This document shows positions 1-64,000 of a DNA stretch of 64,000 nt, in pieces. The position numbers and the translations under genes are program-made. The notes under the pieces are model-generated. The model was not told the origin of the DNA and ran no database searches. It saw only the letters and a list, made by a program, of their open reading frames with translations. Numbering within the stretch: the first letter of the stretch is position 1; the number at the start of each line of letters is the position of its first letter. The DNA comes from Coniochaeta sp. PMI_546 (lineage: Eukaryota > Ascomycota > Sordariomycetes > Coniochaetales > Coniochaetaceae): assembly GCA_021432605.1 (NCBI GenBank), contig MU271151.1, positions 434,001 to 498,000 of the forward strand, in the 5' to 3' direction.

Positions 1-603
1 CCGCAGCTGCTGTCCCGGCTGCGCGACGGGAACCAGAAGTTCCTCGACGTCGGTTGCTGTCTTGGCCAGGACATCCGGAAGCTCGTGTATGACGGCGTGC
101 CGAGCGAGAATCTTGCCGGCATCGAGCTGGAGGCTGGGTTTATTGATTTGGGCTACGAGCTGTTTCGGGATAGAGATACGCTCAAGTCGAAGTTTGCTGT
201 GGGGACAATCCTGGATGATACGAGTACTGTGCTGAAGGAGCTGGAGGGCCAGTTTGACGTGGTGCAGCTTGGCATGATATTGCATCTGGTCACGTGTGAG
301 GAACAGGTTAAAGTGTTTAAGCATGCGATACGACTTTTGAAGACAGAAGGTGATGTTGCCATCATTGGACAGGCCACGGGCAACCTTGATGGCACTGCTT
401 CGCCGTCGTGGAGGAAGAACACGTTCAGGCACAATGTTGAGACATTCAAGAAGCTCATCAGCGAAGTCAGTGAGGAGACTGGGACACGGTGGAATGTCAA
501 AGCGTCGTTGGACGACGGACTGAGTATCCACGACGGCAAGCGGACATGGGACGACCCAAAGACGAGGAGATTGCTGTTTGAAGTCCAGAGAAAGCTGGGC
601 TAG
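1..603 (+). CDS. SAM-dependent methyltransferase, C-terminal part (5' truncated by window edge)
   Basis: The reading frame is open from base 1 to the TAG at 601-603, giving 200 visible residues; the true start lies outside the window. Near the beginning is a class I methyltransferase motif I, FLDVGCCLGQDIRKL (residues 14-28), which binds S-adenosylmethionine. It is followed by an acidic-loop region (GIELEAGFIDLGYELFRDRD) and a VVQLGMILHLV segment that fits the post-motif strand. A glycine-containing AIIGQATGN segment precedes a substrate-binding C-terminus. The arrangement resembles the fungal small-molecule methyltransferases found near polyketide or meroterpenoid genes, but the substrate cannot be told from sequence. 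No intron is visible in this part. Fold confidence is high, specific role unknown. Confidence 0.82.
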   Translation, partial: PQLLSRLRDGNQKFLDVGCCLGQDIRKLVYDGVPSENLAGIELEAGFIDLGYELFRDRDTLKSKFAVGTILDDTSTVLKELEGQFDVVQLGMILHLVTCEEQVKVFKHAIRLLKTEGDVAIIGQATGNLDGTASPSWRKNTFRHNVETFKKLISEVSEETGTRWNVKASLDDGLSIHDGKRTWDDPKTRRLLFEVQRKLG

Positions 604-861
604 GATATACAGAGACTTGTAGGTCACAAGCCAAGAGTCGGAAGGATGATCTTGTATTCGTGACTACGGCTCTACCATCCCTGTTAAACCCAAGGGAGAT
701 AACGCAAACGCCTTTCCGTTCGTTTCCGGTTGAGACCCATTTTGCAAAGTAAAGCCTAATTCATAGTCCATCATGACAAAAGCACCTTTTCCGACCGCCA
801 TCCCGAAAGAATGGCGCAGCGACGTTTTCACATCACCGCGAGCCTCTCCGAAGAGCCGAAC

Positions 862-1476
862 TTAAGCAGTGGCCTTCTGGGGGTGGGGGTTGTTGGTGGG
901 CACAACCTTCTTGCCGTCCTTGTTGTACCGGACCCGGGGAGGAGGAGCACGGTTGCGGCGGCCCTCGCGGGAACGGACGCTATGATAGAATGTCAGCTAA
1001 CCTACGTTCTTTCAGCAGTTACATTGGGTCATCGAAAAGGGATGCGGGCGGTTTTCGAAGTTCAACCAAGGTTCTTCTCTAGCCGCCCACATCCTCCACG
1101 ATGGAGGAGTGGCTTGTCACGCCAGGCGGACAAACGTACCGGACAATTTTGCCGTGAATGGCGCAAGAGACGCAGTACTGCAGCTTGAGGTACATCTTGG
1201 GAACGGTGTACTCGGCGAAGACGGAGGCATCGGAGATATCACCTGAGAGAGAGAAGCAGGGTTAGCAAGTGTTTTCCCCAAGCGACTGAGCCAAGCTTAA
1301 TGGAGATGAGGGCGGATGTCCATACGAATGGCAGCAGACTCAACCATGTTGCGGATGGTGAATCTCTTGATGGCCTTGTCCTTGGGCGTGCATCGCGAGC
1401 AGTTGGAGCAGCGGATGGGGTTGACGTGGCCGCGGCCCTTCTTGTTGCGGCCGTTGTTCTTTCTCTTCTTGACCAT
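862..1476 (-). CDS. RPS26: 40S ribosomal protein eS26
   Basis: Exons on the minus strand are 1476-1326, 1242-1140 and 979-862, giving 123 residues with a closed frame. The protein begins [18 protein letters not shown] and carries the eS26 zinc-binding Cys pairs (IRCSNCSRC and [10 protein letters not shown]) and the [16 protein letters not shown] tail. eS26 sits at the mRNA exit site of the small ribosomal subunit. Both introns are GT-AG: the first interrupts the codon for Arg after ESAAI, the second the Arg after GKIV. The start is the only ATG giving the conserved N-terminus. The gene is head to head with the ubiquitin-S27a gene, separated by 591 bp. The plus-strand frame at 811-1188 is its shadow. 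Confidence 0.96.
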
Positions 1477-2595
<1,119 letters not shown>

Positions 2596-3627
2596 ACGAA
2601 CTTGGGTTGGATGATGAAAAGGGGAGTTGGGGTTTTGGGATGGAAGTTGAAAACCGCGCATTGAGCTGGAATAGGCCTGATCATTCACGGGCGTTAGTTG
2701 TACCATAGAATGGACACACCGGCTCTGGCTAGCGAGGAAATGCAAGCACTTCATGAACATCCTATTTGCACATTTTCTGCACTCGGGTCACCATCTGTTT
2801 TAGCTAACTGTGGCAGGCTATGAGCACGGTGTACACGTCTCCTGCTCACGATGCCGTGCACAATACTCTGGTGAGAAGTGAATGGGTGTTTTTCCGAGAG
2901 GAAGTCCGGCAGCTCGCAATCTGCATACAAGTTCTTATGAAATGGAGGCCCCAGCGACCACAGCATGAGCTGCGTTACCGGTGTAGCCGGCATCGCTTCA
3001 TCAACGGCCCTTCCAAGCTGCTCCTTCTCGTGGTGAGGGTGCGGCGAACATTTGTCTACACGGGGAAGATCTTGCATATCGCGAGCTGTTGCGAACATAT
3101 GATGCTTGATACATGGCTTGCTCGGGCTATGCTGGTGTTATCGCAGGGTAAAGAGAAAAGTAGATGGGCGAGTGGTGTATCGCTGCCATGTGCGAGTCTG
3201 AGGTGTTGTTTAAACATTGATAACACACAACATCACAAGGTGTTACGACTGTTCCTCGAGAAACCTGTCTTTTCTCTCTACTGCACAGTCACATCTCTTG
3301 CATTGGCTCAGGATCGCCTTCGATCCCCGTCAGACTGAGGTCAACTAACAATCCACGGGAACGAAAATAGTAACACTGCTCTGGCACTCCTTCCAGCGAC
3401 GTCTGGCCCCCCTCACGACCCGCTGCTCACGGGGATGACGGAACAGTGGCTGTGAGGAAGAGATAGAGAGGACGAGCACAACTAGAGGTTTGGAGGCCCC
3501 GTCGGAAAGCCGATGCCGGAAACCTGCAGGGGCGGGTGCTCGGTGTACTTAGAAGACGTTCTCATGTATCATAGATTACAATCATGAACAAGACCCCGAA
3601 GGCCAAGCCTCTAAATTCGATCCCCCC
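2596..3627. other. Convergent intergenic region, no gene recognised
   Basis: This stretch lies between the 3' ends of the ubiquitin-S27a and chitinase genes. A 172-codon frame at 2820-3338 (+) and one at 2751-3098 (-) overlap each other. Neither has a recognisable domain or protein-like composition. I see no RNA gene or repeat. Confidence 0.6.
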
Positions 3628-4874
3628 TCATGCAAATCCACTTCTCAGGTTATCATACTTGCTCTCCGGATACGCAACACAATTATCCTTGCGCTGCAGA
3701 CCTGCTGGCCCTCCGAGAACGTCGACTACATTGCCAATAATGCTTTCCTGTCCCTCCTTATCGGCACTACTCTCCCACCACATGGCACCGCCTAACCCCT
3801 TTTCCTTGATATACTGTGCCTTCCGCCTGGCCATGCCCACAGTATCATAACTAACCATGACCTTCCGCCCTGGATGGAAACAATAGCTCGCTCCCACTTC
3901 ATGATCCTCGTACTCCTGCGCACCCTCCAGAGGCAGTGCCTTGTAATCATACACCCCCGCTTCCCACGTGCCCTGTCCAACACCGCTATAAGGCTTCCCA
4001 GGCCCGTCGGTATCCTCAAACGCACGGCCGTAGAGCGGCATGCCGAGAACGATCTTGTTCGCAGGCACGCCATGCGAGATGTAGTAGTCTATAGCACTCG
4101 ACGTGCTGAACGGCGTGCAACTTGGATCCTTGTGCGACGGGAATAAGTTGGCCTGATGACCGGCAACGGAGTCCCACGACCCGGCGTAGTCGTATGCCAT
4201 CAGGTTCCAGAAGTCAAGCAGGCGATCCATGGCTGGCAGGTCGAGCTTCTCGTAGTTCTTCTCGCCGGCTGGACAGGCCACCGTCAGCTCGAAGTGCGGG
4301 GTACCTGGGACAGTAGAGGCGTAGGCATCAAGTGCGGAGCGGCATTCCTGGAGGAGGGAGACAAGATCGGCTGCTTCGGCGGGCGAAGAGGGGTACTCCC
4401 AGTCGATATCTAGGCCGTCAAAGCCCAGATTCTTGACGAGGTCCACGGCAGTGCGGGCGAAGGTCTGTCTGCCGGCAGGAGTGGAGGCGGGAGCCTTGAA
4501 GTTGCTGCTGTAGGTCCAGCCGCCGATAGAGAGGAGGACCTTGAGGTTACGATTGCGCTTTTTGAGGAGATTGAGCTGCTTCAGGCAGCCGTAGAGGTTG
4601 GTGCCGACATCGTTCCAGCTGTCGCCTTCCCAGTGGATGTCTGTGTCGGCCCAAGGGTCGGTTAGGTAGCTGCAAAGGATGTCAATCGCGAGCCCGTAAG
4701 CGTAGAGACGTATGCTTACACTTCTCCAGAGTCGGGCTTGACATTTGCAAAGGCATAGAGAATATGAGTCAGGTTCTCAACAGGAAGATGTTGGGGTCGA
4801 TGCTTGCGAGCGTAAATAGCCCAGTTGACAAAATACGCCACCGACCTGGGGCCTTCTGTTGGTCCATCGCCCAT
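3628..4874 (-). CDS. GH18 class V chitinase (ChiB type)
   Basis: Exons 4874-4720 and 4669-3628 give 398 residues. It is a family 18 glycoside hydrolase that cleaves chitin beta-1,4 links by a substrate-assisted mechanism. Visible landmarks are [15 protein letters not shown] (first TIM-barrel strand), [12 protein letters not shown] (SxGG motif), the catalytic [10 protein letters not shown] (Glu143 as proton donor), and [26 protein letters not shown] closes the barrel. The single intron (GTAAGC...TTTGCAG) splits the Val codon after DSGE. The start at 4874 has an A at -3. The frame stays open upstream to another ATG at 5009, which would add a hydrophobic, signal-like segment ([18 protein letters not shown]). 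Cell-wall turnover or autolysis is the likely role. No chitin-binding module is present. Confidence 0.92.
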
Positions 4875-5851
4875 TATGACTTGATCTTGGACTGAGAGGA
4901 GAGAAGAGGAGAGGTAGGATTTGATACGAGTGGGATCAGAAGCGAATATGACCAAGAAAAGAACGAGAAATGCGAGAGACACCCTTAGTCCTGGTATTGC
5001 CAAGGGCATCAAGCACAGAGGAGTCGAGGAGAATAAGTAGGCGGATTCTGAGGCCCCCAATTTATGGTGCCTACGCAGTGCTGCACCCTTGTTCTACAGT
5101 ACCCTCAACCTGGGGCGGGACGCTCGCGTCTTCTTTCCGTCGTCTACTCCTTCGCTCGTCCCCAATAAAACGAAATAGACTCCTCAGGTTTGCGGGTCCT
5201 TGACTTGACACAGGGGCCAAAAGTGCTGGGAGCGATCTGGCTGCCGGTCAGGTGGCCAAGGAAGATGAAACCCTGCAAAAGCGCTGTCGGCTTGGAAGAA
5301 ACTCCTTTTCAGAGATGATAGATTGATCATTCACGACAGTTGGCCCGATCGAGAAGCTTGGGGTTCTTGACGTGAGGTCAACTGTGGGTCCTCAGCGGGT
5401 TGAGTGAGTGGCTGAGGTGTTGTTGGCAACGCCCGTGACAACTTCGCGGCACAACCTCTCGCCTTACCTGCCTGAGGACGGCCACACTAGGTGTTTACAG
5501 TCTACGTCCCTTCAGTGACGATGAGAACAGTGTATGTACACAATTCACCGCCTGCTCTGGCCAGCGAAATCATGAAGAGGAGCCTTCTCCTCAACCCTTG
5601 ACCTTTCCGACCATATTATGGTACCTTGGGTCGGTCGAGTCCCCGCCCACTTCCGAAGATGAGCCAACTTGGCTTAGCCAAGTCCTCGCACGTGATCACA
5701 GTCCCCCCTCCTGGTCCGAGCGGCGTGCACGGGCTTAGCGCGAGCTCCAATTGAGCTTCGAAAAAAAATTCGTTTGAGTGTTGCAGAGAAAACCCACAAC
5801 CATAAACGACAGGTTTGACAACTGAACGATCAACGCCAGCAAGTTGTCGAA
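4875..5851. promoter_or_regulatory. Divergent promoter region, chitinase / NOP56
   Basis: About 1 kb separates the chitinase start from the NOP56 start. The chitinase-proximal 150 bp is C/T-rich on the minus strand, as is common in fungal leaders, and this makes the in-frame upstream extension hydrophobic. A poly-A run with AAAAATTCG lies about 95 bp before the NOP56 ATG and resembles the A/T-rich element of ribosome-biogenesis promoters; this is a weak match. No gene is seen. Confidence 0.4.
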
Positions 5852-7638
5852 ATGGCTGTCAACTACGTGCTCCACGAGGGCGCTGTTGGCTACTCTCTCT
5901 ATGAGGTCGTTCGTCAGGCTGACATTGTCGGCCTCGACCTGATCGAACACCGCGAATCCATCAATGACCTCTCCAAGTTCACCAAGCTGATCAAGCTGGT
6001 CAGTTTCACGCCCTGGCCGTAAGTCGACCTCCTGATGTCCTGAGACATATGCTCTCCTTGTGACCTGCTTCGCTGTCCTTGGAAAGCACTGTTTTCTAAT
6101 AATTTGCTAGAAATGCGACCGCCGGTCTCGAGAACATCAACCTCATTTCGGAAGGTATCATGTCCGACTCACTTAGAAACCTACTTGAGCTCAACCTTCC
6201 AAAGACAAGCGGAAAGAACAGCAAGATTGTTCTGGGTGTTGCGGACAAGAAGCTGGCTGCTGAAATCAGCAATGCCTTCCCTGGGGTGCAGTGCGAGTCG
6301 GCTGAGACCAACCCTGTCGTTGCGGCCCTCCTTCGCGGCATCCGTGTTCATGCCGCCAAACTGATCAAGGACCTGCGCTCCGACGACGTTGGACGTGCGC
6401 AGTTGGGTCTGGGTCACGCATACTCCCGTGCGAAGGTGAAGTTCAGCGTTCACAAGAACGACAACCACATTATCCAGGGCATCGCGACCCTCGATGCGTT
6501 GGACAAGGGAATCAACTCCTCGGCCATGCGAGTCCGCGAGTGGTATGGATGGCATTTCCCCGAGCTCATCAAGATTGTGTCCGATAATGCGACCTACGCC
6601 AAGATGGTTCTTGCGATCGGCAACAAGAAGACTTTGACGGAGGACCGCCTCGACGAAATCGCCAATGTCCTCGACCAGGACAGGGACAGGGCCGAGGCTG
6701 TCATAAATGCGTCAAAGATCTCCATGGGACAGGACATCACTGACGAGGATCTGTCCATGATCCAGGCCTTGGCTGCACGAGTGGCTGATTCCGCCGACTA
6801 CCGCCGAATTCTTACGAACAGCATGGACGACAAGATGGGCACTGTGGCTCCCAATCTTCAGCAAATTCTTGGCACCCACGTTGCTGCTCGTCTGATCCAG
6901 CATGCTGGATCCCTTACCAACCTGTCCAAGTACCCTGCCTCCACTCTTCAAATCCTCGGAGCCGAGAAGGCCCTCTTCCGTGCGCTGAAGACCAAGAGCG
7001 CCACCCCCAAATATGGTCTCCTTTACCAAAGTTCTTTCATTGGACGCGCCAACCCCAAGATCAAGGGCCGTATCTCTCGCTATCTCGCAAACAAGTGCAG
7101 TATGGCGTCGCGTATCGACAACTTCTCCGAAACACCTACTAGCCGCTTCGGCGAGGCTTTCAAGAAGCAGATCGAGCAGCGTCTGGAGTTCTATGCCACT
7201 GGTGCCAAGCCAATGAAGAACATTGACGCCATGGAGGAAGCCATGGCAAAGGTCCTCGGCGATGATGCGCACGGACTTGACATTGATGATGAGATGATTG
7301 CCGATCACCACAAGGCTTCAGCTGAGGAGAAGCAGGCCAAGGAGGAGGCCAAGAAGGATAAGAAGAAGAAGCGGAAGAGCATTTCCGCTGATGTCGAGAT
7401 GGCGGATGTTGATGGTGATGAGGACAAGAAGTCCAAAAAGGAGAAGAAGGACAAGAAACGCAAGAGCCTTGGCGGCGATGTCGAGGTGGAAGCGAAGGAG
7501 GACGGAGAGAAGAAGTCTAAGAAGGACAAAAAGCGCAAGAGCTTGGGTGGAGATGTGGAGATGGCCGATGTTTCGACTGTTGATGCTGATGGCGAGAGGA
7601 AGAAGAAGAAGAAGAGGAAGTCGCTCGCTACCGAGTAG
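5852..7638 (+). CDS. NOP56: Nucleolar protein Nop56 (box C/D snoRNP core)
   Basis: Exons 5852-6018 and 6111-7638 give 564 residues. Nop56 is a core protein of box C/D snoRNPs, which guide rRNA 2'-O-methylation in the nucleolus. Residues 1-65 form the NOP5 N-terminal domain (VNYVLHEGAVGYSLYEVV). LGLGHAYSRAKVKFSVHKND and REWYGWHFPELIKIV mark the coiled-coil region. The Nop domain carries GARLI-type VAARLIQHAGSLTNLSKYPA followed by LGAEKALFRALKT, and TPKYGLLYQ and NKGRISRYLANKCSMASRID-type sequence follow. The tail from about residue 420 is Lys-rich with repeated KKDKKRKSL blocks. The intron (GTAAGTC...TTGCTAG, branch CTAAT) interrupts the Pro codon of FTPWP. NOP56 rather than NOP58 is called from the EYLLF-like start and tail. 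Confidence 0.95.
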
Positions 7639-8151
7639 GACGCTTCTATCTGTATTTCTCTTGCTGTTGGCTTTTGTCGCTGGCGTGCATCGGTTCTGTT
7701 CACTCTCGACTGGCGCGCCTAAATGGATTTTCTTCTTCCGGGAGTTGGGTGACTTGGGGTGGCATGGTCATTGGCGTTCAGGGCTTTGTGCTAGGAAGTT
7801 GCTGTTTCTCTCCAACGATTCTTGGCCTCGTATCTCTTCATTTTTCTGTGTATCAAAAGGTAGTATCATACCCATCATATACAGCTCGGAGGCCACCGGG
7901 GCTATAAAAGGACGTTTTGACATATCTGCCCGTCGTATGCCGTAGGCATACAACGCGCACACTCTCATTTCTGCGTATGTGGTGCTGAAGACTTCGCCCC
8001 GTGAATCGAGACCGCCCGTCTACATAAGCCTTCCTTCCTGGTGAAACTACAGACGATATGCTGACCCGATTTTCCCAACGCCTGAATACGCCTGACCAAC
8101 ATGGACCATGCGTCTTCATCCTCTGGAACAATAATCTACCCTCACGCTCGG
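7639..8151. other. Convergent 3' region, NOP56 / VPS4
   Basis: This 513-bp gap lies between two 3' ends. Overlapping frames here show no known family. A TATAAAAGG at about 7903-7911 has no gene downstream of it and is probably fortuitous. Confidence 0.5.
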
Positions 8152-9601
8152 CTATGCACCCTCACTTCCAAACTCACGAGTCCACTCCTCGTTCCGTTTA
8201 AGGTCGGCGTCGGAAACTGTCGGTCTGCTTGCCTTGATCGCTTTGATGAAGTCCTTCTTCTCCACTCGCGGCTCGAGCAACTTCTCGGACTCGACATCCT
8301 CCCATGTCATCTCCACTGCGTCAGGGTCGCCCGGGGAGCACGGCGTGAACTTCTCCTCGCCGTCGACGACGACCTGCTGTTGTGTTAGAAGATAAGGAGC
8401 TCACGATATCGAATTAACGAGAGACATACCCTTTTGAAATGCGTTGCTTGCTGGATCTTCCGCACAGGCTGCATAAGCGCATCTTGCACAACGATGGCGA
8501 TATCCGAGCCCGAGTATCCCTCAGCCGCCTTGGCGAGCTCCCGGAAATCTTCTGCGTGCAGCGCGGTCGGCGTATCACCGACGGCAAGCTTGAACATCGT
8601 TGTACGGGCAGGGAGGTCGGGAAGACTGATGTGAACACGGCGCTGGAAACGACGACGGATGGCGGCGTCGAGCTGCCAGGGGATGTTTGTCGCTCCCAGC
8701 ACCAAGACGTCCCTGCTGTCCTTGCCGACACCGTCCATCTGCACGAGCATCTCGGTCTTTATCCTGCGAGAGGCCTCGGACTCGCCTTCGCCGCGGGGCC
8801 CGCACAGGGCATCGATCTCGTCGATGAAGATGATGGAGGGCTTGTTCTCTCTCGCCATGGCAAAGAGTTGCTTCACCAGCCTGCGCCACGACGTTAGCAG
8901 AGATCTCACTACTGTGTCAGATGGAGTGGGAAAAAAGCGTAGACGAACCTCTCACTCTCACCCATCCACTTGCTCACCAAGTCCGAACTGCTCACACTAA
9001 AGAACGTACTCTTCGCTTCCGTCGCAACCGCCTTGGCCAGATAACTTTTTCCCGTTCCCGGCGGCCCATACAGCAAGATGCCCTTCCACGGCTGCCTCTT
9101 GCCGACGAAGAGATGTGGGAACTTGATCGGCAGTAACACGGCCTCCTTGAGCGCCTCCTTCGCGCCTTCCAGACCCGCAACATCGTCCCATTTCACATTC
9201 GGCCGATCGCTCAGGATCGCCCCGGCGAGCGCGCTCCTCAGCTTCTTGCTGTCCTCGTCCACCGGCTCCGCGCCGCCGTCCTCGCCCTTCTCCTTCCCCG
9301 TCCCCGTGCCGCCGGTGGAGGAGGTGCCGTTGGCGCCCACCATGCCGGGCTTCTTGCGCTTGCCGTCCGCGTCCGCGAGGTGCGCCTTCAGCTTCTCGGC
9401 GCGCTCCATGTACTCGGACGTCTTGGCGCGGATCATCTCCTTGGACTTTGGGTTCTTCTCCCATTTCAACGCCAGCATGAAGAGCTCGAGGGACTGGTAG
9501 TACATCTGGTAGGCCTTGTCGTACTGCGCCGCGTTGTCGGCCTCGATGGCCTTGCGGACCTGCTCGATGGCGCGGCCGAGGAAGTCTGTGCTACCGGACA
9601 T
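8152..9601 (-). CDS. VPS4: Vacuolar protein sorting ATPase Vps4
   Basis: Exons 9601-8949, 8880-8430 and 8373-8152 give 441 residues. Vps4 is the AAA ATPase that disassembles ESCRT-III in endosomal sorting and membrane scission. Residues 1-75 are the MIT domain ([20 protein letters not shown]), followed by a Gly/Thr-rich linker. The AAA domain has Walker A GPPGTGKS (179-186), Walker B IIFIDEID (catalytic Glu239) and the Arg-finger pair in [12 protein letters not shown]. The beta domain and C-terminal helix follow ([19 protein letters not shown], then [12 protein letters not shown]). The last intron has two possible acceptors three bases apart (ACAG/CAG), which would add one Gln; the downstream one fits the family better. 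The gene is head to head with prefoldin 6. Confidence 0.95.
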
Positions 9602-10216
9602 GGTTGCTGCTCCTCTGCCGTGCTTGAAGGAGGGGGGAAATGTTGGGCCTCGGATAGGTTATTGTGTTCGGCTTGCCGAGTCGAGGAACGGGGGTTGCTC
9701 TGGATAGCTCGATATTCGATAGATAAGGTGCAGGTAACTTGACGGGGATGACAAGGTCGGTATGCGCCACGCTGAAAGCAGGGGCAGTCGGGAGGCGTAG
9801 TACCCTGCGGTCTAGACTGCAGCGGAATGTTTCGTCGGTCAGATCTGGATTAATAAGTCCGGCTGTGGTCTGGAGGCGACAAACAGAGGGTTGAAGTTGT
9901 CGATGTTTGACTGCGGTTGACCTGGCAGCTGGGTTTCTCTTAGCGCGGGGTTCATGCCGGCTGACGACACCGACTTTGGTGGGGCGGTATGGCAGGCGAT
10001 CGACGGAATGTTAGTGTTTCTGCCGTGTTTTGGCCCAGGTACACTAACGAGCCTACTGCGCAGGATATTATCAGTCTCAATGTTTCACAGCCGAAGCTTA
10101 AGCTAAAGTCGACTTCAACACATAAAGGACCGCAGCACCAGCTAAACTCCGTTTCGATTGCTAGTATATTCGGACATAATCACTGCACCGCTGCGGACGC
10201 GATATATCACACCAAA
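9602..10216. promoter_or_regulatory. Divergent promoter region, VPS4 / YKE2
   Basis: A 615-bp gap lies between two divergent starts. Nothing beyond short A/T-rich stretches is recognised. An open frame from 9989 runs into the YKE2 start but begins upstream of any conserved sequence. Confidence 0.4.
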
Positions 10217-10802
10217 ATGGCAGAAATCCAAGCCCGTTTGCAGCAATTGTCAGAGGACTATCAAACCCTTCAAAAAGGCAAGGGACCCTCACGGCCCCCG
10301 TATGTGAATCAACACAATAGCTGACTATGGTCGCAGAACTTCAAGAAGCGGTTGACTCGCGTCAGAGATTAGAAGCTCAAAAAACAGAGAATCTCGGCGT
10401 TCAGAAGGTACATTACTCCACCGCCCAGCAGGCACTTTTGTCATGCCATCAACGCAATCCCTAATTTCTCGTCCAGGAGTTCTCAAAACTCAAAGACGAT
10501 GAGACAATCTACAAACTCATCGGGCCCGTGCTCTTGAAGCAAGAGAAGGCCGAGGCCGAGAGCACGGTCAACGGACGGTTGGAGTTCATAGGGAAGGAAA
10601 TGTGAGGTTCCCCATCTTGATGAGTCCTTGGATCACCGTGATACCAAGTCTCGCGCAAGTACTGACAGTGCGTAGCTCCCGGTTAGAGAAGCAGATTCAA
10701 GACACGCAGGTCAGCCTTGAGAGGAAGAAGGCCGAGATCATCCAGATCCAGGCGGCGGCTCAGGCAGGGCCGCCACCAGGCAAGCAAGCTGTGAAGGCAT
10801 GA
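10217..10802 (+). CDS. YKE2: Prefoldin subunit 6 (beta-type)
   Basis: Exons 10217-10277, 10337-10407, 10477-10601 and 10676-10802 give 127 residues, the normal length for this subunit. Prefoldin is a six-subunit jellyfish-shaped chaperone that hands nascent actin and tubulin to CCT. Two coiled coils (about 1-40 and 88-117) flank a beta hairpin carrying the family motif YKLIGPVLLKQE. The first intron must use a GC donor (AAAG/GCAAGG...TCGCAG). Only that splice joins LQK to ELQEAVDSRQRLEAQ, the conserved layout, and no GT donor restores the frame. The other introns are GT-AG. The C-terminus ends in a Gly/Pro-rich PPPGKQAVKA tail. Confidence 0.93.
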
Positions 10803-13800
10803 GATGATGGGCAACAGTCGCCGAATGTAATTTCGAAGTTAAAGTTTCTCGACCGACACTAATTGACTGAGCCATCCAACGTCCGTCCATTCTGTGCCGT
10901 ATTTGTGCCCCTGTCTGCAGAGGACCGGGCGAGCTGTTCGTGATATGCTTACGATGTTGGCTTGTCACCCTGGCCCAAATCCTCTAGAGATCATGAGCTG
11001 TAATCCGTACTGACAGTGGAAGGTGACGACAAAAGACATCGGGCTTGGCAAATGACCCCAGATTCGGCTTGGAAACGAGGCGGGAGTGTAATACTTCACC
11101 TCCTCAACCTTGCAGATTACCGCTACGGAACGCGCATATACTCGCGACCTGCCGTTCTGCACTTAGGGCTGCTGGTGCATATGACTAGTCTGGGCTTCCC
11201 CGCCCCGGGTGACCCCTGGGACTTTGTAGAAGCCGGTATATTTGAACATCTATTGCCGCAGAATTACATAATAGACCTGGAGAGACCGTCACAAACTTAG
11301 TCTAGCGTTGACTTAGGCCGCCCTCGCTGCAGAGTTGCCCGTTTCGGTCTTGTATGTACATTTGAGAGGAAGAGTGCGCCAGCAGCACATGAACCCCATG
11401 GGGTAGTCCCCAAGGCGAGATAAGAAGTGCGAATTAAGGATGACCTCTGCTCAATGTCACATTGAATTTCATGCCTGAACCGGAGGTCTACTAAGATGAC
11501 TTGAGAGGAGCCCGTATGTGATAGAACGTGCATTTGATATGCTAATATGAGTTAATGGCGAGGATCTTTGCCAGGGGTCAAATTGTCCACCCAAGGACGT
11601 AATAAACACCCGCCATCCAGTTACACGTATCCAAGGTCTTAAGACAAGCTGAGACGTAGCAATTGGGGTTCCATGATCTGAGAGTCAATTCGTTTCGTCT
11701 CTTTCACAGAACGAAGCGGCGAAATTTCCTCTCACACGTATCGAATACTGGAAGTAAACACAACCCAGAAGGGCTCGAGTAATCACATATTCAGGGGTGA
11801 GCTCACGATACTTACGGGTGTAAGGGGATTGACTACTATGGTGAACAATATCGGTGGCATTCTCACCATGTTTAGTGATCATACTGCCGCCAACCTGGAA
11901 GCTCCTGGCGTGGTAACGCCGTACTGATGCGTATTGCCCACGGCAATTCCCATGACGACAGAAGCTGTTATTTGTTTCAGCTTCTGAGCTATACGCACTT
12001 CTGGGCGGGTGGTCAGCTCTGGGACTTACCGTTAGCGCGTGATGCTGCACCATGGCAGTAGTGCAGAATAAACTTTTTCTATCCCGGGTGGGTGAAGCTA
12101 AAGACAAGGGAGAAATTCAGCAGAGCATGCAGTAGCGTCAAGATAGTTGTTGCTGGTACCATGGTTTGTGCCTTCGTCGCTACCCCGCTGACGAACGGGC
12201 TGGAAAGTTCTACCCATTACCGGGCAGGTCCAAGACTCCATGCTTGTAACCCTTCTACCCGCTACTATGGTAGAATGTCCACACCTGAGCATATTCGAAA
12301 GAAGCATGGCGCACCGGCAGACTAAGCTCTCATCACACTAGAAGAAAGACAGGGAAACATATAAACGCGATTACTGGAAAAATCATAGCCGACTCTACCA
12401 TAAGCGGGCCAAAAGCTGCCGGAGGAAGAGGTCCTTGCGTGAGAGCGGGCTGCACGGGTTTCAACTGTCGTGCCCAGGCCTTCTGCTTATGTATGTAGTT
12501 TCGAGTTGCTGGATATAGCATTTACACATCCTTGGTATAAAAGGCTGGTAATGAATATTGACATGGCTTCATGTCTAGAGAGTATAGGAGAGGCGCTGAT
12601 GACTCAATGGCTAAAGATCACGACTCCAGTCGAGCTGCTCAGTCGGGGGGAATTCCTCGACTTGTCGACTTCACCTCAATTCTCGGTCAGTCTCTTTGTC
12701 ATGTTTGAGTCTGGCGTGTTCCCTCTGCGGCATGTAATGATATTAATCTTGGTCCTTTTGGGGGTCAAATTCACCTCCCAAGTCGACAAATGAGCAAGGT
12801 ACTACTACTCGCCTATCTTCCTTCCCCTGATGCAATTCCTTCTGCTTATCTTGTGCCGATATAGCATGCAATTCTGGCAAAGGGAAAAGCAAGTGTACCC
12901 TACCTTACCCTACGTACTTCTGGCCCCACATGAACGCCAATCTATCATACGCTGGGCTGTACTGAGGTATGCACAGTAGGCATTACCCTCTCGAGAAGCA
13001 AAGCTGCATATCACTGTGTAGGGTTGCTCACATTCTGTCGTGCGAGGCGCAGGGCACAAATCCGTATCTGACAACGTTAGCAGCAGGTGTTTGATTTCCT
13101 CCTGTCAGATAAACAACATCGAGGACCGTAACGATCTTACCTGAGGTGCGATCCCCGGGACTTAAGCTGGGGTGTCGATATCTGAGTGTACTGTAGTGAG
13201 ATTGTGTACGTCGTTTTATAGACTACATACAGTAAGCTAAGGTACACGGTAGGTGCTTTGCTATGCAGAAGATCATTGGCGGATAGGAGTACCCACACAT
13301 CTCAATTGGTCCACGGTGTATTGGCAACGAAGTTCCTCCTGGGCAGGGGAGTAGTGTACTACTGACAGTACACGTGTACACTGTACTGTACCAGCACACC
13401 TGGGAGTCTGGGAGGCGGGGTTGGGACTTGGGAGATGTGAGGTGGGGCCCAAGCTGAATCATGGTTGCACGACTTCCTCCAGACGCGGGCAGGCGGGCAG
13501 GCGGGATTTGCTTACGGTGTGATGGCACTGATGGGGCTGGTCGGTTCTACTCTGGGTTGGAGGATCACCAGATTCTTGTGTACCACGTACCGAAGTACAC
13601 CACACACGGACACTAGTTCGCTTTGGTAGAGGTGTGCATACGCTTATCTGACTTCGATGCTTGGATGCCGGCGGACAATCCTTGTCTGATGCCCCACTGG
13701 CCCCAACTCTCCGTGCAACCCTCCGCCATGGAAATTTAGCGAAAACATACATACAGGAACTGGAGTGTAGTGTAGTTTGCAGCAAAACTCCTGGAAGGCT

Positions 13801-15484
13801 GATATCCCCTGGCCATGGACAATAACCAGCGCATGGGGAGGATTGCAAACGACCAGGACCACGGCACTCATCACGGAGTTCACCACAAAGTTTGTTTGGT
13901 AGACAATCCAGCCAGCATCTTTACGCAGACAGATTCAGAAGGGCATCCATCCGTCAATTCCGACTTCAACCTGTAAGTTACGGCCTCACAGGCGTACAAA
14001 GCCAAAGAATTACCTTGGACCTTTGATAGTGATACTATAGTGAGGAATCATACAACCGCCGCCTCGATTTTCTAGAGCGAAATGACAAACCTAGTTGAGA
14101 GCAGACCAGGAAGAAGACGTACACATACACCATCAAACCCACCTTTCTTGTGCTGAGGACATACCACAGTACACGTACGTGTATGTATGTACACTACACC
14201 TGTGGCCTCCAATTGCTGGACCCATCTTGCCAACCGTCTGGGTGATCCACGGACATCCCGAACCCCCAACAGATCCAGATCACTCCACTGCTCCTACACT
14301 ACCTTACCTCGCTGTCGTTCCCCCGCTCAATCGTTCCCCATTTGTCGGTCACCTTGTCCCATTTCTCGGCAAGTGATTGCGCTGCACACCTGTATGTCCC
14401 GTCATGGACGTAAAGTGTCCACCGGCAATAGCTGTGCAACTCGAAAGTTCCTGATAAACCCGAGCTGTTGGGTCCGCTGCACGAAGGAGCAAATGACCCG
14501 GTATGACCTGACATTCTGACCCTTGAATGCTTCGCCGCCGGGGGAGCGTTCCAACCAATTAAAGAGCAAGGACGAGTATCCGCGGTCTTCAAATCGCCGC
14601 CACGTTCAGACTGCATTCGTTCGCTGCTAGTCTGGTGTCAGAACAAGCAAAAGACGTGCTTTTGCTTGGCCGATCTTAGTGTACACTCCTCGGGACCGTT
14701 TAGGGGCCCTTTGACTTTGACCGTGCATTTACCTTCCATCGGGGGTTCTGATCGGAATCGAGCAATCGAATTCGAGCAATCGCATACCCTACACCAGCAT
14801 GGCTGCAGCCTCAGACCCAACTTGCAGCACACCATCGACATGCGCGCGGATAGCTCGCAGTACTATCCTCGAACATGCTAGAAAAATCCACATTTGACTC
14901 GACCTCTGCCTGTGATCCCCCTGTCGTGTACCAGATACCACGGCGCCGGAATAACTAGTCTGCTCTTGGGTGCGACGCCTTTACCTCAGCTAGTCCCGTT
15001 GACCTCCCATCAAACTGTGGCGTCCTACCTGGAGACGTCTAGCTGTTGCTCGAAGTCGCTTTTCCCGCGTCACTCGCTGGTTTCTCTTCCATGGAGCGGA
15101 AAAGAAACCGTGGGACACTCTCTTTATCTGGACTCAGACTTGCCGACATGCAGGACATTCTTCAAGCCCCCGTCGTCTAGTATATGCATGCCTGACCTCA
15201 TAGCTGCTTCCAGCTCGATAAATTAAGCCCAGCCCTTCGAAGGCCCCGTCCCACTCTCTCGGTGAGAAAGCTGGCTTCGTCTTTACTTGGGCTTTGCCCC
15301 AGCCGGACACCGCTGGACGCAACACATAACGTCCAAGGCCCACCCACTAGCAATTACACGGCGCTTATCTGTTGCAGTAATCGCTGGCTCTCAGGCCCGC
15401 GATCCAGATACCGGGTTCGCTTGTGTTTGCTCGGGTTCTACTGCCCGTGACACCTCTTCGATCCCGGTAAACCATTGTAGAACA
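10803..15484. other. 4.7-kb gene-free stretch upstream of bZIP regulator
   Basis: No frame longer than about 140 codons exists here and none shows a domain, signal peptide or family resemblance. Between about 13.2 and 14.2 kb the sequence is rich in GTAC-containing palindromes, for example GTACACGTGTAC at 13369-13380 and ACACGTACGTGT in the 14170s. The right end may include a long leader of the bZIP gene. No tRNA, rRNA or transposon sequence is recognised. Confidence 0.55.
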
Positions 15485-17466
15485 ATGGAAAGCGTCAACC
15501 GACAAACGATGGAGCCAATGCTCGGCGGAGCATTCGACAACGGCGCATACGGTGTAACATCGGCAGACCTAGATCCGCTCGGCGTCGACCACGTGGCGTA
15601 TTCGCTTTCGCCCGTGACTTCGTACGTTCCTGCCGGACTGCAACCATGGAATCCCTATCTCGGTTCCGTCTCTTTGCAGGGAACGACCACTGAACAGAAC
15701 TTCGACCCGTCATACACGCTCGGTGTCTCGGCCACGCCCGAGCACGCTGCTGGTCCTTCGTCCGCGGAATTCCAGCCGGTACTCGAATGGTCGGTCGACC
15801 TGCAAAGTTATCAGCATCAGACAAGAACAGATTTGGATTATGGACACGGCTTCCAAGCGACCGTTGGTCCCATCTACACAGACTTCCGACCTGGATACGT
15901 CGTGCAGCAACCAGACAGCGATGACACCCAACCGTACAGTCACCAACAATTGCCGTCTGTCCAGCAGTACAACTATCAGGATGCAGTATCAAGTGTCGCA
16001 CCGACCCCGGTGTCACACCATTCGCCCTCCAGGTTGCAGCAGTGTGAACTTCCAGGGATGACCAAGGAGCAGCTCGCAGAACAAGATAACGCGTTGCACC
16101 AACAGTCGGCCGCTCACCTACAGAAGCTGTACCGTGCGGGATCGATCTCAGGTACAAAACGAACCAAAACCGACGACAGATCTCCTCCCCAGCTACCCCA
16201 ACACGTCAGCAAGCGCCGAGGTCGAAGGCGCAAGTCCCAGCCGGCTCCACATGAGCCAGTGCCCGCGCGCATCGATGTCTGGACGCGTCCGACACCTGTC
16301 GCCTTCAACACCTATCACAGCTCAAGCAGCCAGGGCGAGAGTGCGTCTTCCTCCTCACCAACCTTGTATAAGAAAGCATCGCTTCTCTCGATTGCCGGTA
16401 TGGCCCCTTGACATCCAACCCCCTCCCCTCTTCCCGAAGACCCTCCATCGCACGATGTCGACCTTAGCATCTGCTCCGTCTGCCTTGGGGACGTGACGCT
16501 GATGTTGATTGTTCAGATGGCTCCAACTCGTCTCGACTCGAGTCCTATGACGGCCACAGACCACAGGGCCGGTTCGAGACCAACAGCGGCGACAACAGCG
16601 ACCGCATGGAATACGTCTTGTCGCCTGTCCAGACGATATCCGGTTCCTTGGGCCTCTCGCCTTCTCCCGGGGTAACCACGTCCTCAACAGCCTTTTCGAC
16701 ACCCGCTACCTCCATCCACCCCGCCTCCTCGGCCTCTTCCGCTGTCAGTAATCTGAACTCCGACCAACTACAACCTACATCCACGACCGCTACCAAACAA
16801 CCCCAAATTACAGCTCGCTCCTTCCCAAGCACATCCCAAGCCGCACCCCCCAACTCCAAACCAGCACCCGGTCCTGCCGCCCGCACGAATGCCCCACACA
16901 GCGACCTCGATCCGAAGGGCAAAGCGCGCCGCTACAGCAGCGCCGTATCGCACGGCCCCGACCATGACCACGACCACGACCCCGACCCGCCGCCCAAGCC
17001 ACGCCGGGTGTCGGGCTCGGCCGCAGACCAGAAGGCCCGCAACCGGGTGGCAGCGACCAAGTGCCGGCTGAAGACGAAGGCGGCCATCAGCCGGCTCGAG
17101 GTCGAGGAGCGGGCCGCCTCGGAGCAGAACGCCGCGCTGGCGACGGCCGTGGCGCAGCTGCGGCAGGAGTCGTACCTGCTACGCAGCCAGCTGCTCTTGC
17201 ACGCCGGCTGCGACTGCAGGCTGATACAGCAGTATCTGGCGGCGCAGGCGAAAAAGCTGGCCGAGGCGGGCAGGGGGGAGAGTACCGCGGGCGGCGCGAA
17301 GGGTGGGAGCGAGAATGAGATGGTGACGGGGAGTAGGGATGTGGGACAGAGGGGCCAGAGGAGATGGAATGACCATGACAGGGGGGCAGTCGTGTTCGAG
17401 AGCGATGACAATTATGATGATAATGATGACGATGATGACGGTGATGATGAGAATTGGGAGACGTGA
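15485..17466 (+). CDS. bZIP transcription factor (ATF/CREB-like)
   Basis: Exons 15485-16397 and 16517-17466 give 620 residues. The bZIP domain is near residues 474-540. Its basic region QKARNRVAATKCR fits the N-x7-R rule with the ATF/CREB-like signature and is followed by a leucine zipper (ISRLEVEERAASEQNAALAT and onward). The C-terminal LLLHAGCDCRLIQQYL resembles the tail after fungal Atf1/CREB-type zippers. The long N-terminus is Ser/Pro/Gln-rich and looks disordered. The C-terminus is an unusual Asp-rich run ending DDENWET. The intron (GTATGG...GTTCAG) splits the Asp codon after SIAG. The start is the first ATG giving MESVNRQTMEPMLGG; the frame is open 66 codons further upstream. DNA targets cannot be inferred. 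Confidence 0.87.
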
Positions 17467-19140
17467 TAGAGGCGAGGAGGAGGAATAAGGCAAAGGGACT
17501 GGCTGTGGAAAGGTGAGCCAACCACGACCGCGTTGTTGAGCATGTTGTGAGCGTGGCTTGCTTCGTGATCGCGAGTCCAGAGCGATGACGATGATGGTTG
17601 GTGGTCTGAAGGAAGGAGATTTTTATACTACCTGCATTCCTGCATAGAGCCATCTTGGTCCAGACAAGCGTGGAGGTTGCTTTCTTGCTCGTTCGAGCGA
17701 GCTGAGCGACTTGGTTCAGCATTCACGGACGGCTAAGGCGTTGAGAGGAGCGGTTGCTATTATGCTCGTTCTAGCGAGACGGCGCAGCTAGGCTCCCAAA
17801 TATAGCGAAGCTATGCTTGTGCGGGTTTCAGCTGTCATTCTGAATGACAGCGATATATGTGCTCCAGATCAAGGTGGTGGCGGTAGCCATCGATAATGGC
17901 GGAGGCGGAGATTAGAGGCAGGGTGGCGCGTGTCCCACTACCTGCCCGTATTCCTCACGACCTTAAATTTGATGCACTGACGAGGCTTATTTTTTATTGC
18001 CATTGGTGTTGCGGATACGGTTCTGGTAGGAAAAAGGGAAAAAGAGCAAAGGATTCGGTTCAGCATCGGAACTCAAAGGGCAGGAAGAATGTAAACCAGT
18101 GGACATTAAGGAGTATTTTAAAATAAATACAGTCAATTTTTTTCGCTTTGACCACGCGTCTGCCTCACGTGTGAGTGACCTACCTTATCCTGAATGTGGG
18201 TGGGAGGCAACTCCCACCAGACATGATAATGTGGTGGTGGTGACACTTTCATTCGAGGTGACCTGTCATAAGAAGATAGCGCGGAGTCGGAGAGGTGCCG
18301 AGAATGATAAACTGGGCGCAGGGGTAACACAAGAACAGCCACCAAGCGGGGAAACAGAGAGCTGCCCGCCGACATGCGAATTGTTATTGCACTCACATTG
18401 TGGTGAGGGGAAAAGATGGGATTCTTGTACTTTACCATGTTTTTTTATTTTATTTTGTCGCGGACCAGGCTTCCGGAAATAAAGTCGCAAGGCCAGTCCC
18501 TTACGCCTCGTGCCGGTGTACTTGGCACACATCATTCTGCAGCAAAGGTGAAAAGCAACTGGGACAGACCACCCTCAGACCACGTCTGTCCGGTCCTTTG
18601 GGTTACGTTAAGGTCTAGAGGTATAGACAGGCTGGTCAGTGTTCAAGATCGTGTTCCGGAGGTTGTGTTCCGAGGTCTCTGCTCGATGGTAGCGGAGCCC
18701 GGTGACATATTCTAGGTCGTACGGCTTCCCTAGGTCTACTTGGCATTACTTTTTACAGGGAAAGTGGATAACAATACACCTGCCGAAGTGTATCAGTGAG
18801 GACCTGGACCACAAATCAACGAATCCAAGAGCACCTATGCAAGGAAGCTTATGACGGATGTCTATGGAACGAAGCACAAGTCAAGAGCCAGTGCCAAATC
18901 CATCAGGGAAGGCGCTTTGGGACGAAGGTGTCGCTCTCTGTCGATCCTTCCATTCGGCCCTACAGCGTACAGTCCCATATAACACCTTTGCATGAGAAAT
19001 AGACGCCTCCAGGTGCTTTGCGCGGATCACTGACGGTGCCGACCCTTAGAAGACTTGCTTGGACAACATGGCTAGATGTAGACTTGCCACCGCTCTTCTT
19101 ACCGTGACGACTTCCCTTTATGGTCACTGGCCAGTCCCAA
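17467..19140. other. Intergenic region with short palindromes, no gene
   Basis: No frame here has a recognisable product. The bZIP-proximal part (17687-17851) contains several short palindromes, annotated separately. An A/T-rich patch occurs around 18110-18145. Confidence 0.5.
17831..17851. repeat. Perfect inverted repeat, 9-bp arms
   Basis: GCTGTCATT and AATGACAGC flank a 3-nt CTG loop. Nearby are two copies of GCTCGTTC(G/T)AGCGAG (17687-17702 and 17764-17778), each itself nearly palindromic, and ATAGC-GAA-GCTAT. These lie 220-390 bp after the bZIP stop and could form hairpins in its 3' transcript. Function is unknown. Confidence 0.6.
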
Positions 19141-20770
19141 GCCGGCTGCGAGAACCATGCGAACTCCAAGAGTTGTTGAGGCAACCTTTCCATCGAAAAT
19201 AACAACAGCGTCGCTAGTCCTAACACACAGGGCACTCGCGAGTACTGGTGGATTGTTGAGGGCTGTCTCTGTGCACCGGACGGCGACCAAGGTGCTTGCA
19301 TAGCTCCCAACAGCACAGTTCCCAGGCCAGCCATCATCGCACACAGGGGCGACGAAGTTCTGCTCCATGTCACTTAGAACCTCCGTCCTCATGGCATGGC
19401 CATCCACCGGCACGGCCTTCCAATGCCAAACAGTACGAGTATGACGGCACGCTTGGCGTCACGCAGTGTCCTACCGCAGCTGGGTAGAGTATGGCATTAG
19501 AAAACCGAGTCACGCAAGGGTCGCACTAGCTAGTACCACAGCCATCATAGCCTCGGCGTCTAAGACCGGAATCACATCGAGACCTTCACGTTCTGGCACA
19601 AGGCAAGACGAACGGGCAATCTTCCCACCTTCTGCACCGCCCCTGTCAACGAGGCCAACCATGGGATTGCTCCAGCTCGGCAGACGCAAAGTTCGGTGGC
19701 AGCGGCAAAAGGTTCCAGATTATATTTGAGCCTGGCAGGAAGTACCGCATGCAGTCTCCTCAATGCCGCCATCGAAAACCACTTCCGATCTACCATAGAC
19801 AACCACACCCTGACAGTCGTCGTGAATGATCTCATGCCCATCGTTCCATACACGACCGACAGCGTTCCGACTTCCGCCGGACAGCGGTGAGATGTCATCG
19901 TCGAGGCCAATCCCGAACCCGGCGACTACTGGCTGCGTGCATGGTGGCTGCCCTCCTGCTCTACGGGCAACGAGAACACGCTGAACATGACTGAAATCGT
20001 CCGATATGATGCATGAAGTCACCAAGACCCCACTAGCAGACCGACTGCCGCGAGGAGCTCTGGCTGTGGCGACGAATCGCTGGAACGTCTGGTACTATAT
20101 CTGTCGCTTGATGTTGTGAACATGCCGACTATTGCCACGAAGGTACTGAACAGTGACTTTACCGCCGCTGACTTTACGCCAATCTTCGCGTGCACGCTCA
20201 ACTCCAGCGCTCTTATGCTTGACTGGACCAACCCGACGTTGCAACACGTCCTCACTAACGAGTCCATCTTCCCCAACCGATACGTCATCGTGTCTGTCGA
20301 GGCACAAAATACACTTGTCATCAGATCGTATGCCACGGGAAAAGGTGAGATCCAGAGCCAACCATATTCCTGGCGTTGCGCCAGGCTATGTAGCCTAAAT
20401 CGGCCGTGCTCATAATCCATGGCGCCAATGCGATCCGAGTCGATCACCAGATCCACCTGCACGGCCAAGACTCTTGGATCCTTAGCCAGCTTGAGCAAGA
20501 CTGCCAGTGCACCGGTTCCACTTCAACCTTCAACGCCAGAACCCCACCTCTTCGAGACACATCTACGCTCATGGCTGGCGGCAACCTTGCGATCACCTTC
20601 CAGCTGGACAAACCTGGAGTGTGGTTGTGCCACTACCACTTGGCCCGGCATGCCATCCGAGGAGTTGCTGCCGGAGTTTCTGAAGACTCGAGGCGGAATT
20701 GGTGGTATCATGTCTATTGCGGAAGAGTACGCCTGGACGAGACCTGCGGAGCTTAGGAGATGTTCCTGAA
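19141..20770 (+). pseudogene. Laccase (multicopper oxidase) pseudogene
   Basis: Laccase sequence can be followed for nearly the whole mature protein, broken by stops and frameshifts. Pieces in order are: TREYWWIVEG, then a VPGPAIIAHRGDE segment; the L1 copper motif as IHRHG (19402-19416); GVTQCPTAAG; the L2 motif as YHSH (19534-19545); IENHFRSTIDNHTLTVVVND with IVPYTTDS; LDWTNPTLQ; HQIHLHGQD (L3); and CHYHLARHA (L4). In-frame stops include TGA 19177-19179, TAG 19375-19377, TAG 19531-19533 (replacing the Trp of WYHSH) and TGA 19888-19890. The T1 copper Cys of the HCH motif is Tyr (codon 20634-20636) and the last His of HLHGH is Gln. No introns are evident. It cannot encode an active oxidase. 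Confidence 0.9.
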
Positions 20771-21658
20771 GGTTTAGCTGCAGAGGGCTCTGTTTGAAGA
20801 GCTGCGCAAGAAAACAGCATGCTCTTCGGCTGACGATGGGCTGACGAAGGGCTAAGATACCTAGGATTCATTGCTTTGGACTGATGTCCATCCGTCGAGT
20901 TAAGGAGAGCACGATGTGGTGATACATGGCGAGCAGTATCAATCGGTTCAGCGCTACCTGGCAAAAGCATGACCCTACCTCACCAAAATCTTTCCACAGT
21001 GGGTGACAGTGTCGTGACAAACTGGCCAATGTCCTGCGGTCTTGCTGTGGTCTTGCTGTCCTGAGGAAATCGGTTGCCACAGGACACTCAACGGGGCACA
21101 GCGCCTATATTCTAACGCCCAGTTGCTTACTGAACCCTCGATTGAACTTGATAGGTGGAAAAGATCCAAAGTTCCCGTCGGAATTCAGAGTGTTGGCGTT
21201 GTCGTTAACATTTATGCCTTATGTAAGCAGGGGGTCGCTGTTCCGGAGCTGCATGGCGCTCTGGACTTTGCAGAACTGCAACATCAGCAGAATTCTGAAA
21301 CACGTTGGCGTCACGCTGACACGTCGAGCCTCCATCCCACAGTCCAGCTCCTGTCACCCGTGCCAGCAGACTGGGTTAGACGAGAGATGGTAAAACAGCT
21401 ATGACAGAAAAATCAGCCCACAATCATGGCGTCGATCGCAGATCACTCCCCCGCGCGCCGCGCCCTCTGGATTTGTGTTTCTGCGATTTGAGATGTTGTT
21501 CTGGGAGACCGGCTGGAGATCGTTTATTTACCCGTCATGGTGTTCCTTGGCCTTTAAGATGTCTACTTTCCTGTTTTTGACTTTCGTCAAGTAGCACATT
21601 TGCCTTTCTTGCTTTCACGTTCACAATAGTCCGAAATCTAACCTCGAGTTCCTTAAAC
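20771..21658. other. Intergenic region, no gene recognised
   Basis: The 888 bp between the laccase relic and the DUF6594 gene contain only short frames without recognisable features. The last 100 bp before the next start are T- and C-rich, as expected for a fungal leader. Confidence 0.5.
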
Positions 21659-23701
21659 ATGTCACCACGATACCACGTACCAGCAGTCGATGCCGACTCG
21701 GACTCCTTGGGAGTGTCAATTCACCCAATTGATAAGAATGAGCCGCAAAGGATAACATCTCAGAACATCAGAAGAGACGGCCGAAGCAGAAGCAGCTCGC
21801 CTCAAGGCGGCAAACCAAGGCCAGTCATGTCAACCAGGCGCTACACTGACTTACCTCATGAAGCTCGCTCGATGCGAGACCGTGCTTGGGGCTCCGACGG
21901 CGAAGCGGAAGTAGAGGTAGTAAGGGCCGATAACCTCCGGGCGAGGTCGCCGTCGAGCATCGTAAGGCATTGGAACCCATTAGACGGGACGGAACGCGCC
22001 ACAGTCGGCGGTGATCAAAGCGTCGCCGCCATCTTTTCGTCGCAAACCCGTCGCCGAAGCCCCGCAAAGGACGAAAAGAGATCTACGTCTCCCATATCTC
22101 ATGCTATGACTGATGTCCTTAGCTTCTTGGATCCGGACTCGCCAAATGTAACTGAGGAGAGCATCAAGCGGACTCTTGAAGCCTCAACACAATGGCATCG
22201 GGATCCAAGATCAATCTCTGCTTGGAGTTCTGCTGGATCATCAGTGGCATCCACTACAGAAACAGAAAGCTCCCTTGGACACGACTCGCACCACGATGCG
22301 GAAGCCTATACGAGTCCGGAGTCGAGCGTCGACGGGGACATTGTCTCGACGACATTCGTACAGGACCTGTCGTATGCACAGCCCGCTATAGCTCGGCCAG
22401 ATGCCAAGTCTATGACGGAAGCTAAACCGGCACCTAGGAGAAAACAAGCCAAGGACAAGGAGTACCACTACGGGACTCCAGAAATGCCACGAGGCAACGC
22501 AAATCTACCGCATCTTCCGCCCAACGCACTAACTCCAAGGGCTCCAAATCTCGGCCAAGGCCATGTCAAGCATCTCCCCAGAGCAGAGAAGCTTCCACTA
22601 ACAGGATACGAGCTGCTCGCTGCACGCCTCTCCACCAGCTCCGGCAGGGATACGTCCAAAGCACGGCGGCACGGGCGGCGTCTGTCCTCACAACCCTCCT
22701 CCCCGGGCAGCGGCAGATCCAGTCCAGATACTGAGCCAGATATCAAGCCAATCTATCGTCGCTTCGAAGCGCTGAACCACCGCCTCCTTCTCCATCTCCA
22801 GGACGAGCTCAGCGAGCTTGAGGAACAGCTCCACCGCCTCGACACGGCGGACACCCAGACTCGGCGCTTGCAGAATTGCATTTTGCCGGCCTCGCGACGC
22901 GCCGAACACTTGTCAGGGGGAGAGCTGCAGTGGCACAAGACAGATATTCTCGGGAAGATTGGGTTCAAACTGGGACAATACAATCACGTGCTGTCGTCTT
23001 TTCGAGAGTCCCAGGCCCTCCCGTCCCCAGACCTTGCTGACGTCGAAGCTTATCGAACCTACCTGGCGACGGACAACCCCATTGCTGAGATTGAGACGCG
23101 GTTCCTCGACCCGACGGATGATCTTGTGTCGCTTGCCCCCGATAGTGGTGCGCACAGGCCACGGTCTAACTCCAGCTCCAGCTCGTCGTCCTACGAACAT
23201 CGGAAAGGCGGCGCCTATTCCCCTGCTGCGCTGTCAGATGAGGCGCCTACGCCGAGGCAGGGGTCGTTGGCCAGCTTCTTGCCAAAGGCAACGCGTTTCG
23301 CATTTGTCGGGGCTCCCGGAGGCGCACCTCTGCCTACACCAAGCCTTAGCCCGGCGTCGAGCGTAGCGGCCTGTTCGAGGCCCAGTACAAGTGCGGGGGT
23401 CGACAACGTCGAACAGCCGTTGGCATCCGCGATGACGGTCTCAGCTGTCAAGCTGGCGTATATCTTGTCCGCGGCCTCGATATTACTCCCCGTTCTTCTT
23501 TTCCGAGTCGTGGGCGGCTTCGCTGCTCGGCTGGCAGTTGTGATGGTTCTGATGACTGCTGTTGGCGTTCTTGGTCAGGTATACGTCGCGGCTTGGCGAC
23601 CAGAGCTTTCACCGGGCCTGGTCAAGCTTGGAAGCAAGGATTTGTTCACGTATACTGGGGTATACGGAGCTGTTGTAGCAGTGATTGCGGCAGTGTGCTG
23701 A
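21659..23701 (+). CDS. DUF6594 domain membrane protein
   Basis: A single 680-residue exon. The first 360 residues are Ser/Arg/Pro-rich and probably disordered. From about residue 364 it matches the layout of the fungal DUF6594 domain: PIYRRFEALNHRLLLHLQDE, a helical ELEEQLHRLD segment, a long second helix region (ILGKIGFKLGQYNHVLSSF), and three closely spaced membrane helices at the end (LAYILSAASILLPVLLF, LAVVMVLMTAVGVLGQVYV, VYGAVVAVIAAV). The protein ends within the last helix. The function of this family is not established. The long N-terminal extension is larger than the core domain. The start is the first ATG of the frame, preceded by TTAAAC. Confidence 0.8.
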   Translation: MSPRYHVPAVDADSDSLGVSIHPIDKNEPQRITSQNIRRDGRSRSSSPQGGKPRPVMSTRRYTDLPHEARSMRDRAWGSDGEAEVEVVRADNLRARSPSSIVRHWNPLDGTERATVGGDQSVAAIFSSQTRRRSPAKDEKRSTSPISHAMTDVLSFLDPDSPNVTEESIKRTLEASTQWHRDPRSISAWSSAGSSVASTTETESSLGHDSHHDAEAYTSPESSVDGDIVSTTFVQDLSYAQPAIARPDAKSMTEAKPAPRRKQAKDKEYHYGTPEMPRGNANLPHLPPNALTPRAPNLGQGHVKHLPRAEKLPLTGYELLAARLSTSSGRDTSKARRHGRRLSSQPSSPGSGRSSPDTEPDIKPIYRRFEALNHRLLLHLQDELSELEEQLHRLDTADTQTRRLQNCILPASRRAEHLSGGELQWHKTDILGKIGFKLGQYNHVLSSFRESQALPSPDLADVEAYRTYLATDNPIAEIETRFLDPTDDLVSLAPDSGAHRPRSNSSSSSSSYEHRKGGAYSPAALSDEAPTPRQGSLASFLPKATRFAFVGAPGGAPLPTPSLSPASSVAACSRPSTSAGVDNVEQPLASAMTVSAVKLAYILSAASILLPVLLFRVVGGFAARLAVVMVLMTAVGVLGQVYVAAWRPELSPGLVKLGSKDLFTYTGVYGAVVAVIAAVC

Positions 23702-25372
23702 AAACAGTTTTGTAAGAAATATGGCATATCTGCTTGGAGCTTTGTTGGAAATTTGTTGCTACTTGAACTATACCCCGGATGCAATCCCAGAATCTTACAC
23801 AATTGTTGCACACTTGGTCGTCTCAGCTATGTCTTATGCGATGAACTCGTTCTCTCTCCTCCATACTCAATAGGTTGATATTTTGATCAATGCGAAAGGT
23901 GACATGGAAGAGAGGCCAATAGCCGCGCGAATTTATTCTCTTCCGGCGGCCATGGATCTCGCCACTTGACCCTCGTCAGTGTGCTTGGCTGTAGAGAGCA
24001 ACCACTCTCTGTTGAATCTATTGGCTCTATGTTGGATGCATTTGGCGTTGGCGAGGCAATGTATCTGACAATTAATCGCCATATCCTCTGACGAATCTCA
24101 ACGTTGAACTGGATAATGTATCACGCCAGCTAGAATTCTTCCTTCATACCATCTGGAACAATGTGCATGAGTTGAAATTCCCTTTGAGGTGCACCGTTCT
24201 GCTTATCCACCTGAAACTCAATAGGTGCCTGCCTCTCACAAGGAACAGAACATCACGATGTCATGACAACGGTCGACCCAGTGTTTTACCCTGGCCTTGT
24301 TCGTCTCCTCCACGGCCTACGGCTAAACATCCTGTATACATAATTTCTACACCCCCTTGACAGACGGGTCATAGCGACTTATATAACGATAATCATTCCA
24401 ATTGGTAACGGTCTCTTAAGATTTGCATAGTTTTCGTCTCTTTCCCTGGCAATAATCAGATGATAGCTGTGCCGAATACGCTCTTCGCTTTCGCGCAGGG
24501 AAGAAAACGATGTTTCCATGTACCGGACTACCGGTACTTGTCTCGGCAGGCTCGCACTTTCCTAGAATAGCGAAGCGCCTCTAGCCTGTTTTCCGACATT
24601 CAGTCTATCAATTCAGCGATGAATACATTCGCTGGCTGTGAAACCCTTGATAACTGTGTTTACGACGATCAAAATAATGCTCTTGGCCATCCAGGTGAAC
24701 GACGCTCGCTGGTGCAAAGGCCTGGCTGGACTGACCACTCAAGGTATAACGAGATCATTGGCATCGCCTTCGTTGCGGAAGCCTTCTTGCTGAGGGTGTC
24801 GGTATTTGTAAGGCAGCTTTGATAGTAGGTGGATTAATTACGTGTCTATCAAGACTGAGAAGTAATTAAACAAACAAAAGACATATCTTCTCCGACACGT
24901 AATGAGACACAATACAAGTATCACAACATAGTCAGCGTCGATTGTCACTGACACAGTACTGTGGGCGAAAATCATTGTCGCATTCGTTCACGTGTAGACG
25001 AAAATGGACAAGGCTGGACCGGATGCACTAGAACTATGTATCGCGCTCGTGGACAATCCGGGTGGCCATTATAGCTGACGGTATATGAAGAGATGGTATG
25101 AGAGAGCTTGATAGTGAAGAGAAACAGAAAATTGACCTGGCAAGCCTTGGTTAAGATACTGGAGTAAAAGAATGCGATAACTCGCTTGCCTGTCGGCCGT
25201 ACGATGCTTGGCAGGGAGGGACCATATTCATAAAGCTCTATTGGGGAGTCCAGCTTTTATACTGCGATAGACGAACATAATCTACATTCGTGCTCTACAG
25301 CTGTGCAAAGGCTGTTATTTCCTCCTCGTCGCACTGAACTTGCGGAGCCACTGCCTCGATACTGCTTAGAGT
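23702..25372. other. Intergenic region, no gene recognised
   Basis: This 1.7-kb stretch lies between the DUF6594 gene and the 3' end of the Ser/Thr-rich protein gene. Frames such as 24619-24822 (67 codons) show no family, signal peptide or cysteine pattern. I see no RNA gene. Confidence 0.5.
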
Positions 25373-26827
25373 CTATGAGACCTGAGTCCCAGTCGGGAAG
25401 AGCCGCGTGCAGGGAAAAGAAACATCCGACCCTGTGCCACTCGATAGGTAGAACAAGTTCCCGCAGAGGAGAATGTTGGACCTCCCGGCACCCGAGATCG
25501 TGACCTCGTTGGTGGCCGCGTTGACGCAGCCCTTGAGCCTGGCATAGGTACCGGCGGCAACTGCGGCCTCCACGACGGCCTTGGGCTTGGTCGTTATCGA
25601 TACGCTGCTGGTGGTGACACTCAGGTCAATGTACGGCACTGAGATCGTGGTGCCAGTACCGACCAGGTGGGCCAGCTCCAGATAGCCGTTACTGTCCAGT
25701 GTCCAGGTGTACGAGTATGTCGACGCTCCACCGGTACCCACCGGGATGGAAGTGGTCTGCCACGCGACTGGGCCGCTAGATATGACGTTCATGAACCGCG
25801 TCGTACCGTCGGTGTACGGAGAGGTGACCTGGAAGGCGGTACCGGGCGGCTTGCACGTGAGCGTCACTACGGTGGTGGGTGTGGACGTCTGCGAGGCAAT
25901 TGATGTCGAGGAGACGATATCGATCTGGGTGGTGGACACTGTTGCAGTGAGCAGGATCGAATCGGTTTCCGTGCTCAGGGTCGTGGCCGTCACGGAGCTG
26001 ATGTCGCTTTCCGTGCTTGAGACCGTGGCAACGGCCGAGACGATGTCGGTCTCGGTGCTGGAGAGCGTGGACACCACCGAAGTGACTGTGCTTCCAGCTG
26101 GTACTGTGACCGTTACTGCGGGCGCAGGGACAGTGATGGTAGTGGCAACGGCGCCGGCACACTTGCAAGCCGAGACGTACTTGTCCCAGGAAGGGCATAC
26201 TGTCGACGCGTAGACCGGGAGGTTGGCCGACGCAGACCGGCGGGCCTTTGCTGCCACCTGATACACGGTGGACGTGGATGTAACAGCGGCGGCTGTCTGA
26301 ACAGCAGTCGTGGTAACGGGCACGGTCGCGGTCTGGGTGAGGATATCTGTCTTCGTGGATGCCGTCACGGTTGTGCTCTCGGTGAGGATGTCTGTCTCTG
26401 TTGAAGCCGTGACAGTCGTGCTCTCGGTGTACAGAAGGACCTCAGTCGACACCGTTTCCGTGTCTGTCTCGGTAAAGAGTGCGGTCGCCACTCCATTCTT
26501 GATGGCCGTTGCCGTTTCGGTCACGATGCTGCACATGCGCACATGAATACCACAACTTTGGATGGCTCAGATGATTACGAACCATCTTACCTTGCAGATG
26601 CGGTGACTGTAACAAGCAGATTTGATGAACAGTCGGCCACGCCATGATTGACCGGTAGGACGATCGCTGCGGAAGAGAGATATTGTCAGTCTGTTCTCTT
26701 CTGCGCTCGTCTATTGCGGCATGATCCTACCTTTCAAGCACTGATCCTCGCGGCACTGGATACAAGCGGCAGCAGTTACTTGCAGCAGGGTTATTCCCGA
26801 AAGCGCAACGAAGCCAAAGTTCTTCAT
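25373..26827 (-). CDS. Secreted Ser/Thr-rich repeat protein, adhesin-like
   Basis: Exons 26827-26731, 26666-26591 and 26528-25373 give 442 residues. The N-terminus MKNFGFVALSGITLLQVTAA is a clear signal peptide, followed by a small Cys-bearing region (CIQCREDQCLKA, then DCSSN). About 200 residues of Thr/Ser/Val repeats follow, with units such as TESTTVTASTETDIL twice in tandem and then looser STETD(I/S) units. Such a region is expected to be heavily O-glycosylated, as in fungal cell-wall adhesins. A compact C-terminal part (FQVTSPYTDGTTRFMN to the end) has four Cys and no recognised family. There is no GPI-anchor signal at the C-terminus, so it may be released or held by disulfides. Introns are GT-AG in phases 1 and 2. 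Confidence 0.8.
26339..26428 (-). repeat. Tandem 45-bp coding repeat (two units)
   Basis: Two adjacent 15-codon units encode TESTTVTASTETDIL and TESTTVTASTKTDIL in the secreted Ser/Thr-rich protein. Their nucleotide sequences are also nearly identical, which points to recent duplication. Confidence 0.8.
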
Positions 26828-27330
26828 GGTGCAAAGGAGTGACAAGAAAAAGATTGATGAGACCTAGGAACCAGTTCGAAGTTTCGAACTACCTGCTGGA
26901 AATCTCCCATCTTGAGCTGGCACATTATTAAATATTCACATCTTTGAATATTCACATCCGAGTATCCGTCTCATTTGAGGTTTTGTACGTAACTAATAAG
27001 CAGAATCGATAGTTCGCTTTGGAGTGTCGGTGATCCTTGGCAAAGGTTGTTTCCAGCTCTATTCCCCAGCTGTGCTAGGCAAGGCACGTCTAGCTCTAGG
27101 CTGTAAACAACTCCGCTTGTGGGGTTCGACCTCGACGATTCTGACCATAGTACGATTCCATTTGCCGGTACCCGAGTCTCTAAGATTGGTAGCAACGTGT
27201 GTACGTATGTCAAGACAAAACTGGTTAGAGCCCTGGAGACATCGGGGGAGTAGAAGGAGGCACTTGGTGAAGTCGGCGAAGGACATTTGCATGTGTCTGT
27301 CCGCATGATAAAGGATAACTTGTCGGCCCT
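26828..27330. other. Intergenic region, 503 bp
   Basis: It contains the upstream region of the Ser/Thr-rich protein gene and the 3' end of the DUF1479 gene. A short direct repeat, AATATTCACATC, occurs twice around 26932-26957. No gene is recognised. Confidence 0.45.
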
Positions 27331-28911
27331 TTATTCATCGAAGCCTAGCACGTAGTTGGCTTTGCGGATTGCTTCTGCACCACCTCTCGTTTCGGCATCG
27401 GCCGCCACGAGCTTGTCAAGCCCGATAGACTGCAGGCCGACGGCCGTTGCAGAGCGCCGAACGTACTCCTGCGTCGGCCGACCAACGTGTTTTGACTCTC
27501 CAATCCCGCCGGGAAAGTCCGGTGCTGGAGTCCCCTCGAGAAAGGCCGCTCGCTGCCTGGCCACATACTTTGCGCTCTCTTCGGTAGTCGGACAGACGGG
27601 AATGTACAGCACGCTCGAGTCAGATGTGCCATTGTGCTTCTTGTCCACAGCATGGATTGCTGTCAGTCGCAGTCAGCATCAGCATAACATAGTATTGTGG
27701 ATAACCAAGGGATACTTACTGTCACAATGCCACACGACAAAGTCTCCCGGACGTACATCAGGGACATGGACCATAGTCCTTTCTAGCTCGAGGTGAGGAT
27801 GCAATCCCTCTGGAAATTCTTGGCCATGCCCAGGAGTCGCACCCTGGAGATCGCTGTTCATTTCCTCACCAGCAGTGAACTTCCAGTTCTTCTCGTCCAA
27901 GAACTCTTCCTTGCTTCCCCGGAGCTCGGCCAAGTCCTTGACCGGTCTAAAGAATGGTCTGAGTAGAGCGTACGACGTACTCTCCTTCAACAACGGGTTG
28001 ACCAGCAAGGTTCCCTGTTCCGGACCCGAATGGCTGATGGACAGCCATCCTTGAAACATCCTGAACATGGAACACGCGCCAAGTCCGTCGTAGAGGTTCG
28101 TTACCGCACCAACCCGTCCGGCGGCCTCGAATGGGTCATATTCCTCCCAGTCACCAGAGAAAACGTCATTATACACGCCTCCGCCAGCGCCATACCCTTC
28201 CTTCTCCCAACGCTCTACACTACCTCCATCTTGGTGCGGTCCAAGAGCGAAGTGTGCATCACCTGGCTGACGGATACGAAGGCGGTCTGCGTAGCTGAGC
28301 GGTAGGCGAAGGGAGATTGGCGCTGTTGCATCAGCGACGTGCCAAAGCTTGGTCATCAGCGCCGTTTGAGCAGCCAACATATTTGGATGAGTCCTAGCAC
28401 GGAGTTGCGGCGCAGACCAGTAGAGCTCTATGACTTGCGGGTTATGCGCCGGGAACCCTCTCGTGTGCGGGTTTTGACGCACATACTCCTCGATCTCGAA
28501 CTTATACGACCGTGCTTCATCCTCGGGGATGACACCACGGATAACAGCGGCTCCGCGTTTCTTGATCTCGTCTTTTAACGAGGTGAGGTCTTGGTCTAGG
28601 TGGCTGAAGCGGACCTCGGGAATGATGCGCGGTCCAGTGTTGGCCACGATGTCGTTCTCCTGCTTGAGCACTTTGAGCAAGCGGTTCCAGCTAGCTGTGA
28701 TCTTGTCTTCGTGGCCGGCAGAGAGGGAAAGCTTTAGTTGCCGGAAGCGGTCGGGCAAGGGGTTGGCTTCTTTGCCGGAAAGCGAGGCAAAAGAATCGGA
28801 GATATCTCCTTCGCGTTTGGTTTGGGTAGTGGCCATGGCTGCCATGTTGACGCAACGGCTTTGAAGCCTCGGTATTGATGGTATAACCGCCTTTACTGTT
28901 GTCTTCAACAT
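27331..28911 (-). CDS. DUF1479 family protein (YbiU-like, probable Fe(II)/2-oxoglutarate oxygenase fold)
   Basis: Exons 28911-27720 and 27659-27331 give 506 residues. The sequence follows the DUF1479 family: KKRGAAVIRGVIPEDEA near residue 118, LGPHQDGGSVERW with the H-x-D metal pair (His226, Asp228), and VPDVRPGDFVVWHCD followed by IHAVD carrying the likely distal His400. LYIPVCPTTEESAKYVARQR follows, with the family end RRSATAVGLQSIGL. The fold suggests a jelly-roll oxygenase; the substrate is unknown. The first 35 residues are basic and Ser/Thr-rich, so a mitochondrial targeting peptide is possible, with Met23 or Met26 as alternative starts. The intron (GTAAGTAT...CTGACAG) interrupts the Thr codon of CDTIH. 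Confidence 0.88.
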
Positions 28912-29549
28912 CCTAACGTCTCCGCGGGAGGAAAGAGTCGGTATTTGCAGTCTGGTGTTGGCTGATAGCCGAATGGAATTGCGAGATTGACAGTCTGGCA
29001 GACTAGGGGACGAACAGGTGAATGAGCCCGAGAATCTCTACAGAGTCCATCATACTTGACAGTGGCAGCGGAAGTTGGTATATAAGCTTTTGTATCGGAG
29101 CCATGAGGCTGTGAGAGTTCCGAATGGTGAAGCAAGCAGCCATCGGTAGCGGAGTTGGTAAATGAAGGAGTTACCCAATATAGTTAGATTGTTTTCTGGC
29201 CGAGTCAAACTAGGTAGTACCAAGTATCTCGTATGGCCCTCAAATACCTCTTCGTGATTGGCTCTAGGTCCACGCAGTCGCTGTGGCTAAATCGACTAGA
29301 CTCATCTCTCGGGGCGGAGTTTCCTCAAACCGTCACACCGCCAACGTCATCTCACGGCTTCTTCGCCAACACAGTCCAGGCAATCGCCCATTTCCATATT
29401 CGGAAGATCGGCGCACTTTGTTAAATCGACATCGACAGACACCTTGTTGTCGTCCCCTATTTTCTTATTCTCCGCTTCGGGCGCCCTGGGTCGGTCGCTC
29501 GCCGATCCGCCAATCACACTTTGATTCTGCCAGACGAAGCCAGAAGCAA
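28912..29549. promoter_or_regulatory. Divergent promoter region, DUF1479 gene / Zn-cluster regulator
   Basis: A 638-bp gap lies between divergent starts. The frame of the regulator stays open upstream, but its sequence there is Arg/Ser-rich and unlike a protein. No defined binding site is claimed. Confidence 0.4.
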
Positions 29550-31974
29550 ATGGCGGGTCAGCAGCAGGTTGTCGGAGCACATCTTAGGCATGATAGCCCT
29601 CCCGGTCAAGTACCACGTGGGGCCCGTCTGCGTTTTGTCGCCTCCGATGCCGTGGGCCTGCCGGTGAAACGGAAGCAAGTCCAGCATGCGTGCCTCGCAT
29701 GCCGACAGAAGAAGGTAACGGTACAGGCACCGGTCAGCACTTATTCGGCTGCTAATAGGTCCAAAGAAAAAATGCAATCATGGTCCAGAGGCCGGCAATC
29801 CCGGGCAAGTTCCGTCGAGTATCTCCCAGTCTCCTGAGGGAAGCCGCGATGCCAAAAGGCCTCGCTATGCCGAGAAGAGGACGGACACCCCGTCATCTGC
29901 TTCTATCGACATAGATGAGGATGCTTCCAACGCTGCTTCACACCTTCTAGGGCTCTCTGATCGTGCTGGAGGGCTAGCCTCTGCCGATTTTCAGGAGGAA
30001 GAGGATCCTCAAGCCCGTTTTGTGGGAGATCTCAATCCCGAGAATATCCTGATTTCCGCCATGGCGGAAGTGTCTAGAAACTCTCCTTCCTCGCACCATC
30101 AACGCAACTCCGCTGTCGGAATATGGAAAGAGCCAGTTCAGCCGGACAGAAACAGGAACGGGAGGGCTTCTGCTCGAAAGCCCTTGCCTTCAGCGGCTGG
30201 CAGTGATAAGAGGATATCTTCTCCTACCTCCCAGACTACCCCGTTGGATGACATTGCGACCTTGGAAGAACGCCTACGGACGGCGCGGAACAGCTGGATA
30301 GAGAGGTGTCTCGCTGATATTGATCCGCCCCAGGCCGCCTTCATCAATCTGCGACGCATTTACCTAAAGAAAATCCACCCGATATTTCCTATCTTTGATG
30401 AGAAACGACTCATGAACCTCGGCACCAGTAGGATAGACAGGGCAATAAAGCTGGTCATCTGCCTGGCTGCATCGACAGACCACGAAGCCAGGAGTCACCT
30501 GCGCCTTGAAGCATATCCAACAACATTGCCGTACCAGGACTTCTCGAGCAAACTGTCTCAGCTTCTACGAGCACTGATCCAGGAGATAGACTTCAGCAAC
30601 CGGCTGCTCGATCAGATCCGCATCCTGGCTCTTATGGCTATGTACTGGCAGCCCTTGGAGGAACAAGACTGGGACGGTCCTGCTCGGCTGTTTTCTCAAG
30701 CTATGGCGATCGTCTTTTCCATTGGCCTCCATCTCGAGGTCTATGACAAAGCTTACCACATCCACGACCAGCATGAAGAGACACCTGCTGGTCATCCCCC
30801 TAGGCAGAGATGCCGCGAAGACATCGAGAGGATATTTCTCTGCATCTTCGCCCTGGATCGCTTAATGGCATCTTTCTACGGACGACCGATCCTCCTTAAT
30901 GAGCGCGATTTTGACCGAGACATTCTAAAGTATGCCGCAATGCAAGCGCCATGTTTCAGGCTATTCATACTCGTCATATGGCAGCTCAACCTGATTCAGG
31001 ATCTGTACCGCCCATTCTCGACGAGCCAACTGTCCGCCGAGGTCTCCGTCTTTGAGCGATTGATACTCGAATCAGGTGCCCAGAATGCGCCCCCATTTAT
31101 CATAGCCACGATCGAGGTCTTCCATCACGCAGTGTGTGCCCTGTCTGTCCGGCAGACTCGACAGGCCTTCGCCAACCCGCCGGCAGCTGGCCCGAACCAT
31201 CAACAAGAATATCCACATCTACCACAGCCGCTACTGAACGCTCGCAGATCTATATCTGCAGACAGGATTCTGCAAATCGTTAAGCAGTACGACGTCGGTC
31301 CATTGCCGTTCATCCCATATGCTCTATCTATATCTCTCAGTGTCGCATACAGGAAATGGCGCTTCAGCCAGATACCGATGTTCCGTGCGCGAGGCAGAGC
31401 CGCATTCATGGAGGTGCTGCTTGTCCTGGAGAAATGGGCTGGCGTCTTTACCAGCGCCAGGATCAACTACAACCTCGCGCAGAAAGTCGTCGAGGGCATG
31501 GAGAAGGTGCAGGACAACATCAAGCGGAAGTGTCGGGACGGAACACCAGCCATGGCACCTATTCGTGATCAGCTTAAGAGTGCAATGGCCGGCGCAAATA
31601 CCAATGGGATATCTTCTAGCCAAACGCCAGCCGGCCAGTCCAGCTCACTTGTGACCGATCCTCCTTCTCTCGTCGCCTTGAACGGCAACGGAGAGCACGT
31701 TGTGGGAACACTACCACGATCAAGCGTGGAGAGTCTACCGGTCTCGTTCCCGGCGCCCGATCCGAGAGCTTTATCGTTCAATTACGACTTTTCCTTCCCT
31801 GAAGACCTTGCAGGCCTTGATCTGTTCAATTTCTTCGACGAGAGCACGATGGACGTGGGCGAGATGGACAGTATGTTCGATCGCAACCTCGATCCCATGG
31901 CACCCGCGTTTTGGCCTGCTTATCCGAGTCTCGACCCGGAAAGGATTGACCAGGGGGCGGCATTCTTTCCTTAG
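29550..31974 (+). CDS. Fungal transcription regulator with partial zinc-cluster motif
   Basis: Exons 29550-29714 and 29767-31974 give 790 residues. Residues 44-58 read VQHACLACRQKKKKC, the first half of a Zn2Cys6 cluster (C-x2-C-x6-C); the second three Cys are not visible downstream, where the sequence is NHGPEAGNPGQVPSS. ARFVGDLNPENIL (about 135) and FINLRRIYLKKIHPIFPIFD begin the middle homology region typical of fungal-specific regulators. This continues through the QEIDFSNRLLDQIRILALMA and FALDRLMASFYGRP segments. The C-terminus is acidic (FFDESTMDVGEMDSMF) and may activate transcription. The 52-nt intron ends in AAAG, 10-15 nt after a CTAAT branch point; this acceptor alone gives the KKKKC spacing. 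Confidence 0.8.
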
Positions 31975-33190
31975 GTCAGGATTTGATTATGTGTTTGCGG
32001 AAGAGGAAGAGGATGTATTAAGAAGACATTTCTTTAGGGTGCATGGTCAGACGAAAATACGTTTGGCTGGAATCATATAGTCAGTATCTTCTTGGGATCA
32101 GTACATGTGTCAGTGAGAAGGGGCGTTGGAGGAAGTAATCACCAGGAATAATAATAAAAAAGTAAAAAAAAATGGTATATGAAGAGGCAAGTCTGGCTGG
32201 ACTCAGAAACAGTTTACGGGCAAGTGTTCCCCAAACTCTCATGTCTGCAATTCAAGTCTGCAAGCCATCAAGGACACAGGGGCATGTGCCCCTGGTTCTC
32301 TGCCAACCCGGAAAACAGGGCGGATCGAAGTGGTTGTCCGCTGGCTGGCAGATCAGTCTACTAAGCATGCGAGTTGTGCCCGGTAGAAACTTGACCTAGT
32401 GAAGCGGCCAAGGTCCTCTAGTGATACTATTCTCGCTAGTCTCTCCTGTTAAGCAGGGTGCGAGATGTCATCTATAAGCTTTTGGTCAGAAGCAACCCAA
32501 GGAGGAACTCGAACGCTGCGGAAACTAGAGCTGGTGAGTATGGCCAGTGGCCGATCGAGCAAAGTGGCATCACATGAGAGACTTGGACTCTTCCGTATGG
32601 CTAGTGTTTCCGAGATTGCGTGAACCATGAACACGTCAACCTTGAAACGACCACAGATATATGAGGCCCATGGTTGTTGGAGTCGTGCACACCATTAGCT
32701 GTATAAGCTCAATCTTGAAAGAGCTATTTTTCTACTCTCGCCTCATCTTTCTCGCCACTTTTCTTTCACTATCGCGTTGCCCCTTGCGCTCTCCGGAGGC
32801 GCATGAGACGGCATAATATCATGACCGGCTTTCTGCTCACCCTTCTCTATATGTATTTTTGTACAGCAACAATTGGGTGGCCCCGGAGCTGTATTAGTGA
32901 TGAATGCAGAACAGGTGTGCTGGTATCGTTTAGTTTGGTTGACTGGATATTATTTCTTTCTTTGCCGTACGTCAGCCCAGCGTACGGACAGGGCAGTCCC
33001 TCACGGGAGGCTCAATTTTCCTTTTGGTGGACCCGGGCGTTGAAGTCCAAGTTCTGAGGATTAGCACCGCAATGGAAGTTTGGGTCTGGCCGAGAGAACC
33101 GAATTAGCTCAGTTTTGACAGTGGAAAATGAAAGCATTGCATAAGGTCTCATGATCAGAGTATGTATGGCGGTGGTCTTGCAGCATGAGC

Positions 33191-33614
33191 CTCTCCACGG
33201 ATGGGGATACGCACCCAAGAGGGATCAGCACGCCACATGTGGTCTTGTAGCTCGACGGATGGGGATACGCACCCAAGAGCGAGTGACGTTTGATGACCCC
33301 GAGGTCTCATCATCAAATTGGAAAGGAAGCAAGGCGTGAGAGCATTTGGACTTACTTGATGTTTAGAATGGTTTGATACCATACCTAATGATCGTCTTTA
33401 GGCTGGGTTGAGTAGAGTTTGTTAGCTTTAGCGCAGAAGCTCAGGGCAGAACACTGGACAGCTAAAAACCTCCTTCAGAGAATAACTTTTCATAAACGGT
33501 TACTTTGGAGCTTGACCTCTCGTCGGATGGTATTACGCACCCAAGAGCGATTGGTTGTCGCCGCCGCCGCCTTAGCTTCTCGACGGCTGGGGATACGCAC
33601 CCAGGAGCGATTGG
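33191..33614. repeat. Four copies of a 32-bp motif in two pairs
   Basis: The consensus is CTCGACGGATGGGGATAC followed by GCACCCAAGAGCGA. Copies lie at about 33191-33222, 33251-33282, 33517-33550 and 33577-33610. Measured at the shared GCACCC, copies 1-2 are 58 bp apart and copies 3-4 are 60 bp apart; 268 bp separate the pairs. The third copy has GGTATTAC in place of GGGATAC. TGGG and CCCA in the motif can pair around an 8-nt loop. Confidence 0.8.
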
Positions 33615-34126
33615 CAGAATGGTCCACGGATCTAATCATGAGGCTCAGAAAAGAGAGAAATGGATGGACTTACCAGGGTGATGTGGCAATGTAGGATATC
33701 ATACTGGTGAGTCCGAATGTCGGAAGGCGAGAAGCCTGAGGTCGAAGAAGTATCCGAGTGAGGTGGTGCGGGATCCGGGGAGAAGATGGAAGTGGTTCAG
33801 GAACATTGAAGTTGAAGAAGGATAAATACGAATTGGTTTAATATGACAACCTATTTGAAAGGTGAAGTGGCAGTGAGGTTGAAGCTGGATTCGAAGCGGT
33901 AAAAACTCTGATGAAGGAGGAACAGGAAGGGCGCAAGAGATTTGGGAGGAAAATCTAGGTTGTTGAACAAGTCGATGTTAAACTGCAGGTGAAGTCGAAG
34001 TGAAATCCAAGGTCGTGAAGAATCACATCCAGACAGGGCCTTGATTCAAATAGTTGCTGAGCTCAAAGTGAAGGCAAGAACCCAATGATGAGCGACTGGT
34101 CATATTAAACTGAGAACTCCGGCTAG

Positions 34127-34146
34127 TTTTTTTTTTTTTTTTTTTT
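34127..34146. repeat. Homopolymer run of 20 T
   Basis: A continuous T20 tract, followed by GGTGGCACTGG. It could be the reverse-strand A-tail of a retroposed sequence lying to its right, or a simple microsatellite. No element ends were found. Confidence 0.85.
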
Positions 34147-36180
34147 GGTGGCACTGGCAGAAGCAAAGGAGCGAGAAAGGCACGAAACTAGGGTGAACAA
34201 TTGTTGAGCAGCATTCTCAAAGTGCTGAGGAGCATCGACACTGGATCTAGACTCTAAAAGCTGAAGAGATCAAAGAGCATCTCCTAGACGGGATCTTCTG
34301 ACGGCATTTGCCCTAGCCATCCACCGCTGTAACCCAGGGCCATTCGACGCAGCAAGTTCCTACAGAAGTCCGACTTTGCTAGCTATATGATGTGTTCATT
34401 AGAACTCGTCGCTCAACGCCTAGATCTCACGTCGCCCAGCATCGTAAACGGTCACGGTTGGTGATGATATCATGGTCAGTCCATTTACACATGACCAGCT
34501 GCGGTAGTTCAGGCTGGATGTTCTATGAATCCAAACTCAGAGGACGACGCGTTCTATCATCCGTGGTTCAGCTTCTCATGACATTCGAGTTTGCTCAAAC
34601 AGACCTGCAGGCAGGGTAAAGCCAGGAATATATTGTGTGACTGAGACAAATATGCGTTCATTATGCGCAACTGCCCCTGTTGGAAGGACGCCTAGACGAG
34701 AGATTGACGCTGGCTTTCATTGATCAGCTAATAATGCTCAGAAGACTCCTCAGGTGCGATTTTTATAGTAGCTAATTATTTGAGGAAGCAAAACTTCATT
34801 ACAAATTTGTATCAGATCGTCTGAATAGATAAGATCCCCGACGAGATCGTGGAAGCTCCAACCCTAGAAATAGAGCTATTAGAGAAAATGAGTGATATTT
34901 ATCCTGTTCTAACTCAACATCAACAACATTCTATACTCATGATGGCTACAAAGCAGCACTCATGGTTTCTGTGCTCCACACTAGACTTGGTACGTGAAAA
35001 TGAAAGACCTGGCCATGATCTCCGGCTGGAAAGTGTGTGAATGCAGGTGGCTGGACACCATGAACGCCATGCCACCAGCGTATCAGAGATTTGCCATGAA
35101 CAATGCGCTGGCCAGTGTTACTTGGCGCAAGGCGCCTACAGGTACGCTGCAGCTTTATTGAATGAAAGTCAATGAGCTTGCAAGAAGCTCCGGAACTGAA
35201 AGGGAGACCATGTCAGCGGCAAATGGTGCGCTTACAATAGAATTCAGCCAACTAAAGGTTTGATGGAAGATGGGGGAATGCACAGGAGAAAATATGCTAG
35301 TGGATATAATTCATCAAATGGCCTCTTCCCTTCTTGCTCGAACTGAGTTGTACTGTCCTCAACGACTAAGGCGCCTCGAGTATGTTAGGACGAGTATCTA
35401 TGGTATTCTCATCGTCATTTCTTCCCCAAAAAGGTTCTCGAGAGAACTACATGCGATCATTTGAGCAGAACAGGCTTGTTTGGTACGAAACCGCGTCGGA
35501 ATTCTTTTCCTGTCTGATATGGCAGATCGAGAAAAGCACCAGGCCGATGGAAACAAAGGGGTGGTATTCAGTCCCGGTGCTCATATCCTGATGTCGCTCC
35601 TTGCTCTGGACCAGTGTTGCTCAATTGAAGTTGTCCCTCGGACCGTAAAAGCTCCCTGGGTCGGTGCAATACTGATGAGCAAATCCCACCGATTCCAATA
35701 GCTATCAACGTTGCTATCGTCATCAACTAAGACGCGTTATGCACGGTATCTTATTCGCGCCTCCACCAGGGCTCCATCAAGTAAGCATCAAGCCTCCCGG
35801 ACGGTCTTAGTGCAAACGCTAGACTTTGTGGACGACGACCCGCCCATTTGACCTGGCTAGATTCGGCCTCTGCTTGGATAGAGTTCCTGATGATGAGTTT
35901 GACTGTTCGGACATAAGTTGTCAAAAGGAGATGACGCTGATGGACGATGGACGTTTTACAGTGGGGCGCGCGCATATGAAAGACATTACCGCAACGGCAG
36001 CGCGGTGACTCTGGGCGAAGCTAAGGTAAGCTAAGGTGTTCACACCGTGGACAAACCTCTGGACCACAGAGCCGAGGAATGATAAATACGCGACCTTGTC
36101 TCGCATTTGCAAACTTGCAATACACTGGTGAAGTAACTCCATATCGACCAAGAAACCTTAGCAAGCTACCTCTATCAAGA

Positions 36181-36656
36181 ATGGCCATCATCCACATTGT
36201 GATGTTTGCGTTCCAGCCTCAGGCAACACCAGCCGAGGTCCAAGACGTACGTGTCGAGTCTTGAATTTGGTCGTGTTTGCACTAACGGACCCTCACTGAC
36301 GGGAATGCAGGTCTGCGACCGCATGCTGGCACTGAAGACGAACTGTGTGCACCCCGAGACCAAGAAGAATTACATCAAATCGGCCGTGGGCGGCAGGGAA
36401 AACAGTTCAGAAGGCTTGCAGGTCAGTTACCTAGTACCTTGGCCAAAGCACTTGTTCTCTCCAGCAGAACATCCGGTGATCGCTAATGTGGACCCCCCAG
36501 AATGGCATCACTCACGTCTTCGTTAGCGAGTTTGAGAATGAGGAGGATAGAGCGTACTACATAAAGAAGGATCCAGCCCATCTTGCGTTTATACAGAGTC
36601 TCGCGGGCGTTGTTGCAAAAGCCCAGGCTGTCGATTTTACTCCTGGAGTCTTTTGA
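36181..36656 (+). CDS. Stress-responsive A/B barrel (Dabb) domain protein
   Basis: Exons 36181-36246, 36311-36421 and 36501-36656 give 110 residues, one full Dabb domain. Landmarks are the first strand MAIIHIVMFAFQP, the helix VCDRMLALKTNCVHP, the GGRENSSEGLQNGITHVFVSEF segment, and the closing FIQSLAGVVAKAQAVDFTPG. These small dimeric ferredoxin-like proteins occur as stress proteins and, in fungi, as cyclases or of unknown function. No catalytic role can be assigned here. All introns are GT-AG in phase 0. Confidence 0.9.
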
Positions 36657-37066
36657 AGAGAGATGTCCACTGTACACCATAGTACACCAGTACATAGCGG
36701 GGTGGTTGAGAGCTTCGACAGGGGCGGACAGAACTCCGATCGCGGTCTACCACGGACTCGAAACGGGACGCTGGATGTTAGACAACGGAAGGTACCCTGA
36801 TAAATAGCTATTGCAGATGATAGAATGCCATTTTTGACTCGAGTAACTCGTCAGCTGGACAATGACAAATGACAAAGCAAGTGACTCCTGTCAAGTCTCG
36901 TCTCGTTCTGCCGTGCGCGCATGTTCCAAACCCGTTGACGTCGTCGCTCTTTGTCTCGAGTGTGGATATAAGGGAGCGTTAGCGTCGATATGCATGACGG
37001 CCGAGTCATTCATAAGGCATGTTAGGTAGCGCCTCCAACATCGACCCGGTGTATTCGGCGACACAA
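36657..37066. other. Intergenic region, 410 bp
   Basis: No gene or repeat is recognised between the Dabb gene and the tRNA-Glu gene. Confidence 0.45.
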
Positions 37067-37172
37067 TCCGGTATAGTGTAACGGTTAACATATCGCGTTT
37101 TCAAAAGATCAGCTTTCCACGGCCTGATTCAAAGGATCCGCGGGGCTCGGGGTTCGATTCCCCGTACCGGAG
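37067..37172 (+). tRNA. tRNA-Glu (anticodon UUC) with 34-nt intron
   Basis: The acceptor arm TCCGGTA (37067-37073) pairs fully with TACCGGA (37165-37171), with G as discriminator. The D arm is GTG...CAT with TAACGG in the loop. The anticodon stem is TCGCG (37093-37097) with CGCGG (37139-37143), and the anticodon is TTC at 37100-37102. The T arm is CGGGG-TTCGATT-CCCCG. The intron is 37104-37137, at the canonical position one base 3' of the anticodon. The A box (TAGTGTAACGG) and B box (GGTTCGATTCC) are intact. A T-rich terminator candidate (TTTT, then TTTTT) follows at about 37201-37215. Confidence 0.95.
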
Positions 37173-37576
37173 AACTTACAGCGTAGCAGCGTTGGTTCTA
37201 TTTTGCTCCTTTTTGCTGTTAGTTCACCGCTCAAAATCTTTTGCAATATGGACCTTTAGTGACAGAGCAAGATCGTCCAGGTGATTTAAATGCGCGCCGT
37301 CCCGCAGATTGCCGTGATTGACTCGAGCAGTTCAAAAGGGAAGCCGCAGAATTGGATGCTCCTTCCCGTGTATCAAGTCGTGACGTTGCTCTCCGATTGC
37401 GCAAGATCTACACTGGGCCAAAGCCCCACCATGAATGTATTGACAACTACCTTACCTTAATGACTGCTGCCCCGCGATTGACACAATTGCCTGGTGCGTA
37501 CGTGCGAGACTTACAACACTGACTGCCGGCTTGAACGTGTTATTCCTGCTGTGTTGACACCGCGACACTCGAAATC
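37173..37576. other. Intergenic region, 404 bp, upstream of the adenylosuccinate synthetase-like gene
   Basis: It includes the likely tRNA terminator and the presumed promoter of the next gene. Nothing else is recognised. Confidence 0.4.
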
Positions 37577-39913
37577 ATGGCGACTATCATTCTGGGCTCC
37601 CAGTGGGGGTACGGACTTTCGGTATTCCAGCCATTGGCTACGCGGAACCGGCGCTGACGGCATATACAGAGACGAGGGAAAGGGAAAGCTCACGGACATC
37701 CTGTGTCCCAAGGCCCAGATTTGCGCCAGGGCTGCCGTCAGTCGCCTGTGACGAACGAGCATTGTGAATTAGCTGACCGTGATACAGGGTGGTCACGATG
37801 CCGGACTCTATAGGTAAACGCCATTATGGTTCCTTTACTTCGAGTCGTTCACCTTGCTGACCACGAGGCGTCCCAAAAGTCGCTAACGGCGTCTCGTCCA
37901 GGTTGATATTGACACCCCGAAGCAGCGACTGCCCACGCTATCAGTAGTAGACCGAGATCTTGACATTATGCGACTAGCTCCCACCTCCTGCCCTCTGGCT
38001 TGGTCAACCCCATGTGCATGAACCTCATCGGCTCCGGCGTCGTCTTCCACGCGCCCAGTTTCTTCAAGGAGCTGGACGAGCTCGAAGCCAAGGGTCTCGA
38101 AGGCGCACGCCAGCGCATCCTTGTGTCCGACCGCTGCCAGATCAACTTCGACCTGCACGCCGCCGTCGACGGTCTCGAAGAGGTCGAACTCGGCGCCCTC
38201 GCGACTGGCACGACGAGGAGCGGCATCGGCCCCTCACACAGCACGAAGGCGGTCCGCAGCGGCGTACGGTTGGCCGAGGCCTTTGACGAGGAGCTGTTTG
38301 AGCGAAAGCTGCGACGGTTGGCGGACGGATACAAGAAGCGATACGGCGACCTGCTCAAGTACGATGTTGAGGATGAGATTGCTCGGTGGAGGGTACGGTT
38401 TAGATGCGCGTTCGAGCGGTATTGGGGGGCCAGGGACTGACATTGTCGCAGGAGTACCGACCGAAGCTCGCCGAGTACTGCGTCGATGCCGTCCAGTTCA
38501 TCAGCGACGCCCAGCGAACCAACAAGAAGATCCTCATCGAGGGTGCCGACGCGCTCATGGCAAGTTTACCACAGCTTCTACCCCTGAACCCCCTGAATTT
38601 TCTGAGATTTGGGAGTTATGACCGGGCTGTCACGTCCAAAACAACCAACTTTTTCCTACAACAGAAACCTGTTTCTAAAATCTTCTCGCTTATATAGTTG
38701 GATATCGATTATGGTTAGTCTGGTCTGTGTTACGCTCGATCTGAACGCTGTTGACTGACAATATGCAGGCACATACCCCGACTGCACCAGCAGTCACACT
38801 GGGTTCGTTCCCAGACTCTCGAACATAGGGTGCATGCAAGAATCTGACAAGATACACAGGCTTGGAGGCATCTTTAGCGGCCTCGCCATCGACCCAAGGA
38901 AGCTTGAGTAAGTGGATAGGACTGCCCTAGACTCAGCTATGGATGCTGCAGTTTCTTTTCATGTGTCAAGCGTACTAACGCCTGAACAGCCAGATCATCG
39001 GTGTCGTGAAGGCATATGTGAGTGGTTTACGGCGCTAACGTTTGTACCAAACGGGATTGCTGATCCGGCTCTTGTCATGTCTCAGACCACCCGTGTGGGT
39101 GAGGGCATTTTCAAGACGGAAGAGCTGGGCGAGGATGGCACAAAGCTGCAGGAAGTCGGTATGGATCACCTCCTGGATACTTGTGCTTCATGTTGAATCG
39201 TGACACTGACTGCGAGCTCTCAGGCCGAGAGTTGGAAGTAAGCACCGGCAGGAAGCGCAGGTGTGGTGTAAGTAATCGCCGCGACTGGTAGCCTGGGGAG
39301 AGAGAGTGCTAATGATACCACATTCAATAGTGGCTAGATCTTGTTGTCGTGAAGTACTCAACGGTACGTCCTTAGCTCCATCCCAGGGAAATGGACGCCT
39401 TCACTCCCATTTCACTGCTAATGCGAGCCAAGGCCGTCAACCACTACACCGCCCTCAACCTGACGAAACTCGACGTGCTTGACGGCTTCAAGAAGATCAA
39501 GGTCGCCGTTGCATACAAGGAGCCGGCTAGCGGACAGGAAATCGACTTCTTCCCTGCTGATCTCGGTCTGCTGGAGAGGTGCGAGGTTGTGGTAAGTATT
39601 TAGCAGCTTGCGCCCTTCTTCGTGCGTGTCGAGGCATCACACTGACATGCACTTTTTCCAGTACAAGGAGTTTGAGGGCTGGAACAAGCCTACGGCGCAC
39701 GCCAAGTCGTACTACGACCTGCCGAAACAGGCGCGCGCGTACATCGAGTTCATCGAGGACTTTGTTGTAAGTTCTTATTCCTGGAATCTCGCCTTGAGCG
39801 AGCTCTCCAGTTGTTGACATGACATGTCGTAGGGTGTCAAGATTGCTTGGATTGGTACGGGGCCCTCGCGCGAGGACATGATCCTGCGCGACGCTGGCAT
39901 CTCTAAGAAGTAG
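37577..39913 (+). CDS. Adenylosuccinate synthetase-like protein, degenerate active site
   Basis: Fifteen exons give an open frame of 422 residues: 37577-37608, 37670-37736, 37788-37813, 37978-38392, 38452-38559, 38698-38713, 38769-38802, 38860-38907, 38990-39017, 39086-39158, 39224-39267, 39331-39363, 39433-39591, 39662-39766, 39833-39913. The family makes adenylosuccinate from IMP, GTP and Asp in AMP synthesis. The GTP loop [16 protein letters not shown] with catalytic Asp is kept. However, GGHNAGH is GGHDAGL, so the catalytic His is lost, and about 8 residues after it are skipped. GTTGRGIGP reads GTTRSGIGP, and TYPYVTSSN reads [21 protein letters not shown] and LTKLDVLD are intact. A coding remnant VANGVS (37879-37896) sits one base out of frame in intron 3. 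The intron at 38560-38697 is GC-AG. Either a recent pseudogene, a pseudoenzyme, or a sequence error around 37813-37880. Confidence 0.85.
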
Positions 39914-40657
39914 ATGTGAAGGGCGTGAGATTCGATGGAGATTCGAATGGAGATGAGCTGCATGGTTCTGTCATTTGCCATGATCATTCATTTATTTGTC
40001 CATGAAAGATCGGTAGACTGGGGAATGGACTCTCTCAATTTGTGTCGACGTGGAATTGAACCTGGAAATCCTGAAGCCATCACGGCGGACAGTTTCCTCC
40101 CCGTTTGTGCTCCGTTTGTGATAGCGTACCGATTCCCCCTAGGGTCACCGCAACACCCCGCAATTTGGCAACCGAAAGCTAATTGTCAAAAACGCCGCGT
40201 TTTTAATTGGCCAAAGGCAGACCGGGACCTCCAGCTCTCCATGTGACAACGGTACGTACCTACGTCATCCCCCACTACACGTGTGCAAGGGTCCCAATGC
40301 GTCCACGGGTGCTTCCATTCTCCAAAGCGAGCACGCCAGGCAGGCAACCTTCGAAAACAGCAGTTTTGACTCCATTCCATTGTCTCAACCTCAACCACTT
40401 CCAGTTTCTTGTGCCTTCTGTGCCACGATCCCATCTTCTTACCTTCTGTATCACTTTCTGTCCATCTCGAGGTAAAACCAGAGACAGCAAGGCTTTAGCC
40501 TCTCATTTCGGCAGTGTCGATCTGATGTCGCGGAGCCTCGTCAAGTCATTTTGAGCCCGGTATCCAAGTGACAAAGAAACAACGTCACATAGTAGAACCA
40601 ACCTCAGGGAAACACTCGCAATTGCCAGCTAAATCACATCTAAACATCACCACAAAC
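39914..40657. other. Intergenic region, 744 bp
   Basis: Overlapping frames around 40186-40554 on both strands are not recognisable. The last 150 bp before the next gene are C/A-rich, as in fungal leaders. Confidence 0.45.
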
Positions 40658-41997
40658 ATGTCGACCAACGTGTCTCAGCCAGCGCATCCAATGCTCATCA
40701 ACCTCCCAAAGCCGCCATCCAATCCAGGCACCCCATCCGAGATGCCGTATGTCCTCCAAGCCCTTGCCTGCCGCACGCGATCTATCACATGATCATCAAC
40801 GCATCAAGACTAACTACAACTCACAGCGGCACCCCGACAAGCACGACCACCTCCCTCTCCGCCCTCTCCACAACCGCAATCAAAGACGGCCACCGCGGCC
40901 ACGCCCTGCCGCCCCACGGCCGAGGCCACCACTCCAACCCCAGCACCAACTCCCTCGAAGCCGAGCGCGCGGACCGCATCTCCCGCCTGGCCGGCCTATC
41001 CTCCGTCTCGCGACCCGGCGGCAACAACCAGTCCGGCAGCGCCCAGACGACGCCCACCTCCTCCGGCTTCCTACCACCGCACAACAACAACAACAACCCG
41101 GGGCTGAACCAGTACCTGACCCCGGCCTACTTCGACGCCCACGGCCAGCCCGTGGCGGCCACCAAGATGAGCACCGTCGGCACCGCGAGCGCGAGCGCCA
41201 CCACGGCCCACGACGGCGACAGGGACGACGAGGAGATGGGCGACGCCGACGCCACGGACATCGGGGACGAGGACCTGCAGAGCATGGACACGTACGAGGA
41301 GGGCTCGGCGAGCGCCAGCGGGTACCGGGACACGGACCCCATGGAGGAGGAGGACCCGTCGGTGGGCGGGTTCGAGGACCGCATGTCGGACGACGGGAGC
41401 GCGAGCCTGGTCGGCTTCGGCGAGGGGGCGGGGAGTACCGTCTCCGGACCCATATACCACCGGAGGCCGATACCGGGCGGGTTCGGGAGCTCGTCGGCCG
41501 GGGCCATGGATCGGCATCTGTACGGGCTTGACAGGCGGGATTCGGGGCTGAGTTCGACCGGTGGTGACGGGGTCGGGGCCGGGAGGAGGGAGACGGTCGT
41601 GGGGAGGCCGCAGCAGCAGCAGCAGCAGCAGACGGGACTGGTGGGGGCGGGGCCGGTGGGCGGAGGAGGGGGTGATACGCCCGTCAGCGGGGCGGAGAGG
41701 GAACACCGCGCTGCGCTGGGGTTTGACGGGGTCGTGGTCGATGCCGCGGGGGAGCTGGACGACGGGTGGGTGGATACCAGCGCCCGCGGGCCGGTGCCGG
41801 TCACGAGTGCGATTAGGGAGACGCAGCAGCCGGGCAGCCACCAGCAGCAGCCCTCTGCGCAGTATCCGGGCAGCACGAGCCGGGAGGCGGCGGAGAGGAT
41901 CGTCAGGGAACGGCTGGGGGAGGAGAAGGGGGAGGCGGCCATGGGGAGTCCGAAGGGTGGGGAGCTGGGGAGGTTTTACTTTGAGGAACGGAAGTGA
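40658..41997 (+). CDS. Conserved disordered fungal protein
   Basis: Exons 40658-40746 and 40827-41997 give 419 residues. I recognise the layout as a conserved mould protein without assigned function: an N-terminal LPKPPSNPGTPSEMPGTPTS, then SALSTTAIKDGHRGHALPPH, SLEAERADRISRLAGLSSV, an acidic central part (DDEEMGDADATDIGDEDLQS), SLVGFGEGAGSTVSGPI, and a C-terminus TSREAAERIVRERLGE then LGRFYFEERK. The rest is low-complexity, with a run of seven Gln and Gly-rich stretches, so most of it is probably disordered. The intron (GTATGTCC...CTCACAG) splits the Pro codon between SEMP and GTPTS. The frame has high GC, which also opens long shadow frames on both strands. Confidence 0.78.
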
Positions 41998-42452
41998 TGG
42001 TCTGGAGGACTGGGGGACGGGGGGTTTATTTTGATACGAAGAGAGATTGGGTGGTTTGTGTCGCATTTGCGAGACTTGTAGGTCGGGGTTTTTGTGAGAA
42101 GAGAAGGAAATTCGCATGCGACGAGGGAGGCGTTTCGGTGTTGACTTTGATAAGCTTGTTATCCTGGGCATTCGTTGGTAGCTGAGGTTATAGTGCGTTC
42201 CAAGCTTCGTGGTGGTGATGCGAGGGACTGTGGACAATGGTTCAAGTCAGGTATCCGAGTCTAAGGAGGAGACCGGTTGATATTCACTGGCTTTCCATCT
42301 CGGTCTGTATCTTTGTGCTAAGATAAGGTATTGTTCTCAAACTATGCCATGCTGAACATTGCTAAATCCCAAATATGCCACCATATGTCTCAGTCACATG
42401 CCACTAAACCAAAGGGTATCTATCTATCGTCAACACAACCTGCATCCATGAC
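41998..42452. other. Convergent 3' region, 455 bp
   Basis: Between the 3' ends of the disordered-protein gene and the ABC transporter gene. No feature is recognised. Confidence 0.45.
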
Positions 42453-45400
42453 CTACCTCTTGTTCGTCGACCTCCCCTCCCATCTCGTCCTGACCAGCTT
42501 CAACAGCAACCACGCAACAAGACGATACACCACCGTACAGCCCGCCAGCGCAGCAATATTCACCACAGCATCGACGTCCAGCTTGTACAACTGCAGCACC
42601 TGCATCCCGTCCTCGATCGGACAGCGCCCGTCCGGCATCCTCTGCGCCTCGGTGCAAGTAAACACCACATCCCGCAGACTGAACGGCGCGAAGGCCCGCA
42701 CCGCATAGTTGATGGGACTCAGGTAGTTGAACGCCCTGAACAGCGCGGGCATGTCGATGCTCATGACCCCGCCCATGATCTGGGCGACCGACAGGAAGAT
42801 GGAGGTGAGGTTGACGGCGAAGCCGGTGTGGGAGCTGAAGAGGGTGTTGAACATGATGCCCAGGCTCTCGCCGCACGAGACGATGCAGAAGCACACGAAG
42901 CAGGCGACGAAGTACATTGCGGGCTCCCGGGGCAGGCCGATGGCCAGGTCGGCCAGGACGCCGAAGAGGAGGGCCGAGAGGACCTCCCCCGGGATCTCGA
43001 GGAGGGTGTAGACCAGGGCGAAGGCGGGGACGCCGTAGACGCCGTCGTCCTGCTCGCGGTAGAAGACGTCGCGCTCGGCCGGGTAGACGGCCACGTTCTG
43101 CAGCATGCCGACGAAGTAGAGCGCGCCCGTCTGCTGCACCAGCCCCACGCGGGTCTGGACTGAGTAGATGTCGTGTCCGACCGGGGCGATGAAGAGGGTG
43201 AGCACTATGCCGAAGCCGACGACCTGCATGGTGCGGGCGAGGAGCAAGGGGGGCTGGCGGAGGAAGTTGACGGTCGCGCGGTGCAGGAGGATGGGGAGAG
43301 AGTTGTGCAGCGGGGAGGGGGAGCGGACGAGCGCGCCTAGCTCGGCCGGGGAGGCGAGGGTGCGTTTCGTGGCTGCTGTTGCGGTGCCAGTGTGTGGGGG
43401 CAGCTCGGAGGAGGTGGGCTCTTCTTCGATGTCTGGAAGACGGGGCTTGGGGTTCTGGTCGTCCACCAGGGTGCGGCGGGCCTCGGCTGTCCATGCCTCG
43501 ATCAGGAGGCGGACTTTCTCCCGCGTCTCGGCCTCGCGCTCTTCCTGCTGCAGGTCGATGGTGATGAGGTCGAGGGCGAAGTCGGCCGGGTTCGTGTGCC
43601 GCGGACACTCGAAGCCGTGCCGCTCGAAGTAGCCCAGCATGTCCTTGGCCGGACCGGCATAGGTCGGCGATCCGCCCCGCGCCAGGAGCAGGACGTTGCC
43701 GAAGTGCTTGAAGACGTCGGAGCGGGCTTGGTGGATTGTCAGGATGAGCGTCCTGCCTTCGTTGGCCAGGCCTTGCAGCACCTCCATGATGGAACTTGCC
43801 GTGAAGGCGTCGAGGCCGCTGGTCGGTTCGTCGAGCAGCAGGACACGAGGGTCGGTCAAGATCTGTACCGCGATGGTCACGCGACGCTTCTCGCCGCCCG
43901 AGATGCCCTTGACGAGGTCGTTGCCCACTAGGTTGTCGGCGCAGTCTTTCAGGCCCATCTTGAGCAGGACCTCCTCTGCTCTCTTGTGCTTCTCGTCCTT
44001 ACTCATCCACGAGGGCAGTCGGAGACCTGCCGCGAATCGCAGCGTTTCTCGCACCGTCAAGCTGGGTAGGAGAGCATCGTCGTCCTGGCAGACGTACGAG
44101 CAGACAGATCTGATCACCGAGTTTGACGGTTCAGCGCCGTTGAACGTCAGCTTTCCAGAGGGGCGGTAGCGTGTTCCGATCCCGTTGTCGAGCCTGAGGG
44201 CCATGGCGTTCAGTAGCGATGTCTTGCCGCTCCCGGACGGGCCCATGATGACGTTGAGCACGCCAGCCTGGAACGTTGCAGTGAGCGGATTGAGTATTGT
44301 CTTCGTCGGCAGCTTCTTTCCTGTGGCAGACCGCTTGTCCAGTCTCAGGGCAAAGTCCACGAGGCCAACATCGATAGTGCGGACATCAGCGATAGATCGG
44401 GCCGTCATCTTCTCCTTGCCGGCCGAGAGATCCGCCTCCGACACGCGGGCTCGCGAGATGGTCATCTCGACCTTGAGGAACTTGAGGCCGATCCATGAGA
44501 GCGTGTAGAAGAACACGACGAACGCCACCAGGATGATGATCGGCCTAGCCACCCAGTTCTGTGGAAACCCCAGCGAGTCCATGATATACCGGCCCGTGTA
44601 CGAGACGCACGCCGGGTTCGACTCGCCCCCTTCGAAGGGACAGTCGTAGAAGCTGTCTTGGAACTCGTTGGCGAACAGGGCGCCCACGGCATAGTAGCAG
44701 TATGCGACGTATTTTAGCCACCTGACATAGACCGGGATGGTGTTTGACTGGATAAAATACCCGCACGCGACACTCTGAAGAGTATACACCAAATTCGAGA
44801 TCAGACTGGCCCCGGGAAAGTTCCGTGACGTGGCCACGCAGGTCATGGCGCAGGTGACGGCGATGTACTGGTTAATCAGGACGATGGAGAAGAAGACGAA
44901 GAACTTGCTCGGGTCGCGGTCGAACCCGGCCATGAAGTAGAAGATGACGCTGAACAGGAACGGGACGGGGAAGTCCTCGGTGAACAGCCTGGAAAGCCGC
45001 CGCGAGAGCAGGAAAGGCAGTGGGTCGGCACAACCCTCGCTGTGCTCGCGGTCGAACGTCGGGATGTCGATCGTCAGTCTGTACACCTCGAAGACGAGGA
45101 AGAGATAGCCCTGTAGCGCCGCAGCCGTGTAGAGCGCGCCTTCTCTTGACCGGATTCCGGCCTGGTCGCGGGATAGGTTGTAGAAGATGTAACCGTTGAC
45201 CAGACCCATCAGGATAGCTTCCATCAGCGCAGCCGCCATTCCCATCGGATCGCGGTAGGTCACCTTGAACGACCGGTCGGTAAGCACCCTCAACTGCCTC
45301 AGGAACGGCGTCGTCGTCTTGATCACGCCGTGGCTCCTCCGCGTCCGGCCCCCCTCAACCACCTGCTCAGCCGGTCCAAACACCTTTTCGGCCTCCATCG

Positions 45401-46544
45401 CCCAAGCTTCCTTCAACCTCCTCACGCGCGCGGCCGACTCCTCCTCCAGCTCCGGCGTCCGGTTGTCCACCGCCGCAACATCAATCACAAACTCGGCCGG
45501 ATTGACGAAACTAGGCAATTCGAAGCCCACATCCGCAAACCAAGGCAGACACTCCCTCACGCTACCGGAGTAGACCGGACTGCCCTTGGCAAGCACAACC
45601 AGCCCATCGAATAAGTCCCAGATCTCACTCCTCGGCTGGTGAATCGTCACCACCACCGTGCGGCCCTTCAGCGCCAACCCTTTCAGCGTCCTGACGAGCT
45701 GGAAAGCACTGCTCGCATCCAGGCCCGTGGTCGGCTCGTCGAGAAACAACACCGACGGGTTGGACAGCATCTGCACGCCTATGCTGACCCGCCGCTTCTC
45801 GCCGCCGGAACAGCCGCGGTGCTGGCTGTTGCCGATGCGAGTGGAGGCGCACTCCTTCAGCCCCAGCTCGAGGATGACCTCGTCCACCACCCGCGCGCGG
45901 TCGGCCGGGCTGGTGCTGGCGGGGAGGCGGAGGTCGGCGGAGTACTGCAGGGTCTCGCGGACGGTGAGGGTGGGGAGCAGCACGTCCTGCTGCATGACGT
46001 AGGCGTGGCGGACGGTGTGGACGGACGGCTGGCCGTTGAAGAGGGTGGTGCCGGACTGGGCGAGGCGCGGGGAGGAGGTCATGCGCTCCGAGATGGTGTT
46101 GAGGAGGGTCGTCTTGCCGGAGCCGGAGCCGCCGAGGATGGCGGTCAGGGTGCCCGGGCGGAGGGAGGCGGAGACGGAGTGGATCAGGGTCTTGGTCCTT
46201 GGGGCTCGGTCGCGGCTGCGGCCGAGGCCGGATTTGAGGAGTTCCGGGTAGGTGGACGGTGTCCAGATGGAGGGCGAGGTGTCGACGGTTACGGAGAGGT
46301 CGCGGATCTGGATGTCTACTGGGTCGACGTCGTCGAGCGAGATGTGGTTCCCGCCTGTGAGGGACAAGGGCCTGGTGGCCCTCTTCTGGTGTTCTGTGGT
46401 TCCGTGGTCCATCGAGGTGGCGGTTGAGCTCGCACGCTCGATCTTGTCGATGTCGATGTGGTCCATGGGGATGTCATCCGGTGCGCCTTTCTCGGCCTGG
46501 TCTTGGGCGTCTGGCCCCATGCTGTCCGGCTCGTCCCTTCGCAT
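42453..46544 (-). CDS. Full-size ABCG (White-type) transporter, Yol075c-like
   Basis: A single 1363-residue exon with two nucleotide-binding domains each placed before a membrane domain (NBD-TMD-NBD-TMD). NBD1 has Walker A GGSGSGKTT, signature CSGGEKRR and Walker B VLFLDEPTTGLD. NBD2 has GPSGSGKTS, ISGGEKRR and VLLLDEPTSGLD. Both sets are complete, unlike PDR transporters, whose first site is degenerate. Each TMD shows several hydrophobic helices, for example YIAVTCAMTCVATSRNF in TMD1 and YFVACFVCFCIVSCGESLG in TMD2. A Cys-bearing outer loop (YDCPFEGGESNPACVSYTG) precedes the end of TMD1. The gene resembles yeast YOL075C; lipid or drug export is possible but unproven. The start is the first ATG; the frame opens upstream only through a TTG. 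Confidence 0.9.
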   Translation of the reverse strand: MRRDEPDSMGPDAQDQAEKGAPDDIPMDHIDIDKIERASSTATSMDHGTTEHQKRATRPLSLTGGNHISLDDVDPVDIQIRDLSVTVDTSPSIWTPSTYPELLKSGLGRSRDRAPRTKTLIHSVSASLRPGTLTAILGGSGSGKTTLLNTISERMTSSPRLAQSGTTLFNGQPSVHTVRHAYVMQQDVLLPTLTVRETLQYSADLRLPASTSPADRARVVDEVILELGLKECASTRIGNSQHRGCSGGEKRRVSIGVQMLSNPSVLFLDEPTTGLDASSAFQLVRTLKGLALKGRTVVVTIHQPRSEIWDLFDGLVVLAKGSPVYSGSVRECLPWFADVGFELPSFVNPAEFVIDVAAVDNRTPELEEESAARVRRLKEAWAMEAEKVFGPAEQVVEGGRTRRSHGVIKTTTPFLRQLRVLTDRSFKVTYRDPMGMAAALMEAILMGLVNGYIFYNLSRDQAGIRSREGALYTAAALQGYLFLVFEVYRLTIDIPTFDREHSEGCADPLPFLLSRRLSRLFTEDFPVPFLFSVIFYFMAGFDRDPSKFFVFFSIVLINQYIAVTCAMTCVATSRNFPGASLISNLVYTLQSVACGYFIQSNTIPVYVRWLKYVAYCYYAVGALFANEFQDSFYDCPFEGGESNPACVSYTGRYIMDSLGFPQNWVARPIIILVAFVVFFYTLSWIGLKFLKVEMTISRARVSEADLSAGKEKMTARSIADVRTIDVGLVDFALRLDKRSATGKKLPTKTILNPLTATFQAGVLNVIMGPSGSGKTSLLNAMALRLDNGIGTRYRPSGKLTFNGAEPSNSVIRSVCSYVCQDDDALLPSLTVRETLRFAAGLRLPSWMSKDEKHKRAEEVLLKMGLKDCADNLVGNDLVKGISGGEKRRVTIAVQILTDPRVLLLDEPTSGLDAFTASSIMEVLQGLANEGRTLILTIHQARSDVFKHFGNVLLLARGGSPTYAGPAKDMLGYFERHGFECPRHTNPADFALDLITIDLQQEEREAETREKVRLLIEAWTAEARRTLVDDQNPKPRLPDIEEEPTSSELPPHTGTATAATKRTLASPAELGALVRSPSPLHNSLPILLHRATVNFLRQPPLLLARTMQVVGFGIVLTLFIAPVGHDIYSVQTRVGLVQQTGALYFVGMLQNVAVYPAERDVFYREQDDGVYGVPAFALVYTLLEIPGEVLSALLFGVLADLAIGLPREPAMYFVACFVCFCIVSCGESLGIMFNTLFSSHTGFAVNLTSIFLSVAQIMGGVMSIDMPALFRAFNYLSPINYAVRAFAPFSLRDVVFTCTEAQRMPDGRCPIEDGMQVLQLYKLDVDAVVNIAALAGCTVVYRLVAWLLLKLVRTRWEGRSTNKR

Positions 46545-48103
46545 CCAATCTAAGAGTGATCTATATATGACAGCGTAGGACGGAATCGCAATTCTGCAAA
46601 AGCATGGCAATCATTATCTGGATCAGCAGCGCTGGTGAGCAACAGGCATCAAATAGTCTTCCGTCTACAAATGACCAAACATGTAATTAGAGGTCCGGAC
46701 AAGAGCAGAACCGCAGACACGAGAAGGACAGCGTCAGCCGTGACATGGCATAGAAGATGGTTAAGAGAGCCTCGAAGACTAGATGGCCGAGGGGAAGAAG
46801 AGAGCAAGCGACCGCAATGAATGTGAGATGAAGTCGAGATAGAACAAAAGCTCGATGCTACGTCCAACATGCGGGCCAGGCCAATCGGGATCTACAAGCT
46901 CTACAAGCTCCAGTCCAGTCGAGTCCAACCGAACCATACCAGGGATGGCCTCAAAGCCAGGATCATTGTCCCGTTTTAGCAAACATGCCCGTTCTTCGGA
47001 AAACCTGAGGGTGGTGACAAGCAACCTGTGTGGAAGCCGACAAGAGGAGAAAATATGCAATACGGATTGTCACTGGAGAAGCACAGATCAGGGCAAAAGG
47101 TAATTGATTCATCAGATCCCAACAAGGCAGACAGTCAAGCAGCGCACGCTGTGATGTTTATTAGCCAGACGGTGCGTGAAGAACAGACACAACCATGCCC
47201 AAGAGACATATCTACCTGGAGATACCATATTCACCAGGGTTCTCTTCGATCGCGTGCAGTTTCCAATCAACCACTGAAGAACGTCACCACTCCTTCCTTC
47301 CGTTCGGAAACGAAACTCTCCGGCTTCGCTAGCGGGGGATCTGACCCACAAAATCTGGCCTCGCTTCTGGAAGCGAGGAAGCGGCGAAGGTCGTCCATCG
47401 GAAGCGGGGCTACCAGGTAAGGTAGTTTACTAGTAAGCAGGTACCTTGTATATCGTATACCTTGAGGTTGTACCCATTGTCGGTTTGCTATGTACCGCAG
47501 CCCATTCAGTCAGCCATCTACGCAGTATCAGACGCCCAGCAGAGCAGGCCTACCTTGTAAACGGGGGGTTCAATTCAGCGAAATTTGACATCTTGGTCGG
47601 CAAGGGCCTATTGCAACGTCGCTTGCAGTCGCTTGCACTTTCTGACGCGAATGTCACCTCCCGACCGAGGATGCTATTTCGGGTGCAGATCTACATACCA
47701 CAGTAAAGGATCGGGATTGCCCCCGCGCGGCTCAACATCACCTCCGACGGTGCAATGCGGGCTACCTACTGTATACAGTTGTAGTGTAGACCTTGCATAC
47801 TCTACTATGCTGTGTACCTAGCTTGAGTAAATTCGAGGTCACGAGACTCACAATGACGCCAAGATGTTCTCGGATGTTGCGATGGTTGAGTTGAGCATTC
47901 AGAGACATCATGGCCTGCCTCTTGTGGTATTGTCCTCCCAAACACCATCACAAGTCTCCTTTACAGACGATGTCAAGCAGATCCCATGTTAGTTGAAGAC
48001 TCATTGTTTCATTTTCCCACCATAATGCTATGAACTCTATGCCTGTTGATGTGCTTTCATATCTCATACATCTCATAACCACAATCCTCTCGGGTCATCA
48101 TCT
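46545..48103. other. Intergenic region, 1.56 kb
   Basis: It is upstream of the ABC transporter and downstream of allantoinase. A 130-codon frame at 47028-47420 has no recognisable feature. A perfect 9-bp inverted repeat lies at 47359-47378. Confidence 0.45.
47359..47378. repeat. Perfect inverted repeat with 9-bp arms
   Basis: CCTCGCTTC and GAAGCGAGG are separated by TG. The neighbouring bases (GGCTTCGCTAGCGGGG to the left, AAGCGGCGAAGG to the right) also carry GCTTCG/CGAAG words. Role unknown. Confidence 0.55.
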
Positions 48104-49873
48104 CTACACAACCCGCCTCTCAACAATAACCTCCCCAACCGGCCCATCACCCACAAACCCCCTCTCCCCAGCCCCAAACTCAAACACCTTCCGCCCCCTA
48201 ACCCACGTCTCCCTCACCCTCCCCACGAACCTCTTCCCCTCCCACGGACTAACCCTATTCTTCCACCTCATGTCCCCCGTCCGGAGCGTCCACTCCTCCC
48301 CGTCATCAAAAACACACACGTCCGCGTCCAGCCCGACCCTCAGCCCGCCCTTCCTGTGGCCCAGCCCGACCTGCCTAGCGGTAGCCTGGCTGCACAACCT
48401 GACAATATCCGTGATGGACGGCACCCTCTCCCCCGCCGCGCCGCGCTCAAGCGCCGCAGAGTGCAGGATCGGCAGCCCCAGCCCGACGCTCGATATCCCG
48501 CCCCAGGCGGCGAAGAAGTCGCCCCGCTGCGACTCCTCTTTCTCCGCCGCCGCCGCCGTCTCTTCCTCCTCGACCGGGGGTGGCCGGACGTCGACGCCGG
48601 AGTCGTTGTGCGGGAGCTTGGGCTTCAGCTTGTGCTCCAGGTCGGAGTCTTCCTCGTCCTCGTCGCTGCTGCAGCCGCAGTAGCCCTCGTCGGTCTCGGA
48701 GCGGTTGTGCTGGTGCACCAGGTGGTTGGGCAGGAGCTTCAGCTCGGGGGTGCAGGGGGAGTGGTCCGAGACGACGGTGCGGATCACGCCGTCCGGGCGG
48801 GACAGCTCGTCCCACAGGCCGTCCTGGTTGGCCAGCTCGCGGATGGGCGGGCAGCACTTGTGCCGCGTGTCGCCGTCCGGGATGGTGTCGGAGGCCAGGC
48901 CGAGGTAGTGGAAGCACGTCTCCGCCGTGATGTTGACGCCGGACCGCCGGGCGGCGCGGAGGATGGGGATCGCCTGCGTGGCGGACAGGTGCACGATGTG
49001 CAGGTGCAGGTTGGGGGCTGTGTGGGCCAGGGAGACGATCTCCTCGATCGCGTAGGTCTCGAAGGAGGGGGGGCGGGAGTCCAGGAAGGTGCTGTAGGAG
49101 GAGAGCTGGCCTGTCGGCGCGAGCGGCGGGGCGGACTTCTGCACGTCGTCGCCCACGCTGTCGGTGATGGGGGGGATCATCTCGGCGTGGAACATGAGGG
49201 TTGTGGGTGTGTCCTTTAGCGTGTCCATTGCGAGTGCAATGTCTTTGGATGACACGGCGGGGAATTCTTCTACCTGTTTCCATTTTTGGTGTTAGTTGGG
49301 GGGCGCTGCCCTCACCTCAACTTGATAGTAGCGAGTGCTATTACTTACCCCTGACTCGATGAGGAAGCCCTTGAAGCCGCGGACGCCGGCCTCGACGAGC
49401 GGGAGGAGCTCATGCGCGTTGCCCGGGATGACGCCGCCGTAGAAGCCGACGTCGACCCAGCATTGGCCCTCGGCGGCGCGGAGCTTCTCCTTGAAGCCGG
49501 CAAGGGTGGTGGTGGGCGGGATGGCGTTGAGCGGCATGTCGACGACGGTGGTCACGCCGCCCGACGCTGCCGCCCTCGTGCCGGTGTTGAAGCCCTCCCA
49601 TTCTGTCCTGCCGGGCTCGTTCAGGTGCACGTGTGCGTCCACCAGGCCGGGCAGCAGGAGCCTGGGGCTGTGGTCGACATATGTGGTCGAGGGGGGGAAG
49701 GATGATCTGGGGAGGATCCGGGGTAGTATGGACGTTATCTTGCCTGTGACGGGGGACACGCAGACGGTCGCCGGTGAGATGACGAGCGAATCATCGGGCT
49801 GCGTGAGTACGGCTCTCGTCGACACTAGGACGACGAGAGGTCCGGCACTTGGAGCCGCTGAGACGGCCGACAT
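48104..49873 (-). CDS. DAL1: Allantoinase with acidic insertion
   Basis: Exons 49873-49349 and 49273-48104 give 564 residues. Allantoinase is a dinuclear-metal amidohydrolase that opens allantoin to allantoate in purine breakdown. Metal ligands are visible: LVDAHVHLNEPGRTEWEGF (His81, His83), GFKGFL with carbamylated Lys168, LMFHAE (His204), HIVHLSATQ and VVSDHSPC (Asp). A roughly 65-residue Glu/Asp/Ser-rich insert follows that Asp (RSETDEGYCGCSSDEDEE through VEEEETAAAAEK), before GDFFAAWGGISSVGLGLPIL. This makes the protein about 100 residues longer than the yeast enzyme. WTLRTGDMRWKNRVSPWEGK and VRETWVRGRKVF end the domain. The intron is GTAAGT...AACAG in phase 0. Upstream GATA motifs fit nitrogen control. 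Confidence 0.93.
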
Positions 49874-52228
49874 TATCTGGGATTCTGGGGAAAACCTGGG
49901 GAAATGCAATGCGGGACTGAGGGCTGGATCCGGGACAAGCAGGCAGGGGGCAGATAGGGCGTCTTCTTAAAGGGGGGAAGCCTTTTTCAACTGCTTGCTT
50001 ATGCGGGCTTATCAGTGGTATGATGGTGTGGTGGGGTTGGTAGCTGGTGAACTGATAAGAGGGTATCACGGTTGAACAAAGACGGGATGTTTGTGCAGAT
50101 GCTGGAGGATGCTTCTCGGTCCTGCAGCAAGATTAGAGAAGAGGCTTGCTATGCAAGTGTCCGTTGAGAATATGAGGTGAGTCAAAAGGAGCGAAACAGC
50201 CGGAAGAAGCGAGCAGAAGGAGGCGCGAGTGGTCTTAAAAGACAGCAATCAGGCCAGGCCGGCGCATGGTGGATTACTCGATAGGATATCGAGAATGTGG
50301 ACACTCGGATTACCCTCGCTGTCTTGGTCCTAGACTTCCCGTCCGCGAGTAACGGCTGTCTACACTACCATAGTACATAGCCCACATGGTAGATAAAGCC
50401 TGCCGATGGGCAGATAAGCCATCCATCCTATCTTATCCGAACTCTCTATCTTGGTTTGCATAGGTACTACTTACTGTACATGTACAGAAGTAGGTCAGAC
50501 GCCGACATCCACCAGTCCTCCAGCATGTTTTCTCTCTGATTTTGGGGTCGCACAAGACCTTGACAGTAAACCGAACCCAGCTGTCTTCTTCTGTGGAGTG
50601 CAAAGAGACGAGCTTATCTTGTGGGTGCTCCCTCTTGGAGGTCAGAACAGGAATCTTGCAGGCAACACACCGAGGGGACCCTGGATCGACAAACTTCTTT
50701 ATCAGATGACGCTCATTGGCTGCCGGGATGGTGGTCGCTGGAATGCACACAATCAGATACCAGCGCCTCGGATGCAGCCGGAACCCGATCTGACCATCGC
50801 TGGAGGTTTAGCCTGTACTCTGCACCCAGCTCGTGTACGCATTCCATTGTATCCAATGAGATCCGGATAGCCATCGGTGAAGACAGCGAACTCTGCTTGC
50901 GGTTAGGCACTTTTGACCACCAGACGCATTTGGACGACAACAACGAGTTTTGATCGAGTAAGAATCGAATAAATATCGAGTAACACCCCCGGAGATCACG
51001 CCGAGTTCAGCGCTGTTCATCGCGCCCTTTTTAGCTAATATTATTGAGCTTTTCACCTTCTCGATGCCAGTTGACTCGTGCACCGACCAATGGCCGCTGT
51101 TGTTTCGGGATTTTTTCAGGGGGGTTTACGAGAATTTTTCTGCATTGCAGAGCTGCTTCGCCATAAGCAACCCAAAGTCAACGTAACTCCAGTGGTCCGG
51201 GCCAGTCTCGAGCGTCCACGATGGCTTCAACTTATTCATTTCTACTGGGCATTGCCCTCGCCTCGCCTCGCCTCGGTGCGGCGTTAAGTGCCTGAGAGCG
51301 CAAGCCGCAAGCACCAGCAGCTTTTCTTCACTCACCGTGCCGCGCTCCCCGAGTATCCACCCTGGCGAGGCCACTTCTAAACACCTGGCTTTTCCTTTCT
51401 TTTGGGCGTGCGAGAGTCATGAACCTCGGTCTTGCGTGTTGGGACGTGGAAACTCCCTGAATACCGCGTTCTTGGAACTGTGGGCTGCTAGTTGCATCTG
51501 TCGCCTGTCTGTCACGGCCTCTGTCGGCATCACGCTCGGAAATGGAGGTCTCGAAGGGGAGCCTCAAAGTTACCTAACAGGAACTACCCTACGTTCCTGC
51601 CTCAGCAGTAGTCGGAAACTCGCATCGTCGATGAGCACCTGCAGCATCGCAGAGCTGGCAACCGGGCAACGGCACCCACCGATGTCGTGACGGTCGAGGC
51701 TTGGTTGCACCCATTGCAAAGCACGAGTCCGATTGGGCTTGTTATGCCTGGACAAAGAGTATTCCTTCCCTCCTGCCATCGAAAACTGTCGTTGAGTATT
51801 GATGTCCTATGGCGTCCGGCAACCTTGCGCGCGAAGGGGCTTGGCGGGTTTGCTGAATTTACGGAAAGGCGTGACCTCCGGCCTCGGCGAGAATGAGGAT
51901 CCACAACCGCGGTCCGGGATTCCGTCTCTCCGGCCGAACCCGCGCGATCGGGCGATGTGTAGCACTCTTTTACGCGCTCGCTATTCCTCCCGGTTCTGCA
52001 GTAGGGATCTAGGCTCGGGTCTCTAAATCAACCGTCATTGCATTCGTTATCATATCCACCTGGATCTCTCCCGTAATCCTCCTACCACGAAGGCAGGCTG
52101 GGACGTCTGACAACATGGACTAAGTACACAAAACATGCGAAACGGAAACCCCAAGGAGATTCCACCTTAAATTCTTTGTAGACAGGAGTGTAGTTTAAAA
52201 GCCGCTTCATCACACTGCCGGGAAGCTG
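49874..52228. other. Intergenic region, 2.35 kb
   Basis: The left 600 bp is the allantoinase promoter, with GATA motifs annotated separately. The rest, to the 3' end of the DUF7025-AAA gene, has frames on both strands (50451-50870, 51337-51690 and others) without recognisable products. A 14-bp palindrome CTGTACATGTACAG is at 50474-50487. Confidence 0.5.
50008..50451 (-). promoter_or_regulatory. Cluster of GATA motifs upstream of allantoinase
   Basis: Core GATAA or AGATAR words occur at 50008-50013 (CTTATC), 50053-50059 (TGATAAG), 50391-50396 (AGATAA), 50412-50418 (AGATAAG), 50432-50437 (CTTATC) and about 50446-50451 (CTATCT). AreA/NIT2 GATA factors activate nitrogen-catabolite genes including allantoin use in moulds. 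Binding here is inferred, not shown. Confidence 0.55.
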
Positions 52229-55200
52229 CTAGACCGTCGAAGCCGTCTGCAAGCTAGCAGTAGTCCCATTAGGAGTCATCCCTGGCAGCACCGACGTGCT
52301 CGGTGCGGCGGTCATTTTAGGGTCCCCTCCGTTGATACCCTGCTGCATCATGCCTGGAAACTGCTGTTGTTGGCCTTGAGCAGAAGGTGGATAAACGCTC
52401 GGCACCGTGGGTTGCATCCCGACTTGCCCCGGACCCGGCGCCGACTGCGGCCAGACAGCCGTCATCGGGACTCCAGCACCGGCCGCCGCATAGCCTGGGA
52501 CCTGCATCGGGTAAGGGTAGCCTCCGTATGCTTGCGGGTTCGCGGGCGGCAGGGGTCCCTGTGCTTGATGAACGGGCATATAATACTGCGGCGACGGCAC
52601 AGACTGTGGGCTCGGCGGGTGGAGGCGCGCGCTCTGTGTCGGAGTGTGCGGTGCGCCTGCGTTGTTCCGGGATGTGCGTCCCAACGACATGCGCCCCGGT
52701 CGCCGGTTGCGCGTCGCGGGCTCGGATTCCTCTCCGGAGTCGAAGCCGTCGTGCCGATCCGAGCGAGTGCGGGCGCGCTCCGAGTCGAGTGCGCCGCGGG
52801 CCCGGGCCATGTATTTGTCGAAGGCCGTGACGCTGCTGGCGATACGCTGGAAGTGCCGTTCGGTCAGAACCGCTATTTCGCCCTCGCCCTTGGAGTGGTC
52901 CGGGTCGCTGCGTGCCAGTGCCGCAGCGCTGATGAAGGCGTTGCGGATCTGGCGGCCGTTCCAGCGACCCAGTTCCTCGAGGTCATGCTGATTCCAATGC
53001 TTCTCGGCGAAGGCCAAGATACCAGTCTTGTCCGCTTGTAGGTACATGTACCCCTCGGGCGGGTCGGTCACTGCTTTTCGTTGCTTCTCGATCATCTCGA
53101 GTCTCTTGATGTTCACCCGGAAGATTTCCAGTGTTTGCTCGAGGCTGAGTGTCTGGTATAGGAGGGCACTGTGAACACGTGACTTGATGGCTTCGTCGAG
53201 CTGGCCGGTCCGGTTTGTTGTCAAGAAGAGTATGCCGTTGTAGTATTCCATGACGCGCAGGAACACTTGTGAATGTCAATGGTGTTAGCCCTTGCGGTGG
53301 TAAGAGCGGCATTGGAGGGGCTGAAAAGGTTCACTTACCAGACACGACGGCGTTCCGCTTCAAATCGCTCTTCTGCCGCTCTTCCAGGAATACGTCGGCC
53401 TCGTCGAGCAAAAGGATACAATCCCAAACATTTGCCAAGTGAAAGATCTCGGTGAGGGACGATTCGACGGCATCGGGCGTCGAGCCTAGATCTCCAGAAG
53501 TGATGGCAAACAGCGGTTTCCGGTATTTCTGCGCCACTGCCTCAACCGTAGCTGTCTTTCCAACTCCCGGCGGCCCGTGCAGGAGGAAGACTAGATTGTG
53601 GCCTTTGCCAGGAATCGGGTCCTGGCTCGCAATCTCGTGTGTCTTCCTGGCCTGCTTGGTGTTGAAGTGGTCCGTCAGCAGGGCGTGAATGATGCGTTTG
53701 TTGTTAGGGTCTATCTGGAGGAACTCGAAGGCGTCGATGTGTTCACGCCCGACCTTGACTTCCTTCACGTCCAGAAAGAAAAATTTGCGCTCGCGGAGTC
53801 CATAGCCGCACAGGCGCCTGGGGAGTAGGACGAGGTCGTCCTCCCGCGGTTTCTCCAGACCACCGGTTCCGTACGGATCTTGCCGCCCAAACGCTGTTCC
53901 TTCGATCCAGCTAATGTCGTCGTCGGAAACGACAATATTGGGCCACTCGAACAGGAGCTTGGAGCGTGAGGCATCCGACCAGAGAAGGATGGGAAACTTG
54001 TCACGAATGGTTAAGACCTCACTCGACCATTCAGTTGACTCGAGGCCGTAGTTGTATCTCCACATGGGCTGGGCATTGAAGGCCTCCTGGAAGTTGATTA
54101 TGACGTCCCCATCAACGAACTCGGGGCTAGTCACCTTCTTTCCTTTGTTGTACGCATAACGGCCTGTTGGGTCCGTGAGAAGGGTCCAGGCCTTGTAAGA
54201 GACGTGCTGCTGCTCAATACACTCGGTGAACTTCTTGCCCAGCTCGTGGCTCTCCTCGATCATGGCTTCGCTCCCAGACGCGAATCGAATAGGGTACACC
54301 TCCAGGCTTCGAATTTCCTTCTCGCCATCAAAGTATTCTATCGTCACGCTTAGACGCACCGCCTTATATGCAGAGCCGTCGTGATCGATGAAGTATACGT
54401 GTGCTTCACCGTCCGACTCCTTCGTCACACCTCCGCGCATAGGAAGCTCCAGGTCGCCCTCGTGTGGTTGGAAAACCTCGAGCCTCCAGACCTTTTGGTG
54501 GATGTCGTTCTTCAGGAGAGGGTCCTTGACCCCTAGCGCTTTCAGCGGGACATAGATCAACTCTCCAGGCCTAAAGAGATACCACAAGTCGTCATGTCGT
54601 ATCCGCCGGGGATTGGAGTGGCTGGCGTCGTCAAACTGATGGACAAGCGGGAGGATGTGTTCTTCGATAAACGATATATAGCACTCAAGGTGTTGAATCT
54701 CGTCACGGATCTGAGAGTTACCCGCATGCTCCATCAGCAAAGATGTGGCCTTGATCGACTCCAATTTGGCCTTGATCCTTGGGTGAAAGTGGATGAGATG
54801 ACCGAAAGGCCGCATGAATGTGTACGGCTCGGTGCCCCAGTTGTACCTGCTGACTTCCGAAAGGGCATTGAGCACCGCCGGAGACTGGATCCGCACAGCA
54901 CGGATCCAAGCACCGCTCGATATGCTATTGTCAAAACGTCTGCTCTTGTATTCACCTGTGGTCTTGTCCTCGTAGCCCTTGACCTTGCCTCGACGCCGCC
55001 TCGATACCTCATAGGCCATCTCCATGCCAAGCTCAGTCCCCGCTTCGAGGTACTCGATCGCGTATCCCGCTTGTGCGAGAGAAAAGCGGTTGACGAACTG
55101 CTCAAAGTTGCATTTCCGCGCCTGAGGGATGATGGGCACATTGGGTGCCGCCTGCAGACCGAATTCACCTTCCATTTCCTTGATGGTTTGCTTGAGTTGG

Positions 55201-55301
55201 GCCTCATTCACGCCGGTCTCGGTCTGGGTTTCCTTGCCGATCTCCTCGGCCGGGGCTGATGGCGGACTGGGCTCATCGTTGACTTGCTTAGACTCGCTCA
55301 T
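52229..55301 (-). CDS. DUF7025-AAA+ ATPase
   Basis: Exons 55301-53339 and 53265-52229 give 999 residues. The first half carries the fungal DUF7025 region (DDLWYLFRPGELIYVPLKAL, with KVWRLEVFQP and RSLEVYPIRFA). A FFFLDVKEVK linker leads into an AAA+ core: Walker A GPPGVGKT (576-583), Walker B ILLLDEADVF (Asp633, Glu634), and sensor FLTTNR. RWNGRQIRNAFISAAALA marks the lid. The last 200 residues are Pro/Gln/Gly-rich and disordered. Related proteins are common in moulds, often many per genome, and their function is unknown. They resemble Bcs1-like AAA folds but lack a membrane anchor. The intron (GTAAGTG...CACAAG) splits the Val codon before FLRVMEYYNG. Confidence 0.9.
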
Positions 55302-56514
55302 GGTGGAAGTTTGATTCGGCCGAGAGTAGAGGAGACGCGTGCGATATTTTGTCGACGGCCAGAAGATATCGGTGCTTTCCTAGAGCTGCTTTCGCGTCTC
55401 AAGCACTTGCTCAAGTTCGCGGCGATTGCGCGTCAGTTAACATTGAACTGGTCGAGGGTACCGTACAGTGTCTCCAATTCTGGGAGGACGCCGAAAGAGA
55501 GCATGCACTGCATGATGTGGAGGGTCCGAGGTGCCTAAATGTAACACTGCCTTCCCGATTGGGAGCAACGAGGCTCTGAAGTTCTCCCACAAACACAGCC
55601 AGACAATTTGCCAATGCTGTGGTGCACACCGATCAACCTGCGCGAAGGCGAGGCACATCGTCCAAGCTTGCTCCAATCATTCCATTCCACATGGTCTGGC
55701 GGCAGTCTCAGCTCTCGGATCGGCCATCTAAGCCACACTTCTTGACTGCAACCACCCGATGTCGAGGTTGATGAGGGAGGATTATCGCCGGGCAGTGCTG
55801 GAATCGGATAGGCAACCTAAGGCACCTGTGGGAAGTACTCCTGCCGTAGACTAATGTGGCACCTATTGGCGGCTAAGAGGCCAATCGTTTTCGCTGGGGA
55901 CACCGCCGACAGACGTCAAGGGACTGGCGTGTTGTGCAATGAGTAGCAGGGCTGGTAAGGACCGTAAGGTAGGTAGAGGTCGATAACCACCTGTGAGGCG
56001 GGGAAACAAAGTGTCACCACGATCTTGTTGTCCCAGAGTAGGTACTCAGTACTGTGTATTGTGATATGTCACCCGTTCCTGCCCAATCCTGAATGCGAAC
56101 CACCTGAATTCGGCCCCACTCCTCCAACAGACATGGAACTGGACGTTCGTGTCCACCAACACACATCACGTATCCAGTTACCCCAAATGTCAGTGACATC
56201 CAGCTGTAACGGCGCCTGGGGTGGTGTCAGCCACTTCTGCACACTGCTCACGGCGCGACCAAGAAGGCGAGGGCGGTCTTGTGCGTGCGTGCGAGCTAAT
56301 ATCACTGTTCTTGTCTCCAGAGGCATATAACCCCACCGCAAGCCTTCACCCTGCCTGTGCCATAGATGCACACAGCTGTTCCAGCCTTCCATGCAGCCTT
56401 TGCAAAGTTATCTCATCCCGATTCCCATGGAATATTCGTGACACGTAGGACACAGCAAGGCTTATATTGATCAAATTGGCACGCGTGCTGCTTGTTGATT
56501 CGACACAGAAACAC
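55302..56514. other. Divergent intergenic region, 1.2 kb
   Basis: It lies upstream of both the DUF7025-AAA gene and the STAND-like gene. Frames at 55535-55738 and 56025-56392 show no family. No repeat or RNA gene is recognised. Confidence 0.45.
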
Positions 56515-58665
56515 ATGGATGAAGAGCAACGTCTGTGCTTGAGTCGCGGTCATCCATACCAGTAAGCTGAGGTCCCGAGACCAGCTCCGTGGCCACATTG
56601 AGAGCTCGCTCCTCTGGACTCTGGACTGACATCACGCTCTCATAGAATATTGATCGACCTTTTACAGAAGGTTGAAACTGCCGACCCCACTCTCTACAAC
56701 CGCTTCTGTTCCTGGCAGGATGTTGTTGGCGCGATCGAGGAGGCCAAGGCGGAGGACAGCGCCAAAGCCAACAGAACCTTCCTGCGCATGCATCTGCGAG
56801 CCGTAATGAGAAACTCGGCGCCAGCGATCGCCACTCTGGACTCCCTCGCAACCATGATCCCGGACCAAGACGGTCTCAGCGTCCTGCGAGGTGCCTTGAC
56901 AACCGTGTTCAAGGTCAGTGTCTTTTCTTCTTGCGATTCATCCAGAATCATCCTCCAGATCATTGCGCCTTGTCTTAAGCTGAAAAATGAGTTGACACCA
57001 ATGCGCAGCTCGTCCATTTACGACTGGAAAACCGAGCCATGATCCTCGAAGTGTTCCACGACATCCCTGACAGACTCGTGAAGGCCGCTGAGGCTGAGAG
57101 TCGATTTCCCGATGCTAGGGATCTTCGCAATGCTGTTACACAACTCTGCGACACCCTAGTCGAAAAGCTCGGGATACTGATCCCTATCCTGCTCCGCAGT
57201 CACCCTGAGAAGAACAAACTCGCACGGCTCTGGAAACAGCACCCCGGAAAAGAGCATGAAGTTATCCAAAGCTGTCTCGCGGAGATATCTCGTGCGTCAA
57301 AACGCGTTGAGCAGTGCTCCACCGCCGCACTGGAACGCACAGTGGGCGAGATGAATACGCGGCAACTCACCATTATCGATAGTACCCATCGTCTCCACGG
57401 TGACCTCAAGATGGTCAGAACCGATATCGTCGAAATGCACGCTGAGGTGATCAGCAGCAAGACGCTGGTAAAGCACGCCTTGGAGACTATCCATCAAATG
57501 GTGAAAGGAAGTCAGGAGCAGCAATATCTCCGTTATGGTGAGTAGTTTCCGCCGAGCCTCCCCGAATATGAAACCAGAGAGGCAGAGGGAGAGAACGGGC
57601 GTTCAAGAGGGCGTGCTAACTACTTTCAATCGGGAAGGCTCGCCGCAGCTAACCCCATTGCCGTGGTCGACGGTCCCGGCCATTGCCACACCTCGCCTGT
57701 TGACAGCTGCGCCGTTCACTCAGACCGAACAGATGCTATACAGACCCATATCACCGTTGACGCCTCCATCGTCTCAAAGAAGTCTCGAAGATTTGCTGAT
57801 TGCTCTGGACGTGCCGGATCACGCTGCGGCGGATGCATTGACCTGCGTCACACAACGCGGCACGGAATCAAGACTCAATGCAGCCACTAAGGGAGAACAT
57901 CTGCTGAGGATGGATCGTTTCCAAGATTGGCTTGCGGCGCCATCCTCTTCTTCGGACCTAGTCCTAGTCGACGGCCATTGTGGCGACGTCTCCGTCGACA
58001 AGGTCTCTCCCATGTCTGCCATCTCCGCAGCCCTAGTTGAGGTCCTTCAGGATCGACCGACCACGATCGTCCTCCACCACTTTTGTGGTCAATGCCTTGG
58101 TCCTGGATCCTTGAGCGGCCCTAGTGGCCTCATACGAAGCCTCATACACCAGCTCCTACGACAGAATGACCTGCATAACTTCGAAATCTATGCCAGGCAG
58201 CCCGCTTTGGATTTCTTGGACGATGAACTCACTCGCTGCTTGGAAGACCATGACATACCCACCCTCTGCCGCGTCTTTTGCCACCTCGTGCTCCAGCTAG
58301 AGCCTTCACACCCTGTATTTTGCATCATCGACGGTGTGTCCGAGCTCGAGACAGTGCTCGATGGCTGGCAGGATGATACTTGCTGCATCGTCAAGACGTT
58401 GCTGGACTTGGTCGACGACACCTCCAGGGCTGGCCCTGCCCTCAAGGTCTTGCTTACCAGCTCGGAGCGAAGTACGAAGCTAGTCGACTCGGTCATCCTT
58501 CCGGATAGGCGGATATCAATGCCGGCGGCTCGTGTGCTAGGCAGCCAGTCATGTTTATCACTGTTTCGGGAGCACGTCGACGACCTGCTGATGATTGATG
58601 ACGCGGAAGGTTCGTCTTCAGAGACTGGTGATGTGTCTGACACGGAGCATCTTGCTCCTCATTGA
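56515..58665 (+). CDS. Fungal STAND-like (DUF7708-type) protein without Walker A
   Basis: Exons 56515-56561, 56646-56913, 57009-57537 and 57638-58665 give 623 residues. The N-terminal half is alpha-helical and resembles the DUF7708-type head that precedes NACHT/STAND ATPases in moulds (QKVETADPTLYNRFCSWQDV, then LRLENRAMILEVFHDIPDRL). A helical segment with THRLHGDLKMVRTDIVEMH follows. In the expected nucleotide site the sequence is LVLVDGHCGDVSVDKVSP, with no GxxxxGK(S/T). The following HHFCGQCLGPGSLSGPSGLI, IRSLIHQLLRQ and HPVFCIIDGVSELE match the equivalent of the strand and Walker B region. I recall related fungal proteins sharing this P-loop-less form. The first exon is the least certain; its 47 nt gives the only ATG found in phase. 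Role unknown, possibly in self/nonself or stress signalling. Confidence 0.75.
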
Positions 58666-59539
58666 TTCTTCCTCTAACCTCCATACTTGCTGGGTCTTTG
58701 GCGTAGACTCCAGCAGTTGATGAATTGGGGAGATGTCGACTTTTTCACTATTCTTTTCTCGTATTTTTTATATACTTTCTTTTCCCTCGCACGAGTCTCC
58801 GTTTGTCCACTGGGAACATCTCGGAATGTCGATCTATTCATACGTCGAAGTTAAAACAACTCGCACATTCCTACAAGCCCCGATTTGTCTTTGAACCGAG
58901 GAGCTCACACATGTCACGTTGCATGGTTAAAAGTTTGTTTGGCGACTGTACAGAACCTACACCTTATTCACTCTCTTCTCTACACCATAATAGCTACATA
59001 ATACACCCCGATGGTTGAACCGTCTCAATGACTAAGTAAGTGACAGTGCGGAAGTCACAGACGAAGCAGAGCTGATGGGAGGTAGTGTATCATATCGTTT
59101 CCAACCATATTTCTCGGCATGATGTCGACTAAGAATCGTGCTCTCTATTGCTACTGTGGTGATCACAGACATGGCTACTGGCCATTCACGTTGCCAGTTA
59201 CAGAGGTTCCGCTCTTGTTTTCTGCCAATCCGAGGGCCAAAATATATACAGCAGATGAAGGCCTCCCAATCACAAGCGTGGAAAAAAGAGCCCTAGTAGG
59301 CTACGCGGGTACCAACTGAGATGAGACTCTTATAACGCGCACCACGATGCGCGTAGACATGTTTTGGACATCAGAAATACAATTCACTTTTTAGAAAAGG
59401 GGGCAATGAGTCTACCATACCTAGACGACACCAGAATTCTGTGAGATTCACTTTCCCGGCATGGTAATTCCAGACACATGCCCATTCCTGAGCAACCTAC
59501 GAAACACCAAGACTTCTCTTGATACAAACTCAGAGCATC
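58666..59539. other. Convergent 3' region, 874 bp
   Basis: Between the 3' ends of the STAND-like gene and SDR 1. Short frames only, no recognisable gene. Confidence 0.45.
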
Positions 59540-60642
59540 TCACTTCGACTTCCTCGTCTCCTCCCGTATACGTCTCACTCCCGCAAACGAGAACTCCTCG
59601 AGCGTCTCCTCGTAGAGTTTCTTGGCTAGACCCTCGCCCCCGGGCGTATATACAAGCGGCGGCATGCTGAAATCACGTCAGCGAGTCCCCTCATCATTCA
59701 TGCAGCAAGTGGCCGGGTAAACTCCGGCTGCATCTTCCCGTCCTCGACATACTGTCCATGCGACCTCTCACCAAGAGTAGTGACAGCATGTACCAAAGTC
59801 CTAGCGCCAACCTCGCACCTCCTCGCAAGCAGTGCAAGCTGGACCTTGAACACCAATCGAAACACGCCGGATACCTCCCTGCCAAGCTCCGATACGCAGA
59901 ATCCCGGGTTAGCGCAGTTCACAACGACGTCGGATGCAGACACATGCTTCACCAGCTCGGTCACGAAGAGCAGCCCGAGCAGCTTGGACGTCCGGTAATT
60001 CTCGACAGGGTTCCAGTGGGTGCTCTTCTGCTTGAACGCTGGCAGGATCGGGCTCGAGTGCCGCTGATCAAACTTGGCCCAGGCGGCGGCTTCGGAGGTG
60101 ACGATGCAGATATGCCCGGGACCGGAACCCGTCTTCTTTGCTTTGATGATGGGTGTGAGTAGGCTTGTGAGGAGGACGGTGGAGAGGTAGTTGATCTGGA
60201 CGGCCTCTTCGTAGCCCGTGGCGGCGGCGAAGGATTCGGTCGTCTTGAAGATGCCGGCGTTGAGGACGGCTATGTCGAGGTGGTCTAGCGTCTTGGCACG
60301 TTCCGCGAAGGCGAGAATGGAGTCGTAGGATGAGAGGTCGAGCTTCCAGACCTGTATAGAGTCGGCCGATGGGTTACGATTCTTGGAGAGTGTTTGGCGG
60401 GCTATGTCGCCCTTGCTCTCGGCACGCACCGCCAGGATGACCTTCCCTCCCAGGTTGAGGATCTGCCGCGCGGCTTCCAGTCCAATTCCGCTGTTGGCCC
60501 CCGTGACGATGGCTGTTTTGCCGCTGAGGTCCACGTCTCGCCTTGTAACAGGAGGGGCCGTGACAAAGAGTTGGCGGTACCAGTAATGCCACGTACTTGC
60601 CCTTCTCTCGGGCGAGATATCGAATTTAGTTTCGTTGGCCAT
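59540..60642 (-). CDS. Short-chain dehydrogenase/reductase 1 (retinol dehydrogenase-like)
   Basis: Exons 60642-59723 and 59666-59540 give 348 residues. It is a classical Rossmann NAD(P) oxidoreductase: TGANSGIG (47-54), LDLSSYDS (the Asp of the nucleotide site), NAG (128-130), catalytic Ser183 in IVTSEAA, and YRTSK (Tyr216, Lys220). The N-terminal 40 residues (STWHYWYRQLFVTAPPV) are typical of fungal WW-oxidoreductase/retinol-dehydrogenase-like SDRs. The second exon is needed for the family's C-terminus: it adds MPPLVYTPGGEGLAKKLYEE and the helix ending RRIREETRKSK. It is joined by a GTTTAC donor and a TTTCAG acceptor in phase 2. The substrate is unknown. It is divergent from SDR 2. Confidence 0.9.
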
Positions 60643-61587
60643 TTTATGTGGATTTCGCGTGGAATATGCGACAGGATTCTACCCATCAGCGTACGATGCG
60701 GATATGGGATGTGGACATGGAGAAGATTCCATTCTTACACATGTCTAGCATCGGTGTGGATGGGAAGCTGGGCGCTCATGGTCTATATGGACAGCTAACT
60801 GTCTCAGGGGGGACTGTCCACAGGTGCTGTCTGCGTGCTGTTCTGACTGACATGACAGCATACCGGTACCAAAGTATCACAGCCGAGCTGGTCAAGATGT
60901 AAGGTAGTCATGATTTGACGTGCAAGAACTGCTTTTCTTGGAATCTTGCCTGGCCGTATGAGAGCAGAGTAAAGGCATGCCCGTGTAAGGTGCCTTTGTT
61001 AGATGCAGATTCCTGGTGCTCGCAACGTTCGGCTGTTAGATGTCCAATCCTGTCGATTACACAGCACAGCACGTCATACTTGCCCAAAATCTGACCCAGA
61101 GCTGTACCTGCATGACCCGCATGAACGAAGCTAGTCTAGCGTCTTATGCAGGTGAACCTGGAAATCAGATTTCGGGCAAGTATGGTAGATCCACCGACTA
61201 AAGAGAGAGAGCTTATTAATAGTAGAAGAGCCTGACATAGTACGAATGAGTCTCAGTCGGGCGCTAGGAAGTGTGATATCGTACAATAGGCAATCCGACG
61301 GCAGGAAACAGGTCATATTATCAAGCGGCACAAAGGCGCTAGCAACGTGTTCAACTGCAGGTGCCAGAGGCGATCGAACATGAGGCAACTCTTGATGGAA
61401 TGACCGGGGAGATATTTACAAATCAACAAGCTAGGTTGTAGAAAGACATACAGAACGGCAGACGTACTCGAATGTATATATATAGCAGGTTCACAGTCCG
61501 CCTCGAAGCACTTCCTGTCTCTCCCTGTCGCTCTTCCTATATACGAAGTGAATCATCAGGTCCACCAGTATCTCAAGTGTCTTCGAT
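60643..61587. promoter_or_regulatory. Divergent promoter region between the two SDR genes
   Basis: A 945-bp gap. A TATATATATA stretch at 61475-61484 lies about 105 bp upstream of SDR 2 and is a plausible TATA element. No gene is recognised; the frame at 60648-60902 has no features. Confidence 0.45.
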
Positions 61588-62617
61588 ATGTCTTCATACG
61601 TCATAACCGGTGTTTCTAGGGGTATAGGGGTATGTTGGACACTTTCTACCCTACTTCTGCAGCAATGAAGCGGTATCTAATCATGATCTTCGTGGTAGTA
61701 CGAGTTCCTCCGTCAGTACTCCAGCGACCCCAATAACACAGTGATCGGTCTCGTCCGCGACAAGACTGCGACAGACAAGAAAGTGTCCAATGATTCAGAC
61801 CTGAAGGGGCGGTCCAACATACATATCCTGCAAGCCGATATTACCAAGTACAATGATTTGCAGCACGCTGCTGCACAAACTGCCAAGATTACTGGTGGGA
61901 GTCTGGACTATCTCATCGCCAACGCAGGTCTCATAACGCTGTTCGATACCTTCGACCCTATCGGAAAGCTGTAGGTCGCGTCACTACGGCAAGCCTCTGC
62001 ACACAAAGTCCGACGTGCTGACCTGACAACATAACAGGGCTGATCGACCAGAAGAGATCACAAAGACACTTCACGACCTATTCGAAGTCAATGTCATCGC
62101 CAATGTCCACCTCTTCAATCTCTTCCTCCCACTCATCCTCAAGGGCAACGCCAAGAAGGTCATCGCCCTCTCTAGCGGCTTTGCCGACACCGACTTCACC
62201 AACAAGTACGACCTGACGTCCGGCTCCCTGTACTCGGCCAGCAAGGCCGCGCTCAACATGATCGTAGCCAAGTACAGCGCCCAGTACAAAGCGGACGGTA
62301 TCTTGTTTCTAGCAATATCCCCGGGAATGGTGGAGGTCGGCCTTTACAACGACGGTATGTCTTGCTTTTCACACAATTCCGTCATCCTGCTTGAAGGCCT
62401 GCTGATAAGTTTGTTTGTGCAAACAGCTACCCCGGAGCAGCTCCAGCGTCTGGGAGGGCTGAAGGCCAAGTTCGCCGAGTATGCGCCTGACTTCAAGGGG
62501 CCTCTCACGCCGGAACAGTCTGTCACGGCTGTGAGGAAGGTCATCGCGGAGGCGACTATTGAGAAGGGCAATGGCGGAGACTTCCTTTCGCATTACGGCA
62601 CAAAGAAATGGCTCTGA
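61588..62617 (+). CDS. Short-chain dehydrogenase/reductase 2 (CsgA-like)
   Basis: Exons 61588-61629, 61699-61970, 62038-62354 and 62427-62617 give 273 residues. Motifs are YVITGVSRGIG (TGxxxGIG, residues 7-14), ADITKYNDLQ, the DYLIANAGL segment (NAG 89-91), EVNVIANVHLF, IALSSGFA (Ser150/151), and YSASK (Tyr170, Lys174). It belongs to the compact fungal SDR group related to bacterial CsgA-type carbonyl reductases, and probably uses NADP. The first intron falls directly after the GIG of the nucleotide motif. All introns are GT-AG. The substrate is unknown. The regulator to its right and the SDR to its left could form a small cluster. Confidence 0.92.
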
Positions 62618-62908
62618 GGAGCATATAGTCTAGACCATGGCCTTGTCTTCTTGGGAGGAATATATCATACATAGAGTTAAATTGAGGTCAAACACGTCGA
62701 CTATGCATCTATATGCAAGGGACCTTTTCTGGGATCCCACTAAAGCCGGTAAATGCTAAGCTCCCGTACGCTGTTCGCCTCAACCGGCAATTTGTCAGCA
62801 GTCACACACCGTTAGCACCCACAACACGCTCAGGAAATAATAGCCTAACCACTTGCACACGAGTAGAGCAGCTTGCAACGCAGACGACTGAGCAACTCTG
62901 AAAGAAAG

Positions 62909-64000
62909 ATGGCTCTGATAACCACGAGCGAGAGTAAGATCGAGGCGTCAGACGATCCTCTTTTCACTCCAGCATCTGGAGACGTCTGTACACACCATGG
63001 ACATTACACACAATTAAAAGGGCCCGGCCTGCGATTGTCTTGGCCGCATGCAGGCGATAGTAAAAGAGCCCGGGTGGGCAAGTCGACGTCCCGCAAGACG
63101 AATAGCCAGCGGTTGCAAGTCGACCACTCACACATTGTACAAGTGTCTCACAGGGACATTGCGATGCACTATCACTTCAGCCGTTCAGGAGCAGGGAAAG
63201 CTCGACCAGTCTTACAGGTACCACTGCCATGGAACCCAACAAGTCTTGAAGTTGGCCATCAAGAACTGTTCCGATACTGTCAGTTCATGTTGCTCTTCCT
63301 AGCCCCGGACTTTTCCATGTGGTTTTTCCCTCTCTCGACTAACTGATCGAACTAGTCCAACACACTGCTTCAAAAGCTCTAACCACGTTCGGCCACGACC
63401 CAACGCAACTGGGTAGGATTCTCGCACAGATTGCCTCGTCCAGCAAGACGGCGCTAAGCACGGCAGTGCTCCAGTCACTCCTGGCCTTCTCGGCCCTCCA
63501 TCGGCACGACGTTCATTCGCAGGCGGTGGAGCTCAAGATCGCTGCCATCAAGACCTTGCGGTCTGCATCAGGGGCTCACATGAGCACCACAGAAGCAACT
63601 CAACATGTTGCAGCCGGCATGCTTCTGTGTTCCTTCGAGATCCAGCAGGCATCATGCACCTCGGGCGAGTGGACGTGGTATCTCCGCGGCGTCAAGGATG
63701 TCATCCGGGCCGCCGGCCTGGACAAGCTTGACCAAGACAGTGACCTTGCCGTCCTTCTGGACTGGGTGTACTACCACGACGTGCTTGCGCGCTTCAGTCT
63801 CCGGCACTGGCACAGGGATTTCACACCGCCATGCGGCTCGGGGTCGTCATCCCCCTCAAAACCCTCCGCGATGCCGGCAAACCTCCGTGCCCAGGTAAGC
63901 ACATAGAGCTGGGCGACTTGGCAGAAAAACGTTCTCTGACAATCTGACTCACATAGCCTTCACAAGCCGCACCACCTGATTTGGCTTTCATAGCGCTGCT
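62909..64000 (+). CDS. Fungal-specific regulator, 3' truncated by window edge, no zinc cluster seen
   Basis: Exons 62909-63278, 63356-63894 and 63957 onward; the frame is open to base 64000. GLRLSWPHAGDSKRA matches the segment that normally follows a Zn2Cys6 cluster in a family of mould regulators. LFRYFQHTASKALTTFGHDP (created by the first splice), AVLQSLLAFSALHRHDVHSQ and AAGMLLCSFEIQQASCTSGE match the middle homology region. LLDWVYYHDVLARFSLRHWH follows. No cysteine cluster lies between the start and GLRLSWP or in the 290 bp upstream, so it may not bind DNA by itself, or a distant exon is missed. AAAAG at 62998-63020 before GGGCCCGG could be an acceptor for such an exon. Confidence 0.82.

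Follow-up and report, generated by a model that had tools for sequence, protein, structure and literature searches.

Adenylosuccinate Synthetase Gene of the Window

The window, a stretch of 64,000 nucleotides (C9:434001-498000 in an assembly of 33.5 Mb and 24 contigs), carries a paralogue of adenylosuccinate synthetase (AdSS) that is predicted to be catalytically dead (Table 1). As the original prediction had stated, its fifteen exons splice into an open frame of 422 residues. Outside the contested third intron the exons join in frame through GT-AG or GC-AG sites; the intron between exons 5 and 6 is of the GC-AG type (gcaagt..atatag). Judged by its sequence, this gene (gene W, hereafter the window copy) is a clear AdSS relative, homologous over its full length to the PurA/ADE12 family (TIGR00184, PF00709; solved as 5i33 and 5i34). 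It scores 456.0 bits against the purA equivalog model TIGR00184 (cut-off 395.55 bits), the alignment covering positions 1-422 of the 425 in the profile. Among solved structures the best match is 5i33 (1e-137), with 54.9% identity over 406 aligned residues.

Table 1. Features of the AdSS paralogue in the window (positions within the window; all on the forward strand).
Feature	Position	Strand	Details
AdSS paralogue (gene W), predicted catalytically dead	37577..39913	+	15 exons, 422 aa; spliced frame, TIGR00184, 5i33
Exons 1-2 with the intron between	37577..37736	+	N-terminus intact with GDEGKGK (D13, K16, K18)
Exon 3	37788..37813	+	GGHDAGLY: N38D, His41 absent; ends in phase 2
Contested intron	37814..37977	+	Removes the 40s-loop coding stretch; no other GT/GC-AG solution found that stays in frame; donor (3.9) and acceptor (-1.5) both weak
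Putative loop microexon relic (VANGVSS)	37880..37901	+	22 nt, against 21 nt in the C1 copy
Exon 4	37978..38392	+	HLLPSG...GTTRSGIGP...; K140, R143, R147 retained; R131S, Y137H
Exon 5	38452..38559	+	EGADA (D at Q224 site); followed by GC-AG intron 38560-38697
Exon 7	38769..38802	+	Y/F237D, V238C
Exon 11	39224..39267	+	Aspartate-loop arginines retained; G298E

His41 is a catalytic residue of AdSS. Relative to the family, the window copy retains the P-loop GDEGKGK with Asp13, along with T129, R143, T239, R303, R305, K331, and D333, but lacks His41 and the loop that follows it, and carries N38D, R131S, an aspartate at the Q224 site, F237D, V238C, and G298E. The motif GGxNAGH, which holds Asn38 and His41, reads GGHDAGL, as had been noted before; the N and H are kept in the second AdSS copy described below and in 6/6 references, namely five eukaryotic PDB chains and E. 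coli PurA. The chains are 5i33, 1iwe, 2v40, 1dj2, and 1dj3, which we take to be from Cryptococcus, mouse, human, and (the last two) plants. The aspartate-binding loop TGRxRR is present as STGRKRRCG, with G298E immediately before it.

Two further motifs had been described as altered, and here the earlier account stands in part. GTTxxGIGP is present as GTTRSGIGP with an unusual S131, but "destroyed" overstates the change, as the R at position 4 is ordinary: 5i33 also has R (GTTRKGIGP), and 1iwe, 2v40, 1dj2, and 1dj3 have K, with the mammalian chains reading GTTKKGIGP. Similarly, TYPDCTSSH is present and its Y/F237D and V238C are clear departures, but its last residue varies among the references (N or S). 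EGADA in place of EGANA at the Q224 site and G298E are additional departures absent from the original list.

About 400 bases upstream of the window copy lies a tRNA gene with a probable intron (37067-37172; Rfam 47.4 bits, missed by ARAGORN), which two other places in the genome match at 82-83%. It lies within a gene-poor stretch, 32100-37500, with a GC content of 0.47-0.48 at 32001-36000; tRNA matches aside, this stretch matches only itself in the genome, and three ORFs in it gave no Pfam match. On the reverse strand (48107-49966), two neighboring open frames give amidohydrolase matches and probably belong to a single intron-containing gene.

A Second AdSS Copy

A second AdSS copy had been predicted, and one was found at C1:2460834-2463639 (L008 1835-4640; hereafter the C1 copy), the sole other AdSS locus in the assembly by a PF00709 family search and a protein search to E=10; neither search turned up a third. 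The two copies are old duplicates in a filamentous ascomycete. They share 63.3% identity over 412 aligned residues (C1 copy in its loop-skipped model), with dN of 0.29 and a saturated dS of 2.7 (NG86), and two of their introns match exactly in position and phase, one preceding GGH and the other HLLPSG, the latter being the 3′ end of the contested intron. An RPA_C gene, encoding a replication protein A subunit, lies directly downstream of the C1 copy (L008 5714-6469) and would be useful for synteny in relatives.

The C1 copy has 22 exons and encodes 423 amino acids without an internal stop. Unlike the window copy, it keeps the catalytic residues (D13, N38, and H41 are all present) and an in-frame 21-nt loop microexon (L008 2283-2303), which gives GGSNAGHLVRVNGVQYSFHLLPSG, a loop of canonical length equal to the 1iwe segment. 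The genomic reading of this microexon scores 11.67, above all 1,062 intronic 8-mers used as background (best 10.67). Its splice signals are weak as well (donor 2.4, acceptor 2.1), and of 21 open splice solutions the one that skips it ranks first (12.3) and the one that includes it second (9.5). Inclusion is thus proposed on homology and on the need for one working enzyme, not on splice strength. Earlier models of the C1 copy, with an extra 23-residue insert or with the loop skipped, were replaced, since the microexon model gives the canonical loop length and residues. The insert form had been used in the protein search for AdSS loci and in profile scoring, and the skip form for identity, the 117-column counts, and the relative-rate tests; the microexon form underlies the residue, splice-score, GC3, NG86, active-site/simulation, and intron analyses.

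The C1 copy is likely the working enzyme. It has K140S and R147K; the window copy keeps K140, R143, and R147. Other purine steps were also matched in the genome (purB, AICARFT, and SAICAR synthetase), the purB matches being split over exons and below the cut-off of that model.

Contested Intron and the Relic of a Loop Microexon

The contested intron is 164 bases long and contains the VANGVS reading reported in the original prediction, which begins at 37879, one base off the exon frame. Solutions with either one or two introns were enumerated, allowing GT or GCAAGT/GCACGT as donor, AG as acceptor, and intron lengths of 42-220 bases (42-150 for pairs). Exactly one of these is open, and it skips the 22-nt stretch, so that the 40s loop between His41 and HLLPSG is absent from the sole in-frame model among those tried. 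Including the 22-nt relic leads to a stop after 43 amino acids, and a 34-nt version to a stop after 47. A disabling lesion of the kind expected in a pseudogene is therefore present in the ancestral frame. Stwintrons (nested introns), in which the intron would begin one base earlier, were set aside: two introns of ∼35 bases would be needed and, by eye, His41 would still be absent.

Splice signals in this region are poor. Scores are 3.9 for the exon 3 donor, 1.1 for the relic acceptor, -0.6 for the relic donor, and -1.5 for the exon 4 acceptor. Across the 32 other introns of both AdSS copies, donors score at least 5.6, except for one C1-copy donor at 1.1, and acceptors at least 1.3; three of the four signals thus fall below all 32 other introns and the fourth, the exon 3 donor, below 31/32 donors. 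The likeness of the relic to a catalytic loop depends on what it is compared with. Against the references its peptide scores 7.0, which does not exceed the top of the background of 1,062 intronic 8-mers (10.67). Against the C1-copy loop, the genomic reading scores 10, a value reached by 6/1,062 background 8-mers, and the spliced reading reaches 15 where the best background value is 13. By themselves, such peptide scores do not decide the matter.

The original prediction had also offered a sequence error near 37813-37880. An assembly or sequencing error there, in an otherwise ordinary enzyme, would fit a loop whose frame is off by one phase step, but this does not hold up well. Four splice readings of the region (skip, 22-nt exon, 34-nt exon, and retained intron) all give GGHDAGL, and N38D is not a frame effect. 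Because independent departures also sit in exons 4, 5, 7, and 11, at R131, Q224, F237, V238, and G298, an error confined to that region is unlikely to explain the gene, and the second copy removes the need for the window copy to be an enzyme at all. Taken together, such an error is scarcely credible.

Active-Site Changes and Overall Divergence

The six references share 117 invariant columns; 13 of these are changed in the window copy and 11 in the C1 copy (skip model). Leaving out 5i33 gives 129 invariant columns, at which 5i33 itself departs 12 times, the window copy 20, and the C1 copy 18. When the remaining eukaryotic chains are left out in turn, each of which has a close sister in the set, departures are 3/120 for 1iwe, 6/123 for 2v40, 3/120 for 1dj3, and 4/121 for 1dj2; leaving out E. 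coli gives 151 columns, with 34 departures in E. coli, 26 in the window copy, and 27 in the C1 copy. Both copies have thus diverged a little further than 5i33, to about the same extent. Relative-rate tests of the two copies agree, with chi-square values of at most 1.47 for each of 6 outgroups (C1 copy in the skip model). Of the changes at the 151 columns that do not vary among the five eukaryotes, 8 are confined to the window copy and 9 to the C1 copy; the catalytic positions aside, the window copy thus shows no excess of change.

At the active site the picture differs. The set comprised 27 positions, assumed from the E. coli enzyme, and a departure was a residue found in none of the six references. 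By this count the window copy departs at 4 positions (N38D, missing His41, R131S, and Q224D) and the C1 copy at 0, as does each reference when compared with the other five. The window copy is not decaying generally, its rate resembling that of the C1 copy; it has lost its catalytic face. This is the pattern expected of a pseudoenzyme: catalytic residues lost, with the frame and apparently the fold core kept (104/117 invariant columns). Third-position composition suggests that any decay is recent, with GC3 of 0.773 in the window copy against 0.66 in the C1 copy and 0.747 in an RPL3 exon, and an intron GC of 0.50. The best solved relatives of the RPL3 exon are 7r81, 8oo0, and 7olc, presumably Neurospora and Chaetomium ribosomes; along with the presence of fungal-specific families, they indicate a filamentous ascomycete, probably one of the Sordariomycetes.

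The same active-site changes might instead mark a working enzyme of altered specificity, such as a moonlighting AdSS or one conferring self-resistance, e.g., against the AdSS inhibitor hadacidin. The motifs that bind GTP (GDEGKGK) and aspartate (TGRKRR) survive next to other active-site residues that have changed, and an ABC transporter gene and two fungal-specific transcription-factor genes lie within the window. However, His41 and the loop are gone, and a Pfam scan of 29 of the longer window stretches turned up no core biosynthetic family. A self-resistance cluster for an AdSS inhibitor was rejected on the latter ground, and altered specificity as a whole is highly unlikely. Another relative of PurA in which a catalytic residue has changed is PurZ, the phage 2-amino-adenylosuccinate synthetase, where the catalytic-site aspartate is replaced (PMC12884076). 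The window copy differs from PurZ in keeping this aspartate, D13. Identity with PurZ was ruled out, as the PurZ model gives 63 bits against a cut-off of 300. A search of plasmids for distantly similar DNA gave no match, which is unsurprising for a fungal gene.

Simulated Neutral Decay

The two outcomes that the original prediction had foreseen, a pseudoenzyme or a young pseudogene, are the right pair, given a C1 copy that keeps the catalytic residues the window copy has lost. As a young pseudogene, the window copy would have fallen out of use not long ago, the loop lesion and the changes at the active site marking the onset of neutral decay. A C1 copy with its catalytic residues in place makes the window copy dispensable, and the poor splice signals and out-of-frame position of the relic also suit a gene that is beginning to break.

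A simulation of neutral decay in the window frame combined substitutions with indels (0.05 or 0.1 per substitution) and with hits on splice sites, leaving out the contested intron, at rates from 0.5% to 4% substitution. Frames and splice sites survived with a probability of 0.24 or 0.16 at 1% substitution and of 0.06 or 0.02 at 2%, so that a pseudogene at 1-2% substitution could still look intact. Decay of this kind would, however, need at least three active-site codons to change in a short time. Intact frames and splice sites together with three or more changes in the 26 remaining active-site codons (the lost His41 was counted separately) had a joint probability of at most 0.008 at all rates, in a simulation that was devised post hoc, after the changes had been seen, and that used the assumed active-site set. 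Also against recent neutral decay, the changes V20T, F237D, V238C, and P376E, found at conserved columns in the window copy only, need two base changes each; the C1 copy likewise has two such two-base changes at conserved columns, S138Q and K140S. Nor is there any excess divergence over the C1 copy. The simulation leans toward a time when the protein, but not its catalysis, was retained, and a young pseudogene, while a real possibility, seems less than probable.

Intron Density of the Two Copies

Both AdSS copies are strikingly dense in introns. The window copy has 14 and the C1 copy 21, in ∼1.27 kb of coding sequence each (11.0 and 16.5 per kb), and exons are as short as 16 bases in the former and 5 and 11 bases in the latter. 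Other conserved genes met in the genome have few introns: long open frames include a Nop56 relative (511 aa), an ABC transporter (1,385 aa), the AICARFT region (522 aa), and the SAICAR synthetase region (367 aa), and RPL3 and purB, which do contain introns, give three match pieces each. Compared with random placement, intron positions coincide between the copies exactly in 2 cases (P 0.021) and within two bases in 5 (P 0.003). There was no sign of introner-like elements as their source: the 35 introns showed no excess similarity to each other over 20 shuffles, and one intron from each copy (187 and 138 bases), when searched in the genome, matched only itself.

Possible Fates of the Window Copy

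On the evidence above, the window copy is very probably a catalytically dead duplicate. It should not catalyze, because His41 is lost, aspartate occupies the Asn38 and Q224 sites, and the loop microexon must be skipped to keep the frame; no AdSS reaction would be expected in any reading examined. Whether it is also kept as a pseudoenzyme we put at about even, with most of the remaining weight on a young pseudogene; between the two, the pseudoenzyme is somewhat the more likely. We infer that the gene is transcribed, that the microexon is left out of the window transcript but included in that of the C1 copy, and that the protein folds and has been under selection since catalysis was lost.

If it is a pseudoenzyme, the window copy would stay in use as a folded, dimer-forming AdSS-like protein that serves in binding or partnering, possibly with the intact C1 copy as its partner. 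In both E. coli and H. pylori, the active form of AdSS is a dimer (PMC6136348). A more specific proposal is that the ancestral AdSS gene made two forms by using or skipping the 21-nt catalytic-loop microexon and that the window copy became locked in the skipped, inactive form, so that the copies now split the isoforms, and perhaps a shared active site, of one dimeric enzyme. The microexon-included and microexon-skipped forms of the C1 copy are both in frame, and the window copy could lend its 140s segment (K140, R143, R147) to a mixed dimer with the C1 copy; AdSS active sites borrow Arg143 across the dimer. We consider this proposal very unlikely.

In a limited literature search, no AdSS described as a pseudoenzyme was found. 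The extreme and mostly unshared intron content of the two copies is a separate puzzle, of intron turnover within one gene. The pair is an unusually clean case in which whether an enzyme is active or inactive may hinge on a single microexon. In Magnaporthe oryzae, a strain without AdSS is an adenine auxotroph (PMC9330342); against that background, a duplicate that is dead and yet still open poses the question of what it may be kept for.
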